From assembly GCF_030252345.1 (NCBI RefSeq), contig NZ_CP126980.1, positions 8,813,501 through 8,877,500 of the forward strand: a stretch of 64,000 nucleotides of DNA, in the 5' to 3' direction. Position numbers and translations under genes: made by a program. Under the pieces are notes generated by a model. That model was not told the DNA's origin and searched no databases. It saw only the letters and a list, made by a program, of their open reading frames with translations. Numbering within the stretch: position 1 is the stretch's first letter; each line of letters begins with the position of its first letter. Below, in pieces: positions 1-64,000 of this stretch. The DNA comes from Actinoplanes oblitus (GTDB lineage Bacteria > Actinomycetota > Actinomycetes > Mycobacteriales > Micromonosporaceae).

Positions 1-559
1 CCCCGTTTCCCAGGTGCAGGGTGATCACGTTGGTGTCGGCCACCGGCCTGCCGAGGACCCGGGCGGTCTCCCGGGAGACGTACGCGTGCGACGTACCGTG
101 AAAGCCGTAACGCCGCAGCCCGAACCGCCGCGCCAGGTCCCGGTCGATCGCCCAGAGCACCCCCTCCAGCGGGATCGTCGCGTGGAACGCGGTGTCGAAG
201 ACCGCCACCTGCGGCACGTCCGGCAGCAGCTTGCGCGCCACCCGGATGCCGGTCAGCGCGCCCGGGTTGTGCAGCGGCGCCAGCGGGATCAGCTCCTCGA
301 CGGCGGCCACCACGTCGTCGGTGATCACCGTGGCCTCGGTGAACCGGTCGCCGCCGTGCACCACCCGGTGCCCGACCGCCGCCAGCCCGGTCAGGTCCAG
401 CCGGTCCATCAGCCCGCGCAGCGCCGACAGGTGGTCGGCCGCCTCGCCGCCGTCCTCCCCGATCCGCTCGACGTGGCCTTTCGCGGCGACGGTGGCACCG
501 TCGAAGAGCTTGTAGCGCACCGACGAGGAGCCGCAGTTGAGCACCAGTACCCGGGTCAT
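1..559 (-). CDS. ackA: Acetate kinase (partial, C-terminus beyond window edge)
   Basis: Transfers phosphate between acetyl phosphate and ADP, giving acetate and ATP, in the cytosol. The 186 visible residues start with the ASKHA phosphate-1 motif VLNCGSSSVRYKLF and go on to HRVVHGG, FDTAFH and the GFHGTSHAYV segment that are diagnostic for acetate kinases; the stretch ending TLHLGNG runs off the left edge. The family is about 400 residues long, so a little under half is seen. The ATG at 559 overlaps the stop codon of pta by four bases (ATGA), so the two are translated as a pair and make the reversible acetyl-CoA / acetyl phosphate / acetate route. Identification is secure; nothing can be said about the missing C-terminus. 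Confidence 0.97.
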   Translation of the reverse strand, partial: MTRVLVLNCGSSSVRYKLFDGATVAAKGHVERIGEDGGEAADHLSALRGLMDRLDLTGLAAVGHRVVHGGDRFTEATVITDDVVAAVEELIPLAPLHNPGALTGIRVARKLLPDVPQVAVFDTAFHATIPLEGVLWAIDRDLARRFGLRRYGFHGTSHAYVSRETARVLGRPVADTNVITLHLGNG

Positions 560-2628
560 TCGGCTCCCGCCTGGATCGCCGTGATCGCCACGGTGTTGAT
601 GATGTCCTTGACCGTCGCGCCGCGCGACAGGTCGTTGACCGGGCGGCGCAGGCCCTGCATGACCGGGCCGACAGCCACCGCGTTGGCCGACCGCTGCACG
701 GCCTTGTACGTGTTGTTCCCGGTGTTCAGGTCGGGGAAGACGAACACCGTCGCCTGCCCGGCCACCGCGCTGCCCGGCAGCTTGGCTGCCGCCACCGCGG
801 GGTCGATCGCCGCGTCGTACTGGATCGGGCCCTCCACCGGCAGGTCCGGACGGCGTTCCCGGACCAGGGCGGTGGCCGCCGCGACCTTCTCCACGTCGGC
901 GCCGGCGCCGGACTTGCCGGTCGAGTAGGACAGCATGGCGACCCGCGGCTCGATGCCGAACGCGGCGGCCGTCGTCGCCGAGGAGAGCGCGATGTCGGCG
1001 AGCTGGGCGGCGTCCGGGTCGGGGTTGACCGCGCAGTCGCCGTAGACCAGCACCCGGTCGGCGAGCAGCATGAAGAACACGCTGGAGGCGACGGAGACGC
1101 CGGGCACCGTCTTGATGATCTCGAAAGCCGGCCGGATGGTCGCCGCCGTGGTGTGCACCGAGCCGGAGACCATGCCGTCGGCCAGCCCGGCGGCCACCAT
1201 CATGGTGCCGAAGTAGTTGACGTCGCGGACCACGTCGTACGCCAGGTCCAGGGTGACCGCCCGGCCCTTGCGCAGCTCCGCGTACCGGGCGGCGAAGTCG
1301 TCCCGCCACTCGCTGGTGGCCGGATCGACCAGCCGGGCGTCGCCGATCTCCACACCGAGCTCCCGGGCCCGCCGGGTGATCTCGGCCGGGTCGCCGAGCA
1401 GGGTCAGGTCGGCCACCCCGCGCCGCAGCAGCGTCTCGGTGGCCCGCAGGATCCGCTCCTCGGTGCCCTCCGGCAGCACCAGGTGCCGGCGGTCGGCACG
1501 GGCCCGGTCGATCAGGTCGTTCTCGAACATCAGCGGGGTGACCCGGGCCGACCGCGCCACGTCGAGCACCCGGGAGAGCGCCGCGGTGTCCACGTGCCCC
1601 TCGAACGCGCCGAGCGCCGCCTGGACCTTGCGGGGCGTGCCGAGCCGCGCCTGGACCCGGTCGGAGAGGGCGATGGCGTGGAAGCTGTCCGACTTGGTGA
1701 CCAGCATGGCCAGGCCGGTGTTGAGCCGTTCGATGACGCGTACGGCCCGCGGGTCGGGCGGCTCGCCGAGGGTGAGCACCAGGCCGGCCAGCGTGACGGT
1801 GCCGGCCGCGTGCGCCGCGCTCGCGGCGACCAGCAGGTCGGCCCGGTCGCCCGGGGTGATCATCAGCGCCCCGTCGGTCAGATGCTCCAGGACGGTGGGC
1901 ACGTGCGCGGCGCCCACCACGTAGTCCAGGACGTCCCGGTCCAGGGCGCCGGGCGTACCGGACAGCACTGTGGCGTCGAGCGCCTCGGCGACCTCGCCCA
2001 CCGTCGGCGCCGCGATGACCGGCACCTCGGGGATCGCCCAGTAGGGCACCGGCAGGTCCGGTGCCGGCCCGCCCGCGGCGGCCGGCGGCACCCGGTTGGC
2101 GATCACCGCGGCGACCGTCGCGCCGAGGTCGGCGAGCGAGTGGTAGGCGCTGCGGGCCGCCGCCGCGAGCGCCTGCCCGCCGCGGCCCTCGCCGCTCACC
2201 ACCGGGATCACCACGCTGCCGAACTCGGTCGCCAGCCGGGCGTTGAAGGCCAGCTCCCGGGGCAGCCCGTCGCGGCTCTCGTCGGTCTTGTCGGAGAAGT
2301 CGCTGCCGATGATCACCACGGCGGTGCTGCGCCGCTCGACCGCCCGGTACCGCTCCACGATCCGGCCGATCAGCTCCTCCCGCCGCCCGTCAGCGACCAG
2401 CGCGGTCGCCTCGGCGAGGGTGACACCGTAGGACTCCGCCACCGGCACCGGGCCGGGATAACGCTCCCGCAGGCCGGTCAGCAGCGGATCGGGGTCGGCG
2501 CCCGCCACCAGCGGCCGGAACACCGACACCCCGGCCACCTGCCGGGAGAGCAACTCCACGATCCCCAGGGCCACCGTGCCCTTGCCGACACTCGGGCCCA
2601 AGCCCGCTACATAGACACTGCGCGCCAC
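556..2628 (-). CDS. pta: Phosphate acetyltransferase, long form
   Basis: Converts acetyl-CoA and phosphate to acetyl phosphate and CoA. The protein has 690 residues, the length of the long Pta class. Residues 1 to about 210 form a BioD-like P-loop domain (GLGPSVGKGTVALG), about 215-330 match a DRTGG-type regulatory domain, and about 370-690 are the catalytic PTA/PTB domain, with VLPEGTEERILRA, VSGSVHTTAATIRPAF and the closing PDLNTGNNTYKAVQR region. The start is GTG at 2628 behind a GAGG-like site. It lies directly upstream of ackA with ATGA coupling. Pta-AckA order is standard in actinobacteria. High confidence. Confidence 0.97.
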   Translation of the reverse strand: MARSVYVAGLGPSVGKGTVALGIVELLSRQVAGVSVFRPLVAGADPDPLLTGLRERYPGPVPVAESYGVTLAEATALVADGRREELIGRIVERYRAVERRSTAVVIIGSDFSDKTDESRDGLPRELAFNARLATEFGSVVIPVVSGEGRGGQALAAAARSAYHSLADLGATVAAVIANRVPPAAAGGPAPDLPVPYWAIPEVPVIAAPTVGEVAEALDATVLSGTPGALDRDVLDYVVGAAHVPTVLEHLTDGALMITPGDRADLLVAASAAHAAGTVTLAGLVLTLGEPPDPRAVRVIERLNTGLAMLVTKSDSFHAIALSDRVQARLGTPRKVQAALGAFEGHVDTAALSRVLDVARSARVTPLMFENDLIDRARADRRHLVLPEGTEERILRATETLLRRGVADLTLLGDPAEITRRARELGVEIGDARLVDPATSEWRDDFAARYAELRKGRAVTLDLAYDVVRDVNYFGTMMVAAGLADGMVSGSVHTTAATIRPAFEIIKTVPGVSVASSVFFMLLADRVLVYGDCAVNPDPDAAQLADIALSSATTAAAFGIEPRVAMLSYSTGKSGAGADVEKVAAATALVRERRPDLPVEGPIQYDAAIDPAVAAAKLPGSAVAGQATVFVFPDLNTGNNTYKAVQRSANAVAVGPVMQGLRRPVNDLSRGATVKDIINTVAITAIQAGAE

Positions 2629-2764
2629 GACCTCAACCTACCGGCAGTCGAGGACCACCGCCGGGCCGAAAGTCCCCCGGCCACCCGTCCTCAGGTCACC
2701 TCGCCGGTCCCGGTCGGCTTCGCTCCCGGTCCGCCGCTTTCCGGTACGCCCGGCCAGCCGTGCC

Positions 2765-2830
2765 CAGTGCTCCGGGACCAGCCCGCGTTCAGTGCTCCAG
2801 AACCGCCCGCGCTCAGTGCTCCAGGACCAC
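2765..2830. repeat. Three short tandem copies of an oxidoreductase gene tail
   Basis: The nine bases cagtgctcc recur at 2765, 2790 and 2814 in units of 24-25 bp. The third copy is the real 3' end of the oxidoreductase gene (codons for Leu-Glu-His-stop on the minus strand), and the other two lie just past its stop codon. This looks like slippage or duplication of the gene end. The 2629-2812 gap otherwise shows nothing I can name. Confidence 0.6.
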
Positions 2831-3754
2831 CTTGCCGAACAGCTCGCCGGACATCAGCCGGGCGAAGGCGTCCGCCGCCCGGTCGAACGCGAAGCTGGAG
2901 TCGACCACCGGGCGGATCTTGCCGGCCGCGCACATCCGGAGCAGCTCGCCCAGCTCGGCCGGGGTGCCCATGCTGCTGCCCAGGACGTCCAGCTGCATCG
3001 CGAAGACCCGGCGCAGGTCCACCCGCGCCAGATGGCCACCGGTCGCCCCGCACACCACGATCCGGGCGCCCGGCGCCGCGCACTTCATCGAATGCTCGAA
3101 GGTCGGCTCGCCCACCGACTCGATCACCACGTCGACCCGTTCCGGGAGCCGCGCCCCCGGCTCCACCGCGACCGCGCCCAGCTCGCTGACCCGGTCACGT
3201 TTCCACTGCTCACGGCTGGTGGCGTAGACCCGCTTGCCGAGCGCCACGCCGAGCGCCACGGCGGCCGTGGCGACCCCGCCGCCGGCGCCCTGCACCAGGA
3301 TCGCCCCCGCCTCGGCGGCCCGGCCCCGGGTCACCAGCATGTGGTAGGCGGTCAGCCAGGCCGTCGGCAGGCACGCCGCCTCGGCGAACGACACCCCGTC
3401 CGGGATCGGCAGCAGGTTCTGCGGTGGCGCGGCCACCCGCTCGGCCAGCGTGCCCGGGTGACGCTCGGAGAACAGCGAATAGCCGCGCGGATCGGCCTTG
3501 TCCTCGACCACCGGGTAGACCAGCACCGGCCGCCCGTCCGGGTCCACGCCGGCGGCGTCACAGCCGAGGATCATCGGCAGCCGGTCGGCGGGCAGGCCGA
3601 CGCCGCGCAGCGACCAGATGTCGTGCTGGTTCAGCGAACTGGCCCGGACGGTGACCGGCACCCAGCCGTCCGGTGCGGAGAAGGGCAGGTCACCGACGGT
3701 CAGGCCGCTCAGCGGGGCGTCGGGCTGAAGCGAGGAGACATAGGCGGCGCGCAT
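2813..3754 (-). CDS. Zinc-independent MDR-family alcohol dehydrogenase / quinone oxidoreductase
   Basis: A 313-residue medium-chain dehydrogenase/reductase, probably an NADPH-dependent oxidoreductase acting on quinones or enals. The N-terminal GroES-like part contains SLNQHDIWSLRGVG and GCDAAGV. The Rossmann part has the nucleotide-binding run VQGAGGGVATAAVALG near residue 150, then the central helix and FGKVVLEH at the end. I do not see the cysteine-rich structural zinc loop, so it belongs with the QOR/zeta-crystallin side of the family. The ATG at 3754 has no ribosome-binding site but a TAGGGT hexamer six bases upstream, suggesting a leaderless mRNA. The natural substrate cannot be read from sequence, and the neighbours (pta, malic enzyme) do not settle it. 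Confidence 0.85.
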   Translation of the reverse strand: MRAAYVSSLQPDAPLSGLTVGDLPFSAPDGWVPVTVRASSLNQHDIWSLRGVGLPADRLPMILGCDAAGVDPDGRPVLVYPVVEDKADPRGYSLFSERHPGTLAERVAAPPQNLLPIPDGVSFAEAACLPTAWLTAYHMLVTRGRAAEAGAILVQGAGGGVATAAVALGVALGKRVYATSREQWKRDRVSELGAVAVEPGARLPERVDVVIESVGEPTFEHSMKCAAPGARIVVCGATGGHLARVDLRRVFAMQLDVLGSSMGTPAELGELLRMCAAGKIRPVVDSSFAFDRAADAFARLMSGELFGKVVLEH

Positions 3755-3760
3755 GATCCG

Positions 3761-3766
3761 ACCCTA
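3761..3766 (-). promoter_or_regulatory. Putative -10 box for leaderless start of the MDR gene
   Basis: TAGGGT (minus strand) lies six bases before the ATG at 3754, with no Shine-Dalgarno sequence between them. This is the spacing expected when transcription starts at or next to the start codon. Inference from one hexamer only. Confidence 0.35.
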
Positions 3767-3821
3767 GTCCCGGATTCCCACCGATCAAGACCCGCTTCCG
3801 TACGACCAGCCGCACCGCCGG

Positions 3822-3970
3822 GCTGGCACCCACGGTGCTATCCCGCGACCGGAGACAACCACCAGCACCAGCCACCCCCACCGAGCTGGCACCCACGGTG
3901 GTGTCCCGCGACCGGAGACCACCACCAGCACCAGCCACCCCCACCGAGCTGGCACCCACGGTGGCGTCCC
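3822..3970. repeat. 63-bp tandem repeat array (2.4 copies)
   Basis: Units begin with gctggcacccacggtg at 3822, 3885 and 3948, exactly 63 bp apart, and differ at only a few positions. Each unit has an internal ggtggt...accacc dyad. The array lies between two minus-strand genes. Its unit shares cacggtggt, accaccaccagc and ccagcc with the 62-bp array at 33,333, so the two are probably one repeat family. The 3767-4076 gap holds no credible gene. Confidence 0.8.
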
Positions 3971-4076
3971 GGGGCTGGGCGGCCGGAGCGTGCGTACCGA
4001 AAGAATGTCGTGGGAAACGGCGCGCGCCGCCTCACCCGGGGGTGGAGCGGCGCGCGACCGGTCAGGAAACCGCGGT

Positions 4077-5309
4077 TCAGACGGGCTGGCGGGCCTGGGC
4101 CGGCGCGGGCGCCGGGGTGCGGCGGGCCACCCCGTCACGGAGCGCCGCGGCCGCGACCGCCGCCGCGACGGCCGGAGCGACCCGCGGGTCGAGCGGCGAC
4201 GGGACGATCGCTTCCGGACGCAGGTCGTCAGCGACGATCGCCGCGATGGCGTCGGCCGCGGCCACCTTCATGGCGTCGGTGATCGTGGTGGCGCGGACGT
4301 CGAGCGCCCCGCGGAAGATGCCCGGGAAGGCCAGCACGTTGTTGATCTGGTTGGGGAAGTCGCTGCGGCCGGTGGCGACGATCGCGGCGTACTTGTGCGC
4401 GGTCGCCGGCGGGACCTCCGGGGTGGGGTTGGCCAGCGCGAAGATGATCGCGCCCGGCGCCATGCCGGCCAGGGCCTCCTCCGGGATGTTGCCGCCGGAG
4501 ACGCCGACCAGGACGTCCGCGCCGATCAGGGCCTCGGCGATGCCGCCGGTGCGGCCGGAGATGTTGGTGGCGGCAGCCAGCTCGGCCTTCATCCCGCTGA
4601 GGTCGCCGCGCTCGGCGTGGATGATGCCGCGCGAGTCGACGACGATCATGTTGGCGCCCTGGACCCCGGCCGCGATCAGCGTGTTCGTGATCGCGACCCC
4701 GGCCGCGCCGGCGCCGCTGATGACCACCCGCAGGTCGCCGAAGGAGCGGCCGAGCAGCTTGGCCGCGTTGCGCAGCGCGGCGAGCGTGACGACAGCGGTG
4801 CCGTGCTGGTCGTCGTGGAAGACCGGGATGTCGAGCGCGGCGTCGAGGCGGCGTTCGATCTCGAAGCAGCGCGGCGCGCTGATGTCCTCCAGGTTGATCC
4901 CGCCGAACGACGGCGCCATCGCCTTGACCGCCGCGATGATGCCCTCGACGTCCTGGGTGTCCAGGCAGATCGGGATCGAGTCGACCCCGCCGAACTGCTT
5001 GAACAGCACCGACTTGCCCTCCATGACGGGCATCGCGGCCTTCGGCCCGATGTTGCCCAGGCCGAGCACCGCGGAGCCGTCGGTGACGACCGCGACGGTG
5101 TTGGACGTCCAGGTGTAGTCGGGGTAGAGCGACTCGTCGGCCGCGATGGCCTCGCAGACGCGGGCGACGCCCGGCGTGTACGCCAGCGACAGGTCGTCCC
5201 GGCTGGCCAGCGGAACCGTCGCGCTCATCGTCATCTTGCCCCGCCGGTGCAGGTCGAAGACGGGATCGGCGGCGAGGGCGGGATCGAGCTCGAAACTGAA
5301 GAATGACAC
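4077..5309 (-). CDS. NAD(P)-dependent malic enzyme (oxaloacetate-decarboxylating)
   Basis: Oxidatively decarboxylates malate to pyruvate, giving NAD(P)H and linking the TCA cycle to the acetyl-CoA pool. The protein has 410 residues, typical of the short bacterial malic enzymes. Visible family blocks are LSLAYTPGVARVCEAIA near the N-terminus, VTDGSAVLGLGNIGPKAAMP, the metal/substrate segment IPVFHDDQHGTAVV, and the Rossmann motif VISGAGAAGVAITN. GTG at 5309 is chosen because GGAG lies six bases upstream and the protein then starts at SFFSFELDP, just before the conserved region; longer upstream reading frames lack conservation. A separate C-terminal Pta-like domain, seen in some MaeB proteins, is absent. 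NAD versus NADP preference is not decided. Confidence 0.93.
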   Translation of the reverse strand: MSFFSFELDPALAADPVFDLHRRGKMTMSATVPLASRDDLSLAYTPGVARVCEAIAADESLYPDYTWTSNTVAVVTDGSAVLGLGNIGPKAAMPVMEGKSVLFKQFGGVDSIPICLDTQDVEGIIAAVKAMAPSFGGINLEDISAPRCFEIERRLDAALDIPVFHDDQHGTAVVTLAALRNAAKLLGRSFGDLRVVISGAGAAGVAITNTLIAAGVQGANMIVVDSRGIIHAERGDLSGMKAELAAATNISGRTGGIAEALIGADVLVGVSGGNIPEEALAGMAPGAIIFALANPTPEVPPATAHKYAAIVATGRSDFPNQINNVLAFPGIFRGALDVRATTITDAMKVAAADAIAAIVADDLRPEAIVPSPLDPRVAPAVAAAVAAAALRDGVARRTPAPAPAQARQPV

Positions 5310-5448
5310 GGTGAACTCCACACGGCATCGACATTGATACGTGGCACCTGGCGCTGGCCTGGTCGCGAGTATGCGCCAGGAGGCGGTGCAAGCGGGGATC
5401 ACCCGGGAAAGCGACCGCAGCGCGGGTGTGCGCTGGGGATACTGGAGA

Positions 5449-5757
5449 CTAACGTAACCGCCCTGGGCTGGGGTAGTAGCGAAACGCCACGCGTCCGATG
5501 ACATCTGCCACCCCGTAGGCCCGCGAGTCGTCCTGGACGAACTCGTTGTCACCCTGGAGCCACCAGCCGTCATCCTGTCGCCTGATCGCCCGCTTGACCA
5601 CGAGCAGGCCGGGTCGGCTGCGGAAGCGGGCGACCACGATGTCGCCGGTCCTTACCCGCGCGCCGCGCCGGACGATCAGCGCGTCTCCGTGACGCAGCGT
5701 GGGGACCATCGACGGACCGCTCACCAATACGGCGAACAGTGGTAAGTGCCACCTCAA
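5449..5757 (-). CDS. sodX: Nickel-type superoxide dismutase maturation protease (S26/S24 signal-peptidase-like)
   Basis: Removes the N-terminal leader of Ni-SOD so that the nickel-binding hook becomes the mature N-terminus. The 102-residue protein has the serine motif SGPSMVPTLRHGD and the lysine-containing block LLVVKRAIRR, the catalytic Ser/Lys dyad of S26 peptidases, then GDNEFVQDDSRAYG. It is divergently transcribed from sodN, 85 bp away, the usual partner arrangement. The start is TTG at 5757 with GGAGG nine bases upstream on the minus strand; no in-frame ATG fits as well. There is no convincing membrane segment apart from a weak hydrophobic N-terminus. Confidence 0.9.
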   Translation of the reverse strand: MRWHLPLFAVLVSGPSMVPTLRHGDALIVRRGARVRTGDIVVARFRSRPGLLVVKRAIRRQDDGWWLQGDNEFVQDDSRAYGVADVIGRVAFRYYPSPGRLR

Positions 5758-5842
5758 GGCATCAAGCCTCCGTCGCGTTAGCCCATGGGTGTAAGGGGTA
5801 GTGTCAAGCCCGGATCATCGCAAACTCTATGGAGGAGTCCTG

Positions 5843-6247
5843 ATGCGACTTCCGCGTTTCCTCATGCCGAGCACCGTGGTCAGCGCGCACTGCGACCTGC
5901 CGTGCGGCGTCTACGACCCGGCCCAGGCCCGGATCGAGGCCGAGTCGATCAAGGCCATCGCCGAGAAGTACCAGGGCAACACGGACCCCGAGTTCCGCAC
6001 CCGGGCCATCATCATCAAGGAGCAGCGGGCCGAGCTGGTCAAGCACCACCTGTGGGTGCTGTGGACCGACTACTTCAAGGCCCCGCACTTCGAGAAGTAC
6101 CCGAACCTGCACCAGCTCTTCAACGAGGCCACCAAGCTCGCCGGCGCGGCCGGCGCCAAGGGCTCGGTGGACCCGGCGATCGCCGACCAGCTGCTCGGCA
6201 AGATCGAGGAGATCTCCAAGATCTTCTGGGAGACCAAGCAGGCCTGA
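5843..6247 (+). CDS. sodN: Nickel-dependent superoxide dismutase
   Basis: Dismutates superoxide to oxygen and hydrogen peroxide. The protein has 134 residues. Residues 1-15 are the propeptide, and the mature enzyme would start at His16 of HCDLPCGVYDP, the nickel hook (axial His1 plus Cys2 and Cys6 ligands in mature numbering). The rest is the four-helix bundle, ending in KIFWETKQA. ATG at 5843 follows GGAGGAG with good spacing; reading frames that start further upstream would lengthen the leader without support. The gene pairs with the divergent maturation protease and is closed by a strong hairpin. Nickel-dependent regulation is usual in actinomycetes, but no operator is identified here. Confidence 0.98.
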   Translation: MRLPRFLMPSTVVSAHCDLPCGVYDPAQARIEAESIKAIAEKYQGNTDPEFRTRAIIIKEQRAELVKHHLWVLWTDYFKAPHFEKYPNLHQLFNEATKLAGAAGAKGSVDPAIADQLLGKIEEISKIFWETKQA

Positions 6248-6255
6248 GTGCCTCA

Positions 6256-6287
6256 GCCGGCGCGCCCCCGTCCGGGGGCGCGCCGGC
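6256..6287 (+). terminator. Hairpin terminator after sodN
   Basis: A perfect 14-bp stem (GCCGGCGCGCCCCC with its complement) and a four-base loop sit nine bases after the sodN stop. There is no T-run, as is common for high-GC actinobacterial terminators. Confidence 0.75.
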
Positions 6288-6344
6288 CTCTGCCGTAACA
6301 GGCGGTAACCGGTTAGAGTCCCCACCGACAGGAGGAGGTCGCGG

Positions 6345-6752
6345 GTGTCTCAGCTGACCCACGCGGAGCCGGAGATCGGGGACGACGTCGTTCTCCTGAC
6401 GGTTCCCGCCGACGGTGGTTACCTCGGTGTGCTCCGCACGGCCACGGCCGGTCTCGCGGCTCGCCTGCACTTCGCCCTCGACGAGATCGAGGATCTGCGC
6501 ATCGCCGTCGACGAGGCGTGCGCCATGCTGCTCGCCATCGCCACCCGCGGCGCCGAGCTGGAATGCCGGTTCGCGGTGACCGACGACGCGCTCACCGTCG
6601 AGGTGACCGTCGCGACGGTACGCGGCGCCCGGCTGCCCTCCGAGTCGTCGTTCGCGTGGAAGGTGCTGACCGCGCTCACCACCTCCGCCGCCGCCGAGGC
6701 GAACGGGCAGCACGCGACGATCCGCCTGCTCACCCGCCGCACCGAGTACTGA
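6345..6752 (+). CDS. Anti-sigma regulatory factor, RsbW-like serine kinase
   Basis: A 135-residue GHKL-fold protein of the RsbW/SpoIIAB type, which holds an alternative sigma factor and phosphorylates an anti-anti-sigma partner. The N-box is seen in DEIEDLRIAVDEACAMLL (residues about 45-62), followed by beta strands typical of HATPase_c; the C-terminal ATP-lid glycines are weak, as in many small actinobacterial members. The start is GTG at 6345 after GGAGGAGG. No sigma factor or anti-anti-sigma gene is adjacent, so the partner is unknown. It ends 25 bp before a convergent GntR gene, with a hairpin between them. Confidence 0.85.
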   Translation: MSQLTHAEPEIGDDVVLLTVPADGGYLGVLRTATAGLAARLHFALDEIEDLRIAVDEACAMLLAIATRGAELECRFAVTDDALTVEVTVATVRGARLPSESSFAWKVLTALTTSAAAEANGQHATIRLLTRRTEY

Positions 6753-6773
6753 CCGGCGGCCCACGTCCGCCGG
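6753..6773. terminator. Short hairpin between convergent genes
   Basis: CCGGCGG, seven-base loop, CCGCCGG. It begins right after the stop codon of the anti-sigma gene and ends five bases before the 3' end of the facing GntR gene, so it may serve both. Confidence 0.5.
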
Positions 6774-6777
6774 GCCC

Positions 6778-7479
6778 TCATCTGACGACGGTCGCGGTCA
6801 GCGCGATGTAGTCCAGGTGCTCCGCAGCGGCCCGGGTGGCCGCCTCGGCGTCCCGTGCCGTCAGGTGGTCCAGCAGATCCCGGTGGTCCGCGTCGATCCG
6901 CGCCCAATATCCCTCGGGCAGGTCGGCGACCACCTCCTCGCCGTACGACGCCTGGTACAGCGGCCGCCCCACCAGCTCGAACAGCGGATTGCCGGTGGCC
7001 TTGGCGAGCACCCGGTGGAACGCCGCGTGCGCGGTCAGCATGGTGTCGAAGTCGTCGAGCGCCGGATCGAAGAGCGTGCCGCGCAGCTCGACCAGATGCG
7101 CCTCGGTACGCCGGACCGCGGCCAGCCCGGCGGCCGGCACCTCCAGCGCCCGGCGCAGCTCGAGCAGGTCGGCCAGGCCCACCCCGGCCGAGTGCGCGAG
7201 CAGCGCGAACCCGGTGGAGAGCCCCTCGGCCAGCTGCCCGGCATCCGGGTGCGCCACGAAGCTGCCGCCGGTCACCCCGCGGGTCGTGACGATCAGATGC
7301 TGGCTCGCGAGCAGGCGTAACGCCTCCCGCACCGTGCTGCGGCTGACACCGATCTTCACGCACAACTCGGGCTCGGGTGGCAGCCGCTCACCCGGCTGCA
7401 GTCGTCCCGAAGTGATATCCGCCCGCAAATCGTCCGCGAGTTGCTGATAGGCGGGCGGGCGCACCGTTGAGCCGGTCAC
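6778..7479 (-). CDS. GntR-family transcriptional regulator, FadR/FCD subfamily
   Basis: A 233-residue cytosolic DNA-binding repressor or activator. Residues about 8-75 are the winged helix of GntR proteins (YQQLADDLRADITSGRLQPG, then VSRSTVREALRLLASQHLI, then TRGVTGGSFV). Residues about 85-230 are the all-helical FCD ligand domain, with acidic/histidine positions as in DFDTMLTAHAAFHRVL and the closing DAEAATRAAAEHL. Such domains bind metals and small carboxylic acids. No neighbouring catabolic operon is obvious, so the effector is unknown. Confidence 0.9.
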   Translation of the reverse strand: MTGSTVRPPAYQQLADDLRADITSGRLQPGERLPPEPELCVKIGVSRSTVREALRLLASQHLIVTTRGVTGGSFVAHPDAGQLAEGLSTGFALLAHSAGVGLADLLELRRALEVPAAGLAAVRRTEAHLVELRGTLFDPALDDFDTMLTAHAAFHRVLAKATGNPLFELVGRPLYQASYGEEVVADLPEGYWARIDADHRDLLDHLTARDAEAATRAAAEHLDYIALTATVVR

Positions 7480-7517
7480 CCGTCCAGGTTAGGCCCTGAT
7501 CGGCTGGACGGAACCCG

Positions 7518-7895
7518 CTAATCGAGACCCAACGCTCGGCCGCTTGCCGGGAGCAGCACCAGCAGCGCGGTGACGGCGGCCAGCACGAGCAGCGCCACGC
7601 CCAGCCAGAGCGGCCCGACCTGGACCAGGAACCCGCCGGTGGCCAGCGCGAAGAGCTGCACCACCACGGCCGGGCCGCGGGCCCGGACCTTGCGCCGGCC
7701 GAGCGAGCGCGCGACGAGGAAGACCACCACGGCGGCGAGCGCGGCCAGGACGGTGAGCGAGGCCGCCACGCCGATGTCGGCGCCGGCGCTGGTCAGATCG
7801 AGGACGACCAGGTACACGGTGAGGGCGGCCAGCCCCACGCTCTGCAGGTAAAGCAGCCGGACCCCCCAGTCGAGGGACGGGGCCGCGGTAGTCAC
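7518..7895 (-). CDS. Small four-helix integral membrane protein, unknown function
   Basis: About 125 residues with four hydrophobic stretches (near residues 10-30, 40-60, 75-95 and 98-118 from the chosen start) separated by an RSLGRRKVRARG basic loop. No enzyme motif is present. GTG at 7895 is preferred because GGTGAG lies six bases upstream; an alternative in-frame GTG at 7913 would add six residues. It is divergent from the lipid kinase gene, with about 70 bp between. A conserved actinobacterial membrane protein of this size is plausible, but I cannot name a family. Confidence 0.7.
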   Translation of the reverse strand: MTTAAPSLDWGVRLLYLQSVGLAALTVYLVVLDLTSAGADIGVAASLTVLAALAAVVVFLVARSLGRRKVRARGPAVVVQLFALATGGFLVQVGPLWLGVALLVLAAVTALLVLLPASGRALGLD

Positions 7896-7965
7896 GGGAT
7901 TCTCACCGGTCACGGCTGCACCATACCGACAGCCAGAACCGGTTCCGGCGGGTAAGGTGCCGCCC

Positions 7966-8916
7966 ATGCGTGCCTTGCTGGTGGTCAACCCCCGGGCGAC
8001 GGCGACCACTGAGCGCAGCCGCGACGTTCTGGTCCGGGCGCTGGAGAGCGCCACCGAGCTGACCGTCCGCCACACCGAGCGGCGCGGGCACGCCACCACG
8101 CTGGCCCGGGCGGCCGCCGAGAGCGGCGTCGAGGTGGTGGTCACCCTGGGCGGCGACGGCACCGTCAACGAGGCGGTCAACGGACTGATGACCGCCCGCG
8201 CCGCGCTGGCCGGGCTGCCCGGCCCGGCGGCCCACCGGCTGCCCGCGCTGGCCGTGGTGCCGGGCGGCTCGACGAACGTCTTCGCCCGCGCGCTCGGCCT
8301 CCCCCGCGACGGGACCGACGGGACCGGCGTGATCCTGGACGGGCTGCGCGACGGCCGGCACCGGGTGATCGGTCTCGGACGCGCCGACGACAGGTACTTC
8401 ACCTTCGCGGCCGGCCTCGGCCTGGACGCCGCGGTGGTCCGCCGGGTGGAGCAGGCCCGGCTGCGCGGCCGGACGTCGACCCCGGGTCTCTACATGCGGG
8501 CGACGGTCGGCCAGTTCTTCACCGGCATCGACCGCGCGGATCCGCCGATGGCCCTGGAACGGCCGGGTGAGACGACCGACACCGGGCTCGGCACGGTCAT
8601 CGTGCAGAACACCGCCCCTTGGACGTACGCGGGTGACCGTCCGGTGGACCCCAATCCGGACGCTTCGTTCGATCTCGGGCTGGATGTCCTCGCCCTGCGC
8701 CACCTGAGGATTTCCAGCACAGCGAGGACCGTGACACAACTCGCGTGGCGCTCCGGCGAACCGCACGGTAAACAGGTCTTACGGCTGCATGACGTCGCGG
8801 ATTTCACCGTGATCTCGTCCCGACCCCAGGCATTCCAGCTGGACGGTGACTATCTCGGTGAGCGGCAGAAGGTGCACTTCGTGTCCGTCCCCTCAGCGCT
8901 GCGTGTGATCTGCTGA
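7966..8916 (+). CDS. Diacylglycerol-kinase-family lipid kinase
   Basis: A 316-residue protein with the DAGK catalytic fold: ALLVVNPRATATTERS at the N-terminus, the ATP-binding core VVTLGGDGTVNEAVNGL near residue 65, and VVPGGSTNVFARALGL. These are the family signatures for phosphorylating diacylglycerol, sphingoid or polyprenyl-type lipids with ATP at the inner membrane face. ATG at 7966 has AAGG eight bases upstream and gives the conserved start; a GTG nine bases earlier is possible. Lipid substrate not determinable. Confidence 0.92.
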   Translation: MRALLVVNPRATATTERSRDVLVRALESATELTVRHTERRGHATTLARAAAESGVEVVVTLGGDGTVNEAVNGLMTARAALAGLPGPAAHRLPALAVVPGGSTNVFARALGLPRDGTDGTGVILDGLRDGRHRVIGLGRADDRYFTFAAGLGLDAAVVRRVEQARLRGRTSTPGLYMRATVGQFFTGIDRADPPMALERPGETTDTGLGTVIVQNTAPWTYAGDRPVDPNPDASFDLGLDVLALRHLRISSTARTVTQLAWRSGEPHGKQVLRLHDVADFTVISSRPQAFQLDGDYLGERQKVHFVSVPSALRVIC

Positions 8917-9079
8917 CGGCGGGGTACGTCGTTTCCGTACGTGCTCACGATCCGTTACAGAAACACGGGCAAAAGGTCGGCGAAGTGGCCGGGACCGTAC
9001 TACATTGATGGGAGCGTTCGTCAACCGGCTCTGGCAGCAGCGGCGGAACCGGACATAAGGGTGCGTGAGCCACCTCACC

Positions 9080-9100
9080 CGCTGGAAGAAACTTCCAGCG
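9080..9100. promoter_or_regulatory. 21-bp palindrome upstream of WhiB1-like gene
   Basis: CGCTGGAAG and CTTCCAGCG are perfect 9-bp inverted arms around AAA, 229 bp upstream of the whiB1-like start. It could be a repressor operator or a small hairpin. Confidence 0.5.
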
Positions 9101-9280
9101 CTACCCTTGACATCGCGAGAGTTCGTGAAAGCATTCACAAGCGATAAGAAGTAACCGGTAGCGGCTTGTGCGCGTTCCTAATCCAGAAGCGCAGAACAGC
9201 TACCAAACACAAAGGCTTGCTGACGCTCCGGTGAGTGTACGGGTACAACCCGTCGGCACTGCGGGCGCATGCATATAGGT

Positions 9281-9294
9281 AAACAGCACTGTTT
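9281..9294. promoter_or_regulatory. Short palindrome near the WhiB1-like promoter
   Basis: AAACAG-CA-CTGTTT lies 35 bp before the start codon. It is AT-rich against the background and placed where a -10/+1 region or an operator would be. Confidence 0.4.
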
Positions 9295-9328
9295 TCATTA
9301 CCCCATCCGAAACAAGGAGTTTGCCGCC

Positions 9329-9583
9329 ATGGACTGGCGTCACGATGCGATCTGCCGCGACGAGGACCCGGAGCTGTTCTTCCCGATCGGGACGTCCGGC
9401 CCCGCGCTCCTGCAGGTCGAGCAGGCCAAGGCCGTGTGCCGGCGGTGCCCAGTGACCGAGTCGTGCCTTTCTTGGGCGCTCGAGTCCGGCCAGGACGCCG
9501 GCGTATGGGGCGGGATGAGCGAGGACGAGCGCCGCGCGGTCAAGCGTCGCGGCGGCCTTCGGGTGTCCGCGCCTACCGCCTGA
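9329..9583 (+). CDS. WhiB-family iron-sulfur transcription factor, WhiB1/WblE type
   Basis: An 84-residue DNA-binding regulator that uses a 4Fe-4S cluster to sense redox or nitric oxide and partners the primary sigma factor. The four ligands are Cys9, Cys37, Cys40 and Cys46, and the G(V/I)WGG turn is at 58-62, followed by a basic tail (RRAVKRRGG). The opening MDWRHDAICRDEDPELFFP is typical of the WhiB1/WblE subgroup, which is essential in mycobacteria. ATG at 9329 follows AAGGAG. In mycobacteria whiB1 lies beside pdtaS and sigH, as it loosely does here. Confidence 0.93.
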   Translation: MDWRHDAICRDEDPELFFPIGTSGPALLQVEQAKAVCRRCPVTESCLSWALESGQDAGVWGGMSEDERRAVKRRGGLRVSAPTA

Positions 9584-10273
9584 TTCAATCCCCCACACAG
9601 CATTTGCGCCCCGGGCCCACCGGCTCCGGGGCGTCTTGCTGTTTCGGGACGCTTACCCACCGCTCCCATTCCACAGTGCGTTAATTCGATCACGGTGGGT
9701 TTACCCGTACCCCGAAATGATCTCGAAATGGCCCTCGATCGGTTTCCGTCGCGACTCCGGCACCCTCCGCTGTGGACGCTCCTCGGCGACCCGCGGAATC
9801 ATCCTCATCATCGCCTAGCGCAGAGTGATCGTCACGATCAGTAGTCAGTGGACGCTCGGTTGGCGCGCGCACGAGAGGAGTCGGCAGGATTTGTCCCACT
9901 CGCCGGGTCGAGCCCACCGACACCAGCCGCGGAGACGCGCACGATCCACTGATCGGGCGGCGGCGGTGAGTGGGCGCGACATCCACCGCCCACCGGACGG
10001 GCGACATCATGCGGTGGGCGGCTGCTGCCGGATGCCACCGTCGGATGAACGAGCGGGGTGCCACCGGGCGGACGCCACTATCGGCTGAGTGAGCGGGCAG
10101 CTACTCCAGTGGACGCCATCGTCGGCGGAACGAGCGGGCAGCCACGGGTGAACGACGCCAACCCGCAGACCGGCAGCGGACGGCGTACCGGAAATCAGCG
10201 AGCAGCAGGCCACAGCGAACCGCGCGGCCGCGGCGAGCAGCAGCCACAGCGAGCAACACGGCCGCAGCGAACA
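9584..10273. repeat. 690-bp gene-free stretch with a degenerate ~41-bp tandem repeat
   Basis: No credible gene is seen. Between about 9979 and 10,160 a unit resembling gacgccatcgtcgg-N2-gaacgagcggg recurs at 10,031, 10,071, 10,112 and 10,154 (steps of 40-42 bp) with substitutions. Everything else in the stretch is unremarkable. This is an older, decayed relative in kind of the other intergenic arrays. Confidence 0.55.
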
Positions 10274-11107
10274 TCAAGCCGCGGCAAGCCTCCGGCCCTC
10301 AGCCGCAGCCACCCGCTCCGCGATCAGCCCGACCAGCTCCGGGGCATCCCCGAGCGGCTCCGCCACCCCGGCCGCACCGGCGTCCCGAGCCGACTCCGCC
10401 GCCTGGTCGTAGAGAAGACCTGGCGCCAGGAAATATCCAGCGACCACGACCCGCCGAGCGCCGGCGGCCCGCAACGCCCGCACGGCCTCCCCGGCACGCG
10501 GACCCACCCCCGAGGCGTAGGACACCGCCGAAGGAACCCGCAGCCGCTGCCCCAGCGCCTCCGCCGCGTGTCCCACGGTCTCCCGCGCCACCGCGTCCCG
10601 GGTGCCGGCCGCGGCCAGCACCACCGCGTCGTAGTCGTCCACCGGGAGCCGGCGCGTCAAAGCCTCCAACAGCAGCCGCGGCATCCGAGCCCCCCGCACG
10701 CCAGCCGGCGGCAGCGCCCCGGGAATCCCGGCAGACGGCAGGGCCAACGACACTCCGGCGGCCGGCACGGCCACCCGCCGCGGCCCGAGCACCCCCGCCA
10801 TCGTCACCTCGACCGGCAGGTCAGCCGCCGACGCCACCACCGCGGGAAGATCGACCCGCCCGTGGTAGGCCTCGGTGAGCAGCAGCGGCACCAGCACCGC
10901 CCGCCCCCCGCCCAGCGACCCCAGCACGTCCAGCGGCCGCGGCCCGGCATGATCCAGATACGCGGCCCGGACCACCCCGCCCGGCCGGGCCCGGCGCACC
11001 GCCCGGGCCAGCGCCTCGGTGGACGCGGCGGCCCGCGGGTCGCGGCTGCCGTGGGCGACGAGCACCACGGCCGGCCGCGGCGGCGCGCTCAGACGTGCAG
11101 ACCGCAT
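10274..11107 (-). CDS. Sirohydrochlorin chelatase / CbiX-like protein
   Basis: 277 residues with two CbiX-type halves. The first begins VVLVAHGSRDPRAA with the active-site His, then VRAAYLDHAGP and VLVPLLLTEAYHGRVDLP; the second has VVLAAAGTRDAVA and a matching VVVAGYFLAPGLLYDQ. In this position, at the end of a sulfite-reductase operon, it most likely inserts iron into sirohydrochlorin to give the siroheme needed by the reductase. The second half has lost the HGS histidine (AAGT). ATG at 11,107 lies inside the 3' end of cysH (19-base overlap), so translation is coupled. Cobalt chelation for cobalamin cannot be excluded. Confidence 0.85.
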   Translation of the reverse strand: MRSARLSAPPRPAVVLVAHGSRDPRAAASTEALARAVRRARPGGVVRAAYLDHAGPRPLDVLGSLGGGRAVLVPLLLTEAYHGRVDLPAVVASAADLPVEVTMAGVLGPRRVAVPAAGVSLALPSAGIPGALPPAGVRGARMPRLLLEALTRRLPVDDYDAVVLAAAGTRDAVARETVGHAAEALGQRLRVPSAVSYASGVGPRAGEAVRALRAAGARRVVVAGYFLAPGLLYDQAAESARDAGAAGVAEPLGDAPELVGLIAERVAAAEGRRLAAA

Positions 11108-11856
11108 TCTGTTTTCTCGAACATCGCCCAGCGGCCCGCGCGCGGGTCCTCGCCGGCCTTGGTACGCCGGGTGCACGGCCAGCAGCCGATCGACCCGTAG
11201 CCCTTCTTGAACAGCTCGTTGACCGGGACGTTCCACCGGCTGATGTAACGGTCCACGTCCGCCTGGGTCCAGGCCGCGATCGGGTTGACCTTGACCTTGC
11301 CCTTCTTCGCGTCGAACGCGACGACGGGCGTGTTGGCGCGGGTCGGCGACTCGTCACGGCGCAGGCCGGTGGCCCAGGAGTCGTAGTCGGACAGGGCCCG
11401 CTCGAGCGGCTCCACCTTGCGCATGAAGCAGCACTCGTCCGGGTTACGGGCGAACAGCCGGGGGCCGTACTCCCCGTCCTGCTGGCCGACGGTCATCCGC
11501 GGGCGGATCGAGCGGACGTTCACGTTCATCGTGCGGGCCACCGTGTCCCGGACCTTGAGGGTCTCCGGGAAGTGCAGGCCGGTGTCCAGGAAGACCACGT
11601 CCACCCCGGGCGCGACCCGGGAGAACAGGTGCGCGACCACCGCGTCGGCCATCGAGCTGGTGACACAGAACCGCGCGCCGAAGGTGTCGGTCGCCCACTT
11701 GGCGATCTCCTCGGCGGGCCGGCCCTCGAGGTCGCGGGCGGCCTGAAGGGCCAGCTCCCGCAGCTCCTCGGGACGACGACGGGCGGGGTCAGCGGGGGCG
11801 GCGGGAGCGCCGCCCAGGTTGATCAGGCCCAGGCCGGAGGCGTTCAGGATGCTCAT
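11089..11856 (-). CDS. cysH: Assimilatory adenylyl-sulfate (APS) reductase
   Basis: Reduces APS to sulfite in cysteine biosynthesis. The 255-residue protein has the PAPS-reductase fold (CVTSSMADAVVAHLFSRVAPGVD would be the P-loop-like region; FLDTGLHFPETL follows). It carries two cysteine pairs, CC in NPDECCFMRKVEPL and CWPC in GSIGCWPCTRRT, which bind a 4Fe-4S cluster and mark it as APS rather than PAPS reductase. The catalytic cysteine is in ECGLH at the C-terminus. ATG at 11,856 has GGGAG seven bases upstream and overlaps the preceding small gene by four bases. Confidence 0.95.
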   Translation of the reverse strand: MSILNASGLGLINLGGAPAAPADPARRRPEELRELALQAARDLEGRPAEEIAKWATDTFGARFCVTSSMADAVVAHLFSRVAPGVDVVFLDTGLHFPETLKVRDTVARTMNVNVRSIRPRMTVGQQDGEYGPRLFARNPDECCFMRKVEPLERALSDYDSWATGLRRDESPTRANTPVVAFDAKKGKVKVNPIAAWTQADVDRYISRWNVPVNELFKKGYGSIGCWPCTRRTKAGEDPRAGRWAMFEKTECGLHV

Positions 11857-12047
11857 TGCGTGGCTCCCTTTTCCGCGATGTGTCCGGTGTTCGAACCAAC
11901 TGACGAAGGCAACAGCCCGAGGAACTTGACGGAGAAGACCCGGGCGCAGGAGTGGCACTCCCAGGCGCCGTGCGAGGACTCGTTGGGGCGGAGGTCCTCG
12001 TCACCGCAATAGGGGCAGTAGAGCGGGGCGGATCTGGCGTCGCTCAT
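11853..12047 (-). CDS. Small zinc-ribbon protein of the sulfate-assimilation operon
   Basis: A 64-residue protein with two CxxC knuckles, CPYCGDEDLRP and WECHSCARVFSVKF, the pattern of a zinc ribbon. Its start overlaps the sulfite reductase stop and its stop overlaps the cysH start, both as ATGA. A protein of this kind between the reductase and cysH is common in actinobacterial sulfate-assimilation operons, where its role is unproven. It may act as a small electron-transfer or assembly factor, but that is a guess. Confidence 0.85.
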   Translation of the reverse strand: MSDARSAPLYCPYCGDEDLRPNESSHGAWECHSCARVFSVKFLGLLPSSVGSNTGHIAEKGATQ

Positions 12048-13735
12048 TTCAGGAGCTCCTCTTCGGCCCGCATCACCCAGTTGGCGAACGTCTCACCGGA
12101 GGTGCGCCCGTCCAGGTAGTTGCGAGCCACCCGCTCGACGTACTCGGGAAGCTCCTCGGCGGTGGCCTTGAGGCCGCGCAGCTTGCGGCCGAACCCGGCG
12201 GTCTCGCCCTTGGCCATGCCGAGGGCGCCACCGAGGTGGATCTGGAAGCCCTCGACCTGCTCGCCGCGCGCGTTCAGCATCAGCTGGCCCTTGAGGCCGA
12301 TGTCGGCGACCTGGGTGCGGGCGCACGCGTTCGGGCAGCCGTTGAGGTGCACCGAGATGTCCGCGTCGAAGTCGCCCAGCCGCTCCTCGAGCCGGGCCAC
12401 CAGCTCCTCGCCACGCGCCTTGGTCTCGACGATGGCCAGCTTGCAGAACTCGATGCCGGTGCAGGCCATCGTGCCGCGCCGCCAGGACGACGGCCGCGCC
12501 TCCAGCCCGATCTCCCGGAGCCCGCCGATCAGCGACTCCACCCGGTCGTCAGCGACATCGAGGACCAGGAGCTTCTGGTACGCCGTGAGCCGCACCCGAT
12601 CCGACCCGTGCTGCTCGGCCAGGTCGGCCAGCCGGCTCAGCTGGGTGCCGGACGAGCGGCCGACCACCGGGGCGGCGCCCACGTAGTTCCGCCCGTCACG
12701 CTGCTTGTGCACGCCGATGTGGTCGATCGGCTTCTCCGGCAGGTCCGGCGCCGGCCCGTCGAGCATGGTGCGGCCCAGGTACTCCTTCTCCAGGACCTCC
12801 CGGAACTTCTCCACGCCCCAGTCGGCGAGCAGGAACTTGAGGCGGGCCCGGTGCCGCAGCCGGCGGTAGCCGTAGTCGCGGAAGACCCCGACGACACCCG
12901 CCCAGACGTCCGGGACCTCGGCGAGCGGCACCCAGACGCCGAGCCGCTCGGCCAGCCGCGGGTTGGTGGACAGGCCGCCGCCGACCCAGAGGTCGAAGCC
13001 GGGACCGTGCTCGGGGTGCTCGACGCCGACGAACGAGACGTCGTTCGCCAGGTAGGGGCCGTCGGCCAGCCAGGAGATCTGCGTCTTGAACTTGCGGGGC
13101 AGGTTCGAGTACTGCGGGTCGCCGATGTAGCGCGCCAGGATCTCGTCGATCGCCGGGGTCGCGTCGATCACCTCGTCGACCGAGATGCCGGCGACCGGGC
13201 TGCCCAGCACGACGCGGGGACAGTCGCCGCAGGCCTCGGTGGTCTGCAGCCCGACCGCCTCCAGCCGGCGCCAGATCTCCGGCACGTCCTCCACCCGGAT
13301 CCAGTGCATCTGGATGTTCTGCCGGTCGGTGATGTCGGCGCTGTCCCGGGCGAACTCGGTGGAGATGCCGGCGATGGTGCGCAGCTGGGCCAGGTTCAGC
13401 GCGCCGCCGTCGATCCGGACGCGGAGCATGAAGTACTCGTCCTCGAGCTCCTCCGGCTCCAGCACCGCGGTGCGGCCGCCGTCGATCCCGGCCTTGCGCT
13501 GGGTGTAGAGCCCCCACCAGCGGAACCGGCCGCGCAGGTCGGACGGGTCGATCGAGGCGAAGCCGCGGTGGGCGTAGATGTTCTCGATGCGCGCCCGGAC
13601 GTTGAGCGGGTTGTCGTCCTTCTTGTTGCGCTCATTGGGGTTGAGCGGCTCGCGGTGTCCGAGCGCCCACTGACCCTCGCCGCGCGCCTTGCGGGGGCGG
13701 GCGGTCGGCGTTGCGGGAGTGTTGCTGGGCGCCAT
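12044..13735 (-). CDS. sirA: Ferredoxin-dependent sulfite reductase (siroheme, 4Fe-4S)
   Basis: Six-electron reduction of sulfite to sulfide using reduced ferredoxin. The 563-residue protein has the duplicated nitrite/sulfite reductase architecture: a ferredoxin-like half with QNIQMHWIRVEDVPEIW, then the cluster motifs ACTGIEFCKLA (Cys-x5-Cys) and HLNGCPNACAR (Cys-x3-Cys) holding the 4Fe-4S-siroheme centre. Nitrite reductases look alike; the cysH operon makes sulfite the substrate. ATG at 13,735 is chosen because GGAGG lies nine bases upstream and the frame upstream of it is not conserved. That ribosome-binding site is buried in a hairpin. Confidence 0.93.
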   Translation of the reverse strand: MAPSNTPATPTARPRKARGEGQWALGHREPLNPNERNKKDDNPLNVRARIENIYAHRGFASIDPSDLRGRFRWWGLYTQRKAGIDGGRTAVLEPEELEDEYFMLRVRIDGGALNLAQLRTIAGISTEFARDSADITDRQNIQMHWIRVEDVPEIWRRLEAVGLQTTEACGDCPRVVLGSPVAGISVDEVIDATPAIDEILARYIGDPQYSNLPRKFKTQISWLADGPYLANDVSFVGVEHPEHGPGFDLWVGGGLSTNPRLAERLGVWVPLAEVPDVWAGVVGVFRDYGYRRLRHRARLKFLLADWGVEKFREVLEKEYLGRTMLDGPAPDLPEKPIDHIGVHKQRDGRNYVGAAPVVGRSSGTQLSRLADLAEQHGSDRVRLTAYQKLLVLDVADDRVESLIGGLREIGLEARPSSWRRGTMACTGIEFCKLAIVETKARGEELVARLEERLGDFDADISVHLNGCPNACARTQVADIGLKGQLMLNARGEQVEGFQIHLGGALGMAKGETAGFGRKLRGLKATAEELPEYVERVARNYLDGRTSGETFANWVMRAEEELLK

Positions 13736-13742
13736 GGCGGCG

Positions 13743-13772
13743 GTCCTCCGGGTTTCGTGGGCACCGGAGGAC
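13743..13772 (-). promoter_or_regulatory. Shine-Dalgarno-sequestering hairpin before sulfite reductase
   Basis: GTCCTCCGG, a 12-base loop and CCGGAGGAC form a perfect 9-bp stem on the minus strand. The right arm contains the GGAGG ribosome-binding site of the sulfite reductase gene, so the stem would block its translation. It lies between the leader peptide and the reductase start, the place for a translational attenuator. Confidence 0.65.
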
Positions 13773-13857
13773 AATCGCGGCCGTGTGGAGGCTCCGCGAC
13801 ATCAGCGTCGGGAGAGGGCCGGCTTGTCGTCCGCGCCCGAAATAAAGGGGGGCGGCG

Positions 13858-13944
13858 TCAGGAAGCCGGACACATCGCGCTGAAGACACGCCCGTAGTCG
13901 ACGTGGCGGCGGGCCACGAAGCGGCGGTCGATTGCAGCGGTCAT
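13858..13944 (-). CDS. Cysteine-operon leader peptide (28 aa)
   Basis: Reads Met to stop over 28 codons and contains RRHVDYGRVFSAMC followed by PAS. This R-x-H-V/I-D-x-x-R-x-x-S-A-x-C pattern matches the short putative leader peptides found ahead of actinobacterial sulfur-assimilation genes, as I recall them. ATG at 13,944 has AGAGG nine bases upstream. The single Cys codon near the end lets ribosome stalling report cysteine shortage. It lies 122 bases ahead of the sulfite reductase start, with the SD-blocking hairpin in between. Too short for ordinary gene finders. Confidence 0.75.
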   Translation of the reverse strand: MTAAIDRRFVARRHVDYGRVFSAMCPAS

Positions 13945-14239
13945 GCCGGTAAGCCTCTCACGCGAACCGAATGTGGGCCAGTGAGGTCCAGAATCCGGGA
14001 GTGTGGTTCACGGCACTTGACGGGTTCTCCTACTGCCGTTACGAAGTCGTTACATCGCAGGTCGGAGACTGCCGGACATCGACACATGAAGATCAACGAG
14101 CAAAGTCTTCATTCACGCGCGTCCGCTCGGGTGCGGATCGCATGCTCCCGCGCGGGCCGGGTGCGGCGATCTGGCCGCTGCGCGTCCAGAGCGATCCCCG
14201 CACCCTGCACGGCCCGTGGGTGGTCACCGGAAAACCGGG

Positions 14240-15796
14240 TCAGCGCTTGCCGAGCGGGACCACCAGCACTGCTTCCGTGCCGCCGCCCGCCCGGTTGCGC
14301 AGCTCGATGCTGCCGCGCAGCTCGCCGGTGGCCAGCGCGCGGACGATCTGCAGGCCCAGCCGGCCACCGGCGTCCGGCCGGAAGCCGTCCGGCAGGCCCT
14401 GACCGTTGTCGGCCACCGTGACGTGCAGCTGCTTGCGGAACCGGTGCGCCGAGACGACCACCTCGGCGGCCGGCTGACCGGGCGCGGGCTGCTGCTCCTC
14501 GGCGTCGTCCTCGCCGGCCGGGAAACCGTGCTCCACCGCGTTGATCAGCAGCTCGTTGAGGACCATGACCAGCGAGGTGGCGATCTCGGCCGGCAGGATC
14601 CCGAAGGTGCCCTCGCGGCGCATGTGCACCGGGAAGCTGGTCGAGGCGACCTCGGTGGCGGCGGTGGCCACCCGGTCGACGATCCCGTCGAACTCGACCG
14701 CCTCGTCGCTGGACATCGAGAGGGTCTCGTGGACCAGGGCGATCGAGGCGACCCGGCGGACCGACTCCTCCAGGGCCATCCGGGCCTCCGGGGCGTCCAC
14801 CCGCCGGGCCTGCAGCCGCAGCAGCGCGGCAACGGTCTGCAGGTTGTTCTTCACCCGGTGGTGGATCTCCCGGATGGTGGCGTCCTTGGTCATCAGCGCG
14901 CGGTCCCGGCGGCGCACCTCGGTGACGTCCCGGACCAGCACCAGCGCGCCGATCGGCACGCCGGCCGGGAGCAGCGGCAGCGAGCGGGTGAGCACTGTGG
15001 CGCCGCGTGCCTCGAACTCCATCCGGGGCGGGAACTCGCCGCGCAGCGAGGCCCGGATCCGCTCGGCGACGTCGTTGCCCTCGAGCGGGTCGGCGGCCAG
15101 CCGGGTGGAGAGGTGGGCCAGCTCCTCACCGACCAGGTGCGCGTTGAAGCCGAGCCGGCGGTAGGCCGACTGCGCGTTCGGGCTGGCGTAGGTGACCTTG
15201 CCGGAGGCGTCCAGCCGGATCAGGCCGTCGCCGACCCGGGGCGCCGAGGTGGTCATCTCGCCGGGCTGCCGGGCCGGCGGGAACGTGCCGTCGGCCACCA
15301 TCTGGGCCAGGTCGTCGGCGGTGGTCAGATAGTTCAGCTCGAGCTGGCTGGGGGTGCGGGCGGTGCTCAGGTTGGTGTCGCGGCCGATCACCGCGATCAC
15401 CTCGCTGTAGCCCTCCTCGTGATCGTTCTCGTCGCGGCGGCGCACCGGGATGGCCTCGTGACGGGCCGGGGTGTCGCCGTACCAGACCGGATCGCCCTCG
15501 CGCCAGATCCGCTCCTGGGTGAAGGCCACGTCCAGGTGCGCCACCTCGGGACCGCCGAAGATCTTGCCGACCTGGTCCTCCTGGTACGCCGTCGGCGCGG
15601 TGCTCGGGCGCACCTGGGCGACGCAGAGGAAGTCACGCGGCTTCCGGGCCTCTCCCTTGATCGGCACCCAGAGGAGCAGATCGGCGAAGGAGAGGTCGGA
15701 GAGCAGCTGCCAGTCACCGGCGAGCCGGTGCAGGTGGTCGATGTCGGCGGAACCCAGACCGGTGTGTTCCTCGACGAGATCGCGCAGGGTGGACAC
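14240..15796 (-). CDS. pdtaS: Cytosolic sensor histidine kinase, PdtaS-like
   Basis: 518 residues: an N-terminal GAF-like domain (about 1-140), a PAS domain (about 180-300) and a HisKA_2-type kinase core with the H-box IREIHHRVKNNLQTV (His312) and the N-box LNELLINAVEHGF, then DNGQGLPDG and a G2 region. The H-box form and lack of membrane segments match mycobacterial PdtaS, which signals to the RNA-binding antiterminator PdtaR. No response regulator is adjacent. A roughly 20-residue insert (residues about 424-445, acidic then QQPAPGQPAAE) interrupts the ATPase domain between strands. The 13,945-14,239 gap shows no gene. Confidence 0.88.
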   Translation of the reverse strand: MSTLRDLVEEHTGLGSADIDHLHRLAGDWQLLSDLSFADLLLWVPIKGEARKPRDFLCVAQVRPSTAPTAYQEDQVGKIFGGPEVAHLDVAFTQERIWREGDPVWYGDTPARHEAIPVRRRDENDHEEGYSEVIAVIGRDTNLSTARTPSQLELNYLTTADDLAQMVADGTFPPARQPGEMTTSAPRVGDGLIRLDASGKVTYASPNAQSAYRRLGFNAHLVGEELAHLSTRLAADPLEGNDVAERIRASLRGEFPPRMEFEARGATVLTRSLPLLPAGVPIGALVLVRDVTEVRRRDRALMTKDATIREIHHRVKNNLQTVAALLRLQARRVDAPEARMALEESVRRVASIALVHETLSMSSDEAVEFDGIVDRVATAATEVASTSFPVHMRREGTFGILPAEIATSLVMVLNELLINAVEHGFPAGEDDAEEQQPAPGQPAAEVVVSAHRFRKQLHVTVADNGQGLPDGFRPDAGGRLGLQIVRALATGELRGSIELRNRAGGGTEAVLVVPLGKR

Positions 15797-15825
15797 GGTC
15801 CAAGCCTGCCATGCCGATGTTTCGG

Positions 15826-16863
15826 CTAGAGGGTGCTGGTCACCTTCTTCAGGCCGCGCGGCGCGTCCGGGTCCTCGCCCTTGGCCAGAGCCAGCGCGAG
15901 GGCCAGCTTCTGCAGCGGCAGGATGTCCAGCAGCGGGCTGTACCGCTCGTCCACCGACGGCACCGCCAGCCGGCCGGCCGGGCCGATGGTCAGCACGTCG
16001 GCCTTGCGCTCCCGCAGCCGGGCCAGCACGTCGAGCATCGACCTGCCGCCGGGCCCGTCGCCGACCACGGCCAGCACCGGCACGTCGGTGTCGGTCATGG
16101 CGAGCGGGCCGTGCAGCAGGTCCGCGCCGGAGAACGCCAGCGTCGGCACGTACGACGTCTCCATCAGCTTGAGCGCGGCCTCCCGGGCGGTCGGGTAGGC
16201 GTAGCCGCGGCCGGTGGTGACCATGTGCGGGGCGAACCGGTAGCGCTGCGCGATCTCGTCGGCGGTCCGGTCGGCCAGGGTGGCCTCGGCCAGCTCCGGC
16301 AGCGCGGCCAGCGCGGCCCGCTCGTCCGCGGGCAGCCGCCCGTCGCCGGCCCGGATCCCCTCGACCAGCAGCAGCAGCGCGAGCAGCTCGGCGGTGTACG
16401 TCTTGGTGGCGGCGACCGCCCGCTCGTGCCCGGCCGCCACGTCCACCGACAGCTCAGCGGCCCGGGCCAGCGGCGAATCCGGGTTGTTGGTCACCGCGAG
16501 GGTGAGCGCGCCGGTCTCCCGGGCGGCGGAGAGCACGCCGGTCAGGTCGGGCGAGCCGCCGCTCTGACTGACCCCGACGACCAGGGTGCCGGTGAAGTCG
16601 GGGCGCGCGCCGTACAGCGTGATGGCGCTCGGCGAGGCACTGGCGACCGGCAGGCCCAGGCGGATCTCGGCCAGGTACGCGCCGTACAGCGCGGCGTGGT
16701 CGGAGGTGCCGCGGCCGACGAACAGCACGTTGCGCGGACGGCGGGCCGCGATCTCGGCCGCCACCGCGGCGATCGCCGCGGCGTGCGAGCCCTCCAGCAG
16801 CCGGGCGAAACCGGCCGGTTGCTCCGCGATGTCCGCTGCCATCCCATGGCCTCGCTGTGTCAC
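15826..16863 (-). CDS. SIS-domain aldose-ketose isomerase (GlmS-isomerase-like / AgaS-like)
   Basis: 345 residues with two SIS domains and no glutaminase domain. The first has VLFVGRGTSDHAALYGAYLA and VVGVSQSGGSPDLTGVL; the second has MVTTGRGYAYPTAREAALKL and ADLLHGPLAM, the GlmS isomerase signatures for binding hexose-6-phosphate. It probably deaminates or isomerises an amino-sugar phosphate (for example glucosamine-6-phosphate to fructose-6-phosphate). GTG at 16,863 is chosen because GGGGAGG lies five bases upstream; ATG at 16,842 is a weaker choice. Twin operators upstream imply tight control. A link to chitin or cell-wall recycling fits the chitosanase further on but is not shown. Confidence 0.88.
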   Translation of the reverse strand: MTQRGHGMAADIAEQPAGFARLLEGSHAAAIAAVAAEIAARRPRNVLFVGRGTSDHAALYGAYLAEIRLGLPVASASPSAITLYGARPDFTGTLVVGVSQSGGSPDLTGVLSAARETGALTLAVTNNPDSPLARAAELSVDVAAGHERAVAATKTYTAELLALLLLVEGIRAGDGRLPADERAALAALPELAEATLADRTADEIAQRYRFAPHMVTTGRGYAYPTAREAALKLMETSYVPTLAFSGADLLHGPLAMTDTDVPVLAVVGDGPGGRSMLDVLARLRERKADVLTIGPAGRLAVPSVDERYSPLLDILPLQKLALALALAKGEDPDAPRGLKKVTSTL

Positions 16864-16888
16864 GTCATCCTCCCCAGATGAGCAGTTC

Positions 16889-16957
16889 TCGCGCAATCGA
16901 TGCGCAGTCTTGCAAGAAAAAGCTTAGTACGTCAATCTTTCGCGCACTACTGCGCAA
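16889..16957 (-). promoter_or_regulatory. Twin TGCGCA operators upstream of the SIS gene
   Basis: Two near-identical sites, TCGCGCA-N5-TGCGCA (16,889-16,906) and TCGCGCA-N4-TGCGCA (16,940-16,956), start 51 bp apart, close to five helix turns. TGCGCA is itself palindromic. The AT-rich stretch between them probably holds the promoter. Such pairs suit a dimeric sugar-phosphate repressor that can loop DNA. The regulator is not identified. Confidence 0.65.
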
Positions 16958-16990
16958 GCTTCCAGGACTGACAGATCGTCCCGGTGCCCG

Positions 16991-16996
16991 TACTGT
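16991..16996 (+). promoter_or_regulatory. Putative -10 box for leaderless TPR gene
   Basis: TACTGT lies eight bases before GTG at 17,005, with no ribosome-binding site in between, as expected for a leaderless mRNA. Confidence 0.4.
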
Positions 16997-17004
16997 CTTC
17001 ACTC

Positions 17005-18546
17005 GTGGATGCCCAACCCCAGGTCTCCCACGACCTCACCCTCGCCCGCGCCGCCCTCGACCGCGGGGAGATGAGCCAGGCCGCCCGGCACCTGGCCGGG
17101 GCGCTGCCACACGCACCCACCCTGCCCGAGATCCACGAGTTGCTCAGCCGTTTGGCGGCCGGCGCGGACGACGCCCTCGACCTGTTCCCGCTGGAGCCGC
17201 ACGCGCCGGCCGGCCGGGTGGCGGCGCACGCCCACCTGCTCGCCGCGGCCGGGCGCCCGGAGGATGGGTTGCCGCTGCTCGCCGCGGCCAGCGGGCACAC
17301 CCCGGGGGTGGACTGGGCCGGCGTCCCCTGGGTCAGCGACCCGGTGCTCGGTGACCGGATCGACCCGGACGCGCTGGCCCGCACCGTGATGCGACTGTGC
17401 ACCGCGGTGGGCGACCCGGCACCGCGGACCGCCGCCGCCCCGCTGCGCCCCTACCTCACCGTGGTCCGGCACACCGTGGCCGCGCACGGCGAGCACGCCA
17501 TGCTGCTCGGTGCCGGCTCGGCCCTGGCCCGGCGGCTCGGCGAGGCGCGACTGGCCGTCGACTGGGCCAGCCGGGGCACCCGGTCCCGTCCGTCCAAGCT
17601 CGGCGAGATCTGGCTGGGGTACGCGTACCGCAGCGCCGGCCGCATCCCGGAGGCCCTCGCCGCCCTCCGCCGCGCGGTCACCTACGACCCGGACGACCTC
17701 TCGGTCTACGCCGACGTCGCGGCCACCCTGGCCGACCTGGGCCGGCTCGACGAGGCACTGGACTGGACCGACCGCGCCATGGAGCGCGACCCGATGTTCG
17801 ACTGCGTGGTGCACACCGCCCAGCGGCTGCGCTACCGCGCCGACGGCGAGGTGCGGCACCTCGTCACGCTCGCCGACTACATCCGCGACCACCCGGACGA
17901 CACCCACGAGCACACCGACCTGGCCGACTGCTGCCGCCACACGCCGTGGCTGAGCGGCACCCCGGCCGGGCTGGCCCGGCTGGGGCCGGGCGGGGTCCCG
18001 GTCAACGCCGAGCCGTCGGCGGACGCGCGGGACCGGCTGCTGCGGGTCGCCTCGGGCGGCTGGCCGCACCCGCCGGCCGCCTACGACAGGGCTCTCGGCC
18101 TGGTGCTGGTCGAGCCGTGGGAGCTGCTCGCCCTGCTCGGGCATCCGGCGGTGACCGGCGCCGAGCAGCCGGGCGCCGCGGAGGTCTGGGCCTGCCTGGG
18201 CCTGCTGCACCACGGGACCGAGGAGCCGTGGCTGGACTCCGGCCGGCGACGGCTGCTGCTGGGGCTGCTCGACGGCGACGTCGACCGGGTCGCCCAGGCG
18301 GCACTGTTCGCGCTGATCACGTACGCCTGGGTGGATCCGGAGGCGCGCCCGGACGTGGCAGCGGTGGTGGCCGGGCGGTTCGCCGAGGTGGCCGGCGGGC
18401 CGTTCGCCCGGGCGGTGGCCGAACTGGCCCTGATCACGCCCGAGCTGGACCGGGCCACCCGGGAGCTGGCCGCGGCGACGATCCGGGTGCCGGTCGTGCC
18501 GCGCCAGCGCCGCCGGTCATACCTGCTGCGCTGGCTGCGCAAGTGA
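17005..18546 (+). CDS. Tetratricopeptide-repeat protein, unknown function
   Basis: 513 residues, soluble. The first 300 residues contain degenerate TPR helices (for example DLTLARAALDRGEMSQAARHL, then IWLGYAYRSAGRIPEALAAL and VYADVAATLADLGRLDEALDW). The C-terminal 200 residues are helical (alanine/leucine-rich HEAT-like) and end in a basic RQRRRSYLLRWLRK tail. No enzyme motif is present. The start is taken as GTG at 17,005 because a TACTGT box fits leaderless initiation; an in-frame GTG at 16,984 would add seven residues. It is divergent from the SIS gene across the operator region. Confidence 0.75.
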   Translation: MDAQPQVSHDLTLARAALDRGEMSQAARHLAGALPHAPTLPEIHELLSRLAAGADDALDLFPLEPHAPAGRVAAHAHLLAAAGRPEDGLPLLAAASGHTPGVDWAGVPWVSDPVLGDRIDPDALARTVMRLCTAVGDPAPRTAAAPLRPYLTVVRHTVAAHGEHAMLLGAGSALARRLGEARLAVDWASRGTRSRPSKLGEIWLGYAYRSAGRIPEALAALRRAVTYDPDDLSVYADVAATLADLGRLDEALDWTDRAMERDPMFDCVVHTAQRLRYRADGEVRHLVTLADYIRDHPDDTHEHTDLADCCRHTPWLSGTPAGLARLGPGGVPVNAEPSADARDRLLRVASGGWPHPPAAYDRALGLVLVEPWELLALLGHPAVTGAEQPGAAEVWACLGLLHHGTEEPWLDSGRRRLLLGLLDGDVDRVAQAALFALITYAWVDPEARPDVAAVVAGRFAEVAGGPFARAVAELALITPELDRATRELAAATIRVPVVPRQRRRSYLLRWLRK

Positions 18547-18624
18547 CAAACGCGTGCCGCGCCGGCGCCGCCGGTCGTGCCGCCGGGCTGGCGGCGCGAA
18601 CGACAAGCGCTCGAGGAGAGCCGC

Positions 18625-18840
18625 TCAGTTGATGACGGCGATCAGGTCGCCTTCCTGGACCACGTCGCCCTCGTTCACGGCCAGCTGACCGACAGTGCCG
18701 TCGGACTCGGCCAGCACCGGGATCTCCATCTTCATGGACTCCAGGATCACCAGCGTGTCGCCCTCGGCGACGGTGTCACCCACGCCGGCCACGACCTTCC
18801 ACACGTTGGCCACCATCTCGGCCCGGATCTCATCGGACAT
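18625..18840 (-). CDS. Stand-alone biotinyl/lipoyl domain protein (biotin carboxyl carrier-like)
   Basis: 71 residues making one biotinyl-lipoyl domain, with the modified lysine in ESMKMEIP (near residue 37) and the paired half GDVVQEGDLIAVIN. It resembles the small mycobacterial biotinylated protein TB7.3 encoded beside the anti-sigma gene of sigH; here too it is close to the anti-sigma/sigma pair. It probably carries carboxyl groups for an acyl-CoA carboxylase encoded elsewhere. ATG at 18,840 has AGGAGG-like sequence upstream. Confidence 0.9.
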   Translation of the reverse strand: MSDEIRAEMVANVWKVVAGVGDTVAEGDTLVILESMKMEIPVLAESDGTVGQLAVNEGDVVQEGDLIAVIN

Positions 18841-18972
18841 TCCTGATCGCCCTCCTTCGTCACCCTTTTGGGAACGTCATCAAATCACGGATCCCGCGCG
18901 GGTAGGTCCAGGCCCGCGAGAAGGGCCGACTACCATCGGCGACTGAGCAACGCGTGAGGAAGGAGGCCCCTT

Positions 18973-19047
18973 ATGGCCAAGAAGGCTCGCAAGAAGAAGG
19001 CCCGGAAGAAGAGCGGCGCGAACCACGGCAAGCGCCCCAACTCTTAA
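18973..19047 (+). CDS. Ribosomal protein bL37 (24 aa)
   Basis: Twenty-four residues, very basic, beginning MAKKARKKKARKK and ending SGANHGKRPNS. The ANHGKRPN ending and length match bL37, the small actinobacteria-specific protein of the 50S subunit seen in mycobacterial ribosome structures. ATG at 18,973 follows a strong AAGGAGG with six-base spacing. It lies between the biotinyl protein and the anti-sigma gene. Easily missed because of its size. Confidence 0.9.
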   Translation: MAKKARKKKARKKSGANHGKRPNS

Positions 19048-19051
19048 ACAT

Positions 19052-19167
19052 GGCCTCGCTCCGCTCGGCGGGCACTTCGCCCCGTTGAGCTGGTGTCGAG
19101 GGCACCGAAAACGGCTAGGCGAAGCCGTGGCCGTTTTCGGCACCCTCGACACCAGCGGGCGAAGTGC
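19052..19167. repeat. REP-like dispersed hairpin element, copy 1
   Basis: Starts with ggcctcgctccgctcggcgg and contains two imperfect 27-base inverted arms (19,089-19,115 and 19,130-19,156, two mismatches) plus an outer arm pair GCACTTCGCC / GGCGAAGTGC. A related, more decayed copy lies at 29,334-29,442 in the same position, just after a gene's stop codon. Confidence 0.7.
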
Positions 19168-19191
19168 GCTGTGGTGCGGTTCGAGACAGCG

Positions 19192-19223
19192 AAAGACCCG
19201 GCAGCTCGCGCTGCCGGGTCTTT
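19192..19223. terminator. Bidirectional terminator between bL37 and anti-sigma gene
   Basis: AAAGACCCGGCAGC, loop TCGC and GCTGCCGGGTCTTT form a perfect 14-bp stem with A/T ends on both sides. It lies between two convergent genes. Confidence 0.85.
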
Positions 19224-19236
19224 GGCTTTCCGGGCG

Positions 19237-19524
19237 TCAGGGGAGGTATTCGCGGGTTTCGGTCTGGACCTCCAGCTGGTCGAGCTTGTGCCGGAGCCGC
19301 TCGCGCAGCTCGGACGGCGCCCGCTCGTCGCCGCAGCAGCGGCTGACCAGAGCTTTCACGTCGTGCTCGATGCCGAACTCGCGCAGGCACCCGGCGCACT
19401 CGTCCAGGTGTTTCTGGATCAGCCGCCGGCGGTCCTCACTGCACTCCAGGTCGAGGTAGAGGTAGACCTCGTCGAGCACCGCGGAGCAGTCGGTGTGGTG
19501 TGACTCGTTCTCGGACGTCGACAT
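19237..19524 (-). CDS. rsrA: Zinc anti-sigma factor of the SigR type
   Basis: 95 residues. It carries the ZAS motif HLDECAGC (His-x3-Cys-x2-Cys) with an upstream Cys in HTDCSAVLDEVYLYLD, and a further CC in ALVSRCCGDER. In Streptomyces RsrA these residues bind zinc and form a disulfide under thiol stress, releasing sigma-R. ATG at 19,524 lies four bases after the sigma stop, so the two genes are co-translated. The function is an inference from motif and context, but a strong one. Confidence 0.92.
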   Translation of the reverse strand: MSTSENESHHTDCSAVLDEVYLYLDLECSEDRRRLIQKHLDECAGCLREFGIEHDVKALVSRCCGDERAPSELRERLRHKLDQLEVQTETREYLP

Positions 19525-19528
19525 CGGG

Positions 19529-20326
19529 TCACGCCTCCTGCGGCTCGGACGCGGTCCGGGTGATGCCCCGGTCGACGGCGTACTCCTCGAGGAGCTTGCG
19601 CAGGTTACGCCGGCCGCGGTGCAGCCGGGACATGACGGTGCCGATCGGCGTGCCCATGATGTCGGCGATCTCCTTGTACGAGAAACCCTCGACATCGGCG
19701 AGGTAGACGGCGAGCCGGAAGTCCTCCGGCAGGGACTGCAGCGCTGCCTTGATGTCGCTGTCCGGGAGCCGGTCCAGCGCCTCGGTCTCGGCCGAGCGCA
19801 GACCCTGGGAGGTGTGCGACTCGCTGGAGGCCAGCTGCCAGTCGGTGATCTCCTCGGTCGGCGCCTGCACCGGCTGCCGCTGCTTGCGCCGGTACGAGTT
19901 GATGTAGGTGTTCGTCAGGATCCGGTAGAGCCACGCCTTGAGGTTGGTGCCCTCCTCGAACTGGTGGAACGCGGAGAACGCCTTCAGGAACGTCTCCTGC
20001 ACCAGATCCTCGGCGTCGGCCGGGTTACGGGTCATCCGCAGTCCGGCGGCATACAACTGATCCACGAACGGCAGCGCGTCACGCTCGAAACGTGCGCGGC
20101 GCTCGTCGGTCCGCTCTTTCTGGGCCACCCTGGACTCTCCCCTCGACCGCCCCGCCGAGGATACGGGTAGTGCCCCAGTCACGCTCTCGAAAACCGGTGT
20201 GCTCACGCTCACCGCGGCGGTGGCCGGCGCCGGCTCGGTGGCCGGCCAATCCGGAGAGTCCAGGAGCTCCCGCACCCGGGTAGCCTCCCGGCGCTCGTGT
20301 TTCACGAACTCGGTACCGGCACGCAC
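19529..20326 (-). CDS. sigR: ECF-type sigma factor SigR/SigH (thiol-oxidative stress), with two possible starts
   Basis: Directs RNA polymerase to thiol-stress genes. Regions 2 and 4 are clear: [20 protein letters not shown], then [19 protein letters not shown] (2.2-2.4), and [20 protein letters not shown] (4.2). The frame is open from GTG at 20,326 (265 residues), but GTG at 20,128, behind GGGGAGAG, gives a 199-residue core that begins just before conserved sequence. Streptomyces coelicolor makes exactly such a short stable form and a longer unstable form (SigR'). A SigR-type promoter lies just upstream of the long start. The extension is Ala/Pro/Ser-rich. Confidence 0.93.
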
Positions 20327-20366
20327 TACAGATTCCCCTTCCGGCGGACAAGTCTCCGAGTCCTGT

Positions 20367-20393
20367 AACGCCCGGGTCCCGGCCAGAAATTCC
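20367..20393 (-). promoter_or_regulatory. SigR-type autoregulatory promoter
   Basis: On the minus strand GGAAT, 19 bases, GTT: the consensus recognised by actinobacterial SigR/SigH. It lies about 40 bases before the long-form start of sigR, so it would make the mRNA for the longer isoform under stress, as in Streptomyces. Confidence 0.75.
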
Positions 20394-20413
20394 GGTGCCG
20401 TCCGGTGGCCTCG

Positions 20414-21022
20414 CTACCGCGCCCAGCCGAACCGCCGGAGCCAGGAGATCGCGAGATGCACGGTGCCGGGAAGGTCCTTCTTCAGATCGTGCACCGCGCC
20501 GGGTCGCACCATCACCTCGACCAGGCCGCCGGGCTCCGGCATCCCGAACGGATCACGGTCACCGTTCAGCACCAGCGTGGGGATGCCGGCGGGCAGCTCG
20601 GCGGCCCGGGTCTTCGCCGGCTTGCCCGGCGGGTGCTGCGGGAACGCGAGGGCCAGGACCCCCGCGGCGCCCAGCGGGGCCGCGGTCCGCGCCGCGACCC
20701 GCGCGCCGCTGCTGCGCCCACCTGAGATCAACGGCAGTTCCGGTACGGCCTCCGCGCGCACCACCGCCATCCACGCCTCGTCGAGCTGCCCGGCCGGCGC
20801 GGGCGCGCGCCGACCGGCCACCCGGTAGGGCTGGGTGACCAGCACCACACGCACCCCGGCGTCGACCGCGGCGTCGTGCAGCGCGGCCAGGTCCGGGGCG
20901 TCCACGCCGCCCCCGGCGCCGTGGCCGAGGAACAGCTGGCTGTGTGGCGGGCCGGCGGGCCCGGTCACCCGGACCCGGGCCGGCCCGCGCGGCGTCTCGA
21001 CGGTTCTCTCGGAGCTGGACAC
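20414..21022 (-). CDS. Alpha/beta-hydrolase family protein (TEX30/KANSL3-like)
   Basis: 202 residues. It begins with a strand-loop QLFLGHGAGGGVDAPDL (oxyanion HGAGG) and has the nucleophile elbow in LISGGRSSGARVAAR, the form GGRSxGxR seen in this small hydrolase clade. An acidic residue follows in LVLNGDRDPFG and the catalytic His may be in GAVHDLKK. Probably cytosolic, substrate unknown. The start is GTG at 21,022; its ribosome-binding site is weak. It follows the sigR promoter region on the same strand. Confidence 0.75.
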   Translation of the reverse strand: MSSSERTVETPRGPARVRVTGPAGPPHSQLFLGHGAGGGVDAPDLAALHDAAVDAGVRVVLVTQPYRVAGRRAPAPAGQLDEAWMAVVRAEAVPELPLISGGRSSGARVAARTAAPLGAAGVLALAFPQHPPGKPAKTRAAELPAGIPTLVLNGDRDPFGMPEPGGLVEVMVRPGAVHDLKKDLPGTVHLAISWLRRFGWAR

Positions 21023-21067
21023 AAGCTCCGTTTCTATCAGCGCCGTCCCGCGGCTCGACCGGAAAGG

Positions 21068-21466
21068 TCAGCGGCTCACCGGGCTGAGCGTCAGGAACCG
21101 CCGGTCCTCCTCGTCGGAGGACTCGTCCTCGACCGGATCGCCGTTGGCCTGGACGCGCTCACGCCAGGCCACCAGCATGGCCCGCCGCTCGCGTGGCGTG
21201 GTGCCACCCCAGACCCCGTGGCAGTCGCCCACCTGCAACGCCCAGGCCAGGCACGGGCCCTGCACCGGGCAGGTACCGCAGAGGGCGACCGCGCCGCCGG
21301 ACGGCTCGTTCGGCGCGGGAAAGAACGTCTCCGGATCAACGGTCCGGCAGGCTCCCCGAGTCCGCCAGGCCTCATCGGTCCGGCGTTGCGCAATTGCTTC
21401 GAGCAACCGCGGGTCGCGTCGCGCGATGGCCACCTCGTGCGGACGCGGCATGCGTGCTCGTGTCAT
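21068..21466 (-). CDS. WhiB-family transcriptional regulator (longer type)
   Basis: 132 residues. The 4Fe-4S ligands are Cys40, Cys63, Cys66 and Cys72; the G-V-W-G-G turn is at 84-88, followed by TTPRERRAMLVAWRERV. A 38-residue N-terminal extension and an acidic tail (DPVEDESSDEEDRR) distinguish it from the WhiB1-like protein at 9329. There is no AT-hook, so it is not a WhiB7 type. ATG at 21,466 follows GGGAGG with seven-base spacing. Target genes unknown. Confidence 0.88.
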   Translation of the reverse strand: MTRARMPRPHEVAIARRDPRLLEAIAQRRTDEAWRTRGACRTVDPETFFPAPNEPSGGAVALCGTCPVQGPCLAWALQVGDCHGVWGGTTPRERRAMLVAWRERVQANGDPVEDESSDEEDRRFLTLSPVSR

Positions 21467-21658
21467 CAGCCCACCTCCCCCGTGGGACCGGAAAAGCTGC
21501 GGCGGTCGTTCCCGCACCTTGCGGATCGACACCACTCCGGCGCTGGTTTGTACCGCACGGTACAAGATCAGAACAAGGGGTTGATCTATCTTGAAGCAAA
21601 GTTGTCGATTCAGAATCCGCGCATACTCCGACAAAGAACAACGTTGATCTTCGTCAGT

Positions 21659-22336
21659 TCAGAAAAGCGTCACCTCTACGGGAGCGTCCAGTAACTCGGG
21701 ACCGTTGTTGCGCACATTGCCGACCGCCGGGCCGACCGGGCGCACCTCGATCGCCGCCAGCGCCGCCTCGTCGAGCGGGCGCAGCAGCGGCTCCGGATCG
21801 CCCCCGCCGGCCAGCCAGCCGGCCCAGCGATCGGGCGGCAGGATCAGGGGCATCCGGTCGTGGATCCGGGCCAGCCCGCCGAGCGCGGCGGTGGTGATCA
21901 CGCTGCAGGTGAGCATCGACTCCGGACCCCAGGCCGACCAGATCCCGGCGAACGCGAGCGGGGCGCCGTCCGCCGGGGTCATGTAAAAGGCCTGCTTACG
22001 CTTGCCGTCGCGGACCCACTCGAACCAGCCGTCGGCCGGAACCAGGCAGCGGCGGCGGGCGAAGGACGACGCGAACGCCTTCGAGGTGGCCACCGTCTCG
22101 GCACGTGCGTTGATCATGCGGGCGCCCTGGCGCGGGTCGGCGGCCCAGGGTGGGACCAGGCCCCAGCGGGCGGTGTCCAGCACCCGGGCGGCGTGCGACT
22201 GCGACTCGCGGACCAGCGGGACCGGGTCGGTGGGCGCCACGTTCCAGCTCGGCGGCAGCTCCGCGGTCAGGTCGGCCGCCTCGAAGAACTGGCTGAGATC
22301 CGCGTTGCTCCGCGTGGTCGCGTACCGCCCGCACAT
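21659..22336 (-). CDS. SOS-response-associated peptidase-like protein (SRAP, YedK/HMCES family)
   Basis: 225 residues. The mature N-terminus is Cys2 in MCGRYATT, which forms a thiazolidine crosslink with abasic sites in single-stranded DNA. Also visible are NVAPT, the INARAET motif, CLVPADGWFEW and the HDRMPLIL block with the conserved His. It protects abasic sites during replication. ATG at 22,336 has a TACGCT box seven bases upstream and no ribosome-binding site, so it is probably leaderless. An SRAP gene next to aroA is also found in mycobacteria. Confidence 0.95.
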   Translation of the reverse strand: MCGRYATTRSNADLSQFFEAADLTAELPPSWNVAPTDPVPLVRESQSHAARVLDTARWGLVPPWAADPRQGARMINARAETVATSKAFASSFARRRCLVPADGWFEWVRDGKRKQAFYMTPADGAPLAFAGIWSAWGPESMLTCSVITTAALGGLARIHDRMPLILPPDRWAGWLAGGGDPEPLLRPLDEAALAAIEVRPVGPAVGNVRNNGPELLDAPVEVTLF

Positions 22337-22343
22337 GGGGTGC

Positions 22344-22349
22344 AGCGTA
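22344..22349 (-). promoter_or_regulatory. Putative -10 box of SRAP gene
   Basis: TACGCT, seven bases before the ATG at 22,336 on the minus strand; no Shine-Dalgarno sequence is present. Confidence 0.35.
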
Positions 22350-22480
22350 CGCCGCCGGAAACAATGCCAGGGGGCACCGGGCACCGGGGAAAAGCGGGTG
22401 GTGGAACGCGCCCGGATCACGAATCGGCCGGCTCGTCCCGGGAGCCGGAACGGTCCGCGGAAAATGTCGGTGGCCACCGG

Positions 22481-22486
22481 CAGAAT
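22481..22486 (+). promoter_or_regulatory. Putative -10 box of aroA
   Basis: CAGAAT, seven bases before the aroA ATG at 22,494, with no ribosome-binding site; fits leaderless initiation. Confidence 0.35.
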
Positions 22487-22493
22487 GGCGGGC

Positions 22494-23777
22494 ATGGCTG
22501 CTGAACTCCGCCCCTGGCTCGCCCCGACGGCCACCGGCCCGATCACCACCACCGTGCGGCTGCCCGGCTCCAAGTCGATGACCGCCCGCGCGATGGTGCT
22601 GGCCGCGCTGGCCGACGCGCCCTCGGTGGTCGAGGCGCCGCTGCGGGCCCGGGACACCACGCTGATGGCGGCCGCCCTGCGCGCGCTCGGCGTCGCGGTG
22701 GACACCTCGGCCGACGACCGCTGGGTGTTCGAGCCCGGCCCGCTGCGCGGCCCGGCCCGCGTCGACGTCGGCCTGGCCGGCACGATCATGCGCTTCCTGC
22801 CGCCGGCCGCCGCGCTGGCCGACGGCACCGTCGAGTTCGACGGCGACCCGCACGCGCGCACCCGGCCGATGGGCCCGATCCTGGACGCACTGCGCTCGCT
22901 CGGGGTTCGGCTGGAGGCGTCGCCGACCGGCGGCCTGCCGCTGACCGTGCACGGCACCGGCCTGGTCGAGGGCGGCGAGGCGGTGGTCGACGCGTCCGGC
23001 TCCAGCCAGTTCGTCTCCGGCCTGCTGCTCTCCGCGGCCCGGTTCACCAAGGGGCTGCGGCTGCGGCACCAGGGCCCGCCGGTCCCGTCCGCCCCGCACC
23101 TGCGGATGACCACGCACATGCTGCGGGCCGCCGGCGCCGTCGTCGACGAGAGCGTGCCCGACGTCTGGGTGGTGGAGCCGGGCCCGCTGCGCGGCCGCAC
23201 CTGGGTGATCGAGCCGGACCTCTCCGGCGCTCTGCCGTTCTTCGCCGCCGCCCTGGTCACCGGCGGCGCGGTCACCCTGGCCGGCTGGCCGGCCGCGAGC
23301 TGGCAGCCGGTCGGGCAGCTCAGCGAGTTGCTCACCGCGCTGGGCGGCGAGGTGACCCGCTCGGGTGACGGGCTGACCGTGCGCGGCACCGGCAGGCTGC
23401 GCGGGATCACCGCCGACCTGTCCGAGGTGAGCGAGATGACGCCGGTGGTCTCGGCGCTGGCCGCGCTCGCCGACGGGCCGTCCGAGCTGCGCGGGGTCGC
23501 GCACATCCGGGGCCACGAGACCGACCGGATCGCCGCGCTCGCCACCGAGCTGGGCCGGCTGGGCGCCGGCGTCACCGAGTTCCCGGACGGGCTGCGGATC
23601 GAGCCGCGCCCGCTGCACGGCGGCTCCTTCGGGACGTACGCGGACCATCGGATGGCGCACGCCGCCGCGGTGATCGGACTCTCCGTCCCGGGCGTTCAGC
23701 TCACCGACGTAGGTTGTACGTCGAAGACGTTGCCCGAGTTCCCGGAACTCTGGGCGGGACTCACCACGAGGAGCTAG
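22494..23777 (+). CDS. aroA: 3-phosphoshikimate 1-carboxyvinyltransferase (EPSP synthase)
   Basis: Joins phosphoenolpyruvate to shikimate-3-phosphate in aromatic amino acid biosynthesis. 427 residues. Motifs include LPGSKSMTARAMVLAAL (substrate-binding Lys), GLAGTIMRFLPPAAAL, DGDPHARTRPMGPIL, DASGSSQFVSGLLLSAA and the closing GTYADHRMAHAAAVIGL. All are standard for EPSP synthase. The N-terminus is full length from ATG at 22,494, a leaderless-type start. rsgA follows two bases after the stop. Confidence 0.97.
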   Translation: MAAELRPWLAPTATGPITTTVRLPGSKSMTARAMVLAALADAPSVVEAPLRARDTTLMAAALRALGVAVDTSADDRWVFEPGPLRGPARVDVGLAGTIMRFLPPAAALADGTVEFDGDPHARTRPMGPILDALRSLGVRLEASPTGGLPLTVHGTGLVEGGEAVVDASGSSQFVSGLLLSAARFTKGLRLRHQGPPVPSAPHLRMTTHMLRAAGAVVDESVPDVWVVEPGPLRGRTWVIEPDLSGALPFFAAALVTGGAVTLAGWPAASWQPVGQLSELLTALGGEVTRSGDGLTVRGTGRLRGITADLSEVSEMTPVVSALAALADGPSELRGVAHIRGHETDRIAALATELGRLGAGVTEFPDGLRIEPRPLHGGSFGTYADHRMAHAAAVIGLSVPGVQLTDVGCTSKTLPEFPELWAGLTTRS

Positions 23778-23779
23778 AT

Positions 23780-24850
23780 CTGCCAGGGCGCAAGCGGGAG
23801 TACGACGAGGACGACGTCCGGGTCCGGCCGGGGCGGTCGTCCCGGCCGCGCACCCGGACACGGCCGAAGCACGACGACGCCATCGACGCGCTGGTGATCA
23901 CCGTCGACCGCGGGCGGTACGGATGCGTCCGCGAGGACGATCCCGACGTCGAGGTGATCACCGCGATGCGGGCCCGGGAGCTGGGCCGCAAGTCGGTGGT
24001 GGTGGGCGACCGGGTGGCGCTGGTCGGTGACGTGTCCGGGGACGCCGGGTCGCTGGCCCGGATCGTCCGGATCGGCGAGCGCACCTCGGTGCTGCGCCGC
24101 ACCGCCGACGACGACGACACCACGCCCGAGGGCCGGCTGGAGCGGGTGGTGGTGGCCAACGCCGACCAGCTGGTGATCGTCAGCGCGCTGTCCGACCCGC
24201 CGCCGCGCACCGGTTTCATCGACCGCTGCCTGGTCGCGGCGTACGACGCCGGCATCGAGCCGCTGCTCTGCCTGACCAAAGCCGACCTGGCCGGCCCCGA
24301 GCAGGTGCTCGACTACTACGCCGAGCTGGACCTGCCGCACGTGCTGATCCGCCCGGGCAGCGACCTGGCCGACCTGCGCGAGCGGCTGGCCGGCCGGATC
24401 TCGGTGCTGGTCGGCCACTCCGGGGTGGGCAAGTCGACGCTGGTCAACCGCCTGGTGCCGGACGCGCTGCGGGCGGTCGGCGCGGTCAGCGCGGTGGGCA
24501 AGGGACGGCACACCTCGACCAGCGCTGTGGCGCTGCGGCTGCCGCTCGTCGGGAAAGCCCGCAAGGACCCCGGCTGGATCATCGACACTCCGGGCATCCG
24601 GAGCTTCGGGCTGGCGCACGTCAGCGCGGAGAGCCTGCTGCACGGCTTCCCGGACCTGGTCGAGGGCACCCTCGAGGACCAGCCGAACTGCGGGCACACC
24701 GCCGCCGACGCCGGCTGCACGCTGGACGCCTGGGTGGCGGAGGGCAAGGCCGATCGGCGGCGGCTGGAGTCGTACCGCAGGCTGTTGTCCTCGCGGGCCG
24801 GCGAGCCGGACGCGCGTGATCAACAGGCGGACAGCGGACCCAGCGCCTGA
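23780..24850 (+). CDS. rsgA: Ribosome small-subunit-dependent GTPase A (RsgA/YjeQ)
   Basis: A circularly permuted GTPase that checks 30S maturation. After a basic N-terminus (RPGRSSRPRTRTRPKHDD) come an OB fold, then G4 TKAD, G1 GHSGVGKSTLVN and G3 DTPGIRSFG, and a zinc knuckle around CGHTAADAGC. The best start is CTG at 23,780: GGAG lies six bases upstream and the protein then begins at PGRKREYDEDD, where relatives start. The only other in-frame option, TTG at 23,714, would run inside aroA and has no ribosome-binding site. 356 residues from CTG. Confidence 0.93.
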   Translation: MPGRKREYDEDDVRVRPGRSSRPRTRTRPKHDDAIDALVITVDRGRYGCVREDDPDVEVITAMRARELGRKSVVVGDRVALVGDVSGDAGSLARIVRIGERTSVLRRTADDDDTTPEGRLERVVVANADQLVIVSALSDPPPRTGFIDRCLVAAYDAGIEPLLCLTKADLAGPEQVLDYYAELDLPHVLIRPGSDLADLRERLAGRISVLVGHSGVGKSTLVNRLVPDALRAVGAVSAVGKGRHTSTSAVALRLPLVGKARKDPGWIIDTPGIRSFGLAHVSAESLLHGFPDLVEGTLEDQPNCGHTAADAGCTLDAWVAEGKADRRRLESYRRLLSSRAGEPDARDQQADSGPSA

Positions 24851-24871
24851 CTCGCGACAGCGAGCCGTCAG

Positions 24872-24877
24872 TACAGT
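24872..24877 (+). promoter_or_regulatory. Putative -10 box of hisN
   Basis: TACAGT, six bases before ATG at 24,884, without a Shine-Dalgarno sequence. It is one of the clearest leaderless-type promoters in the window. Confidence 0.45.
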
Positions 24878-24883
24878 TTTCGC

Positions 24884-25684
24884 ATGGCCGGATATGCCGA
24901 CGATCTCGCTCTCGCCCACACGCTCGCCGACTCGGCCGACGCCATCGCGATGGCCCGGTTCCGCTCGCTGGACCTGAAGGTCGAGGCCAAGCCCGACCTG
25001 ACGCCGGTGTCCGACGCGGACACCGCGGTGGAGAGGGCGATCCGCGCCACCCTGGCCCGCGCCCGGCCGCGCGACAGCGTGCTGGGCGAGGAGTTCGGCA
25101 GGTCCGAGGCGGCGGCCGGGCCGGGCACCCGGCACTGGGTGATCGACCCGATCGACGGCACCAAGAACTACGTGCGCGGCGTGCCGATCTGGGCCACCCT
25201 GATCGCGCTGATGGAGGGTGACACCCCGGTGGTCGGGCTGGTCTCCGCCCCGGCGCTGGGCCGGCGCTGGTGGGCCGGGCGCGGCCTGGGCGCGTTCGCC
25301 GGCAAGCACCAGCACGCGGCGACCCGGATCGAGGTCTCCCGCGTGCGCCACCTCGCCGACGCGAGCTTCTGTTACGCCAGCCTGAACGGCTGGCAGGACA
25401 ACGGCCGCCTGCCGCAGATGCTGGACATCCTGCTCGGCACCTGGCGCAGCCGGGCCTACGGCGACTTCTACGGCTACATGCTGATGGCCGAGGGCGCGCT
25501 GGACGCGATGGTCGAGCCGGAGCTGTCGCTGTGGGACATGGCGGCGCTGATCCCGATCATCACCGAGGCCGGCGGCAAGGTGACCGACCTGGACGGCCGG
25601 ACCTGTGCCGACAAGTCCTCGGTGATCGCGACCAACGGCCTGCTGCACGAGAGCGTGCTGACCGCCCTCACCCCCCGGGGCTGA
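24884..25684 (+). CDS. hisN: Histidinol-phosphatase (inositol monophosphatase fold)
   Basis: Removes phosphate from histidinol phosphate in histidine biosynthesis. 266 residues with the IMPase metal motifs: LGEEFG, then WVIDPIDGTKNYVRGVPIWATL, and the C-terminal LWDMAALIPIITEAGG. The GVPIWATLIAL form and actinobacterial context next to aroA and rsgA point to HisN rather than inositol phosphatase, but inositol-type activity cannot be ruled out from sequence. Confidence 0.9.
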   Translation: MAGYADDLALAHTLADSADAIAMARFRSLDLKVEAKPDLTPVSDADTAVERAIRATLARARPRDSVLGEEFGRSEAAAGPGTRHWVIDPIDGTKNYVRGVPIWATLIALMEGDTPVVGLVSAPALGRRWWAGRGLGAFAGKHQHAATRIEVSRVRHLADASFCYASLNGWQDNGRLPQMLDILLGTWRSRAYGDFYGYMLMAEGALDAMVEPELSLWDMAALIPIITEAGGKVTDLDGRTCADKSSVIATNGLLHESVLTALTPRG

Positions 25685-25712
25685 TCCCCGGCCCGGACGC
25701 CGCATGGGAGCA

Positions 25713-25735
25713 CCCATACGGGGTACTCCCCATAC
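25713..25735. promoter_or_regulatory. CCCATAC direct repeats upstream of STAS-ATPase gene
   Basis: CCCATAC occurs at 25,713 and 25,729 (16 bp apart), with ggggtactcccc symmetry between. It lies about 95 bp before the start of the next gene. Spacing and orientation resemble a response-regulator site; the binding protein is unknown. Confidence 0.4.
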
Positions 25736-25829
25736 CTAGCCGCTAGGGGCATTTGCCCGGTTCGGCGAGAGCCGGCCCATCGCTCGCCGGCGTGCGGGAC
25801 GGCGAGGCGTTATGCACAATGGAGCGATC

Positions 25830-26549
25830 ATGCCGAGCGAGGTTCGTCACCTGGTGGACCGCGGCCAGAGTTTTCCCCTGGTCCGGCTGACCGGGGTGCT
25901 CGACGCGGAGAGCGCCGGGCCGGTCCGTTCCACCCTTCTCGACGTGCTGGCCGGTCAGCCCGAGGCGGTGGTGGTCGACGTCGGCGGGCTGCGCGTTCCC
26001 CGGCACGAGACGCTGTCCGTGCTGCGTGAGGTGCGCGACGCGACCCGGGACTGGCCGGCCACCCGGCTCGCGCTCTGCTGCGCCGAGGACGGCAACGGCA
26101 CGGCCTGGGAGTCCACCGGCTGGCCGATCTGGCCGGACCGGGACGGCGCGTTCGCCTCGCTGGGCCGGCCCGACGCCGGTCGCCGGGTCAGCCTGGATCT
26201 GGAGCCGGTGGTCGGCGCGGCCCGGCGCGCCCGGGAGCTGATCACCGAGACGTGCCTGCGCTGGGAGCTGTCCGAGGTGGCCGGCGACGCGTGCATCGTG
26301 GCCACCGAGATGGTCAACAACGTGGTGGCGCACGCCCGCACCCCGATGTCGGTGCTGCTGGCCCGGCACGGCGAGACGGTGAGCGTGGCGGTGCGGGACG
26401 GATCGCCGGTGCTGCCCCGGTTCACCGGGCCGGTGGCGCCCACCGCGTACGGCGGTCGTGGCCTGCTGCTGATCGATGCGGTGGCGGCCCGCTGGGGCCG
26501 GCTGGCGCTGTCCGGCGGCAAGGTCGTCTGGGCACATCTGAACCCTTGA
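25830..26549 (+). CDS. STAS plus GHKL-ATPase two-domain anti-sigma regulator
   Basis: 239 residues. Residues about 8-105 form a STAS-like fold (FPLVRLTGVLDAESAGPVRS, then AVVVDVGGLRVPRHETLS), and about 120-239 an RsbW/SpoIIAB-like HATPase, with the N-box ACIVATEMVNNVVAHARTP and the glycine-rich GGRGLLLIDAVAARWG. The fusion of an anti-anti-sigma-like domain to a kinase domain is frequent in Actinoplanes relatives. The usual phospho-serine of the STAS part is not evident (VGGLRVPR), so it may be regulatory only. GGAG precedes ATG by five bases. Confidence 0.82.
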   Translation: MPSEVRHLVDRGQSFPLVRLTGVLDAESAGPVRSTLLDVLAGQPEAVVVDVGGLRVPRHETLSVLREVRDATRDWPATRLALCCAEDGNGTAWESTGWPIWPDRDGAFASLGRPDAGRRVSLDLEPVVGAARRARELITETCLRWELSEVAGDACIVATEMVNNVVAHARTPMSVLLARHGETVSVAVRDGSPVLPRFTGPVAPTAYGGRGLLLIDAVAARWGRLALSGGKVVWAHLNP

Positions 26550-26593
26550 CGGATCACGGTATGACCAGCCCGGCACGTGGGTAAACGACGCAC

Positions 26594-27151
26594 ATGCGAG
26601 ACAACGACTACCCCACCGAGGTGACCGATCCGGAGGCCTCCGGCCTGCCGGACACCGCCGACGACGACTCCACCGCCTACGACGAGGTGGACAGCGGCCG
26701 CTGGAGCGACGGCCCGGACCCGGCCGCGCTGGCCGGGGTCGGCCCGGGCGGTTCCAACCGGTTCGGCGACACCGCGGAGGAGGCCCGCCAGGGCGAGGGG
26801 CTCGACCGGCGGCTGCGCCAGGAGGAGCCGGACTTCGGCGCGGAGGACCAGGCCGCGGCGCGCCGCGATCCGATCGACGAGACTGTCGACGACCCCGAGC
26901 GGGAGCGGTTCGACAGGGACGTGTGGGGTGACAGCCCCACCTCCGACCCTGACTCGCCGGTCTCGCTCTACGACGACGGCCAGCTCGACGAGGACAGTCC
27001 GGGCCGGGTCGGCCGGCTGGTCGCGCCGGACGCCGGCGCCGGCGTCGACGACGAGCCGGACAGCGTGGCGTGGGACGCCGGTGCGGCCGGCGGCGGCGCG
27101 AGCGCCGAGGAACTCGCCATGCACGAGACCCGGGCCCCGGACTACGACTGA
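26594..27151 (+). CDS. Acidic DUF5709-type protein
   Basis: 185 residues, very acidic and probably disordered. It contains EGLDRRLRQEEPDF and GRVGRLVAPDAGAGVDDEPD, then GGASAEELAMHE, the recurring blocks of actinobacterial DUF5709 proteins. The function of that family is unknown. The start is ATG at 26,594 with no clear ribosome-binding site. Confidence 0.75.
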   Translation: MRDNDYPTEVTDPEASGLPDTADDDSTAYDEVDSGRWSDGPDPAALAGVGPGGSNRFGDTAEEARQGEGLDRRLRQEEPDFGAEDQAAARRDPIDETVDDPERERFDRDVWGDSPTSDPDSPVSLYDDGQLDEDSPGRVGRLVAPDAGAGVDDEPDSVAWDAGAAGGGASAEELAMHETRAPDYD

Positions 27152-27183
27152 GGGTTCCGGTCGCGGGCCCGCGCGTAAGGGAT

Positions 27184-27195
27184 CTATAAAGACTG
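27184..27195 (+). promoter_or_regulatory. CTATAAAGACTG motif before GH16-like gene
   Basis: Matches CTCTAAAGACTG at 28,048-28,059 before the neighbouring GH16 gene at 11 of 12 bases. Placed 72 bp before the start codon, against 38 bp in the neighbour. It may be a shared promoter element or operator. Confidence 0.4.
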
Positions 27196-27266
27196 CGCCA
27201 CGACCTTGCCCGCACCGCCCGGCTCTGTGCAGAGTCGGTGCGGCGGAATCGAGGCGGGGGTGGGCG

Positions 27267-27989
27267 ATGGGGTACGGCGCACGGTGGCTGCGGTCGTTGC
27301 TGGTGGTCGCGGTCGCCGCCGCCGGACTGACCGTGTCCGGCGTCGCGCGCGCCGAGACGGTCAGCAGGACGGTGTTCAGCGACGGGTTCGACGGCCCCCG
27401 GGGCACCGGCGTGGACACCGCCAAGTGGGCCGGTGACACCGGCGGCCCGTGGCTGGACGGCGACGGGCACCTGGTGCTGGGCTCGTGGCTGTCCAGCACG
27501 ACGACGTTCACCCAGGCCGGCGGGCACGCCTCGGCGCGGATCCGGGCCGGCCGGACGGACGGCCCCTGGGCCACTTTCGGCATCCTCGGCGATCGCGGGC
27601 AGTTCCTCTCCGGCTCGGTCGAGACGCTGGGCGGCGACGAGGCCGGCGACTACGACTTCCACACCTACGCGATCGACTGGACGCGCACGTCGTTCGTCTG
27701 GTCGGTGGACGGCAGGCAGGTGCTGCGGCTGACCCCGGACGTCGCGGGCCAGCCGTTCCGGCTCGCGCTCAACCTGGGCGGCGGCGGACAGTACTCGAGC
27801 GGGATCCTGGTCGACTCGGTGAGCGTCACGGTCCCGACCGTGGTGGCCAAGCCGTGGAAGAAGTACACCACCTATCAGGTCGGCGACCACGTCTCCTATC
27901 GCGGGGCGACGTACCGGGTGAAAGCCGTGCACACCGCGCTGCCGGGCTGGCAGCCGGGCCGGGTGCCGGCCCTCTTCGAAAAACTCTGA
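27267..27989 (+). CDS. Secreted GH16-fold protein lacking catalytic residues, with C-terminal carbohydrate-binding module
   Basis: 240 residues. A Sec signal (WLRSLLVVAVAAAGLTVSGV, cleavage after ARA) precedes a shortened laminarinase-type jelly roll: FDGPRGTGVDTAKW matches the neighbour's FNGAAGTGVDTSKW, and YDFHTYAIDWTRTSFVWSVDG is typical GH16. Where GH16 enzymes carry ExDxxE, this has GSVETLGGDE, so hydrolysis is unlikely. The last 50 residues (WKKYTTYQVGDHVSYRGATY) form a CBM5/12-like chitin-binding module. Probably a polysaccharide-binding paralogue of the enzyme next door. Confidence 0.75.
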   Translation: MGYGARWLRSLLVVAVAAAGLTVSGVARAETVSRTVFSDGFDGPRGTGVDTAKWAGDTGGPWLDGDGHLVLGSWLSSTTTFTQAGGHASARIRAGRTDGPWATFGILGDRGQFLSGSVETLGGDEAGDYDFHTYAIDWTRTSFVWSVDGRQVLRLTPDVAGQPFRLALNLGGGGQYSSGILVDSVSVTVPTVVAKPWKKYTTYQVGDHVSYRGATYRVKAVHTALPGWQPGRVPALFEKL

Positions 27990-28007
27990 GCGAATCTCCG
28001 TTATCCG

Positions 28008-28021
28008 GGGTTCCGGAACCC
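28008..28021. terminator. 14-bp palindrome after GH16-like gene
   Basis: GGGTTCCGGAACCC, perfect, 19 bp past the stop. It could be a short terminator or an operator for the next gene. Confidence 0.4.
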
Positions 28022-28047
28022 GTCTCCATTGACCAGTGACAGTCGCT

Positions 28048-28059
28048 CTCTAAAGACTG
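28048..28059 (+). promoter_or_regulatory. CTCTAAAGACTG motif before GH16 gene
   Basis: Second copy of the motif at 27,184; 38 bp before the ATG. TCTAAA could act as part of a -10 region. Confidence 0.4.
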
Positions 28060-28096
28060 TTTGGAGTAACGGCATCCTCTCCCCGGAGGTCCCCCC

Positions 28097-29335
28097 ATGC
28101 GCAAGTCCCGATTTCTCCTGGCGGCGGCCGTCGTCGTCCTGACCCTGGGCGCCGGTCTGACCGTCGCCTCCCGCGGCGACCGGGCCGAAGCGGCAGTCGT
28201 CTGGAACGAGGATTTCAACGGCGCGGCCGGCACCGGCGTCGACACGTCCAAGTGGAACTTCGACACCGGCGGCAGCGGCTTCGGCAACCAGGAGCTGCAG
28301 TACTACACCAGCGGCACGAACAACGTCGCCATGGACGGCCAGGGTCACCTGGTCATCACCGCGCGCAAGGGCAGCGGTGGGCACACCGACTGCTGGAACG
28401 GCACCTGCCAGTTCACCTCCGGCCGGATCCAGACCGCCGGCAAGTTCACCCAGCAGTACGGCCACGTCGAGGCCCGGATCCAGGTACCGAACGGCTCCGG
28501 CCTGTGGCCCGCGTTCTGGATGCTCGGCGGCGGCAACTGGCCGACCGACGGCGAGATCGACATCATGGAGGTCGTCGGCCGGGACCCCAACCGGCTGTTC
28601 GGCACGCTGCACGGCCCGGGCTACTCCGGCGGCAACTCCTACGGCGGCCAGCTCGTCGCCGGCTCGCCGTGGTACCAGGCCTTCCACAACTACGCGGTGG
28701 ACTGGTCGCCGAACCTGATCGTCTGGACCGTCGACGGCCAGGAGTACTTCCGGGCCACCCCGGCCTCGCTGAAGGCCGCCAAGGGCAACGTGAACTGGGT
28801 CTACGAGCACCCGTTCTTCATCATCCTGAACCTGGCCGTCGGCGGTAACTTCGGTCAGGGCAACCCGGCGGGCCTGCCCGCCGAGAGCAAGATGCTGATC
28901 GACTACGTGCACGTCAACACCTCGACCGGCAGCACCACCCCGCCGCCGTCCACCGGGAACGCGCTCAAGAGCAACCTGAACGGCCGCTGCGTCGACATCC
29001 CCGGGGCGAACCCGGTCGACGGCGCCCGGCTGCAGATGTGGGACTGCAACGGCACCGCCGCGCAGAGCTGGAGCTTCAACGGCGACGGCACCCTGCGGGC
29101 GATGGGCAAGTGCATGGACCCGGCCGGCGGCGCGCTGACCAACGGCACGCCGATCCAGCTGGTCACCTGCAACGGCAACCCGGTCCAGCGGTTCACCCTG
29201 TCCGGCGCCGGCGACCTGGTCAACGTCTCGGCGAACCGGTGCGTCGACATCAAGGACAACAACGCCGCGAACGGCGCCCAGCTGCAGCTCTGGGATTGCG
29301 CCGGCACGGCCAACCAGAAGTGGAGCAGAGCCTGA
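28097..29335 (+). CDS. Secreted GH16 endo-beta-1,3-glucanase with ricin-type lectin domain
   Basis: 412 residues. A signal peptide (to about Ala33) is followed by a GH16 domain, residues about 35-275, with the catalytic ExDxxE in DGEIDIMEVVG (nucleophile Glu153, Asp155, acid/base Glu158) and WPAFWMLGG before it. A Thr/Pro linker (about 276-290) leads to a ricin B lectin (CBM13) of three repeats, 290-412, each with a QxW-type motif such as AAQSWSF and NQKWS. It should cleave beta-1,3-glucans outside the cell. GGAGG precedes the ATG. Confidence 0.93.
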   Translation: MRKSRFLLAAAVVVLTLGAGLTVASRGDRAEAAVVWNEDFNGAAGTGVDTSKWNFDTGGSGFGNQELQYYTSGTNNVAMDGQGHLVITARKGSGGHTDCWNGTCQFTSGRIQTAGKFTQQYGHVEARIQVPNGSGLWPAFWMLGGGNWPTDGEIDIMEVVGRDPNRLFGTLHGPGYSGGNSYGGQLVAGSPWYQAFHNYAVDWSPNLIVWTVDGQEYFRATPASLKAAKGNVNWVYEHPFFIILNLAVGGNFGQGNPAGLPAESKMLIDYVHVNTSTGSTTPPPSTGNALKSNLNGRCVDIPGANPVDGARLQMWDCNGTAAQSWSFNGDGTLRAMGKCMDPAGGALTNGTPIQLVTCNGNPVQRFTLSGAGDLVNVSANRCVDIKDNNAANGAQLQLWDCAGTANQKWSRA

Positions 29336-29442
29336 TGGCCTCGCTCCGCTCGGCGGGGATTGCGCCCCTTTGAGGCGATGTCGAGGACACCGAGAACGAC
29401 CACGCTTCGCTAGCCGTTTTCGGCACCCTCCACATCGACGGG
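29334..29442. repeat. REP-like dispersed hairpin element, copy 2
   Basis: Shares the opening ggcctcgctccgctcggcgg and the right arm gccgttttcggcaccctc with the copy at 19,052. The inverted arms here have more mismatches, and both copies follow immediately on a stop codon. The rest of 29,336-29,517 shows nothing else. Confidence 0.65.
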
Positions 29443-29517
29443 AGCCATCCGGTCCGTTCAGCGACGTCTGACGGTTTGGGTATGCCGGGAGTGCTCCGGG
29501 CGTACCCAAATCGGGTT

Positions 29518-30771
29518 TTAATGCTTGATGGTGTATTTGTCGCCGTAGACGTGCCAGGTCAGCGGCGCCACCAGGTCGAGGTTGCTCCCGCGCAGGAAGA
29601 CGCGCTGGGCGGTGTCCACCCGGGTGGTGTCGCTGTGCGCCGCCTCGCGCCGCATCTCGGCGTCCCGCGCGTCCAGGAAGGCGCCCAGGTACGCGATCTC
29701 GTCCCCGCCCTGGGACGGCGTCTCGCGCACCCGGACCGCCCGCTCGCGGATCGCCCGCAGCCCGGAGACGCCGTGCATCACCGCCGCGTCGTAGTACGCG
29801 AACTGGCCCAGCGCCCGCAGCCCGTCGGCCTGCGCGAGCCGGACCGCCGGCGCGAAGTACATCCGGTCCCGGGCGTCCTGCTGCGCCCTCTGGAAGACCG
29901 GGTCCTTCGCGGCGGCCCGCCAGGCGGCCACGAAGCCCGGGTCGAGTCCCCGGTGCGAGTCGGTGCCGTCCACCGTCCGCAGCGCCGGCAGGTAACCGGC
30001 CAGCCGGTTCGAGGGTGACCGGCGGGTGTAGTCGGTGATCAGGTCGAGCATGTCGCCGGTGCCGGAGCAGAACCCGACGATCCCGGCGGTGTAGCCCCGC
30101 CCGTCGCCCAGGTCCTCGATGTAGTCGAACTCGCCACGCCAGTTCAGCGTCGAGTTCTCCGCGCTGGAGACCAGCTCGAACGCGGTCTCCCGCTTGCCGC
30201 TCACGGTCAGCCCGGCCGCCACCGCGGGGATCGCGGCGCTCGGCGCGGCGCCCGACTCGGGCACCCGGGCCGCCGGACCCGGACCGTACGCCCGCACGTC
30301 CCACAGCGAGTACCCGCCCGGCGTCGCCCGCTGGGTGGCCAGCACCCGGAGGTACCGCCCGTGGCCGCCGAGCGCGCGCAGGTCGTCCACCCCGCCGTTG
30401 CCGGCCGCGGTCCGGTACGCGTCGGTCCAGGTCGCCCCGTCGTCGGAGAGCTGCACCCGGTACCCCTTGGCGTACGCCGACGCCCAGTGCAGCCGCACCC
30501 GGCTCACCTGCTGCGCCGCGCCCAGGTCGATCCGCAGCCACTGGGTGCCCGGCCCGGCGCCGCTGGCCCACCGGGTGCCGGTGGCACCGTCCACCGCCGC
30601 CGAGGCCGTCCAGGCCACGCTCAGCGTCGACGAGGCGAGCGCCGGGCGGCCCCGGCTGAGCAGCACGTCGGCCGACGCGTTGGCGGCCACCGAGATCGCC
30701 GGCGGGACGCCGAGCAGCACGGCGATCCCGCCACCGAGCGCCATCGATCGCCTGCTACCCGTTCGCATCAT
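29518..30771 (-). CDS. Secreted GH46 chitosanase with N-terminal discoidin (F5/8 C) domain
   Basis: 417 residues. A signal peptide (to about Ala34) precedes a carbohydrate-binding F5/8 type C domain (35-165, with WLRIDLGAAQQVSRVRLHW) and a GH46 domain (about 183-417). Catalytic Glu205 is in SSAENSTLNWRG and Asp223 in IEDLGDGRGYTAG, the two acids known from Streptomyces chitosanase. Inverting cleavage of chitosan outside the cell. It is convergent with the GH16 gene and divergent from none. Confidence 0.93.
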   Translation of the reverse strand: MMRTGSRRSMALGGGIAVLLGVPPAISVAANASADVLLSRGRPALASSTLSVAWTASAAVDGATGTRWASGAGPGTQWLRIDLGAAQQVSRVRLHWASAYAKGYRVQLSDDGATWTDAYRTAAGNGGVDDLRALGGHGRYLRVLATQRATPGGYSLWDVRAYGPGPAARVPESGAAPSAAIPAVAAGLTVSGKRETAFELVSSAENSTLNWRGEFDYIEDLGDGRGYTAGIVGFCSGTGDMLDLITDYTRRSPSNRLAGYLPALRTVDGTDSHRGLDPGFVAAWRAAAKDPVFQRAQQDARDRMYFAPAVRLAQADGLRALGQFAYYDAAVMHGVSGLRAIRERAVRVRETPSQGGDEIAYLGAFLDARDAEMRREAAHSDTTRVDTAQRVFLRGSNLDLVAPLTWHVYGDKYTIKH

Positions 30772-30835
30772 CCCAAGCTAGGCAGGCGACCGCCGGCACC
30801 GCTCGGGATTGCCGGAAATCAACACCGGGGCGCGT

Positions 30836-31093
30836 TCAGCGCCGCCGCTTGCGGCTGCGGGAGATCAGCAGCACCACCAGGACCACCGCCGCCACCACGA
30901 ACAGGCAGCACAGCCCGCCGACGAAGAAGAAGCCGAAACCGCCGCGGCTCCGGGTGCGGCGCCTGGCCGCCTCGATCATCACGTCGTCCACCCCGTTGCT
31001 CGCCGCCCAGGCGTGCGCCGGCACCACCAGGGCCAGCACCGCGCCGGTCAGCGCCGCGGTCAGCCGGGACCACCACTTCACCACGTCAGCCAT
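30836..31093 (-). CDS. Small membrane protein with N-terminal signal and one C-terminal helix
   Basis: 85 residues: a hydrophobic leader (RLTAALTGAVLALVVPAHAWA) with a likely cleavage site after AWA, a short basic segment, and a strong C-terminal membrane helix rich in Val/Leu ending RSRKRRR. A Cys-Cys pair sits inside the helix start (GGLCCLFVV). Function unknown. ATG at 31,093 is used; one at 31,102 is also open. Confidence 0.65.
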   Translation of the reverse strand: MADVVKWWSRLTAALTGAVLALVVPAHAWAASNGVDDVMIEAARRRTRSRGGFGFFFVGGLCCLFVVAAVVLVVLLISRSRKRRR

Positions 31094-31185
31094 GTGCCCC
31101 ATGCTGGCCGATGGAAGCAACGAACGCACCCGGAGTAACACCGATCAACCCGGGTAATGATCCGGCACCGACGGGAGGGGTACGC

Positions 31186-33096
31186 ATGGATGCGCGGCTG
31201 GAAGCCCTGGCCACCGCACACGGGGTGGCCACCTGGTACGAGAACTACCAGCGCCGGCGTACCGAGGTGTCCCCGGAGTCGGTGATCGGCGTGCTGGGGC
31301 TGCTCGGCGTGGACGCCACCGGCGGGCCGGCCGAGCCACCGGCCCCCGCCCCGGACCAGCCCGGGACCATCGTGCTGCGCGAGGGACAGAGCCGTGACCT
31401 GCCCGCCCCGGCCGAGCTGACGCTGGAGGACGGCACCACCCGTACGGTCGCCAGGCTGGAGAATCTGCCGCTGGGCTGGCACCGGCTCGGCGACGCCACC
31501 ACCGTGGTCGTGGTGCCGGTGGAGCTGCCGAAAGCGCCGGTGACCTGGGGCTGGATGCTGCAGCTCTACGCCCTGCACTCGGCCGAGTCGTGGGGCATCG
31601 GCGACCTCGGCGACCTGCGGACCTTCGTGGCCGGGTGCGGGGACGCCGGGCTGGTGCTGCTCAACCCGCTGCACGCGATCACGCCGGTGCCGCCGGTCCC
31701 GGCCTCGCCGTACTCACCGTCCAGCCGGCGCTTCGCCAACCCGATCTACCTGCGGATCTCCGACACTGTGGAGTATCAGCGCGCGGACGAGTCGGTACGC
31801 CGCCGGGTCGACGCGCTCAAGCCGGCGACCGGGGAACTGATCGACTACACGGCGGTCTGGTCCGCCAAGCTGGCCGCCCTCGAACTGCTGTGGCCGCTCG
31901 CCGAGCCGGTCGACCTGGCGGCCGACCCGGGCCTGACCGACTTCGCCAGGTTCTGCGCGCTGGCCGAGATCCACGGACCGGACTGGCAGAAGTGGCCCGC
32001 CGAGCTGCGCCACCCGGACTCCCCGCGGGTCCGGGAGTTCCGCAGCGACCGGATCGCCTTCCACGTCTGGATCCAGCGCCTGGTCGAGCGCCAGCTGGAG
32101 CAGGCCCGGGAGGCGGCCGCCGGGATGCCGGTCGGCATCGTGCACGACCTCGCGGTCGGCATCGACCCGTCCGGCGCCGACGGCTGGCTGCTGCAGGACT
32201 CGCTCGCGCCGGGCGTCTCGGCGGGCGCCCCGCCGGACGCGTTCAACCAGCTCGGCCAGGACTGGGGACTGGCCGCCTGGCGCCCGGACCGGCTGATCGC
32301 CACCGGGTACGCGGCCTACCGCGACATGCTGCGCCGGATCTTCCGGCACGCCGGCGGCCTGCGGGTGGACCACGTCGCCGGACTGTGGCGGCTCTGGTGG
32401 GTGCCGCCGGGCATGGGCCCGGCCGAGGGCACCTATGTGCACTACGACCCGGAGGCGATGCTCGGCATCCTGGCCCTGGAGGCGCGGCGGGCCGGCGCCG
32501 TGGTGATCGGCGAGGACCTGGGCACCGTGCTGCCGGAGATGACCGAGACCCTGGAACGCATGAACATGCTCGGCTCGTCGGTGCTGTGGTTCGTCCGGGA
32601 CTGGGACACCGGCGAGTTCCGCCCCGCCGCCGACTACCGCCGCAACGCGCTGGCCAGCATCTCCACCCACGACCTGCCGACCGCCGCCGGCTTTTTGGCC
32701 GGCGAGCAGGTCGAGGTACGCGCCGAGCTGGGCCAGCTGGCCGGCACGGTGGAGGAGGAGCGGGCCACCTGGCAGGCGGACAAGGCGGCGCTGCTGGCGC
32801 TGCTGCGCGCCGAGGGACTGCTCGACTCCGAGCGGACCGAGGACGTCGTCGTGGCGATGCACGAGTTCCTGGCCCGCACCCCGTGCCGGCTGGTCACCGC
32901 CTCGCTGTACGACGTGCTGCTGGAGAAGCGCCAGCCGAACCTGCCGGGCACCTTCGACGAGTACCCGAACTGGCGGATCCCGCTCGGTCCCGACCTGGCC
33001 GGCATTCTCGATGACCCGCTGTTCCGCAAGGTTGCCGGAATTCTGGGTAAGCGGAACAGCGAAGTGGACGAACCAGCGAAGGGATCCGCACGATGA
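31186..33096 (+). CDS. malQ: 4-alpha-glucanotransferase (amylomaltase, GH77)
   Basis: Disproportionates malto-oligosaccharides in glycogen and maltose metabolism. 636 residues; an N-terminal extension of about 120 residues precedes the catalytic barrel, as in actinobacterial MalQ. Catalytic blocks are GGLRVDHVAGLWRLWW (nucleophile Asp), VVIGEDLGTVLPEM (acid/base Glu) and ISTHDLPTAAGF. GGGAGG precedes ATG at 31,186. The stop overlaps the start of a small antitoxin-like gene by four bases. Confidence 0.95.
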   Translation: MDARLEALATAHGVATWYENYQRRRTEVSPESVIGVLGLLGVDATGGPAEPPAPAPDQPGTIVLREGQSRDLPAPAELTLEDGTTRTVARLENLPLGWHRLGDATTVVVVPVELPKAPVTWGWMLQLYALHSAESWGIGDLGDLRTFVAGCGDAGLVLLNPLHAITPVPPVPASPYSPSSRRFANPIYLRISDTVEYQRADESVRRRVDALKPATGELIDYTAVWSAKLAALELLWPLAEPVDLAADPGLTDFARFCALAEIHGPDWQKWPAELRHPDSPRVREFRSDRIAFHVWIQRLVERQLEQAREAAAGMPVGIVHDLAVGIDPSGADGWLLQDSLAPGVSAGAPPDAFNQLGQDWGLAAWRPDRLIATGYAAYRDMLRRIFRHAGGLRVDHVAGLWRLWWVPPGMGPAEGTYVHYDPEAMLGILALEARRAGAVVIGEDLGTVLPEMTETLERMNMLGSSVLWFVRDWDTGEFRPAADYRRNALASISTHDLPTAAGFLAGEQVEVRAELGQLAGTVEEERATWQADKAALLALLRAEGLLDSERTEDVVVAMHEFLARTPCRLVTASLYDVLLEKRQPNLPGTFDEYPNWRIPLGPDLAGILDDPLFRKVAGILGKRNSEVDEPAKGSAR

Positions 33097-33272
33097 GCTT
33101 CCTCGACAAGGCCAAGGACTTCGCCGACGAGCACGACAAGCAGGTGGACCAGGGCCTGGAGAAGGCCGGCGAGCAGGTGGACCAGCGCACCGGCAACAAG
33201 TACTCCGACCAGGTCGACCGTGGTGTCGACGAGGCGCAGAAGCGGACCGGGGCCGGCGACACCCAGCCCTGA
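33093..33272 (+). CDS. MT0933-type antitoxin-like small protein
   Basis: 59 residues, charged and helical: FLDKAKDFADEHDKQVDQ, then EKAGEQVDQRTGNKYSDQ and VDRGVDEAQKRTG. This heptad-like arrangement matches the MT0933/Rv0909 antitoxin family (PF14013), as I recall it. ATG overlaps the malQ stop (ATGA). No toxin gene is next to it, so here it may be a solitary stress protein. Many actinobacteria have orphan copies. Confidence 0.75.
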   Translation: MSFLDKAKDFADEHDKQVDQGLEKAGEQVDQRTGNKYSDQVDRGVDEAQKRTGAGDTQP

Positions 33273-33332
33273 GCGGCGGTTCGCGGGCCGGGCGGTCGTC
33301 ACCACGCGGCCCGGCCCGTCCGGTCAGCCCCC

Positions 33333-33540
33333 GGCTGGGCGTGACGGTGGTATCCGGGGTGCTGACACCACCACCAGCGCCAGCCCGAGGTCGCGGCTGG
33401 GCGTGACGGTGGTATCCGGGGTGCTGACACCACCGCGAGCACCAGCCCGAGGTCGCGGCTGGGCGAGACGGTGGTATCCGGGGTGCTGACACCACCACCA
33501 GCGCCAGCCCGAGATTCCGGCTGGGCGGGACGGTGGCATC
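33333..33540. repeat. 62-bp tandem repeat array (3.3 copies)
   Basis: Units start with ggctgggc at 33,333, 33,395, 33,457 and 33,519, exactly 62 bp apart, and are over 90% alike by eye. Core text gacggtggtatccggggtgc with accaccaccagc forms a ggtggt/accacc dyad. Related to the 63-bp array at 3822. The spacers between units are not variable, so it is not a CRISPR. Confidence 0.85.
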
Positions 33541-33545
33541 CTCGT

Positions 33546-33920
33546 TCAGACGTTGAGCGGCTCCGGCGGCGGGTCGTCGTCGAGGGCGTACAGCATCGGA
33601 TGCAGCGGCAGGTACGTGTCCGGCTGACGGCACGACGCCGGCGGCAGCAGCGACGACCGGTGCTCCGGGTGCTCGTGGCAGTGCCGCATCGCCCGCAGGA
33701 TCGCGTCCGGGTGGTGCCGACCGCCGCCGTACTCGCCGCAGCTCTCGCAGTCCCACCGCCAGAACGGCAGGCCCTCCTCCGAGGTGTGCCGGCGGATCCG
33801 CAGCGGCGGCCCGGCGCGATGCCGGGCCGCGTTCAGGATCGCCGGCATCTCCCGGGCCGGCGGTGGGCCGGGCGGGCGGCGCTGCCCCCCGATGAGCTCG
33901 GCCAACACGTTGCTGGTCAC
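33546..33920 (-). CDS. Hypothetical protein with Cys/His cluster
   Basis: 124 residues. Residues about 60-100 hold WRWDCESCGEYGGGRHHPD and MRHCHEHPEH, a Cys/His arrangement that could bind zinc. The remainder is Pro-rich. GTG at 33,920 has GGAGG five bases upstream. No family recognised; similar proteins appear restricted to close relatives, in my judgement. Confidence 0.6.
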   Translation of the reverse strand: MTSNVLAELIGGQRRPPGPPPAREMPAILNAARHRAGPPLRIRRHTSEEGLPFWRWDCESCGEYGGGRHHPDAILRAMRHCHEHPEHRSSLLPPASCRQPDTYLPLHPMLYALDDDPPPEPLNV

Positions 33921-34005
33921 CGTCACCTCCGTACGTCGGATGTCGGTGACAGTGTGAAACAGCGGCCTTGCGCTCGATGTGGGTTTTGTGAAATAACGAC
34001 CGGTT

Positions 34006-35262
34006 CTAGCGAGCGGTGACCAGGCCGAGCGCGGACGCCGCGACGCCCGGGAAGACGGTTGCCAGGTCACCGACCCCGCACCGGGCGCGCAGGATCTCGC
34101 CGATCACCGCGCGGTAGTCGGTGGTCACCGCCAGGTCACCGTCCCGCAGCTGGCCGGCGGCCAGCCCGGGCCAGCTCCCGTAGACCTGACCGCCGCGCAC
34201 CCCGCCACCGAGCACGAACATCGCGTTGCCGTACCCGTGGTCGAGCCCGCCCGACCCGTTCTGGGTCACCCGCCTGCCGAACTCGCTGATCGTGATCAGG
34301 GTCACCCGGCGCAGCCCGTCGGTCCCGAGGTCGGTGGCGAACGCGGCGATCGCGGCGGCCAGCTTGGCCAGCTGGTCGTGCATCCGCCGGCCGGGCGCCG
34401 CGATGCCCAGGTTCTCGTGCATGTCCCAGTCGCCGGAGTCGACGGTGGCGGTCATCAGGCGCGAGTCCGCCTTGATCAGCCGGGCCACGTCGCGCAACGC
34501 CCGGCCCAGCTCGGTGTCCGGGTAGACGGCGCCACCGGCCGGGGTGTAGCCGGCCGCCCGCAGCGCCCGCCCCCGGTCGAGCGCGCCGGTCAGCTGCCCG
34601 GCGGTCCGGGCCAGCGCCGGTGGCGCGTCCCGGTACAGCGCCGCCATCGTGGCCGCCACCGGCTTCGCCGCGTCGTCCCCGGTCAGCGCGAGCCCGTCGA
34701 TCGAGGTGAGGCTCAGGCTGGGCGCCGGGCCGGCGAGCACCCGGGCCGGCCGGGCGGTGCCCATCGCTATCGCGTCGAACGGGTCGTTCGCGCCGAACGA
34801 GCCGAGCATCCGGCTCAGCCAGCCGGTGCGCAGCGAGGTGCCGGGCGCGGCCCGTTCCAGCTCCTCCATCGCGGAGAAGTGCGACCGGTTCGGGGCCGGC
34901 TGCCCGACCGCGTGCACCGCGGCCAGCCGGCCGGACGTCCAGTACGGCAGCAACGGCGCCAGCGCCGGGTGCAGCCCGAAGAACGTCCCGCCGCCGATCA
35001 GCTGCGACTTCGGCACCGCGATCGTCGGCCGGGCGGCGTAGTAGGCCGGGTCACCGGCGGGCACCACGGCGGACAGCCCGTCGAACCCGCCGCGCAGCGA
35101 GAGCAGGACCAGCACGTCGCCGTCGTAGGCCGGGTCGGCCGCGTACGCGAGCCTGGTGTCGAGCAGCGAGCCGGCCAGCCCGGCGAGCGCACCCGCCCTC
35201 AGCACCGACCGTCGGGACAGCCGGTTGTCGTCGCAGCAGGTCACCGCTCGCATGGTCCTCAT
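34006..35262 (-). CDS. Tat-exported DUF1501 protein
   Basis: 418 residues. The N-terminus has a twin-arginine signal (LSRRSVLRAGALAGLAGSLL). The body has DUF1501 (sulfatase-like fold) signatures: VLVLLSLRGGFDGLSAVVP, APNRSHFSAMEELE and DSGDWDMHENL, with ISEFGRRVTQNGSGGLDHG near the C-terminus. Proteins of this type are exported and paired with DUF1800 proteins; their substrate is unknown. Its start overlaps the DUF1800 stop (ATGA). Confidence 0.88.
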   Translation of the reverse strand: MRTMRAVTCCDDNRLSRRSVLRAGALAGLAGSLLDTRLAYAADPAYDGDVLVLLSLRGGFDGLSAVVPAGDPAYYAARPTIAVPKSQLIGGGTFFGLHPALAPLLPYWTSGRLAAVHAVGQPAPNRSHFSAMEELERAAPGTSLRTGWLSRMLGSFGANDPFDAIAMGTARPARVLAGPAPSLSLTSIDGLALTGDDAAKPVAATMAALYRDAPPALARTAGQLTGALDRGRALRAAGYTPAGGAVYPDTELGRALRDVARLIKADSRLMTATVDSGDWDMHENLGIAAPGRRMHDQLAKLAAAIAAFATDLGTDGLRRVTLITISEFGRRVTQNGSGGLDHGYGNAMFVLGGGVRGGQVYGSWPGLAAGQLRDGDLAVTTDYRAVIGEILRARCGVGDLATVFPGVAASALGLVTAR

Positions 35263-36893
35263 CTCAGCGCGAAGTTCGGCGAATTCAGCAGCATCGCCAT
35301 CAGGTACGGGTAGGTCCAGCCAACCGCGGGATCGTTGGACTTCAGTTGCGACGCCGGTGTCTTGCCGTAGAAAGCGGCCAGCGCCGCCGTCTGGGCCGGT
35401 CCGAGCCGGACCCCGAGCAGCCGCTCGGCGGTCGCGTCGATCAGCGCGCCGTAGCCGGCCGGCCGGCCGCCGATCATCCCGGTCAGCAGGTCAGCCGGCC
35501 TGACCAGGTCGGCCGGCCAGGTCCCGGCGGCGATCGACAGGTGGAAGTTCCACCGGACCAGCAGCCCGGACGGCGACGCCCAGGCGGCGGCCACGTCCGG
35601 ATAGCCGTTCGGCGGCCCCCAGTTCATCGGCGCCTGCCCGGCGTTGCGGGCCATCCAGTAGAGGCTCTCGAAGGTCTTGGTCCCGCTGGGCGGCGGGCCG
35701 TAGCCGAGGATCCGGACGGTGGCCGCCAGGTCCTCCAGCGGCGTCCGGGTCTTGGCGCCGGCCGAGGCGGCGAACTCCACCGAGGTGAACAGCGCGCGCA
35801 GCACCGGGACGATCGCCGACCGGTTGTCCAGGTAGACCTTGACCAGCTTGGTGACCAGGCCGGCCGGCGGCTCGTCGGCGACGAACCGGACGCACAGCTT
35901 GGTGGCGATCCGGCGGGCTGTCGACGGGTGCAGGGCCAGGTGGTCGAGCAGGGCCAGGGCGGCCGCCTCGCCACCGGTGGTGGTCGCGTTGTCGTGGGTG
36001 AAGCCGAGGATCCGGACCGGGCCGGTCACGTGGTTGGCCGCGTCGTACCGGTACGCCCCCGTCGCGTTGTCCACGGTCAGCCCGGTGAGCAGCTTCGCCG
36101 CGTCCTTGACGTCGGACTCGGTGTACTCCAGCCCGACCGTGTGCAGCTCCAGCAGCTCCCGGCCGTAGTTCTCGTTGGGCGCCAGCCGGGTGGAGAACCG
36201 GTTGTCCAGGTAGGTGAGCATCGCCGGGTGCCGGGCCGAGGCCTTGAGCAGGCCGGCGAAGGTGCCCAGGGCGTGCTCGCGGATCACCGTGCGGTCGTAG
36301 TCGGTACGGCTGTCCCAGACGTCGCCGAACGGGCAGGTCACGTTGAGGTGGTTGGCCCAGAAGTCGACCATCACCTCGGCGAGCTGCCGCTCGCTCCAGA
36401 TCGCCCGGGCCGCTGCGGCGAAGCTGAGCTGCCACATCGGGGTCCAGTCGTACTGTTTGAGCTGGCCGGCGGCCACCCGGGCGCGGATCTCGGCGATGCT
36501 CAGGCCGCTCAGCGGCAGACGGGCGAGCAACTCGTCGGCCACCGGGTCGGCGATCGAGGCCGGGTTCAGCTGCCGGTCCAGCCAGGCGTCGGCGCCCAGC
36601 CGGCGGATCTCGGCGATCGAGGCCGGGCTGGGGCCGTAGGTGGCCCGGCGCAGCAGGTGCAGCAGCGGGTCGGCGGGCAGCAGGCCGGCCGCCGGGTCGG
36701 TCGCCGGCTCCTCGACGAACTCGACGCCGGGCTCGACAGCGGGGTGGAACTTGGTGTCGGCGCGGGCGGGCGTTCCGGTGGCGAGCACGGCGGCGGCACC
36801 GGCCGCGGCCGCGCCGCCGATCGCGGTCCGCCGGCTCAGGGTCTGCTCGAATACCGTCACGGGGAAGAGGTCGGAAGTTTCCCGCGCCACCAT
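35259..36893 (-). CDS. Tat-exported DUF1800 protein
   Basis: 544 residues. It has a twin-arginine motif (LSRRTAIGG) in a signal of about 45 residues. DUF1800 features are LLHLLRRATYGPSPASI, MVDFWANHLNV, YGRELLELHTVGLEYTE and NWGPPNGYPDVAAAWASPSGLLVRW split over the C-terminal half. Function unknown; this family is nearly always co-transcribed with DUF1501, as here. Confidence 0.9.
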   Translation of the reverse strand: MVARETSDLFPVTVFEQTLSRRTAIGGAAAAGAAAVLATGTPARADTKFHPAVEPGVEFVEEPATDPAAGLLPADPLLHLLRRATYGPSPASIAEIRRLGADAWLDRQLNPASIADPVADELLARLPLSGLSIAEIRARVAAGQLKQYDWTPMWQLSFAAAARAIWSERQLAEVMVDFWANHLNVTCPFGDVWDSRTDYDRTVIREHALGTFAGLLKASARHPAMLTYLDNRFSTRLAPNENYGRELLELHTVGLEYTESDVKDAAKLLTGLTVDNATGAYRYDAANHVTGPVRILGFTHDNATTTGGEAAALALLDHLALHPSTARRIATKLCVRFVADEPPAGLVTKLVKVYLDNRSAIVPVLRALFTSVEFAASAGAKTRTPLEDLAATVRILGYGPPPSGTKTFESLYWMARNAGQAPMNWGPPNGYPDVAAAWASPSGLLVRWNFHLSIAAGTWPADLVRPADLLTGMIGGRPAGYGALIDATAERLLGVRLGPAQTAALAAFYGKTPASQLKSNDPAVGWTYPYLMAMLLNSPNFALR

Positions 36894-36930
36894 CGGCTTC
36901 CCGCCGCGGTGCTACCGATTCGCTCCCGGC

Positions 36931-36936
36931 GACAAT
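36931..36936 (+). promoter_or_regulatory. Putative -10 box of spermidine-synthase-like gene
   Basis: GACAAT lies six bases before the ATG at 36,943, with no ribosome-binding site; fits leaderless initiation. Confidence 0.35.
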
Positions 36937-36942
36937 GGTCGG

Positions 36943-37794
36943 ATGGCACAGCGCAGGGCGTCACGACGACGGGTGGAGACGGTCGCCTCGGGCGTCGCCG
37001 AACTGGTTCCGGACCCGGACCGGGACACCGCCTTCACGCTGCTGCTGGACGGCGCCCCGCAGTCACACGTGGATCTGGCCGACCCGACATACCTGCAGTT
37101 CGAGTACGTCCGGCGGATCGCCGCCGCGATCGACCTGGTGGCCCCGGCCGGCCGGCCGCTGCGCACGCTGCACCTGGGCGGTGGTGCGCTGACCCTGCCG
37201 CGCTACCTGGCGGCCACCCGGCCCGGCTCGGCGCAGCGGGTGGTGGAGATCGACGGTCCGCTGGTCGAGCTGGTCCGCCGGGAGCTCCCACTTCCGGAGC
37301 GGGCGAACATCCGGGTCCGGGTGGGCGACGCGCGCGAGGCCGTGACCGGCATGCGCGACGCCGGGTACGACGTGGTCGTGCTGGACGTCTTCGCCGGCGC
37401 CCGCACCCCGGCGCACCTGGCCTCCGTCGAGTTCGCCGCGCAGGTGGCCCGGGTGCTGGCCCCGGACGGCTGGCTGGTCGCCAACGTCGCCGACGGCCCG
37501 CCGCTGCGGCACGCCCGCGCCCAGGTCGCCACGATCCGCGCGGTGCTGCCCGAGGCCTGCCTGGTCGCCGACGCCGCCGTGCTGCGCGGCCGGCGGTTCG
37601 GCAACGTGGTGGTGCTCGCCGGGCGGACCCCGCCGCCGGTGGCCGAGCTGACCCGGCGGGCGGCCGGCGACTGGTTCCCGGGACGGGTAGAGACGGACCT
37701 CGATCGGTTCGCGGCCGGCGCGACCCCCGTGCCGGATGTCTCCGCGGTGGCCTCCCCGCTGCCACCGGCTACCCTTTTCGGTAACCGAAAGTAG
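36943..37794 (+). CDS. Spermidine-synthase-fold (fused-type) methyltransferase-like protein
   Basis: 283 residues with a Rossmann fold. TLHLGGGALTLPRYLAAT is motif I, VVEIDGPLVELVR the acidic strand 2, and DVVVLDVFAG the strand 4 acid (D in place of the polyamine-site Asp pattern). This subgroup is common in actinobacteria next to unrelated genes and may not make polyamines. No spermidine-specific signature is complete. It is divergent from the DUF1800 gene. Confidence 0.75.
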   Translation: MAQRRASRRRVETVASGVAELVPDPDRDTAFTLLLDGAPQSHVDLADPTYLQFEYVRRIAAAIDLVAPAGRPLRTLHLGGGALTLPRYLAATRPGSAQRVVEIDGPLVELVRRELPLPERANIRVRVGDAREAVTGMRDAGYDVVVLDVFAGARTPAHLASVEFAAQVARVLAPDGWLVANVADGPPLRHARAQVATIRAVLPEACLVADAAVLRGRRFGNVVVLAGRTPPPVAELTRRAAGDWFPGRVETDLDRFAAGATPVPDVSAVASPLPPATLFGNRK

Positions 37795-37953
37795 TGGTTT
37801 AATCGGCCGAAGGTGCATCGGTAATCACTGTCCGGTGTCATTTTCGGAAGTCCCGGTGTGATTCACGTCGGGTCACTGGCGACCCCTGGTAGGAGAAGGC
37901 TGTAATCGTTTCGGCCGCGTTTACCGACCGCGGCGTGAACAGGGAAGGCAACC

Positions 37954-38880
37954 ATGTTCCACCAGCACTTCCTGTCCGCACCGGGCACCGACCTCGGACC
38001 GCTGGACAGCGGCGAGCGGGTCTTGTGGCACGGCCGCTGCGCCGTCGCCGAGTACGCGTTCGACGAGGCCTCGTCGCTGCCGCGGTGGACCCTGCCGGAG
38101 GGCGCCGAGGTCCTGGTCACCGACCGCCGCGTTCGCTATACGTATGCTGACGAAAGCACGCTCAGTAGTGGTGAGCTGTTCTGGTTGTGGCCACAGCACC
38201 TGCGCGTGCAGCCGGGCAACCGGGACGTCGGCCGGAACGCCACCGTCACCCAGATCCAGCTGGTCTGCAACGGCCCGGAGGGCAGCTACCCGGCCCTGGT
38301 CTTCGCCGGCGGCGACCTGGCCACCGTCGGCGACGCCGACCGCCTGGCCAACGTGCTGCGCCAGGCGATCGCCCGGTTCCGGGTGGAGAACGCCACCGAG
38401 ATCGGGGTGGCGCCGGCCCACGCGCGGATGCTGTCCCGGCAGGTGATCGGCCCGGAGTTCACCAACTACCAGGGCGGTGAGGGGCAGACCGTGACGCTGC
38501 TCGGCGCGGTCCCGGTGCCCGCCCCGGAGCCGGCGGAGCCGATCTACGCCGAGGCCTCCTACGACGAGCCGGCTTACGACGAGCCCGTCTACCAGGAGCC
38601 GGGCTACCCCGAGCCGGTGCACGCGGAGATGCCGACGTCGGGCCCGCGCGCCTACGCGGACCGGCCCGGCCGGGACGCCGACGCTGAGCGTGCTGAGCAG
38701 GCGCTGCGCGCCGAGCGGGACTCCCGGTACGCGGAGCCGGACCTGGCCTCGCGCGCCTCCAGCTTGGCCGCCCGGGTGGCCAGCCTGGTCTCCGGCGGCG
38801 GTGACGACCGGTCCATCGGCCAGTTCACCAACCTGTCCGCGTACCTCGCCCCGGCGGAGGAGCAGCAGTCACGCCGCTGA
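37954..38880 (+). CDS. Hypothetical protein with acidic Tyr-Glu-Pro repeats
   Basis: 308 residues. Residues 1-185 look like a folded domain (VLVTDRRVRYTYADE is similar to PH-like/bPH strands). Residues about 195-235 form a low-complexity block of E-P-x-Y repeats such as YDEPAYDEPVYQEPGY. The rest is charged and helical. No known family. ATG at 37,954 is fairly well placed. It overlaps the facing TerC gene by 12 bases at its 3' end. Confidence 0.7.
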   Translation: MFHQHFLSAPGTDLGPLDSGERVLWHGRCAVAEYAFDEASSLPRWTLPEGAEVLVTDRRVRYTYADESTLSSGELFWLWPQHLRVQPGNRDVGRNATVTQIQLVCNGPEGSYPALVFAGGDLATVGDADRLANVLRQAIARFRVENATEIGVAPAHARMLSRQVIGPEFTNYQGGEGQTVTLLGAVPVPAPEPAEPIYAEASYDEPAYDEPVYQEPGYPEPVHAEMPTSGPRAYADRPGRDADAERAEQALRAERDSRYAEPDLASRASSLAARVASLVSGGGDDRSIGQFTNLSAYLAPAEEQQSRR

Positions 38881-40092
38881 TCGCTCCGGCCGCACGAAAC
38901 AGCGGCCGGCCGCGACCCGCTCGGCGTGCACCCGGTGCGCCCGGTCCAGCAGCTCCCGCAGGTCGGTGTGCCGCTGGACCCGGTCCTGGTACCGCTCCGG
39001 CAACCCGTTGAGGTGCGTCTCGTCGTCGAGCAGCTGGTGGTAGAGCTCGTCGCAATACTCCGGGTCGGTCTCCACGTCGAGGAACTCGGTGGCCCGGCGC
39101 CGGGCACCCGCCACATAGGCCCGGGCCCGGCCTTTCGGGCTGAGCACCGACACCACGACGGTGAGCAGCAGCACCCCGACGATGATCCCCAGGGAGGCCA
39201 GGGTCGGGATCTCGGTGACCCCGATCGGCTCGCCGCCGTTGATGAACGGCACGTTGTTCTGGTGCATGGCGTGCAGCACCAGCTTGACGCCGATCAGGGC
39301 GAGGACCGCGGCCAGGCCGTAGGAGAGGTAGACCAGCCGGTCCAGCAGGCCGTCGATCAGGAAGTACAGCTGCCGGAGGCCGAGCAGCGAGAACGCGGTG
39401 GCGGTGAAGACCAGGTAGACGTTCTGGGTGAGGCCGAAGATGGCCGGGATCGAGTCCAGCGCGAACAGGATGTCGGTGCCGCCGATCGCCACCATGACCA
39501 GCAGCATCGGGGTCAGCACCCGCTTGCCGTCGCGATAGGTGACCAGCTTGTCCCCGTCGTAGGTGTCCGAGGTGCGCAGCACCCGGCGGGCCAGCCGGAT
39601 CACGAGGTTGTCCGGGGCCTCGTCGCCCTCGTCGCCGTGGCCGCGCACCAGGTTGCCGGCGGTGATCAGCAGGATCGCCCCGAACAGGTAGAAGATCCAG
39701 GCGAACGAATTGATCAGCGCGGCGCCCAGGAAGATGAACGCGGTCCGGGCCACCAGCGACACCGCGATCCCGACCAGCAGCACCTTCTGCTGGTCGGCGC
39801 GAGGCACCTTGAAGCTGCCGAGCAACAGCAGGAAGACGAAGAGGTTGTCGACCGAGAGCGCCTCCTCGGTGACGTAACCGGCGAAGTACTCGGTGCCCAT
39901 CGTGGACCCGCCGAACATCCAGACCCCGGCGCCGAACAGGATCGCGAACGACACGTAGATCGTGGTCCACAGTGCCGCCTCGCGCAGCCGCGGCACGTGC
40001 GCCCGCCGGACGTGGACGAAGAAGTCGAAGAGCAGCAGACCGACGATGCCCAGAACGGTCAGCAGCCACACCACACCGGACACATCCCGCAT
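38869..40092 (-). CDS. TerC-family integral membrane protein (Alx-like metal exporter)
   Basis: 407 residues with about nine membrane helices. TerC marks are EEALSVDNLFVFLLLLGSFK, RTAFIFLGAALI, and GGTDILFALDSIPAIFGLT with the acidic metal-binding residues (D/E-S-V-D-N and D-S-I-P). Relatives transport manganese or support tellurite resistance; the ion here is not known. A C-terminal cytosolic tail of about 75 residues is hydrophilic. Confidence 0.9.
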   Translation of the reverse strand: MRDVSGVVWLLTVLGIVGLLLFDFFVHVRRAHVPRLREAALWTTIYVSFAILFGAGVWMFGGSTMGTEYFAGYVTEEALSVDNLFVFLLLLGSFKVPRADQQKVLLVGIAVSLVARTAFIFLGAALINSFAWIFYLFGAILLITAGNLVRGHGDEGDEAPDNLVIRLARRVLRTSDTYDGDKLVTYRDGKRVLTPMLLVMVAIGGTDILFALDSIPAIFGLTQNVYLVFTATAFSLLGLRQLYFLIDGLLDRLVYLSYGLAAVLALIGVKLVLHAMHQNNVPFINGGEPIGVTEIPTLASLGIIVGVLLLTVVVSVLSPKGRARAYVAGARRRATEFLDVETDPEYCDELYHQLLDDETHLNGLPERYQDRVQRHTDLRELLDRAHRVHAERVAAGRCFVRPERSAA

Positions 40093-40101
40093 CGGTCCAG
40101 C

Positions 40102-40878
40102 TTAAGGGTGATCAGCGTCGGTCACTGCGGCGCGCAACTGTGATCTCGTCAGGAACAGCGCCCCGGTCAGGTCGGCACCGCGCAGGTCGGCGCCGCGCAG
40201 GTCGGCACCGGTGAAGTCGGCCCGCCGCAGGTCGGCGTCGCGCAGGTCGGCGCCGATCAGCAGCGCGCCGCGGAAACTGGCGCCGCGCAGGTCGGCACCG
40301 CGGAGTCGGCGGCCGATCAGGTGCGCGCCGCTGTGGTCCGGGCGGCGTCCGCCGGCACCGGCCCGGGCCAGCTCACTGGCCCGGCGCAACAGGGGCACCA
40401 CCGATTTCCGGTACGCCTCGACGTCCAGCCCCCGCAGCGCCCCGGCGTCTCCCCCGGCCACCGCGTCGATCTCGTCCCGCGCCGCGCGCAGTTTCGGGTG
40501 CAGCCGCCGGGCCTCGTCCAGGGCCAGCGCCTCACCGAGCAGCCAGAGCAACTCGTGCAGCTGACGCATCACCGGCAGGGTGGCGAACATCGCACCGGCG
40601 ATCTCCGGGGTCCGCCGCCAGTCCCGCCCGCCGAACGTCTCCTGGGTGATCCGCTGCCCGGCCCCGAAGCAGTCGAAGACCACGCAGCCGCGGAACCCGC
40701 GCGCGGGCAGCTGCTCGTGGATCTGGCAGCGGAAGTCGTCGCCCAGGTTCCGGCAGGGCTGCCCGGCCGGCTTGTCGATGGCGAAATCCGACGACTTGGC
40801 GAAAGCGGGCGCCACGCAGCACAGGCCCGCGCACTGGGCGCAATCCGCTTCCAGCCGGACCGTTTCAGGCTTCTCCAT
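40102..40878 (-). CDS. CxxCxxxCC-motif and pentapeptide-repeat fusion protein
   Basis: 258 residues. The N-terminus has ADCAQCAGLCCVAP, a C-x2-C-x3-C-C motif as in YkgJ-type zinc/iron-binding proteins, with further cysteines to about residue 70. A helical middle follows, and the C-terminus (about 190-245) is a short pentapeptide-repeat helix: LRGADLRGASFRGA, ADLRDADLRRADF and so on. Pentapeptide solenoids mimic DNA or bind proteins. The role is unknown. ATG at 40,878 lacks a good ribosome-binding site. Confidence 0.78.
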   Translation of the reverse strand: MEKPETVRLEADCAQCAGLCCVAPAFAKSSDFAIDKPAGQPCRNLGDDFRCQIHEQLPARGFRGCVVFDCFGAGQRITQETFGGRDWRRTPEIAGAMFATLPVMRQLHELLWLLGEALALDEARRLHPKLRAARDEIDAVAGGDAGALRGLDVEAYRKSVVPLLRRASELARAGAGGRRPDHSGAHLIGRRLRGADLRGASFRGALLIGADLRDADLRRADFTGADLRGADLRGADLTGALFLTRSQLRAAVTDADHP

Positions 40879-41128
40879 AGGACCGCAAGTGTCCCGCACC
40901 GGGCCGCCGGCGAGAAATCGGACCCCCGGCGGAAAACCGTGCGACAGGGCCGGAAGGCACCCTCTCCATCCCGTAAAAACCGCCTCTGACCTGCGAGTAC
41001 TATCCAGCCGGACGACACCGCACCGGCGGGACGACCGATGATCATGAGGCCGGATCCCCGGGTGGCTCGAGCGTTCGCAGACGCCGGCGGGCCGGCCACC
41101 GCGGCTCCATGACGGAGGACCATTTTTC

Positions 41129-42364
41129 ATGCAGGGACGAATTCTCGGGCTGAGTAGCGCCTTCGGGGTGCTCACCACGGCGACGCTGCTGGCACCCGCG
41201 CCGGCGTTCGCCGCACCGGCGCCGACCTTCGACCGGATCGCGGTGGCCAACGGCTACGACGACCGGAACCCGACAACGCTCTCCGGCACCGCCCAGGCCG
41301 GCGACACGGTGACGCTCTACGAGGAGGCGTACCTCTTCGGCGCCGGTCACAGCGTGGCCGAGCTGGCCCAGCACCCGGCGAACGACTACAGCCGGCCGGA
41401 GACCGCGCCGAACGTGTGGCCGGCCCTGACCACCAAGGCGGACAGCACCGGGCACTGGACGCTGAAGCGGGCACTGGACTCCGGGCACATCATGATGGTC
41501 GGCACCGACGACGGGTACTCCAACCGGCGGTACGCCGCGGTCCGCGTGCAGGCGGACCTCACCGCGACAGCGACCGGCGCCAACACGGTCGCCTTCACGG
41601 TGAGCACCAACCCGGGTCAGCCCGGCCTGCCGGTGGCCGTCCAGCGCTACACCAGCGGCGGCTGGACCACTGTCGCCTCGGGCACTGTCGGCGAGAACCC
41701 GATCCAGTACTCCGGCGAGGCCACCGGCCAGCCGGGCGGCACCCCCACCTACCGGGCCTGGGTCAGCCGCAACGGCACCGAGTGGGCCGACCCGGACAAC
41801 TTCGTGATCGCCAACTACTCGGCGAACGTCACGGTGACAGTGCCCGGCACGGCCGGCTCCGCGCCGGCGCCGGCCGCTGCCAACCCGGTGCCGAACCCCG
41901 CCTGGAGCGACCCGGACGGCGGATCGACGCCGGCCACCCCGACGCCGAGCGAGCCGGCGCCCGCCAAGCCCACGCCGGCGCCGGCCACCCCGGCTGTCGG
42001 CTCGGTCCAGTTCACCCGGATCCAGTACAACGCCCCGGGCCGGGACAAGCGGACCAACGCCAGCATCGTCGGCGAGTACTTCCGGCTGACCAACAAGACC
42101 ACCAAGACGGTCACGCTGACCGGCTGGACGGTCCGCGACCGGGCCGGCAACACCTACCAGTTCGGCACCTACGCGCTGGGCGCCGGCAAGAGCGTGGTGG
42201 TCCGCACCGGCAAGGGCGGGAACAGCACGTACACGCGGTACTGGGGCAAGACGTACCACGTGTGGAACAACTCCGGGGACAGCGCGACGCTGCGTACCGG
42301 CAGCGGCAAGACGATCGACTACTGCACGTGGCGTTCGGCCGGCAAGGGTTACACGACCTGCTGA
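41129..42364 (+). CDS. Secreted lamin-tail-domain protein
   Basis: 411 residues. A Sec signal (to AFA about residue 28) is followed by two Ig-like parts (residues about 30-250), a Pro/Ala/Thr linker (about 250-295) and a C-terminal lamin-tail domain (about 297-411) with GEYFRLTNKTTKTVTLTGW, VRDRAGNTYQF and YHVWNNSGDSATL. Lamin-tail domains in actinobacteria are often found on exported proteins and nucleases; no catalytic domain is seen here. GGAGG lies ten bases before ATG. Confidence 0.85.
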   Translation: MQGRILGLSSAFGVLTTATLLAPAPAFAAPAPTFDRIAVANGYDDRNPTTLSGTAQAGDTVTLYEEAYLFGAGHSVAELAQHPANDYSRPETAPNVWPALTTKADSTGHWTLKRALDSGHIMMVGTDDGYSNRRYAAVRVQADLTATATGANTVAFTVSTNPGQPGLPVAVQRYTSGGWTTVASGTVGENPIQYSGEATGQPGGTPTYRAWVSRNGTEWADPDNFVIANYSANVTVTVPGTAGSAPAPAAANPVPNPAWSDPDGGSTPATPTPSEPAPAKPTPAPATPAVGSVQFTRIQYNAPGRDKRTNASIVGEYFRLTNKTTKTVTLTGWTVRDRAGNTYQFGTYALGAGKSVVVRTGKGGNSTYTRYWGKTYHVWNNSGDSATLRTGSGKTIDYCTWRSAGKGYTTC

Positions 42365-42404
42365 TCACTGGGCGGTGGGCGCTCCGGGCGTACCGGAAAA
42401 GCGC

Positions 42405-43706
42405 TCACCGCTCGCCGGAGCGGCCCGGCACCTGCCGGATCACCCGCACCCCGGTCCGCGGCCGGGTCGACGGCGCGGCGGCCCGCGCCTCCCGGGCGGG
42501 CGCCGCGCCCGGAACCGGCGCCGCCTCCCCGGCCGGCGCCGCGTCCCGGGCCGACGCGGCGCGCAAGTCGGCGAAGGCCTGCCGCAGGCCGGCCCGCATC
42601 CGCGCGGCCAGCGGCTTCTCGACCAGCCGGTAGACCAGCCAGGCCAGGCCCAGCGTCAGCAGCATCGCGCCGGGCACCAGCACCGCGGCGGGCAGCCGGG
42701 TGGCCTCGTAGGTGTGCCTGATGACCGTGTACCCGATCCGCTGGTGCAGCAGGTAGAACGGGTAGGTGAGGGCGCCGGCGGTGGTCAGCCAGGCCCAGCG
42801 GATCCGGTCGGTCCAGCCCAGCGCGATCGCCAGCAGCGCGGCGTAGGCCGCCGTGATGATCACCGGACCGGGCCAGGTCGGCACCGGGAAACCCGGGTTC
42901 ACGTCGCTCACCCGGCCGATCACGTGCTGGAGGCTGATCAGCCAGGCCATCCCGACGATGCCGAACAGCAGCGGCGACCTGCCGAACCGGTGGATCAGGA
43001 ACGCGGCCACCCCGGCGATGAAGTACGGCGCGTAGCCCGGGATGGCGAGCACCTCGATCGCCTTGCTGCCGAGCATCGGGCTGATCACCGCGACGGTCAT
43101 CCAGGCCGCGCAGAACAGCACCACCCGCCGGTAGGTGAGCCCGAACGCGGCCAGCGCGGCGAACAGCAGGTAGAACCGCAGCTCCACGAAGAGCGTCCAG
43201 TAGACGGTGTCGACCGAGCCGATCCCCATCGGCTCCTGCAGCATGGTCAGGTTGGCCGCGATCTGGAGCAGGCCGGGCGACCCGGTGACCGGGACGCCGC
43301 CGGTGATCGGCGCGATGGTGACGACCGCCGCGGTGATCAGCAGGCAGACCCAGTAGGCCGGGTAGAGCCGGCTCACCCGCGAGGTGAAGAAGTCGCCCAG
43401 GCTGCGGTTCCAGCTGCTCATGCAGATGACGAACCCGCTGATCAGGAAGAACAGCTCGACACCGAGGAAACCGTAGATGGTGACGTGGGACACGTGCGGC
43501 AGGAAGTGCTCCGGCTGGCGGTGCCCGTCGATCCGCCACGAGACGGTCAGGTGGTAGGCCGCGACGGCGAGCGCGGCGACCAGCCGGAGCGCGTCGAGGG
43601 TGGCGAGCCGCACCGGCCGCCGGGTGCCCGACGCCGGAACCACCAGCGCCGTCTTCTGGGTTGTCGGCCCGGTTCGCACCCGTGGGGCCAGGGTCTCGTT
43701 CGTCAT
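42405..43706 (-). CDS. Membrane acyltransferase 3 family protein (OafA/YrhL-like)
   Basis: 433 residues, about ten membrane helices. It contains LDALRLVAALAVAAYHLTVSW with the active-site His (YH) and GFLGVELFFLISGFVI, the acyltransferase-3 signatures. It probably acetylates a cell-surface glycan. The last 60 residues are Ala/Pro/Arg-rich and cytosolic. The specific acceptor is unknown. Confidence 0.9.
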   Translation of the reverse strand: MTNETLAPRVRTGPTTQKTALVVPASGTRRPVRLATLDALRLVAALAVAAYHLTVSWRIDGHRQPEHFLPHVSHVTIYGFLGVELFFLISGFVICMSSWNRSLGDFFTSRVSRLYPAYWVCLLITAAVVTIAPITGGVPVTGSPGLLQIAANLTMLQEPMGIGSVDTVYWTLFVELRFYLLFAALAAFGLTYRRVVLFCAAWMTVAVISPMLGSKAIEVLAIPGYAPYFIAGVAAFLIHRFGRSPLLFGIVGMAWLISLQHVIGRVSDVNPGFPVPTWPGPVIITAAYAALLAIALGWTDRIRWAWLTTAGALTYPFYLLHQRIGYTVIRHTYEATRLPAAVLVPGAMLLTLGLAWLVYRLVEKPLAARMRAGLRQAFADLRAASARDAAPAGEAAPVPGAAPAREARAAAPSTRPRTGVRVIRQVPGRSGER

Positions 43707-43844
43707 CGGTGCGCAGGATAGCCGTTCCGGTCAATATCAAATAACCGCATCGATTCCAAGGGCATCAATTCTTACGGTACGGGCGGCCACGTCCCGTTTA
43801 AGATCCACGCCGGATGTGCCGTCACCAACCGTGAGGAGTGACCG

Positions 43845-44633
43845 ATGGACCCCCGGCCACTGCCCGTGCGCTACAGCCGGCGCGAGGCGCTCCGGCACAG
43901 CGCCGCCCACCCGCGCGGCCTGCCGCCCGGCGCCCGCCGTCCGGACCCCGGGGCCGCCCCGGACCCGGCCACCGTCCCGGTGATCCTGGTGCACGGCACC
44001 AACGGCCGGTCCGCCGCCGACTGGTTCACCCTCGCCCCGCTGCTCGCCAACCAGGGCCGCACCGTCTACCCCTTCGACTGGCGCCGGACCCGCCCGGACG
44101 AGACCGCCAGCGCCACCCACCGCCACGCCCTGGAGCTGGCCGCTTTCATCTCCTCGACCGGCGCCTCCCGGGTCGACGTGGTCGGCCACTCCTGGGGTGC
44201 GGTGCTCGCCCACTACCTGGTCCGCTGCCTGCCCACCGAGCCCGCGGCCCACGCCGTCCGGTCGGTGGTCGGACTGGCCCCGACCTACGGCGGCACCACT
44301 CTGCACGGGTTGTTCCGCCGCCCGCACCGGCTGCCGGCGAGACTGCGGCACTGGCTGGACGCGAAGATCCCCACCTGGCGCGAGCAGCTGCCGGGCTCGC
44401 CGGTGCTCCGCGCGATCGAGGCCGCCCCGCCGGCCCCGGCCACCCGTTTCACCACCATCGTCACCCGGTACGACCAGCTGGTGACCCCGTACACCGCCTC
44501 GCTGACCGCCCTGCCCGCGGCCACCCCCGTCGTGCTGCAGCGGCACGCCCCGCGAGCCGTGGTCGGCCACCTCGGCATCCTGCACCACCCGGTCGCCCTG
44601 ACCCAGGTGGTGCGGGCGCTCACCGTGGCCTGA
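43845..44633 (+). CDS. Alpha/beta-hydrolase lipase/esterase (class 2 lipase-like)
   Basis: 262 residues. It has PVILVHGTNGRSAADWFTL near the N-terminus (oxyanion loop HGTN), the nucleophile elbow VDVVGHSWGAVLAHYLVR (Ser near residue 112), and a possible catalytic His in VVGHLGILHHP. No signal peptide is apparent, although lipases of this class are often secreted. GAGGAG precedes ATG at 43,845. It is convergent with the copper oxidase gene; the stop codons are adjacent. Confidence 0.82.
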   Translation: MDPRPLPVRYSRREALRHSAAHPRGLPPGARRPDPGAAPDPATVPVILVHGTNGRSAADWFTLAPLLANQGRTVYPFDWRRTRPDETASATHRHALELAAFISSTGASRVDVVGHSWGAVLAHYLVRCLPTEPAAHAVRSVVGLAPTYGGTTLHGLFRRPHRLPARLRHWLDAKIPTWREQLPGSPVLRAIEAAPPAPATRFTTIVTRYDQLVTPYTASLTALPAATPVVLQRHAPRAVVGHLGILHHPVALTQVVRALTVA

Positions 44634-46841
44634 TCACCAGGTCCACTTCTGCAACGCGTTGCCGTTGCAGGTGTTCAGCTGAAGGGCGGCGTTGTTCGCG
44701 GTGGACGCCGCGGCCAGGCACATGGTGCTCCCGCCGATCGGCCGGATGGTGCCGTCGGTGCCGAACCGCCAGGTCTGCGCCACCGTGTTGTTGCACCGGT
44801 AGGCCCAGATCTTCTGGCCGTCGACGAAATGCCGGGACGGCACGTCCAGGCAGTTGCCGAGGACCCGCAGCGAGTTGTCGTTCGGCAACCGGACCAGCGC
44901 CTGCGCCTTGGTGCCGTTGCAGTTGTAGATCTGCAGGTAGGTGCCGGACGCGGTGTTGGAGGTCGGCACGTCCACACAGCGCGCGGCGCTGGTGTTCTTG
45001 ACCGGGGTCAGCACCGGGTTCGGGCCCTTCGCCACCTGCACCATCCTCGCGACCGAAGGGACACCGTTCGCGAGCACGAAGAGCATGTAGTAGCCGGGCG
45101 GCGCGACGCCGCCGTTCGGCGGGCCGGTGACGGTCAGCGTGGTGCCGGCGACCGAGAACTTCAGCGGGATGTATCGCTGCCCCTGGTCGATGCTGTGCGT
45201 CACATCGCCGAGCCCGACCAGGGCGACCTTCGTGATGCTCGACGCCTGCGCCGAGGTGATCGTGAAGTTCGTGTTGATCGCGACGCCGGTCGGCGCCGTG
45301 CCGATCACCGGGCGGGCCGCGAGGTCACCGCTGCCGTCCGTCTTGAACAGGTACGGCGGGGTGAAGTACTCGACGTTCTTCTCCAGGTAGCCGGTCGTCA
45401 TGCAGATGGCGCAGATCCCGCCGCCACCGGTCATCACCCGGCCGTCGGGCAGCAGGATGGCCGTCGAGTGGTACTGCCGGATGCGGCTCGCGCCGGCCAG
45501 CTCGGTCCACTGCCCGGTCGCCGGGTTCCACAACTCGGCCGCCGTGGTGGCGTGGTTCAGGTCGACGAGGGTGGACGGTGCCGAGGTGGCCATCCCGCCG
45601 GTGGCCAGCACCGAGCCGTCGGCGAGCAGCGTCGCGTTGAGCTGACGGCGACCGGTGGGCAGCGACGCCGTGGTGGTGACCACCGGGCTCAACCCGGTGG
45701 TGCTGTTCAGCGTCACGGCGGTCTTGGTCGGGACGTTCGCGGTGCCGCCCTCGGTGACGTTGCCGCCGCCGACCACGAGCGTCTTGCCGACGTCGTAGGT
45801 GGCGAAGCTGCCGTACTCCCGGGCGACGGCGTCCCGGGTGCTGGTCGCGGTGATCACCCCGTTGCCGGCGGTGGCGATCGTGTAGCCGGTCGCGTACGGA
45901 CCGAAGAGCCCGAGCTGGGCGTCCGGGCGGGAGCCCAGGAACGGGTAGATCCGCGCGCTGTACTTGGTGAAGCCGGTGAGCGAGCGGAGCGCCCCGTTGG
46001 CCTGGTAGACCTCGGCGGTCGTCGGACCACCGCCGATGATGACCTCCTCACCGTTGGCGGTCTCCGCCACCGCCGGGTACCAGCGGGCGCCGGCCATGTC
46101 GTTGCCCTGGGTCCAGGTCTCGGTCCGCCAGTCGAAGACGTGGGTGTGCACGGTGCCGTCCAGCTTGTTGCTGGCGTTCCCGCCGGCCACCAGGATGTTG
46201 CCGTTGGCCAGGTGGGCGAACCCGGCGCAGAAGATGTTGGAGCCCTGCACGTCGACCCGCTTGTAGGTGTCGTCGGCCGGGTTCCACACCATCGCCCGGG
46301 TGAAGCTGTGATCCGGGTACGACTCGGCCGCGTTGTCGCCTACCGAGTCCCAGATCAGCACCTTGCCGTTCGGCAGCATCGCCTGGAAGACCGGGACGAC
46401 CGGCGTGTCCACGACGGAGCCCCAGGCGCCCGACCGGCCGGGATCCGCCACCACGTTGGCCCGGGTGCGTGCCACGCCCGGGCGCACGCCGGTCTGCTTC
46501 TGGATCCGGTTCGCGGCCGCCGCCGTCTGCTTCTCGATCTCCGACATCGGCGTCCCGACCAGGTCCTCAGCCATATGCTCGTCCCGATCGTCCCGCCCTT
46601 CGGCATGCGCGTGTCCCCCACCACGCCCCGCCGCCGCCAGCCCTTGGCCCGCCGCCGGCACCTGCTCCGCCGCCAGCCTTTGGCCCGCCGCCGAGACGTG
46701 CCCCACCGCCGGAGTGCCGGCCTTGTTCGCCGGCACGGACCCACTGGCCGCGGAGGCCGGGTCGACCGCGGAGGCGCCGAACCCGAAGAGGAGAAGCGCG
46801 GACAGTGCCCCAGAAGCGATGTAACCACTACGCGTACGCAT
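44634..46841 (-). CDS. Secreted copper radical oxidase (galactose/glyoxal oxidase-like, kelch) with ricin-type lectin
   Basis: 735 residues. A signal peptide precedes an Ala/Gly-rich segment, a seven-bladed kelch domain, a DUF1929 domain and a C-terminal ricin lectin (about 612-735). Radical copper site residues are all present: Cys205 in SNIFCAGFAHL (crosslinked), Tyr255 in ARWYPAVAE, Tyr457/His458 in IRQYHSTAILLPDG, and His549 in VTHSIDQGQRYIPL. The stacking Trp of galactose oxidase (IGGSW) is IGGGP here. It oxidises an alcohol or aldehyde to give hydrogen peroxide; GlxA relatives act on glycans at the hyphal tip. Confidence 0.92.
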   Translation of the reverse strand: MRTRSGYIASGALSALLLFGFGASAVDPASAASGSVPANKAGTPAVGHVSAAGQRLAAEQVPAAGQGLAAAGRGGGHAHAEGRDDRDEHMAEDLVGTPMSEIEKQTAAAANRIQKQTGVRPGVARTRANVVADPGRSGAWGSVVDTPVVPVFQAMLPNGKVLIWDSVGDNAAESYPDHSFTRAMVWNPADDTYKRVDVQGSNIFCAGFAHLANGNILVAGGNASNKLDGTVHTHVFDWRTETWTQGNDMAGARWYPAVAETANGEEVIIGGGPTTAEVYQANGALRSLTGFTKYSARIYPFLGSRPDAQLGLFGPYATGYTIATAGNGVITATSTRDAVAREYGSFATYDVGKTLVVGGGNVTEGGTANVPTKTAVTLNSTTGLSPVVTTTASLPTGRRQLNATLLADGSVLATGGMATSAPSTLVDLNHATTAAELWNPATGQWTELAGASRIRQYHSTAILLPDGRVMTGGGGICAICMTTGYLEKNVEYFTPPYLFKTDGSGDLAARPVIGTAPTGVAINTNFTITSAQASSITKVALVGLGDVTHSIDQGQRYIPLKFSVAGTTLTVTGPPNGGVAPPGYYMLFVLANGVPSVARMVQVAKGPNPVLTPVKNTSAARCVDVPTSNTASGTYLQIYNCNGTKAQALVRLPNDNSLRVLGNCLDVPSRHFVDGQKIWAYRCNNTVAQTWRFGTDGTIRPIGGSTMCLAAASTANNAALQLNTCNGNALQKWTW

Positions 46842-47323
46842 GCCGAAGTCCTTTCGCCGAATTAGGACAGCGGCTGCCGCCTGCGGCGCATCGGCACCAT
46901 TTCGCTATAAATCAAGCCGCCAGACATCCCGCCATATCGGGATTTCCCGCATGGCACCTGCCGAGCCGCGACCGCACCGGTCGCCACGCTCGGACGAGCC
47001 TGACTAGCTCCGAAAAGGCTTACCGCATCGTCGCTCCTGGACTCCCCCGCCTCCTGTGGCCAGTGCGGTCACCCTAATACTTACTAAGGCGCCCTTCAAT
47101 GCCTGCCACCCTCCCGGCACCCTCAAGTCGGGTAATAGGCACAAACAAAACGCCTCTGTCGGTAACGAAAAAGTAACGCCCCAAGAATCACAACAAAAGA
47201 TCCACTCCGGCCCACCCCCAAAAAAACGCAGCCCGAACTTGATCCACCACTAACGACAACGAACCCAGGAAAGTCGGCGCGACCCGCCCCCGCAGTCCTC
47301 ACCGCAACCAGGAGCGGGTGTCA
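46842..47323. other. Intergenic region upstream of copper oxidase gene, no gene seen
   Basis: I find no conserved frame, RNA gene or repeat. It is more AT-rich than the surrounding DNA (for example aaaacgcctctgtcggtaac), consistent with promoters for the copper oxidase gene and a genomic border near the tRNA scar. Confidence 0.5.
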
Positions 47324-47510
47324 AGCAACCCGCCAGTTACGGCCCACCGCCACCACACGTGGGGTCCGGGAGTAACCCGCCAGTTGCGAACCACCGCCAC
47401 CACACGTGGGGTTCGGGGGTAACCCGCCGGTTGCGGCCCACCGCCACCACACGTGAGGTTCGGGGGTAACCCGCCGGTTGCGGGCCTCCGCCCCCACCGG
47501 AACGTGGGGT
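47324..47510. repeat. 47-bp tandem repeat array (about 4 copies)
   Basis: cacgtggggt-type units occur at 47,356, 47,403 and 47,450, exactly 47 bp apart, with a partial copy upstream from about 47,324. Each holds gggtaacccgcc and ccaccgccaccacac. It lies just outside the tRNA scar. Unrelated in sequence to the 62/63-bp arrays. Confidence 0.8.
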
Positions 47511-47543
47511 TTCCGGGGCTCGGCCCCGGAGCAGATATGCGAA

Positions 47544-47584
47544 GAGGGGCCCCGGTCCGCGCATTCCGCGGACAGGGACCCCTC
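47544..47584 (-). terminator. Terminator-like hairpin behind the tRNA fragment
   Basis: Arms of 18 bases, GAGGGGCCCCGGTCCGCG against CGCGGACAGGGACCCCTC, pair with two mismatches and a five-base loop. It would have closed the original tRNA transcript on the minus strand. Confidence 0.6.
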
Positions 47585-47591
47585 GCCACTC

Positions 47592-47635
47592 GTAGCGGGG
47601 ACAGGATTTGAACCTGCGACCTCTGGGTTATGAGC
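47592..47635 (-). tRNA. 3' half of an initiator tRNA(fMet) gene (truncated; att site)
   Basis: On the minus strand this 44-base sequence runs from the anticodon loop (CTCATAACCC, CAU anticodon) through the variable loop AGGTC and T arm (GCAGGTTCAAATCCTGT) to the acceptor end CCCCGCTAC. It matches bacterial initiator tRNA. Beyond the anticodon loop the sequence changes to CCGGCCAG and no 5' acceptor or D arm follows, so this is a scar, not a working gene. No CCA is encoded. It marks an integrase attachment site. Confidence 0.88.
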
Positions 47636-47763
47636 TGGCCGGCACCCGTCCCACTGGTCTCATGACGGCTCATGGGTGCACCCCTGGCTCGCGTAACGGC
47701 TGAAAGTCGTCCCAACCGTGCCACCCAAGTCTCAGCAGCTTCGGTGTGTTTCTACTGCCGCCG

Positions 47764-47839
47764 TACTGCCCCCAAGAGAATCGCCGGGCGGCCTGCTGAC
47801 GACTCTACTGCCATCCGTACTGCCATCCGTACTGCCATC
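47764..47839. promoter_or_regulatory. Repeated TACTGCC sites, possible integrase arm sites
   Basis: TACTGCC occurs at 47,764, 47,806, 47,818 and 47,830. The last three are a 12-bp tandem (TACTGCCATCCG). They start about 130 bp inside the presumed att core, the place for arm-type integrase sites. Alternatively they are a small minisatellite. Confidence 0.4.
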
Positions 47840-47943
47840 AGGATCGCCCCTGACGTGCAGAAACACGCACTACCGCTTCCGCGCCCGACCTGGCGCGGAT
47901 GCCAATGCCCGGCCGGGTTGTGCCTACATTCCTGGAGGGCTCC

Positions 47944-48729
47944 TTGAACACCAGCATCCCGCCGCAGTCTCGCAGCCACCGGTTCTTCAACTGGGTCGAG
48001 CGCGCCGCGTTGTTCGTCATCCTCGCCGCCGTCGCCTTCCTTGCCGGCAAGGTGGCGTTCGGGCGCGTCGTGGACTGGACGATGGCCAACAGCCCGGACG
48101 CCACCCCTCGCTACGCCGGCTGGACGAACGGCGTGATCAGCGAGCTACTGCCGATCGGTGTCCTGCTGTTCATCCGGCACCAGAAGCGGCACGGCAGGAC
48201 CCCGGGCGCTCTCGCCTGGTCGGCACTCGTCGGCGCCGTCCTCTTCTCGCTGATCGCCCAACTCGCACAGGCGGTGCCAAGCGTCGGCGGCTGGATCGTC
48301 GCGGCCCTACCGTCCGTGGCGTTCGCGGTACTGGGCAAGCTGGTCGTCTCGATGCGGCCGGAACAGCAGCCGAACGAGTCACCAGAGGCCCGGATCAAGG
48401 CCAGCGTCGTAAGCGATCGACCGACCGAGACGCCAGCATGCAGCGGGCTGGAGGAGATCCCGGCGCCTCAGCCGGAGTTGACATCAGCGCCCGAGCTGGC
48501 GCACGAGCCAGAGCCCGCCACTTCGCCAGAGCCGCAACCGGAAGCGCAAGCTGAGCCGACGCCAAGGAATCCGCGCCAGCATCGGGTACATCCCCGCTCG
48601 CTGACAAGCCGAGCAGCCGTTGAGAAGGCAGCGAAGGAGCTGGGCTCGATGGCGAGCACGACCGCGGTTGCCGCCCGCGCCAAGGTCAGCGAGAGCACGG
48701 CCCGGCGGTACATGCCGAAGGCGGCGTAG
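47944..48729 (+). CDS. DUF2637-type membrane protein with C-terminal HTH-like segment
   Basis: 261 residues. Four membrane helices lie within residues about 15-140 (ALFVILAAVAFLAGKVAFG, then SELLPIGVLLFIRHQKR, then LVGAVLFSLIAQLAQAVP and WIVAALPSVAFAVLGKLVV). An acidic Glu/Pro linker follows, and a final 50-residue basic segment (AAVEKAAKELGSMASTTAVA, then KVSESTARRYMP) is HTH-like. This layout is that of DUF2637 (Spd-type) proteins on actinomycete conjugative elements and phages. TTG at 47,944 is chosen because GGAGGG lies four bases upstream; ATG at 47,899 is the other option. Confidence 0.75.
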   Translation: MNTSIPPQSRSHRFFNWVERAALFVILAAVAFLAGKVAFGRVVDWTMANSPDATPRYAGWTNGVISELLPIGVLLFIRHQKRHGRTPGALAWSALVGAVLFSLIAQLAQAVPSVGGWIVAALPSVAFAVLGKLVVSMRPEQQPNESPEARIKASVVSDRPTETPACSGLEEIPAPQPELTSAPELAHEPEPATSPEPQPEAQAEPTPRNPRQHRVHPRSLTSRAAVEKAAKELGSMASTTAVAARAKVSESTARRYMPKAA

Positions 48730-48736
48730 CCGACGC

Positions 48737-48931
48737 CTAGTCGGACTCTGGCCGGTGGGTCTTCTGCCAGGCTGCAACATCGTCGGCGAGCCAGACGCGC
48801 CCTTGCGCGAGTTCGGCCAACGGTTTCGGGAAGCCGGGCTTTCTGGTGATTTGGTCTACGCGCTGGCGGCTGATGCCGCCGAGGCGGACGCGGATCTCGT
48901 GGGTGCCGACCAGCATTACAACCATACCCAT
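48737..48931 (-). CDS. AlpA/excisionase-like small HTH protein
   Basis: 64 residues with a MerR-like winged helix: RLGGISRQRVDQITRKPGFPKP, then GRVWLADDVAAWQKTHRPE. Such proteins are excisionases or AlpA-type activators of integrase on mobile elements. It lies near the element's left end, on the minus strand. Start taken at ATG 48,931. Confidence 0.8.
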   Translation of the reverse strand: MGMVVMLVGTHEIRVRLGGISRQRVDQITRKPGFPKPLAELAQGRVWLADDVAAWQKTHRPESD

Positions 48932-49071
48932 GACTATAGGCGTTAGACATCTAGCGCCTCAACTAGATGACCCTGTGCCGTCGCCGGATCCAGCGACTCT
49001 GCCGGTCGCGTCGTGACCGCCGCTGGCGCCGGAGCCGATAGGGTCTGGCGTGGCCAACAGAAGGAGAAGCA

Positions 49072-49617
49072 GTGAGCGGTGAGATCGAGGTCAAGTACCG
49101 GGTGCTCGACCGCGACGGCTTGTTGAAAGCCCTTGCCGCCGAAGAGATCATCCTGTCTCCTGGCTCTTATCAGGATGATCAGGCATACGCTCCGACAGGA
49201 TGGCAGCCGGGGCAACCGCGTATCGGCGTGACGTTCGTGCGGCTGCGGACGCAGGACGGCCAGTGCACGTTCACGACCAAGACGCCAGTGGACAACGTCC
49301 TCGCGTGCCAGGAGCACGAAACGGTCGTGGCGGACCGCGAGGCGATGCATCACGCCATCATGGCGATGGGCTACAGGCCGACCGTGCGCGTCGCGAAATC
49401 GCGGCGTACCGCCCGGGTCGGCGCCTACTCCCTCTGCCTGGACGAGGTGGACGGCGTAGGCACCTTCATGGAGGTCGAAGCCGTCAGCGCGCACGTCGAG
49501 GGCATGGCTGAGGTGCAGGCGGAGTTGTCGGCGTGGGTCGACAGCCTCGGCGTGGACGTTGAGCGCACTGGCGCGACGTACGACCAGCTCGTTCAGTCCG
49601 CGTCGGTGCGCGCGTAG
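49072..49617 (+). CDS. CYTH-domain protein (CyaB/triphosphatase-like)
   Basis: 181 residues. The N-terminal EIEVKYRVLD is the ExExK motif of the CYTH superfamily, followed by the charged tunnel strands VTFVRLRTQDGQCTFTTKTP, KSRRTARVG, LCLDEVDGVGTFMEVEA. CYTH enzymes hydrolyse triphosphorylated compounds (thiamine triphosphate, inorganic triphosphate) or cyclise ATP. Substrate here unknown. GTG at 49,072 follows GAAGGAG. Its 3' end overlaps the facing kinase gene by 25 bases. Confidence 0.85.
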   Translation: MSGEIEVKYRVLDRDGLLKALAAEEIILSPGSYQDDQAYAPTGWQPGQPRIGVTFVRLRTQDGQCTFTTKTPVDNVLACQEHETVVADREAMHHAIMAMGYRPTVRVAKSRRTARVGAYSLCLDEVDGVGTFMEVEAVSAHVEGMAEVQAELSAWVDSLGVDVERTGATYDQLVQSASVRA

Positions 49618-50213
49618 TTCAGGGAATGCCAGACGTTGACGATGTTGTGGAGCGCTTCCGCAACGTCGTCAGCGCCCTGGTCGCCGATGTCGTAGCTGCG
49701 GGCCGGATGGTTGCCGGCGTTGAGGATGCCGACCAGATCCCGGTATCGCTCCGCTTCTCCGGGTAGACCGCCATGAAATCGGCTGTAGTTGCCTCGGTGG
49801 GCTGCTCGGGCTCGTGAGCTGCTGGGATCGCCGTCGAGAAGGATGGTGAGATCCGGCCGCTCGATCTCGGCGTTGAGTTTCCAAATCAGCTCATCAGGTA
49901 CCCCGTCGAGGTGTTGCAGGACCAGCGACGAGGATAGGTAGCGGTCGCAGATCACGATGTTGCCGGAGGCGAGCGCCGGTCTGATCTCTGTCTCGATGTG
50001 GTGGTAGCGGTCAGCAGTGACCAGGCAGGCCAGGGCTACACCTCGGAACTGCTGAGTGCCGCCGCGCGCCAGGACGCCGATTGGCCCGGACGACGGCTCC
50101 CGGGTGACCACCACGCGGTGCCCGTTGTCGGCGAGCCGCCGCGCCAGCAGTTGCACGATGGTGGTCTTACCGATACCGCTCGGGCCGTCAATGACCACGA
50201 AGAAGCCGGTCAT
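49593..50213 (-). CDS. Thymidylate-kinase-like P-loop kinase
   Basis: 206 residues. Walker A GPSGIGKTTIV, then VVVTREPSSGPIG, and ICDRYLSSSLVLQ, the DRY-x-x-S motif for TMP/dTMP binding in thymidylate kinases. The LID region after DPSSSRARAAHRG is atypical, and the segment LNAGNHPARSYDIG differs from housekeeping Tmk. This suggests a specialised nucleoside-phosphate kinase. Start overlaps the radical SAM stop (ATGA), so it is the last gene of the operon. Confidence 0.85.
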   Translation of the reverse strand: MTGFFVVIDGPSGIGKTTIVQLLARRLADNGHRVVVTREPSSGPIGVLARGGTQQFRGVALACLVTADRYHHIETEIRPALASGNIVICDRYLSSSLVLQHLDGVPDELIWKLNAEIERPDLTILLDGDPSSSRARAAHRGNYSRFHGGLPGEAERYRDLVGILNAGNHPARSYDIGDQGADDVAEALHNIVNVWHSLNYARTDAD

Positions 50214-51697
50214 GCCGCGACCCGGCGAGCGTGCTGCTGGTGGGTCAGCTCGGCCAGGTGCCGCCGGATCTCGGGCACGGGAACGCCGCCGAACTGGATG
50301 CCGACGGAGAAGTTGAACTCGTCGCGTTCGCGCATGGCTTCGTCCGCGCCGCCGCTGGTGAGGTCGACCGCGCCATAGGCGAGCAGGTCGGCGGGCTGGT
50401 AGCGCCCGGTGGCCATGAGGCGAGCCCACTCCGGGGTGCCGGGGTAGGGCCGGAACTCGAAGACACTGGCGCGGAACCGGCCGGGCACGCGATCGGTGAT
50501 GTCCCACAGTTCGTGGACCAGCCGAACGGTCTGGTTCAGTTCGTCGGCGGTCTCGCCGGGGAAGCCGAGGATGAAGTAGCCCTTGACTCCGATGCCGCGT
50601 TCAGTGAGCCGGCGTACCACCGAGCGGATCATGTCAGGGTTGATGCGCTTGTCGATGTACTCCAGCACCCGCGAACTGCCGGACTCGATACCGAGGGCAA
50701 CTTCCCGTAGCCCGTTCGCGGCGAGTAGGTCAAGGGTGGCATCGCTGGCCCGGTCGAGAATGTTGATGCGGCCGGTGGCATCCCAGGCGGCCCACAGACC
50801 GACCTGATCGGCGGTGAAGGCGGTCGTCATCGTGTCGATGACGCGGCGCGCACCCAAGAACAGGTCATCGACGAACCGGAACGCCGTGACGCCATAGTCC
50901 TCGTGGAGCTTGTGCATTTCGCCGAGGATGTTGTCCGGCTGGCGGACGCGGATCGTGATGTCGGGGTTCGCGCTGACGGCGGCACCGCAGAACGAGCAGT
51001 CGTAGGGGCATCCACGGGCGCCGACCATGTTGGCCTCGATCCGGCCGTCTTCCGCCACTCGGGGGTCTTGGGTGAGGAAGCGTCGGTCGACGTACGGCAG
51101 GGCGTTGATGTCCGGGGCAAGGTGACGCTCCATGCCGGGACGACCACCTGTTACCGGGGTTCGCAGGATCGGATCGAGCCACATCACGCCCGGGAGGTCA
51201 GCACGGTCGCGGTGATCTTGCAGCAGCGTGACTACCCGGGTCTCGCCTTCTCCCAGGACCAGCGCAGCGGCGTGGCGCATGCGGGTGTCCATCAGGATTT
51301 CGGTCGGCATGGCCTTGGCCTGGTGGCCGCCGAGCATGATCTTGATGCCGGGGTCGAGTCCGTCGGCGATGCGGGCGCTGATCTCGTAGGTGGGGGCGAG
51401 CAGATTCAGCCCCACCCACCGCGGCCAGGTCTGGTTGATAGTCGCGACGACCTGGGCGACAGGGATGCCGTGCGCCTCGGCATCGAGTACACCGACGTTG
51501 TAGCCGTGCTTCGCGGCGTAGGTGGCGATGTAGGCCATGCCCAGCACAGGAAGGGTGAAGTCGTTGACCCGAGGCCGTACTGCGTAGTCCCGCAAAGGCG
51601 CGTTGACGAACAGCAGATCGATCTCGCGCGTCGGGTCGTGGCCGGTGATGCAGCGCGCCAGAGCAGGGATTGCGGTCGGGTCAGGGTGAACGGACAT
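50210..51697 (-). CDS. B12-binding-type radical SAM protein
   Basis: 495 residues. The N-terminal ~200 residues form a cobalamin-binding-like Rossmann domain (VNAPLRDYAVRPRVNDFTLP, then VGVLDAEAHGI, VGLNLLAPTYE, IMLGGHQAKAMP), but I do not see a complete DxHxxG cobalt-ligand motif. The radical SAM core has Cys230, Cys234 and Cys237 in GARGCPYDCSFCGA, which bind the 4Fe-4S cluster, and FILGFPGET further on. It could install a methyl group or rearrange a carbon skeleton. It overlaps its upstream neighbour by 17 bases. Confidence 0.88.
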   Translation of the reverse strand: MSVHPDPTAIPALARCITGHDPTREIDLLFVNAPLRDYAVRPRVNDFTLPVLGMAYIATYAAKHGYNVGVLDAEAHGIPVAQVVATINQTWPRWVGLNLLAPTYEISARIADGLDPGIKIMLGGHQAKAMPTEILMDTRMRHAAALVLGEGETRVVTLLQDHRDRADLPGVMWLDPILRTPVTGGRPGMERHLAPDINALPYVDRRFLTQDPRVAEDGRIEANMVGARGCPYDCSFCGAAVSANPDITIRVRQPDNILGEMHKLHEDYGVTAFRFVDDLFLGARRVIDTMTTAFTADQVGLWAAWDATGRINILDRASDATLDLLAANGLREVALGIESGSSRVLEYIDKRINPDMIRSVVRRLTERGIGVKGYFILGFPGETADELNQTVRLVHELWDITDRVPGRFRASVFEFRPYPGTPEWARLMATGRYQPADLLAYGAVDLTSGGADEAMRERDEFNFSVGIQFGGVPVPEIRRHLAELTHQQHARRVAA

Positions 51698-52517
51698 GGG
51701 TGCCTCCCCAGGCGAGAACGAGTTGCGTGAGTGCAGACAGGTCCTTTCCAGCGGTCTCGCGCCAGCGCATGGCGAAGCTGGGTTCGTCTTCCGGCCACTC
51801 CGTGGCCGGCGCAGCGCGACGGGCCCAGGTCCGGACCGCGAGATCGGCGTACGGGTAGACGGAGAAGTCACCAGACCAATCGGCGACGGCCGCACCAGCG
51901 GTCCACGGGCCGATGCGCGGTACCGCCTGGAGCGCGGTGACTAGGGCTGGTGGGTCGAGTTGCTCCCAGGTCTGCCGGTGCGTGAGATATGCGGTAGCTG
52001 CGGCTGCGAGCGCCGGCTGCTTGAAGGTCATGCGCAGCTCGGCGAAGTCGGCCGGCGAGAGATCCAATACCCGCTCGGGTGACGGGAACAGGCGATGGAC
52101 CGCGGCCGGGGCGACGGTTGTGCCGTGGGCTAGGCAGAACCTGGCGTACATCTGCCGCGCCTGAGCCGCGCGGATGACCTGGCGGATGATTGCCGTGCCG
52201 ATCGCGTCCCACAAGTCGCTGTTGCGGACCCGGCACACGGGGCCTAGCGCCTGCACGGCGGTCGCAATCTCCGACGTACCCTCGCCGCTCAGAACGACGT
52301 GATCGATCACCGGGCCGGCACCGGGGCCGCCCTGATCCGCATCGACCATGGGCCGCCTACCGGCAACGTCATGGCTCTGAAGCCGTATAGCTTCCACGCC
52401 GTCGGGTTGGTCTGCCGTCCAGGTCAGCAGCCAGGGCGCTGCACGGCAACGCATGACCCGCTCCGCGCCGTTGCTCGTAGTGATCCACGCCGGATGATCT
52501 TGCATGATGGTCGCCAT
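51681..52517 (-). CDS. HhH-GPD DNA glycosylase-like protein (AlkA-type)
   Basis: 278 residues. The C-terminal half has the helix-hairpin-helix VPRIGPWTAGAAVADWSGDF and the following YPYADLAVRTW with the likely catalytic Asp, the pattern of AlkA-type base-excision glycosylases; the N-terminal half is a variable mixed domain. It should remove alkylated bases. In a biosynthetic setting such enzymes give self-protection against DNA-damaging products. GAGGAG precedes ATG at 52,517; its 3' end overlaps the radical SAM gene by 17 bases. Confidence 0.8.
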   Translation of the reverse strand: MATIMQDHPAWITTSNGAERVMRCRAAPWLLTWTADQPDGVEAIRLQSHDVAGRRPMVDADQGGPGAGPVIDHVVLSGEGTSEIATAVQALGPVCRVRNSDLWDAIGTAIIRQVIRAAQARQMYARFCLAHGTTVAPAAVHRLFPSPERVLDLSPADFAELRMTFKQPALAAAATAYLTHRQTWEQLDPPALVTALQAVPRIGPWTAGAAVADWSGDFSVYPYADLAVRTWARRAAPATEWPEDEPSFAMRWRETAGKDLSALTQLVLAWGGTHVRSP

Positions 52518-52636
52518 GACGGTCTCCTCGTTGTGAGCCTGCGGGGGCGTCGCCGCCGAAGCAGTCTGCCTCCTTGCTGCATCAGGCACCGTGAGGAGCG
52601 GAGTCCGCGAGTGTCGTGGCCCGACGGGGGCGGCGA

Positions 52637-53083
52637 TCATGGCTTGTCCGTCGGAGGACCGGGATTGCGACTCGGCCCGGCAATGATCGCGGCCCGGGTG
52701 CGGCGTCGCGGGCGTTGGGACACGGGCCCACGTGTCCGCCTTGCCGGCTGCTCTGCGGTCAGCCGTTCCGGCGTGGCCGCAAGGTGCAGGGCGATGAGCA
52801 GCTTGGCCCAGTTGCCCGTTTCCCACATCGCCGACGCGGCGAGGGAAAATCGCACCTGGTAGCCGTCTTGCGGGTCGTCGTAAGCATCAGCGAGATGGTC
52901 GACCAACCTGTCGCTCAGCGGCTCAATACCGCAGGCACGACACGCCTTGGCAAGCAGTTGGAGGAACCTGTCGCCACGGCCTGTATGCCACGCCTCGCTG
53001 GCATGGCGGGTGACCACCTGCATATATGCCAGGCCCAACAGTTCCTCATCAAGCTGCGGCGGCGGCTCGCTCATCGGCTTCAC
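52637..53083 (-). CDS. Hypothetical protein in cargo operon
   Basis: About 148 residues. It is helical: ELLGLAYMQVVTRHASEAWH, LQLLAKACRACGIEPLSD, RFSLAASAMWETGNWAKLLI. The tail is basic and Pro-rich (RRTRGPVSQRPRRRTR). No family recognised. GTG at 53,083 overlaps the stop of the EEP gene (GTGA); ATG at 53,074 is also possible. A 119-bp gap without a gene separates it from the glycosylase gene. Confidence 0.65.
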   Translation of the reverse strand: MKPMSEPPPQLDEELLGLAYMQVVTRHASEAWHTGRGDRFLQLLAKACRACGIEPLSDRLVDHLADAYDDPQDGYQVRFSLAASAMWETGNWAKLLIALHLAATPERLTAEQPARRTRGPVSQRPRRRTRAAIIAGPSRNPGPPTDKP

Positions 53084-53976
53084 GTGGCTTTCCGATCGCG
53101 GCCGAAGCGCAGAGCGAAGGAGATCCGCCGGTGATCGGAGGGCCACCGGGAACTGCCTCCGGTCGGGATGTGGACTTGGAATGAGCCCGCCACGACGTCC
53201 GCGGCCTGCCGCATAGCGTCGTTGATCAGGACGTGGTCGACGTGCAGGTTCCGCACGTTGCTGGTTGCCGGGAACGGGCGCACGGCTTGCGGGTCCAGTT
53301 CAGCCACGGTGTGAAACCCGGAGCCCAAGATCCGGCCGCCGGCCACGGCATCGTAGGGGCCGATCAGCCGGTCGAGGGCGCTGCTCTGGCGTACCCAATC
53401 GCCATGCTCGTTGCGGTAGGCGACGTAGTCCCGTACCGAGAGGGGGACCGTGCCCCAGTCGAGATCCGGGAAGTCGGGGCCACTCGCGCTTTCGTTCAGG
53501 TCTCCCATGATCAGTGTCGGGATTTCGCTGCCGCCGTATTGCGCGAGGCGCTGGGCGCGGGCAAACCGTTCGCTGCTGTCGGAGTATGACCAGTGCTCCG
53601 TGCGCAGCTCGAATTGGAGCATGTCGTCGGCGCACAGCGCGAACCTGGCGCGGTTGCGCCGGTCGGGGTATCGGAGATCTTCGCCTTGGAGCAGGCAGAG
53701 AACGGTCGGGTCATAGATGATCGCCGTGGCCAGCGGCCCGGCATGCAGTTCGCCGACGTACGGTCGGCCACACAAGACGCGGAGTTCGCGCATAGCCGTC
53801 AGGAAGGGCTTTTCTCCGTCCCGGTGCCAGTCCTTGGCCTCGCAGAGCGCGATGACGTCGGGCGAAGGATCGTCCAGGAACGCGCGGGTCAGCCCGTCGA
53901 AATGGTGGACTCCGTCCGCGCAGAGTCCACCTGCCTCGAAGTTCAGCAGCGATCCCGTCAGTTCGACGACCGTCAC
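53080..53976 (-). CDS. Endonuclease/exonuclease/phosphatase (EEP) family protein
   Basis: 298 residues with the EEP fold: LLNFEAGG near the start, DVIALCEAKD with the metal-binding Glu, LIMGDLNES (Asp and Asn), NLHVDHVLIND and the closing WPSDHRRISFAL with the catalytic Asp-His. Members cleave phosphodiesters of DNA, lipids or small phosphates. In this operon a DNA or nucleotide substrate is plausible. Start is GTG at 53,976. No signal peptide. Confidence 0.85.
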   Translation of the reverse strand: MTVVELTGSLLNFEAGGLCADGVHHFDGLTRAFLDDPSPDVIALCEAKDWHRDGEKPFLTAMRELRVLCGRPYVGELHAGPLATAIIYDPTVLCLLQGEDLRYPDRRNRARFALCADDMLQFELRTEHWSYSDSSERFARAQRLAQYGGSEIPTLIMGDLNESASGPDFPDLDWGTVPLSVRDYVAYRNEHGDWVRQSSALDRLIGPYDAVAGGRILGSGFHTVAELDPQAVRPFPATSNVRNLHVDHVLINDAMRQAADVVAGSFQVHIPTGGSSRWPSDHRRISFALRFGRDRKAT

Positions 53977-54013
53977 GATGCTCGCGACCTTTCGCTTCGG
54001 AGGTGTTTGGAGT

Positions 54014-54068
54014 GACCGGCGGGCAAGGGCCCCGGAATCGGAGGGTGTGGAGGCATTGCCCGCCGGTC
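54014..54068 (-). terminator. Inverted repeat in the 142-bp gap of the cargo operon
   Basis: GACCGGCGGGCAA and TTGCCCGCCGGTC are perfect 13-base arms around a 29-base loop, just upstream of the EEP gene. It may be an attenuator that reduces expression of the downstream half of the operon, or a processing site. Confidence 0.5.
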
Positions 54069-54118
54069 GTCCCGTCCGACACGGCGTCCGTACCGTGACG
54101 GCGTCTTAAGGGAGCCGG

Positions 54119-54979
54119 TCAGACTGGCGGGGACCTCTCCGCCGCGGGCAAGAGGGCGACCTTCTTGGCTACGGCCCCGTACACGTAGGCCCGTTTGGCA
54201 GGGCGTTCGTGTGGCTCGGCAAGGTCCACACGCCAATCGGAGACCAGGCGGACGCCCGGCGCCGCGATTTCAAGCCCACTGAAGAAGTTGGTGAACTGGC
54301 GGCGTGATCGTGGCCGGATCTGCCCGTCCGGCGGCAGTTTCTTCATGAGCCGCTTGATCTGCCACCGCCTCCACAAGCCGACACCATCAAGCGTGAAGTT
54401 CGAGATCGCGACATAGCTGCCCGGCGGCAGTGATTCAAGTGTTCGGGCGACCAGTGCGTACGCCTGCTCATCGTTGTCCACGAAATGCAGGACGGCGCAG
54501 AATAAGACCGCGACGGGCCTGGTGAAGTCCAGCGTGTCCTTTGCCTCGGCGAGCATCCTGGCCGTGTCGTGCATGTCAACCTCGGCGTAGCCGGTGGCGC
54601 CCTCCGGCGTGCTAGTCAGCAGAGCCCGCGCATGCACCATTACCAGCGGGTCGTTGTCCACATAGACGACCCGGGCGGCAGGGTCGATGCCCTGCGCGAC
54701 TTGGTGCACATTGGGCTCTACCGGCAGGGATACGCCGACGTCGAGGAACTGCGTCACTCCGTGCTCGGCGACGAGGCATCGCACAACTCGATGCATCCAC
54801 TTACGGTTTGCCCGTGCATCCACCACAACCTGCGGATATGCCTTGGCGATTCGGTCGCCGGAGGCCCGGTCCGCGGCGTAGTTGTCCTTGCCGCCCAGCC
54901 AGTAGTTATACCGCCGGGCCACATGCGCGACCGTCGAGTCGATCTTGGGCTTGTCGTCGAAGGCTGCCATCCGAATCAC
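54119..54979 (-). CDS. SAM-dependent methyltransferase (Methyltransf_19 family)
   Basis: 286 residues. The N-terminal IDSTVAHVARRYNYWLGGKD and NYAADR are the hallmark of the actinobacterial Methyltransf_19 (DUF574) family, followed by FLDVGVSLPVEPNVHQVAQ (motif I region), VVYVDNDPLVMVHARALL and AVLFCAVLHFVDND. The usual motif I glycines are reduced (DVGVSLP). Small-molecule methyl acceptor unknown. GTG at 54,979 overlaps the upstream stop (GTGA). Confidence 0.88.
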   Translation of the reverse strand: MIRMAAFDDKPKIDSTVAHVARRYNYWLGGKDNYAADRASGDRIAKAYPQVVVDARANRKWMHRVVRCLVAEHGVTQFLDVGVSLPVEPNVHQVAQGIDPAARVVYVDNDPLVMVHARALLTSTPEGATGYAEVDMHDTARMLAEAKDTLDFTRPVAVLFCAVLHFVDNDEQAYALVARTLESLPPGSYVAISNFTLDGVGLWRRWQIKRLMKKLPPDGQIRPRSRRQFTNFFSGLEIAAPGVRLVSDWRVDLAEPHERPAKRAYVYGAVAKKVALLPAAERSPPV

Positions 54980-55707
54980 CCCGCCGTGGATGAGCAGTCA
55001 TGCACGCCGGGCCAGCGCAGGAAACGATCAGGCAAGAAGGGTGCGGTGAGGGCGGGCTGGACCAGTCCTCCTGCGGTGATGACCGGCAGCTTGGGCGGTG
55101 GCCAGTGTGGCTGCCCTCGGCGGGCGCAGCAGGCCGTGACGGTGTCGCACGCCAGCGAAATCGCGGTCACGATTACGCCGTCGGTGCAGGTGTGGCCGAT
55201 TTGGTCGAGCAGATGCCGGGCCTCGCGGCAACTGTGTTGCTGAAAGACTGCGACCGCATGCAGCCCGGCGGCCACGATCAGCCGGTGTTGGTCGCCGAAC
55301 TTGCTCGCCAGGCCGGCGAGGTCCATACAACTGCGGACGGCGTCCGGGGCGCCGGCCACCACGGCGGCGTCAGCCAGCACGGTTACGGCGGGAAGCAATC
55401 GGCCCGGGTCGACTGGCTCCTCCCGCATAGCGTGATCCACCGCAGCCGACGCGAGGGTCATGGCTTCGCGGAGACTGTCGAGGCGCAGCGCCGCCTCCGC
55501 GCGCAGCGTGTACCGCACTACCGCGTCCGGCGCGTGACGCTCGTTCAGGAGCCGGTGGGCGGTTCGCGGGAAGGCAAGCACCATGCCGCGCAACCGCTCC
55601 AGCTCGGTGTTCCCGAACAACTCCGTCACCGTGCCACTGGGCGGCGCGGCGGTCGCCTCGATGCACGGCTCGGCGAGCATCGGCCCCGACGCGCGGTGCC
55701 GGCTCAT
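54976..55707 (-). CDS. Alpha-helical hypothetical protein (cargo operon)
   Basis: 243 residues, mostly Ala/Leu-rich helices: EAALRLDSLREAMTLASAAV, LLPAVTVLADAAVVAGAPD, LIVAAGLHAVAVFQQH, then a Cys-rich DTVTACCARRGQPHW and a Pro-rich end. The layout resembles TPR-like proteins. No known family. Start overlaps the upstream 67-residue gene (ATGA). Confidence 0.65.
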   Translation of the reverse strand: MSRHRASGPMLAEPCIEATAAPPSGTVTELFGNTELERLRGMVLAFPRTAHRLLNERHAPDAVVRYTLRAEAALRLDSLREAMTLASAAVDHAMREEPVDPGRLLPAVTVLADAAVVAGAPDAVRSCMDLAGLASKFGDQHRLIVAAGLHAVAVFQQHSCREARHLLDQIGHTCTDGVIVTAISLACDTVTACCARRGQPHWPPPKLPVITAGGLVQPALTAPFLPDRFLRWPGVHDCSSTAG

Positions 55708-55907
55708 CGCAGGCCACCCCCGTTCGGCTCCCTCGGGGCCGCGCCTTCCGGCTGTGTGCCGGCCGGCAGCTCGGATGAGGTCTTGCTGTGCAGGATGCCG
55801 AGATTGGCTACCACGCCGTCCAGCTTGGACCGCGAGACCTGGACGGCTGCGTGCCGGAAGCGTGCGCCGAACCAGCCGGTGCCGGTGCGTAGAGTGCGAT
55901 TCGTCAT
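55704..55907 (-). CDS. 67-residue hypothetical protein in cargo operon
   Basis: Begins TNRTLRTGTGWFGARFRHAA and includes VQVSRSKLDGVVANLGIL before a Gly/Pro-rich tail. No match to a known family. It is coupled by ATGA to the next gene and follows the GPP34 gene by 15 bases. Could be a small partner protein, or a peptide precursor modified by the radical SAM and methyltransferase enzymes; neither is shown. Confidence 0.6.
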   Translation of the reverse strand: MTNRTLRTGTGWFGARFRHAAVQVSRSKLDGVVANLGILHSKTSSELPAGTQPEGAAPREPNGGGLR

Positions 55908-55922
55908 GGTCGACTCCCCGAG

Positions 55923-56627
55923 TTAGAACGCGGCGGTGGCGAGGTCGCCGACGGCGTAGCGGACGACCTGAACGAGGTGGGGAAGGATGGTCAGCGGCGC
56001 GTCTTTGCCTGCACGAGCGGGAATCCTGCCGGTGATGTCGAGGAGAATTGGCTCGGCCTCTTCGGTACTGAAGGGAAAGACCATGGTGCTGTGCAGGTTC
56101 AGCGACAACACCAGGGCGCACAGACAGTCCATAGCCGGGTCACATTTCCCCCGCGGGTGCCTCACCAACTGGCTGCGCAGGTCCGCGCGGATCGAGGTGA
56201 CAAGGTGCGAATCGGCGAGCTGGTAGCGGGTGCTGCGCAGCCGGCGGTGTTGTTCGAGCAGGTGCCCGCCTGCGACCAGCCCGGCGAGGGTGCGTTCGTG
56301 GAGCCGCTGGTACGGGTTGTTCCCGTCGTCGACTAGATCGACGCGGGCGCCCCGCACCACTTCCGCGATGCGTGGAGCGGGTTCCTCGGTGATCGCAGCG
56401 AGGATGTCGGTGGCGATCGGATCTGCGGCCGGGCCAGTGCGCTCACGGTTCGTGTGGATCAGCCCGTGCTTGACGTAGATGCGGTCCTGCAACAGCAGGT
56501 CGGTGAGGGTCGCGGCGGCCAGGCCGATCCCGAGCGCGCGGACGTCGATAAGGGGACGCAGGTCGTTTTGCTCGTCGTGGGCGAGCAACCACACCTTTTC
56601 TCGCAGGCTGGAGATACGCCGGACCAT
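55923..56627 (-). CDS. GPP34-type (GOLPH3-like) protein
   Basis: 234 residues. The start MVRRISSLREKVWLLAHDEQ, then GIGLAAATLTDLLLQDRIYV and ITEEPAPRIAEVVRG, and PILLDITGRIPARAG fit the bacterial GPP34 family, whose eukaryotic relatives bind phosphatidylinositol phosphate. The bacterial role is unknown. It starts on the last base of the formamidase stop (TGATG). Confidence 0.78.
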   Translation of the reverse strand: MVRRISSLREKVWLLAHDEQNDLRPLIDVRALGIGLAAATLTDLLLQDRIYVKHGLIHTNRERTGPAADPIATDILAAITEEPAPRIAEVVRGARVDLVDDGNNPYQRLHERTLAGLVAGGHLLEQHRRLRSTRYQLADSHLVTSIRADLRSQLVRHPRGKCDPAMDCLCALVLSLNLHSTMVFPFSTEEAEPILLDITGRIPARAGKDAPLTILPHLVQVVRYAVGDLATAAF

Positions 56628-57628
56628 CAGCCGGCCCTCCCGATCTCGCGGAGCGCCCGGTGGACGCCGTAGTACGGCTGTGCCCCGATGATGTGATGCT
56701 TGGCGATGGACGCGACGATGGTGTACTCGGCGTCCACGACGTTGCCGATACGTGCATGGTTGACTTGCGACACGAACTGGTACGCGTCGAGCGGGTCGAT
56801 CCCGTTGAAGGCGGCCAGGTCGTTCACCAGGCGAAGGTTGGCGCCCCGGTAGGCGTCTTCCAACGGCCGAGCGATCCCAAACGCCCCCACCCGATCGTCG
56901 GTTTCGAACCGCGGCCACCCGGCGACCCCGGACAGCACCTCCACGACCAGTGTCACGTCCATCGGGACCTCGACCCCGACGCCACACAACTCGCCCTCGC
57001 CCTGCAAAGCGTGCCCGTCCCCGACGGCAAGCAGTGCACCGTCGACATTGACTGGCAGATACACCGTCGTTCCCGCACACACCAGCGGAGAGTCGAGGTT
57101 CCCGCCATGCGCGCCCGGCACAATCGACATCCGCACTTCGCCACCAGCCGGGGCAACCCCGATGGTGCCGAGCATCGGCGCCAACTCCAGGTCTCGCGCG
57201 AACCCGTTCTCCGACCGACGCGAGACAAACCGCACGGTCCGCTGCTCCAGGTCGATCGGATACTCCCAGACCACCTCGTCCAAGGCCGGATGCAGCATCG
57301 CGGTCGCTTCCGTGGCCGTCAGGGCGCCGAAGTGCGGGAAGGTCGCGGAGAAGCCGACCTCTGCCGCAGGGGTGAGATCCACCAGATGCACCGCGAGAGC
57401 ATCCCCGGCACGCGCTCCACGCACATACAAAGGGCCCGTGACCGGGTTCAGCTCGGGCCAGCGGCACACCTTGCTGGGCAGGTCGTCCACCGACTGGACC
57501 CTGCTGTTGAAACAGTCCCTGGTGCGGATCCGCACCAGTTCGCCCGGTTCGATCTCCGCGATCGGCTTCCGCCCGCCGAACGTGTATCCAACGTTGCCCG
57601 GGACGTCCATGAAGGTGGAGTCAGCCAC
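56627..57628 (-). CDS. Acetamidase/formamidase
   Basis: 333 residues. The fold shows GYTFGGRKPIAEIEPGELVRI, then LYVRGARAGDALAVHLVDL, and SIVPGAHGGNLDSPL, the family features for hydrolysis of formamide or acetamide to the acid and ammonia. In the operon it might use an amide imported by the adjacent permease or release formate from an intermediate. It overlaps the permease 3' end by eight bases. Confidence 0.9.
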   Translation of the reverse strand: MADSTFMDVPGNVGYTFGGRKPIAEIEPGELVRIRTRDCFNSRVQSVDDLPSKVCRWPELNPVTGPLYVRGARAGDALAVHLVDLTPAAEVGFSATFPHFGALTATEATAMLHPALDEVVWEYPIDLEQRTVRFVSRRSENGFARDLELAPMLGTIGVAPAGGEVRMSIVPGAHGGNLDSPLVCAGTTVYLPVNVDGALLAVGDGHALQGEGELCGVGVEVPMDVTLVVEVLSGVAGWPRFETDDRVGAFGIARPLEDAYRGANLRLVNDLAAFNGIDPLDAYQFVSQVNHARIGNVVDAEYTIVASIAKHHIIGAQPYYGVHRALREIGRAG

Positions 57629-59051
57629 GGTGACCCACCACCACAGCGTCGTCGACCGACGGTGTGACGGCCAAACTCGGCATCGACGGTGAGCGGCCCC
57701 TCGCCCACTTCACCAGCAAGATGACCCCACCGATCCCGAGCCAGAACAGACCGAACCGAGCGGCGAGGACGTTCTGATTGATCATGACGTACACCAGGCT
57801 GGCGATCCCGACGACCGGCAGCACCCAACAGCGAAACCACCCAGCGATCCGGCGCTCCCCTGCCCGGAAGTTACGCACCAGCACGGACAGGTGCACCACC
57901 ACGAAACTGGTCAGCGCACCGAAATTCACCAGCGACAGCAGTTCCGTGATGCCGTTCTTGCGCAGCGACATCCCCACACAGATAGACAGCGACAGCCCGG
58001 CGGTGACCAGGATCGCGCGGGTCGGCACCAATCGCGTCACCGAAATCTTCCCCAACCACTTCGGCAACGCCCCATCCCGCGCCATCACATGCAACAACCT
58101 GCTGAGCGCGACCTGGGCCACCATGTTGTTCGCGACACCCCATGCCAACGCCGTCGCCAGCGCCGTCAGCGTCGCCAGCCACGGCCCTACCGCAGCGCGG
58201 ACGGTGTCGTAGAACGCCGTCCCGGCCGGATCACCGTTCGCAATCAGCGCGGCAGGGTCCTTGACCAGCAACGACGCCAAGTACATCTGCGCGGTGAACG
58301 CGATCCCGACAATGCACAACGACACGATCTGCGCCCGGCCGACCTGCCGGCCACCGCCCTTGGCGTCCTCGGCCATCGCGGCGAGCGTGTCATAGCCCAG
58401 ATACGACAGGCACGCCACGGAGACCCCCGTGCCCAGCACCGCCAGAGTGAAGTGACTGTTGTAGAACGGATCGAGCGAGAATCCACGGCCGGCGCCCGAC
58501 GCCAGCGCCGCGACCGCGGCCACGACGAAGATGCCCAGCACCACAGCCTGGAGCGCGAGGAACACCCAGCCCGCGATCCTGGTCGTCTTGAGCCCCCGCA
58601 AATTGATCCCGGTGTTGATCAACACGAACACCACGATCCATCCCCATGGCGGCAACCACGGCGCGAACGCTGCCATGTTCGTTGCAGCCACCAGCGACAA
58701 CAGCGGAGGTACGAGGATGTAATCGAGTTGCAGCATCCAACCGGCCAGCCACCCCACCCAGGCGGAGATCGCCCGACCCGCATACGTGAAGACCGACCCC
58801 GCCGCCTGATACGCCTGCGCCAGGATCCCGAACGACGACGCAGTCATCATCATCACGACCACCCCGACCAGATACGACAACGCCGCCATCCCACCGGCCG
58901 ACTGGAAGGCGTTGCCGAAAATCCCCATCGGCGCAATCAACACCATGAACACCACGGCGTGACGAACCATGTCGCCGAGGCTGTACGTACGTGTCAGCCG
59001 GCGTTCGACCTGTTGTTCGCCGCTACGGCTATCGAGGGCTTGCGCAGTCAC
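57621..59051 (-). CDS. APC-family amino acid/amine permease
   Basis: 476 residues with about twelve membrane helices. The N-terminal RTYSLGDMVRHAVVFMVLI and GSVFTYAGRAISAWVGWLAG fit the amino acid-polyamine-organocation family (putative-amino-acid or putrescine importer class). Substrate unknown. The start is GTG at 59,051, with AAAGG seven bases upstream. It is the first gene of the minus-strand operon and presumably imports a precursor. Confidence 0.9.
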   Translation of the reverse strand: MTAQALDSRSGEQQVERRLTRTYSLGDMVRHAVVFMVLIAPMGIFGNAFQSAGGMAALSYLVGVVVMMMTASSFGILAQAYQAAGSVFTYAGRAISAWVGWLAGWMLQLDYILVPPLLSLVAATNMAAFAPWLPPWGWIVVFVLINTGINLRGLKTTRIAGWVFLALQAVVLGIFVVAAVAALASGAGRGFSLDPFYNSHFTLAVLGTGVSVACLSYLGYDTLAAMAEDAKGGGRQVGRAQIVSLCIVGIAFTAQMYLASLLVKDPAALIANGDPAGTAFYDTVRAAVGPWLATLTALATALAWGVANNMVAQVALSRLLHVMARDGALPKWLGKISVTRLVPTRAILVTAGLSLSICVGMSLRKNGITELLSLVNFGALTSFVVVHLSVLVRNFRAGERRIAGWFRCWVLPVVGIASLVYVMINQNVLAARFGLFWLGIGGVILLVKWARGRSPSMPSLAVTPSVDDAVVVGHRG

Positions 59052-59589
59052 GGACTGGCCTTTCTCATCGAGGGGAGGTCAACTACGAGGGATGGCGTGG
59101 GGGTGGGCTGGGCGTGCCGACTGCCGTGGTGGGACCGGCGGCACGCCCAGCCCAGAACCTGGCCGCGGTGTGCCAAGGCCATCGAAGGGCCCGCGACCAG
59201 GTCGTTGATGCCTCGCCCGCCGCACCGCATGGGGGCAGGTACGACAGGCGAGGAGTTCATCGGCGGCCAGCGTTACGGAGAGAGCGCCATCGGATCGGCG
59301 GTAGCAGCCGCGTGTAGGGCGCACACACAGTGATGGCAGTGAGGACCAGTGCCTCCATGATGGCTTCCTCCCGCGTCTGTCAGGGATGCGCTGTCAACAC
59401 CGCGTAGCGCATCCGATGCGTTACCGTCCGATGTCCATGACAATGTCGCAGTCGCGCGGCAAGTAAAAGGCCCTTAACCGGACGCTAAGAGGACTTCTGG
59501 GTGATCGCAGCGTGCCGCGGCGGCCGGTGAGTCCTCGGTGAGGCCGTCGGTCTACCATCGGACCAACGAGTAGTCTTCCGGAGGAACAC
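59052..59589. other. 538-bp divergent intergenic region between permease operon and XRE gene
   Basis: Should hold both promoters. A 70-codon minus-strand frame (59,048-59,260) overlaps the permease start by GTGA, but has no ribosome-binding site and low complexity. The stretch near 59,400-59,480 is more AT-rich, with gcatccgatgcgtta and ttaaccggacgctaa, and may carry the XRE operator. No RNA gene is seen. Confidence 0.5.
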
Positions 59590-60858
59590 ATGTCCCCTCG
59601 ATCTACCGGCAACGCTCGGCTGAAGGCCGCACGGCAGCACGCTGGCTACGCGTCCCAGCAGGCGTTCGCGAGCGCGTTGATGGACGCTGCGCCGCGGATC
59701 GGACTCGGCCATATTGAGGTAAGCCTGCGCCAGATCCGCCGCTGGGAGTCGCCGACACCGCCTTGGCCGCGTGCCGATCACCAGCGCTTGCTCACCCATC
59801 TCCTTAGGCAGCCGATCGAGCAGCTCGGCTTCACTCCGCCGTGGGATCCCGTCGACAGGACTTCCGTCGATCCCGAGTCCAGCTCCGCGCCGAGGCAGTT
59901 CCCGGCGGGCCTACCGCTACCTCAAGCCGAGGTCTCGGTCCAGCCGTCAACGATCGGTGCTGACTACAACGCGATCACTGTTGCCCATCGCCGCATGTAC
60001 TGGAGCGTCCAGCCGACCCACCTTCACCCGACGGTCGTTGAGCACACACGACTCGGCCTTCACTTGCTCTCAGAAACAAGTGGTGTTGCCCGCCGTTTAC
60101 TGGCGACGGCCTTGGCTGAGTCGCTGTTGCTCGCGGGACGCATCGAATTCTTCGATATCCGCCTAGTTAACGAGGCAGATGCCACCTTCGTCCGCGCGCT
60201 TCAGGCCGCGGGGGAAGCTGACGACGCTCTCCTCGGAGCTGCAATTCTTGCTCACGCAGCATTCATTCCCGGATGGGCGCAACGCTACAACGAAGCTGCC
60301 GACCGACTGCGTGCCGCACGCACATATGCCCGCCGCGCTCCTGCGTCTGCCGAATTTCTAGCATGGATCGACGCTGTTGATGCAGAGTGTCAAACTCTCT
60401 GCGGACGCCCAGCAGATGCGCTCCATATCATTTCCCGCGCCGAGGAAATCATCAAGAAACCCAACGATCATAGGTCACCTGAATGGTTCACATGGTTTTC
60501 TCCAGCAAGGCTGGCTGCATTTAAGGGGAACACCCAACTCAAGACCGGTCGGTACGCGCAGGCGCGCGATTCCCTGATGGCCGCCTTGTCTGGCGTCCCC
60601 GCCGACGAGGGCAAACAGCGCACCGTCATCTTGGGTGATCTTGCGGCTGTTGAAGTGGCTCAAGAAAAGCCGCAGGAAGCCTGCATGCGCATCGAAGAAG
60701 CCCTCGACCAGCTCGCGATCACTTGGTATGCCACGGGCATGGAGCGCATCCGTGAGGTTCGTCACGAGTTACAACCGTGGGCGGATACCGAGCATGTCAG
60801 GCGGGTCGATGATCGCCTATATAGCTGGCAGACAACGCTCAGCGTGTTGCAGCGTTAA
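59590..60858 (+). CDS. XRE-family regulator with C-terminal TPR-like region
   Basis: 422 residues. An N-terminal HTH-type segment (NARLKAARQHAGYASQQAFA, then VSLRQIRRWESPTPPWPR) is followed by a long helical TPR-like sensor half (about residues 125-422). It is the only dedicated regulator near the operon and is transcribed away from it. In actinomycetes, HTH-TPR proteins of this type control secondary metabolism and often respond to small peptides or metabolites. GGAGG lies seven bases before ATG. Confidence 0.82.
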   Translation: MSPRSTGNARLKAARQHAGYASQQAFASALMDAAPRIGLGHIEVSLRQIRRWESPTPPWPRADHQRLLTHLLRQPIEQLGFTPPWDPVDRTSVDPESSSAPRQFPAGLPLPQAEVSVQPSTIGADYNAITVAHRRMYWSVQPTHLHPTVVEHTRLGLHLLSETSGVARRLLATALAESLLLAGRIEFFDIRLVNEADATFVRALQAAGEADDALLGAAILAHAAFIPGWAQRYNEAADRLRAARTYARRAPASAEFLAWIDAVDAECQTLCGRPADALHIISRAEEIIKKPNDHRSPEWFTWFSPARLAAFKGNTQLKTGRYAQARDSLMAALSGVPADEGKQRTVILGDLAAVEVAQEKPQEACMRIEEALDQLAITWYATGMERIREVRHELQPWADTEHVRRVDDRLYSWQTTLSVLQR

Positions 60859-61498
60859 AGGCAGCGATTTTCTCGGGCAGCTCGACCAAAGAATCTACCC
60901 TAATTGTAGCTAACTGGCTCGCTGCCGGGTCATGCTGTTGTATGGTCGCCCATGGACCTCGGCGAATCAACCCGGTCTTAAATCCCGCAGCCGCCGCTGG
61001 CCGGATATCGTTATCCAACCTGTCTCCTACGTACAATATCTCCGCTGGCTCACATGGTGCCTCCTCTGCTACGGCCTTGAAGAATTTTGGGTCGGGCTTG
61101 GATACGCCCCAGTCGTCGGATGTTGCGAGCATGTCACAAGGCAGCTCCAGGGAACGTAGAATCCCGCCTGCTCGAACGGTCTGGTTCCCTGCGATCCCGA
61201 TCCAGAATCCAGACTCGCGAAGGCTGCTGAGCGCCGGTCGCACGTCTGCGTACAGATCGTTCTCGCCGAACGACTCCGGTTGGCCCGCTGCCGCTCGCTT
61301 CTCTCGCTCGTCCGCAAGATTAAAACCGGGGCGAAGCACTTGAAACGTCTCCAGATAGTCCCGCCCCTGCGCGATCACAGCGCCGAACACGGCCGAAAAC
61401 GTGTGCCGTGGCACCCCGAGCCAGTCGGCCCACGTGCCATATTCCCGCGTCTCGTTCACTAGGCACTCGCCGACGTCAAAGACCACTGCACGGATCAT
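60839..61498 (-). CDS. HAD-superfamily hydrolase
   Basis: 219 residues. Motif I is VVFDVGECLVNE (nucleophile Asp; the second Asp is Gly), motif II is IAGNQT, and VGDRLDNDIRPAAAAGFKTGL is motif IV; KPDPKFF supplies the Lys. It is a phosphatase- or dehalogenase-type enzyme with a cap domain between motifs I and II. It is convergent with the XRE gene (20-base overlap), so it could modulate or complete the pathway. Confidence 0.88.
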   Translation of the reverse strand: MIRAVVFDVGECLVNETREYGTWADWLGVPRHTFSAVFGAVIAQGRDYLETFQVLRPGFNLADEREKRAAAGQPESFGENDLYADVRPALSSLRESGFWIGIAGNQTVRAGGILRSLELPCDMLATSDDWGVSKPDPKFFKAVAEEAPCEPAEILYVGDRLDNDIRPAAAAGFKTGLIRRGPWATIQQHDPAASQLATIRVDSLVELPEKIAAFNAATR

Positions 61499-61648
61499 GA
61501 TGCCGAGCCTAACGCAGGCATTCCGCGACATCGATCACGCCCACCCTCCTCGCGGCCCCAGCCTTGGGTGTCGCGAGCACAGCCGCGGGCAGTCCTCCAC
61601 TCCCGCGAGAGCGCCTGACTCAGTCCGCGCTGACGCAAAAGAAAATGA

Positions 61649-61680
61649 CGCCCCGCTCCATCGCGTGATGGAGCGGGGCG
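61649..61680 (-). terminator. Intrinsic terminator of the phage-like operon
   Basis: CGCCCCGCTCCATC and its complement form a perfect 14-bp stem with loop CGCG-type, followed on the minus strand by TCATTTTCTTTT. This is one of few classic T-run terminators in the window. Confidence 0.85.
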
Positions 61681-61691
61681 GTATTGCTGGA

Positions 61692-62063
61692 TCAGGCGGC
61701 TGGCTCTGGTTCCCCGACCGGTTCGCCGTTGAGAGTGTCGACAATGCGGCCGACGCCGCGTGCGAGGCGTTCTGAGGTGGTGGACGCGGCTACGCGTTCG
61801 TGGCGGGCAATGATCTTCTGTGGCCAGTCCAGGCCGAAGCGCATGACCAGTGCACGGCGTTCCGGCTCGGTCAAAGGTGCACTGGTCCAGCCGGTGTGGA
61901 TGTCGGCGAGGTGGGCGTAGAGGGTGCCGGCGTGGGCCGGGTCGGCTGCGGCGCGCGGCATGTCCGGGTCGGGTGCGCTGGGGTTTTCCATGCCGTACGC
62001 GAAGCCGGTGTCCCAGACGGCCGGCAGGAGCTGTTCGACCAGTTCGCGGGTGTAGGTGCTCAC
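61692..62063 (-). CDS. Hypothetical phage-type protein
   Basis: 123 residues. Contains YTRELVEQLLPAVWDTGFAYG, then DIHTGWTSAPLTEPERRALV and MRFGLDWPQKIIARHERV. Helical and without a known family. GTG at 62,063 overlaps the stop of the previous gene (GTGA). Last gene before the terminator. Confidence 0.65.
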   Translation of the reverse strand: MSTYTRELVEQLLPAVWDTGFAYGMENPSAPDPDMPRAAADPAHAGTLYAHLADIHTGWTSAPLTEPERRALVMRFGLDWPQKIIARHERVAASTTSERLARGVGRIVDTLNGEPVGEPEPAA

Positions 62064-62380
62064 GCGGCCTCCGCTCGGATCTGCTCGTAGGAGACGTGGC
62101 GGGTCCGGCGGTTGGCGTCGGTCTTGACCATGTCGACCAGGTCGCACCACAGCCGGTGGTGCAGCATGCCGAGGCCCTTGCCGAGGTCGGCGAGGTAGTC
62201 GCGGACGATCTCGGCGTCCTCGGCGAGGCGGATGAGGGCTTCCTGGTAGAGGTCGTCGTACTCGGCGGTGTGCTTGTACTGGGCGGCGACTCTGATGGCC
62301 GCGCTGCGGGCGACGTCGGTGACGCCGTCGATGTCCAGGACCGTCCAGTCGACCGTGGTCGACAGTTCCCCCGTGGTCAT
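62060..62380 (-). CDS. Sigma-region-2-like small protein
   Basis: 106 residues. EYDDLYQEALIRLAEDAEIV resembles sigma-70 region 2 (the core-binding ED-x-x-QE helix). It lacks region 4, so it may be a phage-encoded transcription modulator or sigma fragment. Two bases separate its ATG from the metallophosphoesterase stop. Confidence 0.6.
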   Translation of the reverse strand: MTTGELSTTVDWTVLDIDGVTDVARSAAIRVAAQYKHTAEYDDLYQEALIRLAEDAEIVRDYLADLGKGLGMLHHRLWCDLVDMVKTDANRRTRHVSYEQIRAEAA

Positions 62381-62382
62381 GG

Positions 62383-63564
62383 TCAACGCACTACCTCCTT
62401 GATGTTGGTGTTGCCGTCTTTGGTGATCGCGACGATGAGTCCGGGAGCGCCGCCGGTGCCGTGGGCGTGGCGCCACCAGGTGGATTCGGCTTCCATGGAC
62501 GGGACCTGGATGAAGGTCCGCGGCCCGTCGGTGTCGACCAGCTCGTGGTGCAGGTGGCCGGCGACCAGGAGATCGGCCTGGTGCATCGCGGAGTCCTTGT
62601 TGAAGGCTTGGCCGCGCCACCAGTCGAAATGCCGGCCCGGTTTCCACTGGTGTCCATGGGCGTGGGCTACGACGGTGCCTGCGATGTCCAGGACGACAGT
62701 CAGTTCGTCGGTGCCCGGGGTGTAGAACTCGACGTGGCCGAACGCGGCCGGGTTGAGCTGCACGGCGTCGTGCACGGCGATCAGCGCATCGGTGTCGTGG
62801 CTGTCGTCGTATCGGGTGAGGCCGCGGCCGGCGATCCGCGCTGCTTCGCCGTGATTGCCTGGCACCGCAGCCATGGACACCCGCTCGGCGAGCGGGGCGA
62901 ACAGCTCCACGGCGTGCAGCATCACGCGTCGGGTGAGCCGAAGCTGATCGGTCAGCGGCAAGGAGGTCCGCCACGTGTTGGCGCCGGCCTGCGCGGTGTA
63001 GCCCTCGATGTGATCGCCGAGCCAACCCACGTGGACGCGGCCGATGTCGCACCGCTTGCGGTACTCCACCAGCAGGTCCGCGGCTCGGTTGAGGCAGCCG
63101 ATCGTGCGGTGCAGCGCGCCGGCCGCACCGTCGCCGTCGATCTTGCCGAACTGCATGTCGCCGAGCAGCACCAGGAAGCCGTGGTCGCCGTCGGGCCGGC
63201 GCGGTGCCGGCTCGTGTGCCTGGACCTGGGCCAGTAGTTCGTCCAGCGGCACGCCATCTGTGCTGGTGCGATCGGTGCGGGTGAAGGCGTAGCGGGTGCT
63301 GACGCCTTCGCCGCCGCCGGCCATGGTCCAGGTCGATGAACGGAACCCGGTGACCGTCCAGCCGGCAGGGTCAAGGCCCTGGGCGCGCAGGTAGGCGCTG
63401 GCGGCGTCCTCGGTGACCTCGTCGCTCTGGCCGCGGACGGTGACCGTTGCGGTGTCGCCGCGGACTTCGAGCTGGCGGGTGAAGTCCCGCTCGGTGGTCA
63501 GCCGCGCAGGGATGCTCAGGCCGACGGGCTTGGCCAGCAGCTCGGCCAGAAGGTCATCGGTCAT
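62383..63564 (-). CDS. Phage-type metallophosphoesterase
   Basis: 393 residues. Calcineurin-type metal motifs: LLGDMQFGK (GD), VGWLGDHIEGY (GDH), AAVPGNHGEAA (GNHE-like), AHAHGHQW and VAGHLHHELV (GHxH). The N-terminal 130 residues are specific. Enzymes like this on actinophages are probably DNA nucleases or phosphatases. It overlaps the next gene upstream by 11 bases. Confidence 0.85.
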   Translation of the reverse strand: MTDDLLAELLAKPVGLSIPARLTTERDFTRQLEVRGDTATVTVRGQSDEVTEDAASAYLRAQGLDPAGWTVTGFRSSTWTMAGGGEGVSTRYAFTRTDRTSTDGVPLDELLAQVQAHEPAPRRPDGDHGFLVLLGDMQFGKIDGDGAAGALHRTIGCLNRAADLLVEYRKRCDIGRVHVGWLGDHIEGYTAQAGANTWRTSLPLTDQLRLTRRVMLHAVELFAPLAERVSMAAVPGNHGEAARIAGRGLTRYDDSHDTDALIAVHDAVQLNPAAFGHVEFYTPGTDELTVVLDIAGTVVAHAHGHQWKPGRHFDWWRGQAFNKDSAMHQADLLVAGHLHHELVDTDGPRTFIQVPSMEAESTWWRHAHGTGGAPGLIVAITKDGNTNIKEVVR

Positions 63565-63784
63565 CGCGATCTCCTGAGGAGCGCAGCGAGCGCCGGTAGG
63601 TGCGGATGGTTGACGCGGACACCGCTGTACCGGACCGGCCGAGCCAGTCGGCGAGGTACTCGGCGCTGGTGTTGCCGAGCAGGTGCACGCGGAATACCGC
63701 CCGGGTTGGCTCGTTCATGGCGTTCCAGGCGGACTGGAGCCGCGGGCCGGGATTGCCGGGCAGGCTGGTGGTTGCCACGGTCAT
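63554..63784 (-). CDS. Small HTH-like phage protein
   Basis: 76 residues. WNAMNEPTRAVFRVHLLGNT, then AEYLADWLGRSGTAVSASTI and RTYRRSLRSS suggest a helix-turn-helix DNA-binding protein, as in small phage regulators. The 3' part overlaps the metallophosphoesterase start; its ATG overlaps the stop of the primase-like gene (ATGA). Confidence 0.65.
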   Translation of the reverse strand: MTVATTSLPGNPGPRLQSAWNAMNEPTRAVFRVHLLGNTSAEYLADWLGRSGTAVSASTIRTYRRSLRSSGDRDDR

Positions 63785-64000
63785 GCGGCCTCCTTGGTGA
63801 TCAGGGCGTGCAGGGCTGCTGCGCCGCCGGCCAGGTAGGTGTCCGTGACGTCGCCGCGCCGCAGCCGCACGCCCTTCGCGCTGCGCAAGGCGCGGCAGAC
63901 CCGCGCGGTGAAGTCCGCTCCGGCGTCGTCCGGGTCGCCCCAGACCCAGACGCGGGAAAAGCCGGCCAGCATCCGCCGGTGATGTGACTGCCAGCCGTTG
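63781..64000 (-). CDS. TOPRIM/primase-like phage protein (N-terminus beyond window)
   Basis: The C-terminal 72 residues are visible. RVWVWGDPDDAGADFTARVC is the D-x-D of a TOPRIM fold, followed by GVRLRRGDVTDTYLAGG, as in phage primase/helicase-like proteins. The frame is open to the right edge (NGWQSHHRRM before the internal Met), so the gene continues off the window. Phage replication role inferred. Confidence 0.7.
   Translation of the reverse strand, partial: NGWQSHHRRMLAGFSRVWVWGDPDDAGADFTARVCRALRSAKGVRLRRGDVTDTYLAGGAAALHALITKEAA

What the first reader, a model, noticed from the sequence alone, without database searches (positions are those of the whole stretch)
49593..59051. Eleven-gene cargo operon that I do not recognise as a described pathway
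Permease, formamidase, GPP34-like protein, two unknowns, Methyltransf_19, EEP-fold phosphatase/nuclease, unknown, HhH glycosylase, B12-type radical SAM enzyme and TMP-kinase-like protein run on one strand, with mostly 1-17 base overlaps at the junctions. A CYTH protein faces it and an XRE-TPR regulator and HAD phosphatase flank it. Nucleotide, phosphate and DNA-repair enzymes together with an importer suggest synthesis of, or defence against, a nucleotide-derived or DNA-active compound.
Basis: partly seen in the sequence, partly recalled or inferred. Interest (0 to 1): 0.78.

Follow-up and report, generated by a model that had tools for sequence, protein, structure and literature searches.

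The report
Prophage-borne nucleotide-chemistry gene cassette
Inside a prophage sits a compact, recurring set of four genes, also seen in another phage, on plasmids and elsewhere on chromosomes, that looks built to make or handle an unusual nucleotide while protecting the carrier's own DNA; what it really does is untested.

Summary
The eleven genes are real, but they are not one conserved pathway. They lie in a 52,308-bp prophage in tRNA-Met (44-bp att repeat; integrase, capsid, portal, terminase, tape measure beyond the window). One part is conserved: DNA glycosylase (HhH) - B12-type radical SAM - TMP-kinase-like, plus the convergent CYTH gene. Of 61 radical-SAM loci in species genomes, 57 have a base glycosylase beside it, 53 a TMP-kinase-like gene, 57 a nucleotide-hydrolase-type gene; 12 random stretches and 18 loci of other B12-radical-SAM proteins have no glycosylase, kinase or CYTH. 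The other eight genes rarely or never travel with it. Two slots keep a role while changing fold: HhH or UDG glycosylase; NUDIX, CYTH or MazG-like hydrolase. The set recurs in Streptomyces phage SF3, on the four plasmids read (radical SAM gene on 13), and elsewhere in the same chromosome. Best reading, by inference: a cassette that makes an abnormal nucleotide (radical SAM plus kinase) and keeps it out of its carrier's pool and DNA (hydrolase plus glycosylase), probably against rival phages or bacteria. Chemistry and purpose are untested; no enrichment of defence genes nearby was shown.

The parts
49072..49617 (+). CYTH-domain protein, convergent with the cassette; fills the nucleotide-phosphohydrolase slot here
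   Evidence: Pfam CYTH 42.4 bits; the 12 charged positions looked at are kept in 22 or 23 of 23 rows; near the radical SAM gene in 21 of 61 loci, in 2 of them together with NUDIX
49593..50213 (-). TMP-kinase-like protein (206 aa)
   Evidence: TIGR00041 113.5 bits, cut-off 83.25; position 99, Tyr in the host's housekeeping enzyme, is L, M or V in 60 of 61 rows
50210..51697 (-). B12-binding radical SAM enzyme (495 aa)
   Evidence: Pfam; C230 and C237 in 73 of 73 rows, C234 in 72 of 73; model pLDDT 89.8, nearest solved folds AprD4, MgmA, OxsB, TsrM
51681..52517 (-). HhH DNA glycosylase (278 aa)
52637..53083 (-). small unknown protein, not conserved with the cassette
   Evidence: 0 families; 0 of 73 cassette loci
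53080..53976 (-). EEP-fold phosphatase/nuclease; accessory
   Evidence: Pfam 30.2 bits; beside the cassette in 1 of 73 loci (L010); relatives in 23 of 250 genomes of the family, G000 included
54119..54979 (-). Methyltransf_19 protein; accessory
   Evidence: Pfam 303.6 bits; somewhere in 5 of 73 cassette loci
54976..55707 (-). unknown protein, 243 aa
   Evidence: 0 families; 0 of 73
55704..55907 (-). 67-aa ORF
   Evidence: ORF list; no PHROG; 0 of 73
55923..56627 (-). GPP34 protein
   Evidence: Pfam 82.3 bits; 0 of 73
56627..57628 (-). FmdA_AmdA-family protein
   Evidence: Pfam 98 bits; 57 of 500 bits for FmdA proper; 0 of 73
57621..59051 (-). amino-acid-type permease
   Evidence: Pfam 103.8 bits; 1 of 73
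47592..47635 (.). attL of the prophage: 44-bp exact copy of the 3' part of a tRNA-Met gene (other copy at G000:C1:8913400, 52,308 bp away)
59590..60858 (+). putative XRE-TPR regulator flanking the cargo
62383..63564 (-). phage exonuclease of the prophage body, inside the window
   Evidence: phrog_284, 288 bits

Best explanation
The meaningful unit is a four-part cassette (DNA glycosylase, B12-type radical SAM enzyme, TMP-kinase-like protein, nucleotide-phosphohydrolase-type protein), here carried as accessory cargo near attL of a 52.3-kb prophage. Proposed working: the radical SAM enzyme rebuilds the sugar or base of a nucleotide (inferred); the TMP-kinase-like enzyme, whose substrate pocket has changed, phosphorylates it (inferred); the product is an abnormal nucleotide that harms whatever copies DNA or RNA with it (inferred); the CYTH, NUDIX or MazG-like protein clears it from the carrier's pool and the glycosylase cuts it out of the carrier's DNA (inferred from fold and kept catalytic-type residues). 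Likely use: inhibition of rival phages or competing bacteria by the host of the prophage or plasmid. Shown by computation: the set, its recurrence, the prophage setting, the predicted folds, the kept residues and the exchange of folds within two slots. Not shown: any activity.
Confidence: 0.42

Rival explanations
1. A nucleoside natural-product cassette in the manner of oxetanocin: the radical SAM enzyme makes a modified nucleoside for export as an antibiotic, and the glycosylase and hydrolase are self-resistance.
For: OxsB fold match; OxsB and AlsB use dATP and dAMP, OxsA is a phosphohydrolase (passages); the region of the albucidin radical SAM genes also lists a thymidylate kinase in its table; a permease is in the window.
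Against: No exporter or tailoring family recurs in 4 or more of 61 loci except ABC-type proteins in 8 loci, and the 137 sampled neighbours show no common one; permease in 1 of 73 loci; small, self-contained and carried by a phage.
Confidence: 0.2
2. A lesion-repair and pool-sanitation module: the glycosylase removes a particular damaged base, the hydrolase removes the damaged nucleotide, and radical SAM and kinase restore or recycle it.
For: Both exchangeable slots are typical repair and sanitation folds.
Against: A motif GAAC-N4-GTTC (SOS-box form, recalled) was found upstream of 0 of 63 glycosylase genes; about 0.8 would be expected by chance, so this shows no enrichment, not a lack. Rare: beside G000 itself 5 of 199 sampled genomes of the order and 0 of 395 of the phylum (only a few candidates were scored per genome, so lower bounds).
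Confidence: 0.18
3. A phage or plasmid DNA-modification pathway: the modified nucleotide is built into the element's own DNA to escape restriction; the hydrolase removes the normal form.
For: TMP-kinase-like and NUDIX proteins are known from phages (PHROG hits); carried by phage SF3.
Against: Also on chromosomes and plasmids where I recognised no head-tail genes in the 8-10 kb read on each side; a glycosylase that cuts abnormal bases would work against it, unless it removes only unmodified or wrong ones.
Confidence: 0.13

Closest known systems
OxsB/OxsA (oxetanocin A) and AlsB (albucidin)
   Different: The window enzyme has 495 aa and no room for OxsB's N-terminal domain; its recurrent partners are HhH or UDG glycosylase, TMP-kinase-like and NUDIX/CYTH/MazG-like proteins.
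Viperin with CMPK2 (animal antiviral pair)
   Same: A radical SAM enzyme together with a nucleotide kinase makes a chain-terminating nucleotide (passages of PMC10058120); that CMPK2 is a TMP-kinase relative is recalled.
PADLOC candidate system PDC-M51 (proteins A and B)
   Same: Its A and B models are matched by B12-type radical SAM proteins and TMP kinases, so a similar pair has been flagged as a phage-defence candidate.
   Different: The match is not specific: the host's housekeeping TMK (58 bits) and four unrelated B12-radical SAM proteins (44-66 bits) score higher than the window pair (47 and 27 bits), and the phage SF3 radical SAM protein does not match at all.
AlkA/OGG1 DNA glycosylases
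   Same: Full-length fold with the HhH hairpin and an invariant Asp after it.
   Different: Only about 16% identity, under the Pfam cut-off; where hOGG1 has its catalytic Lys there is an invariant Trp, as in AlkA (aligned by eye, residues recalled), so action without strand cleavage is expected.

Membership tests
Integrated prophage | att repeats at a tRNA gene, integrase beside one att, head-tail genes between | tested here: met
   44-bp repeat, intact tRNA-Met at the far end; PHROGs integrase 149 bits, major head 208, tape measure 594, terminase 203, portal 408. Ability to excise is not tested.
HhH DNA glycosylase superfamily | Fold and invariant catalytic-type Asp | tested here: met
HhH DNA glycosylase superfamily | Score over the Pfam HhH-GPD gathering cut-off | tested here: not met
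   19.6 against 26.2 bits
B12-dependent radical SAM enzymes | B12-binding domain plus CxxxCxxC radical SAM core | tested here: met
   actual cobalamin binding is not tested
OxsB/AlsB | Four domains including an N-terminal one | tested here: not met
   495 aa with the B12-binding domain at residues 48-158 leaves no room for it
Viperin | Radical SAM protein without B12 domain (recalled) | tested here: not met
   B12-binding domain 60.7 bits, cut-off 32.1
PDC-M51 | Specific match of both proteins to the PADLOC models | tested here: not met
   unrelated controls score higher
Thymidylate kinase | NCBIfam TIGR00041 cut-off | tested here: met
   113.5 against 83.25 bits
Thymidylate kinase | dTMP as substrate | not testable with these tools
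   Tyr-to-Leu change at position 99 makes another substrate plausible; that this Tyr shuts out ribonucleotides is recalled
Anti-phage defence system | Lowers phage plating | not testable with these tools
   no experiment; the PADLOC neighbourhood comparison gives no clear enrichment

The most novel reading that the evidence does not exclude
A previously unrecognised kind of mobile immunity: a phage- and plasmid-borne B12-radical SAM enzyme and a dedicated kinase make a poison nucleotide, the bacterial counterpart of viperin-CMPK2 but aimed at DNA copying, while a dedicated DNA glycosylase (HhH or UDG fold) and a dedicated nucleotide hydrolase (NUDIX, CYTH or MazG fold) make the carrier immune.
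Probability: 0.28. Interest if true: 0.92.

Novelty: new variant of a known kind. Interest (0 to 1): 0.7.

Why it matters
The set joins radical nucleotide chemistry with DNA base excision in one small unit that phages and plasmids carry. If the product is an abnormal nucleotide, it would be a new natural nucleotide analogue with its own resistance enzymes attached, of use for antivirals and as a tool in DNA repair, and it would extend the viperin principle to DNA. The swap of unrelated folds in two slots makes the logic testable with single-gene deletions.

Tried and rejected
Rejected: the eleven genes as one pathway. Rejected: membership of PDC-M51. Tried without a positive result: enrichment of defence genes near the cassette. 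Of 430 neighbour ORFs (my own simple ORF caller) within about 4.5 kb in 61 loci I drew 150 at random and gave 137 to the scans; I left out 13 by hand: six core genes or pieces of them that had slipped in, four genes of L058, two very long proteins and one more. The 137 matched 23 PADLOC models, one member each; the 127 control ORFs, all that the caller found in 12 stretches, matched 6 models, mad3 by 4 members. How many different proteins this is cannot be read from the output. Five loci hold a relative of a type IV restriction-type protein (PADLOC class read for one copy), directly upstream of the glycosylase in two (L043, L045) and further off in L046, L051, L061; they look like one lineage, and I did not count them as support. 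Tried: SOS boxes upstream (0 of 63). Tried: EEP as a fixed partner; relatives occur in 23 of 250 genomes of the family, and the four 16-17-kb EEP loci fetched lack the radical SAM gene. L113 has a UDG-like gene beside TMK and radical SAM, but Pfam gives it no hit, so it is tentative and not counted. Paper searches for the set; nothing in their listings describes it. PMC5336643 (passages only) lists the phage SF3 genes one by one in a table (HhH-GPD, none, TMPK, Nudix). Passages only were also seen of PMC13331322, PMC10058120, PMC7074753 and PMC7159879.

The seeds for the partner genes came in part from these loci; the controls used the same seeds, but the 18 other-radical-SAM loci are mostly not actinobacterial. 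The tree is the quick kind with 67 rows: the window, and 66 of 72 full-length frames after I left out 6 duplicates; 7 of the 61 loci have no full-length frame and are not in it (L056, L059, L062, L063, L068, L069, L087). Hydrolase labels there come, in part set by hand. Of the 9 IMG/VR loci one is phage SF3 itself and one has the contig length of L032.
Full report
WHAT IS THERE. Seven of ten junctions overlap by 1-17 bases; three are gaps of 15, 142 and 119 bp. The CYTH gene at 49072-49617 converges on the kinase gene and overlaps it by 25 bp. The formamidase label is too specific: the protein is in the FmdA_AmdA family but scores 57 against a 500-bit cut-off for FmdA.

THE ELEMENT IS A PROPHAGE. 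At 47592-47635 lies the 3' part of a tRNA-Met gene; the same 44 bp stand 52,308 bp further on, within an intact tRNA-Met gene and beside an integrase. Between them PHROGs identifies integrase, major head, tape measure, large terminase, portal, minor tail, DnaB-like helicase and exonucleases (9 proteins were scanned). The cargo is the attL-side accessory region.

WHAT IS CONSERVED. A scan of one genome per species gave 61 loci with the radical SAM gene at 46% identity or more in the best segment (L010-L069 and L087; the other 18 of the 79 loci are at 24-35%). A base glycosylase lies beside it in 57 of 61 (55 HhH, 2 UDG), a TMP-kinase-like gene in 53, and a NUDIX, CYTH or MazG-like gene in 57 (layouts). 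The same seeds find no glycosylase, kinase or CYTH in 12 random actinobacterial stretches (180 kb) or in the 18 other loci (265 kb; one NUDIX). The other genes of the eleven do not follow: in 73 cassette loci 0 for the formamidase-like, GPP34, 67-aa and both further unknown genes, 1 for permease, 1 for EEP, 5 for Methyltransf_19. A second copy with glycosylase, radical SAM, kinase and CYTH lies 4.7 Mb away in the same chromosome, 78% identical in the radical SAM protein.

WHERE ELSE. Streptomyces phage SF3 carries HhH, radical SAM, TMK and NUDIX next to its integrase. The radical SAM gene is on 13 of 72,556 plasmid records, 12 Streptomyces and 1 Kitasatospora; the four I read have HhH, radical SAM and TMK in order, followed by NUDIX in three and a MazG-like gene in one. 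Of 10 IMG/VR loci 9 belong to the family, one of them phage SF3 itself; the 8 that reach far enough upstream carry all four genes, and L106 begins at the radical SAM gene. Outside actinobacteria: Acanthopleuribacter has radical SAM, UDG and NUDIX, an alphaproteobacterial genome radical SAM and UDG, a chloroflexotal one radical SAM and a glycosylase-like HhH protein that Pfam does not list, in an element with a multi-ubiquitin protein and a MobF-like relaxase (relaxase by eye). It is rare: besides G000 itself 5 of 199 genomes of the order and 0 of 395 of the phylum, and in samples of other phyla 2 of 398, 1 of 199 and 1 of 400, the first two counts including the genome that brought the phylum in. 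Few candidates were scored per genome, so these are lower bounds.

HOW IT MAY WORK. Two slots keep a function while the fold changes: base excision (HhH or UDG) and nucleotide phosphate hydrolysis (NUDIX, CYTH, MazG-like). On a quick radical SAM tree the hydrolase label needs 5 changes, 2 being the least possible. That is what one expects of protective functions around a fixed chemistry. Hence the proposal: radical SAM plus kinase make an abnormal nucleotide, hydrolase and glycosylase keep it from the carrier. A phage- or plasmid-borne set of this kind would most simply serve against rivals. These steps are inference. Against it: no clear defence-gene enrichment, no known product, the kinase not found in 8 of 61 loci, and a tree that partly follows taxonomy.

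WHAT IS KNOWN. OxsB/OxsA and AlsB show that B12-radical SAM enzymes can rebuild deoxynucleotides (passages read); viperin with CMPK2 shows the antiviral use of radical SAM plus kinase (passages). The set here fails a membership test for each of them and for PDC-M51. Six paper searches listed no description of it; most subscription papers are not in that library.

Noticed in passing
47592-47635 and G000:C1:8913400-8913443: 44-bp att repeats of a 52.3-kb prophage in tRNA-Met; most of the prophage lies beyond the window's right end.
   Followed up: yes
G000:C1:4172316-4173764 (L094): Second copy of the glycosylase-radical SAM-kinase-CYTH set in the same chromosome, near a transposase-like gene and a regulator-like gene (by eye).
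   Followed up: partly
window 47320-47490: About three imperfect tandem repeats (period near 58 bp, by eye) just outside attL.
   Followed up: no
L095:11806-14880; L043, L045, L046, L051, L061: A type IV restriction-type protein (PADLOC mREase_IV, 899 bits for L095) stands directly upstream of the cassette in L043 and L045 and further off in L046, L051 and L061.
   Followed up: partly
L115:3802-5649: Multi-ubiquitin protein (Pfam 59 bits) and an E1-like protein (weak PADLOC E1-E2 hits) near the chloroflexotal radical SAM and HhH genes.
   Followed up: partly
L089 (Streptomyces phage SF3): The phage is called virulent in the title of its paper (PMC5336643), but its record annotates an integrase beside the cassette.
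   Followed up: no
L014:8537-9148: In Nocardia brevicatena a kinase gene stands before the glycosylase gene, so the gene order is not fixed.
   Followed up: no
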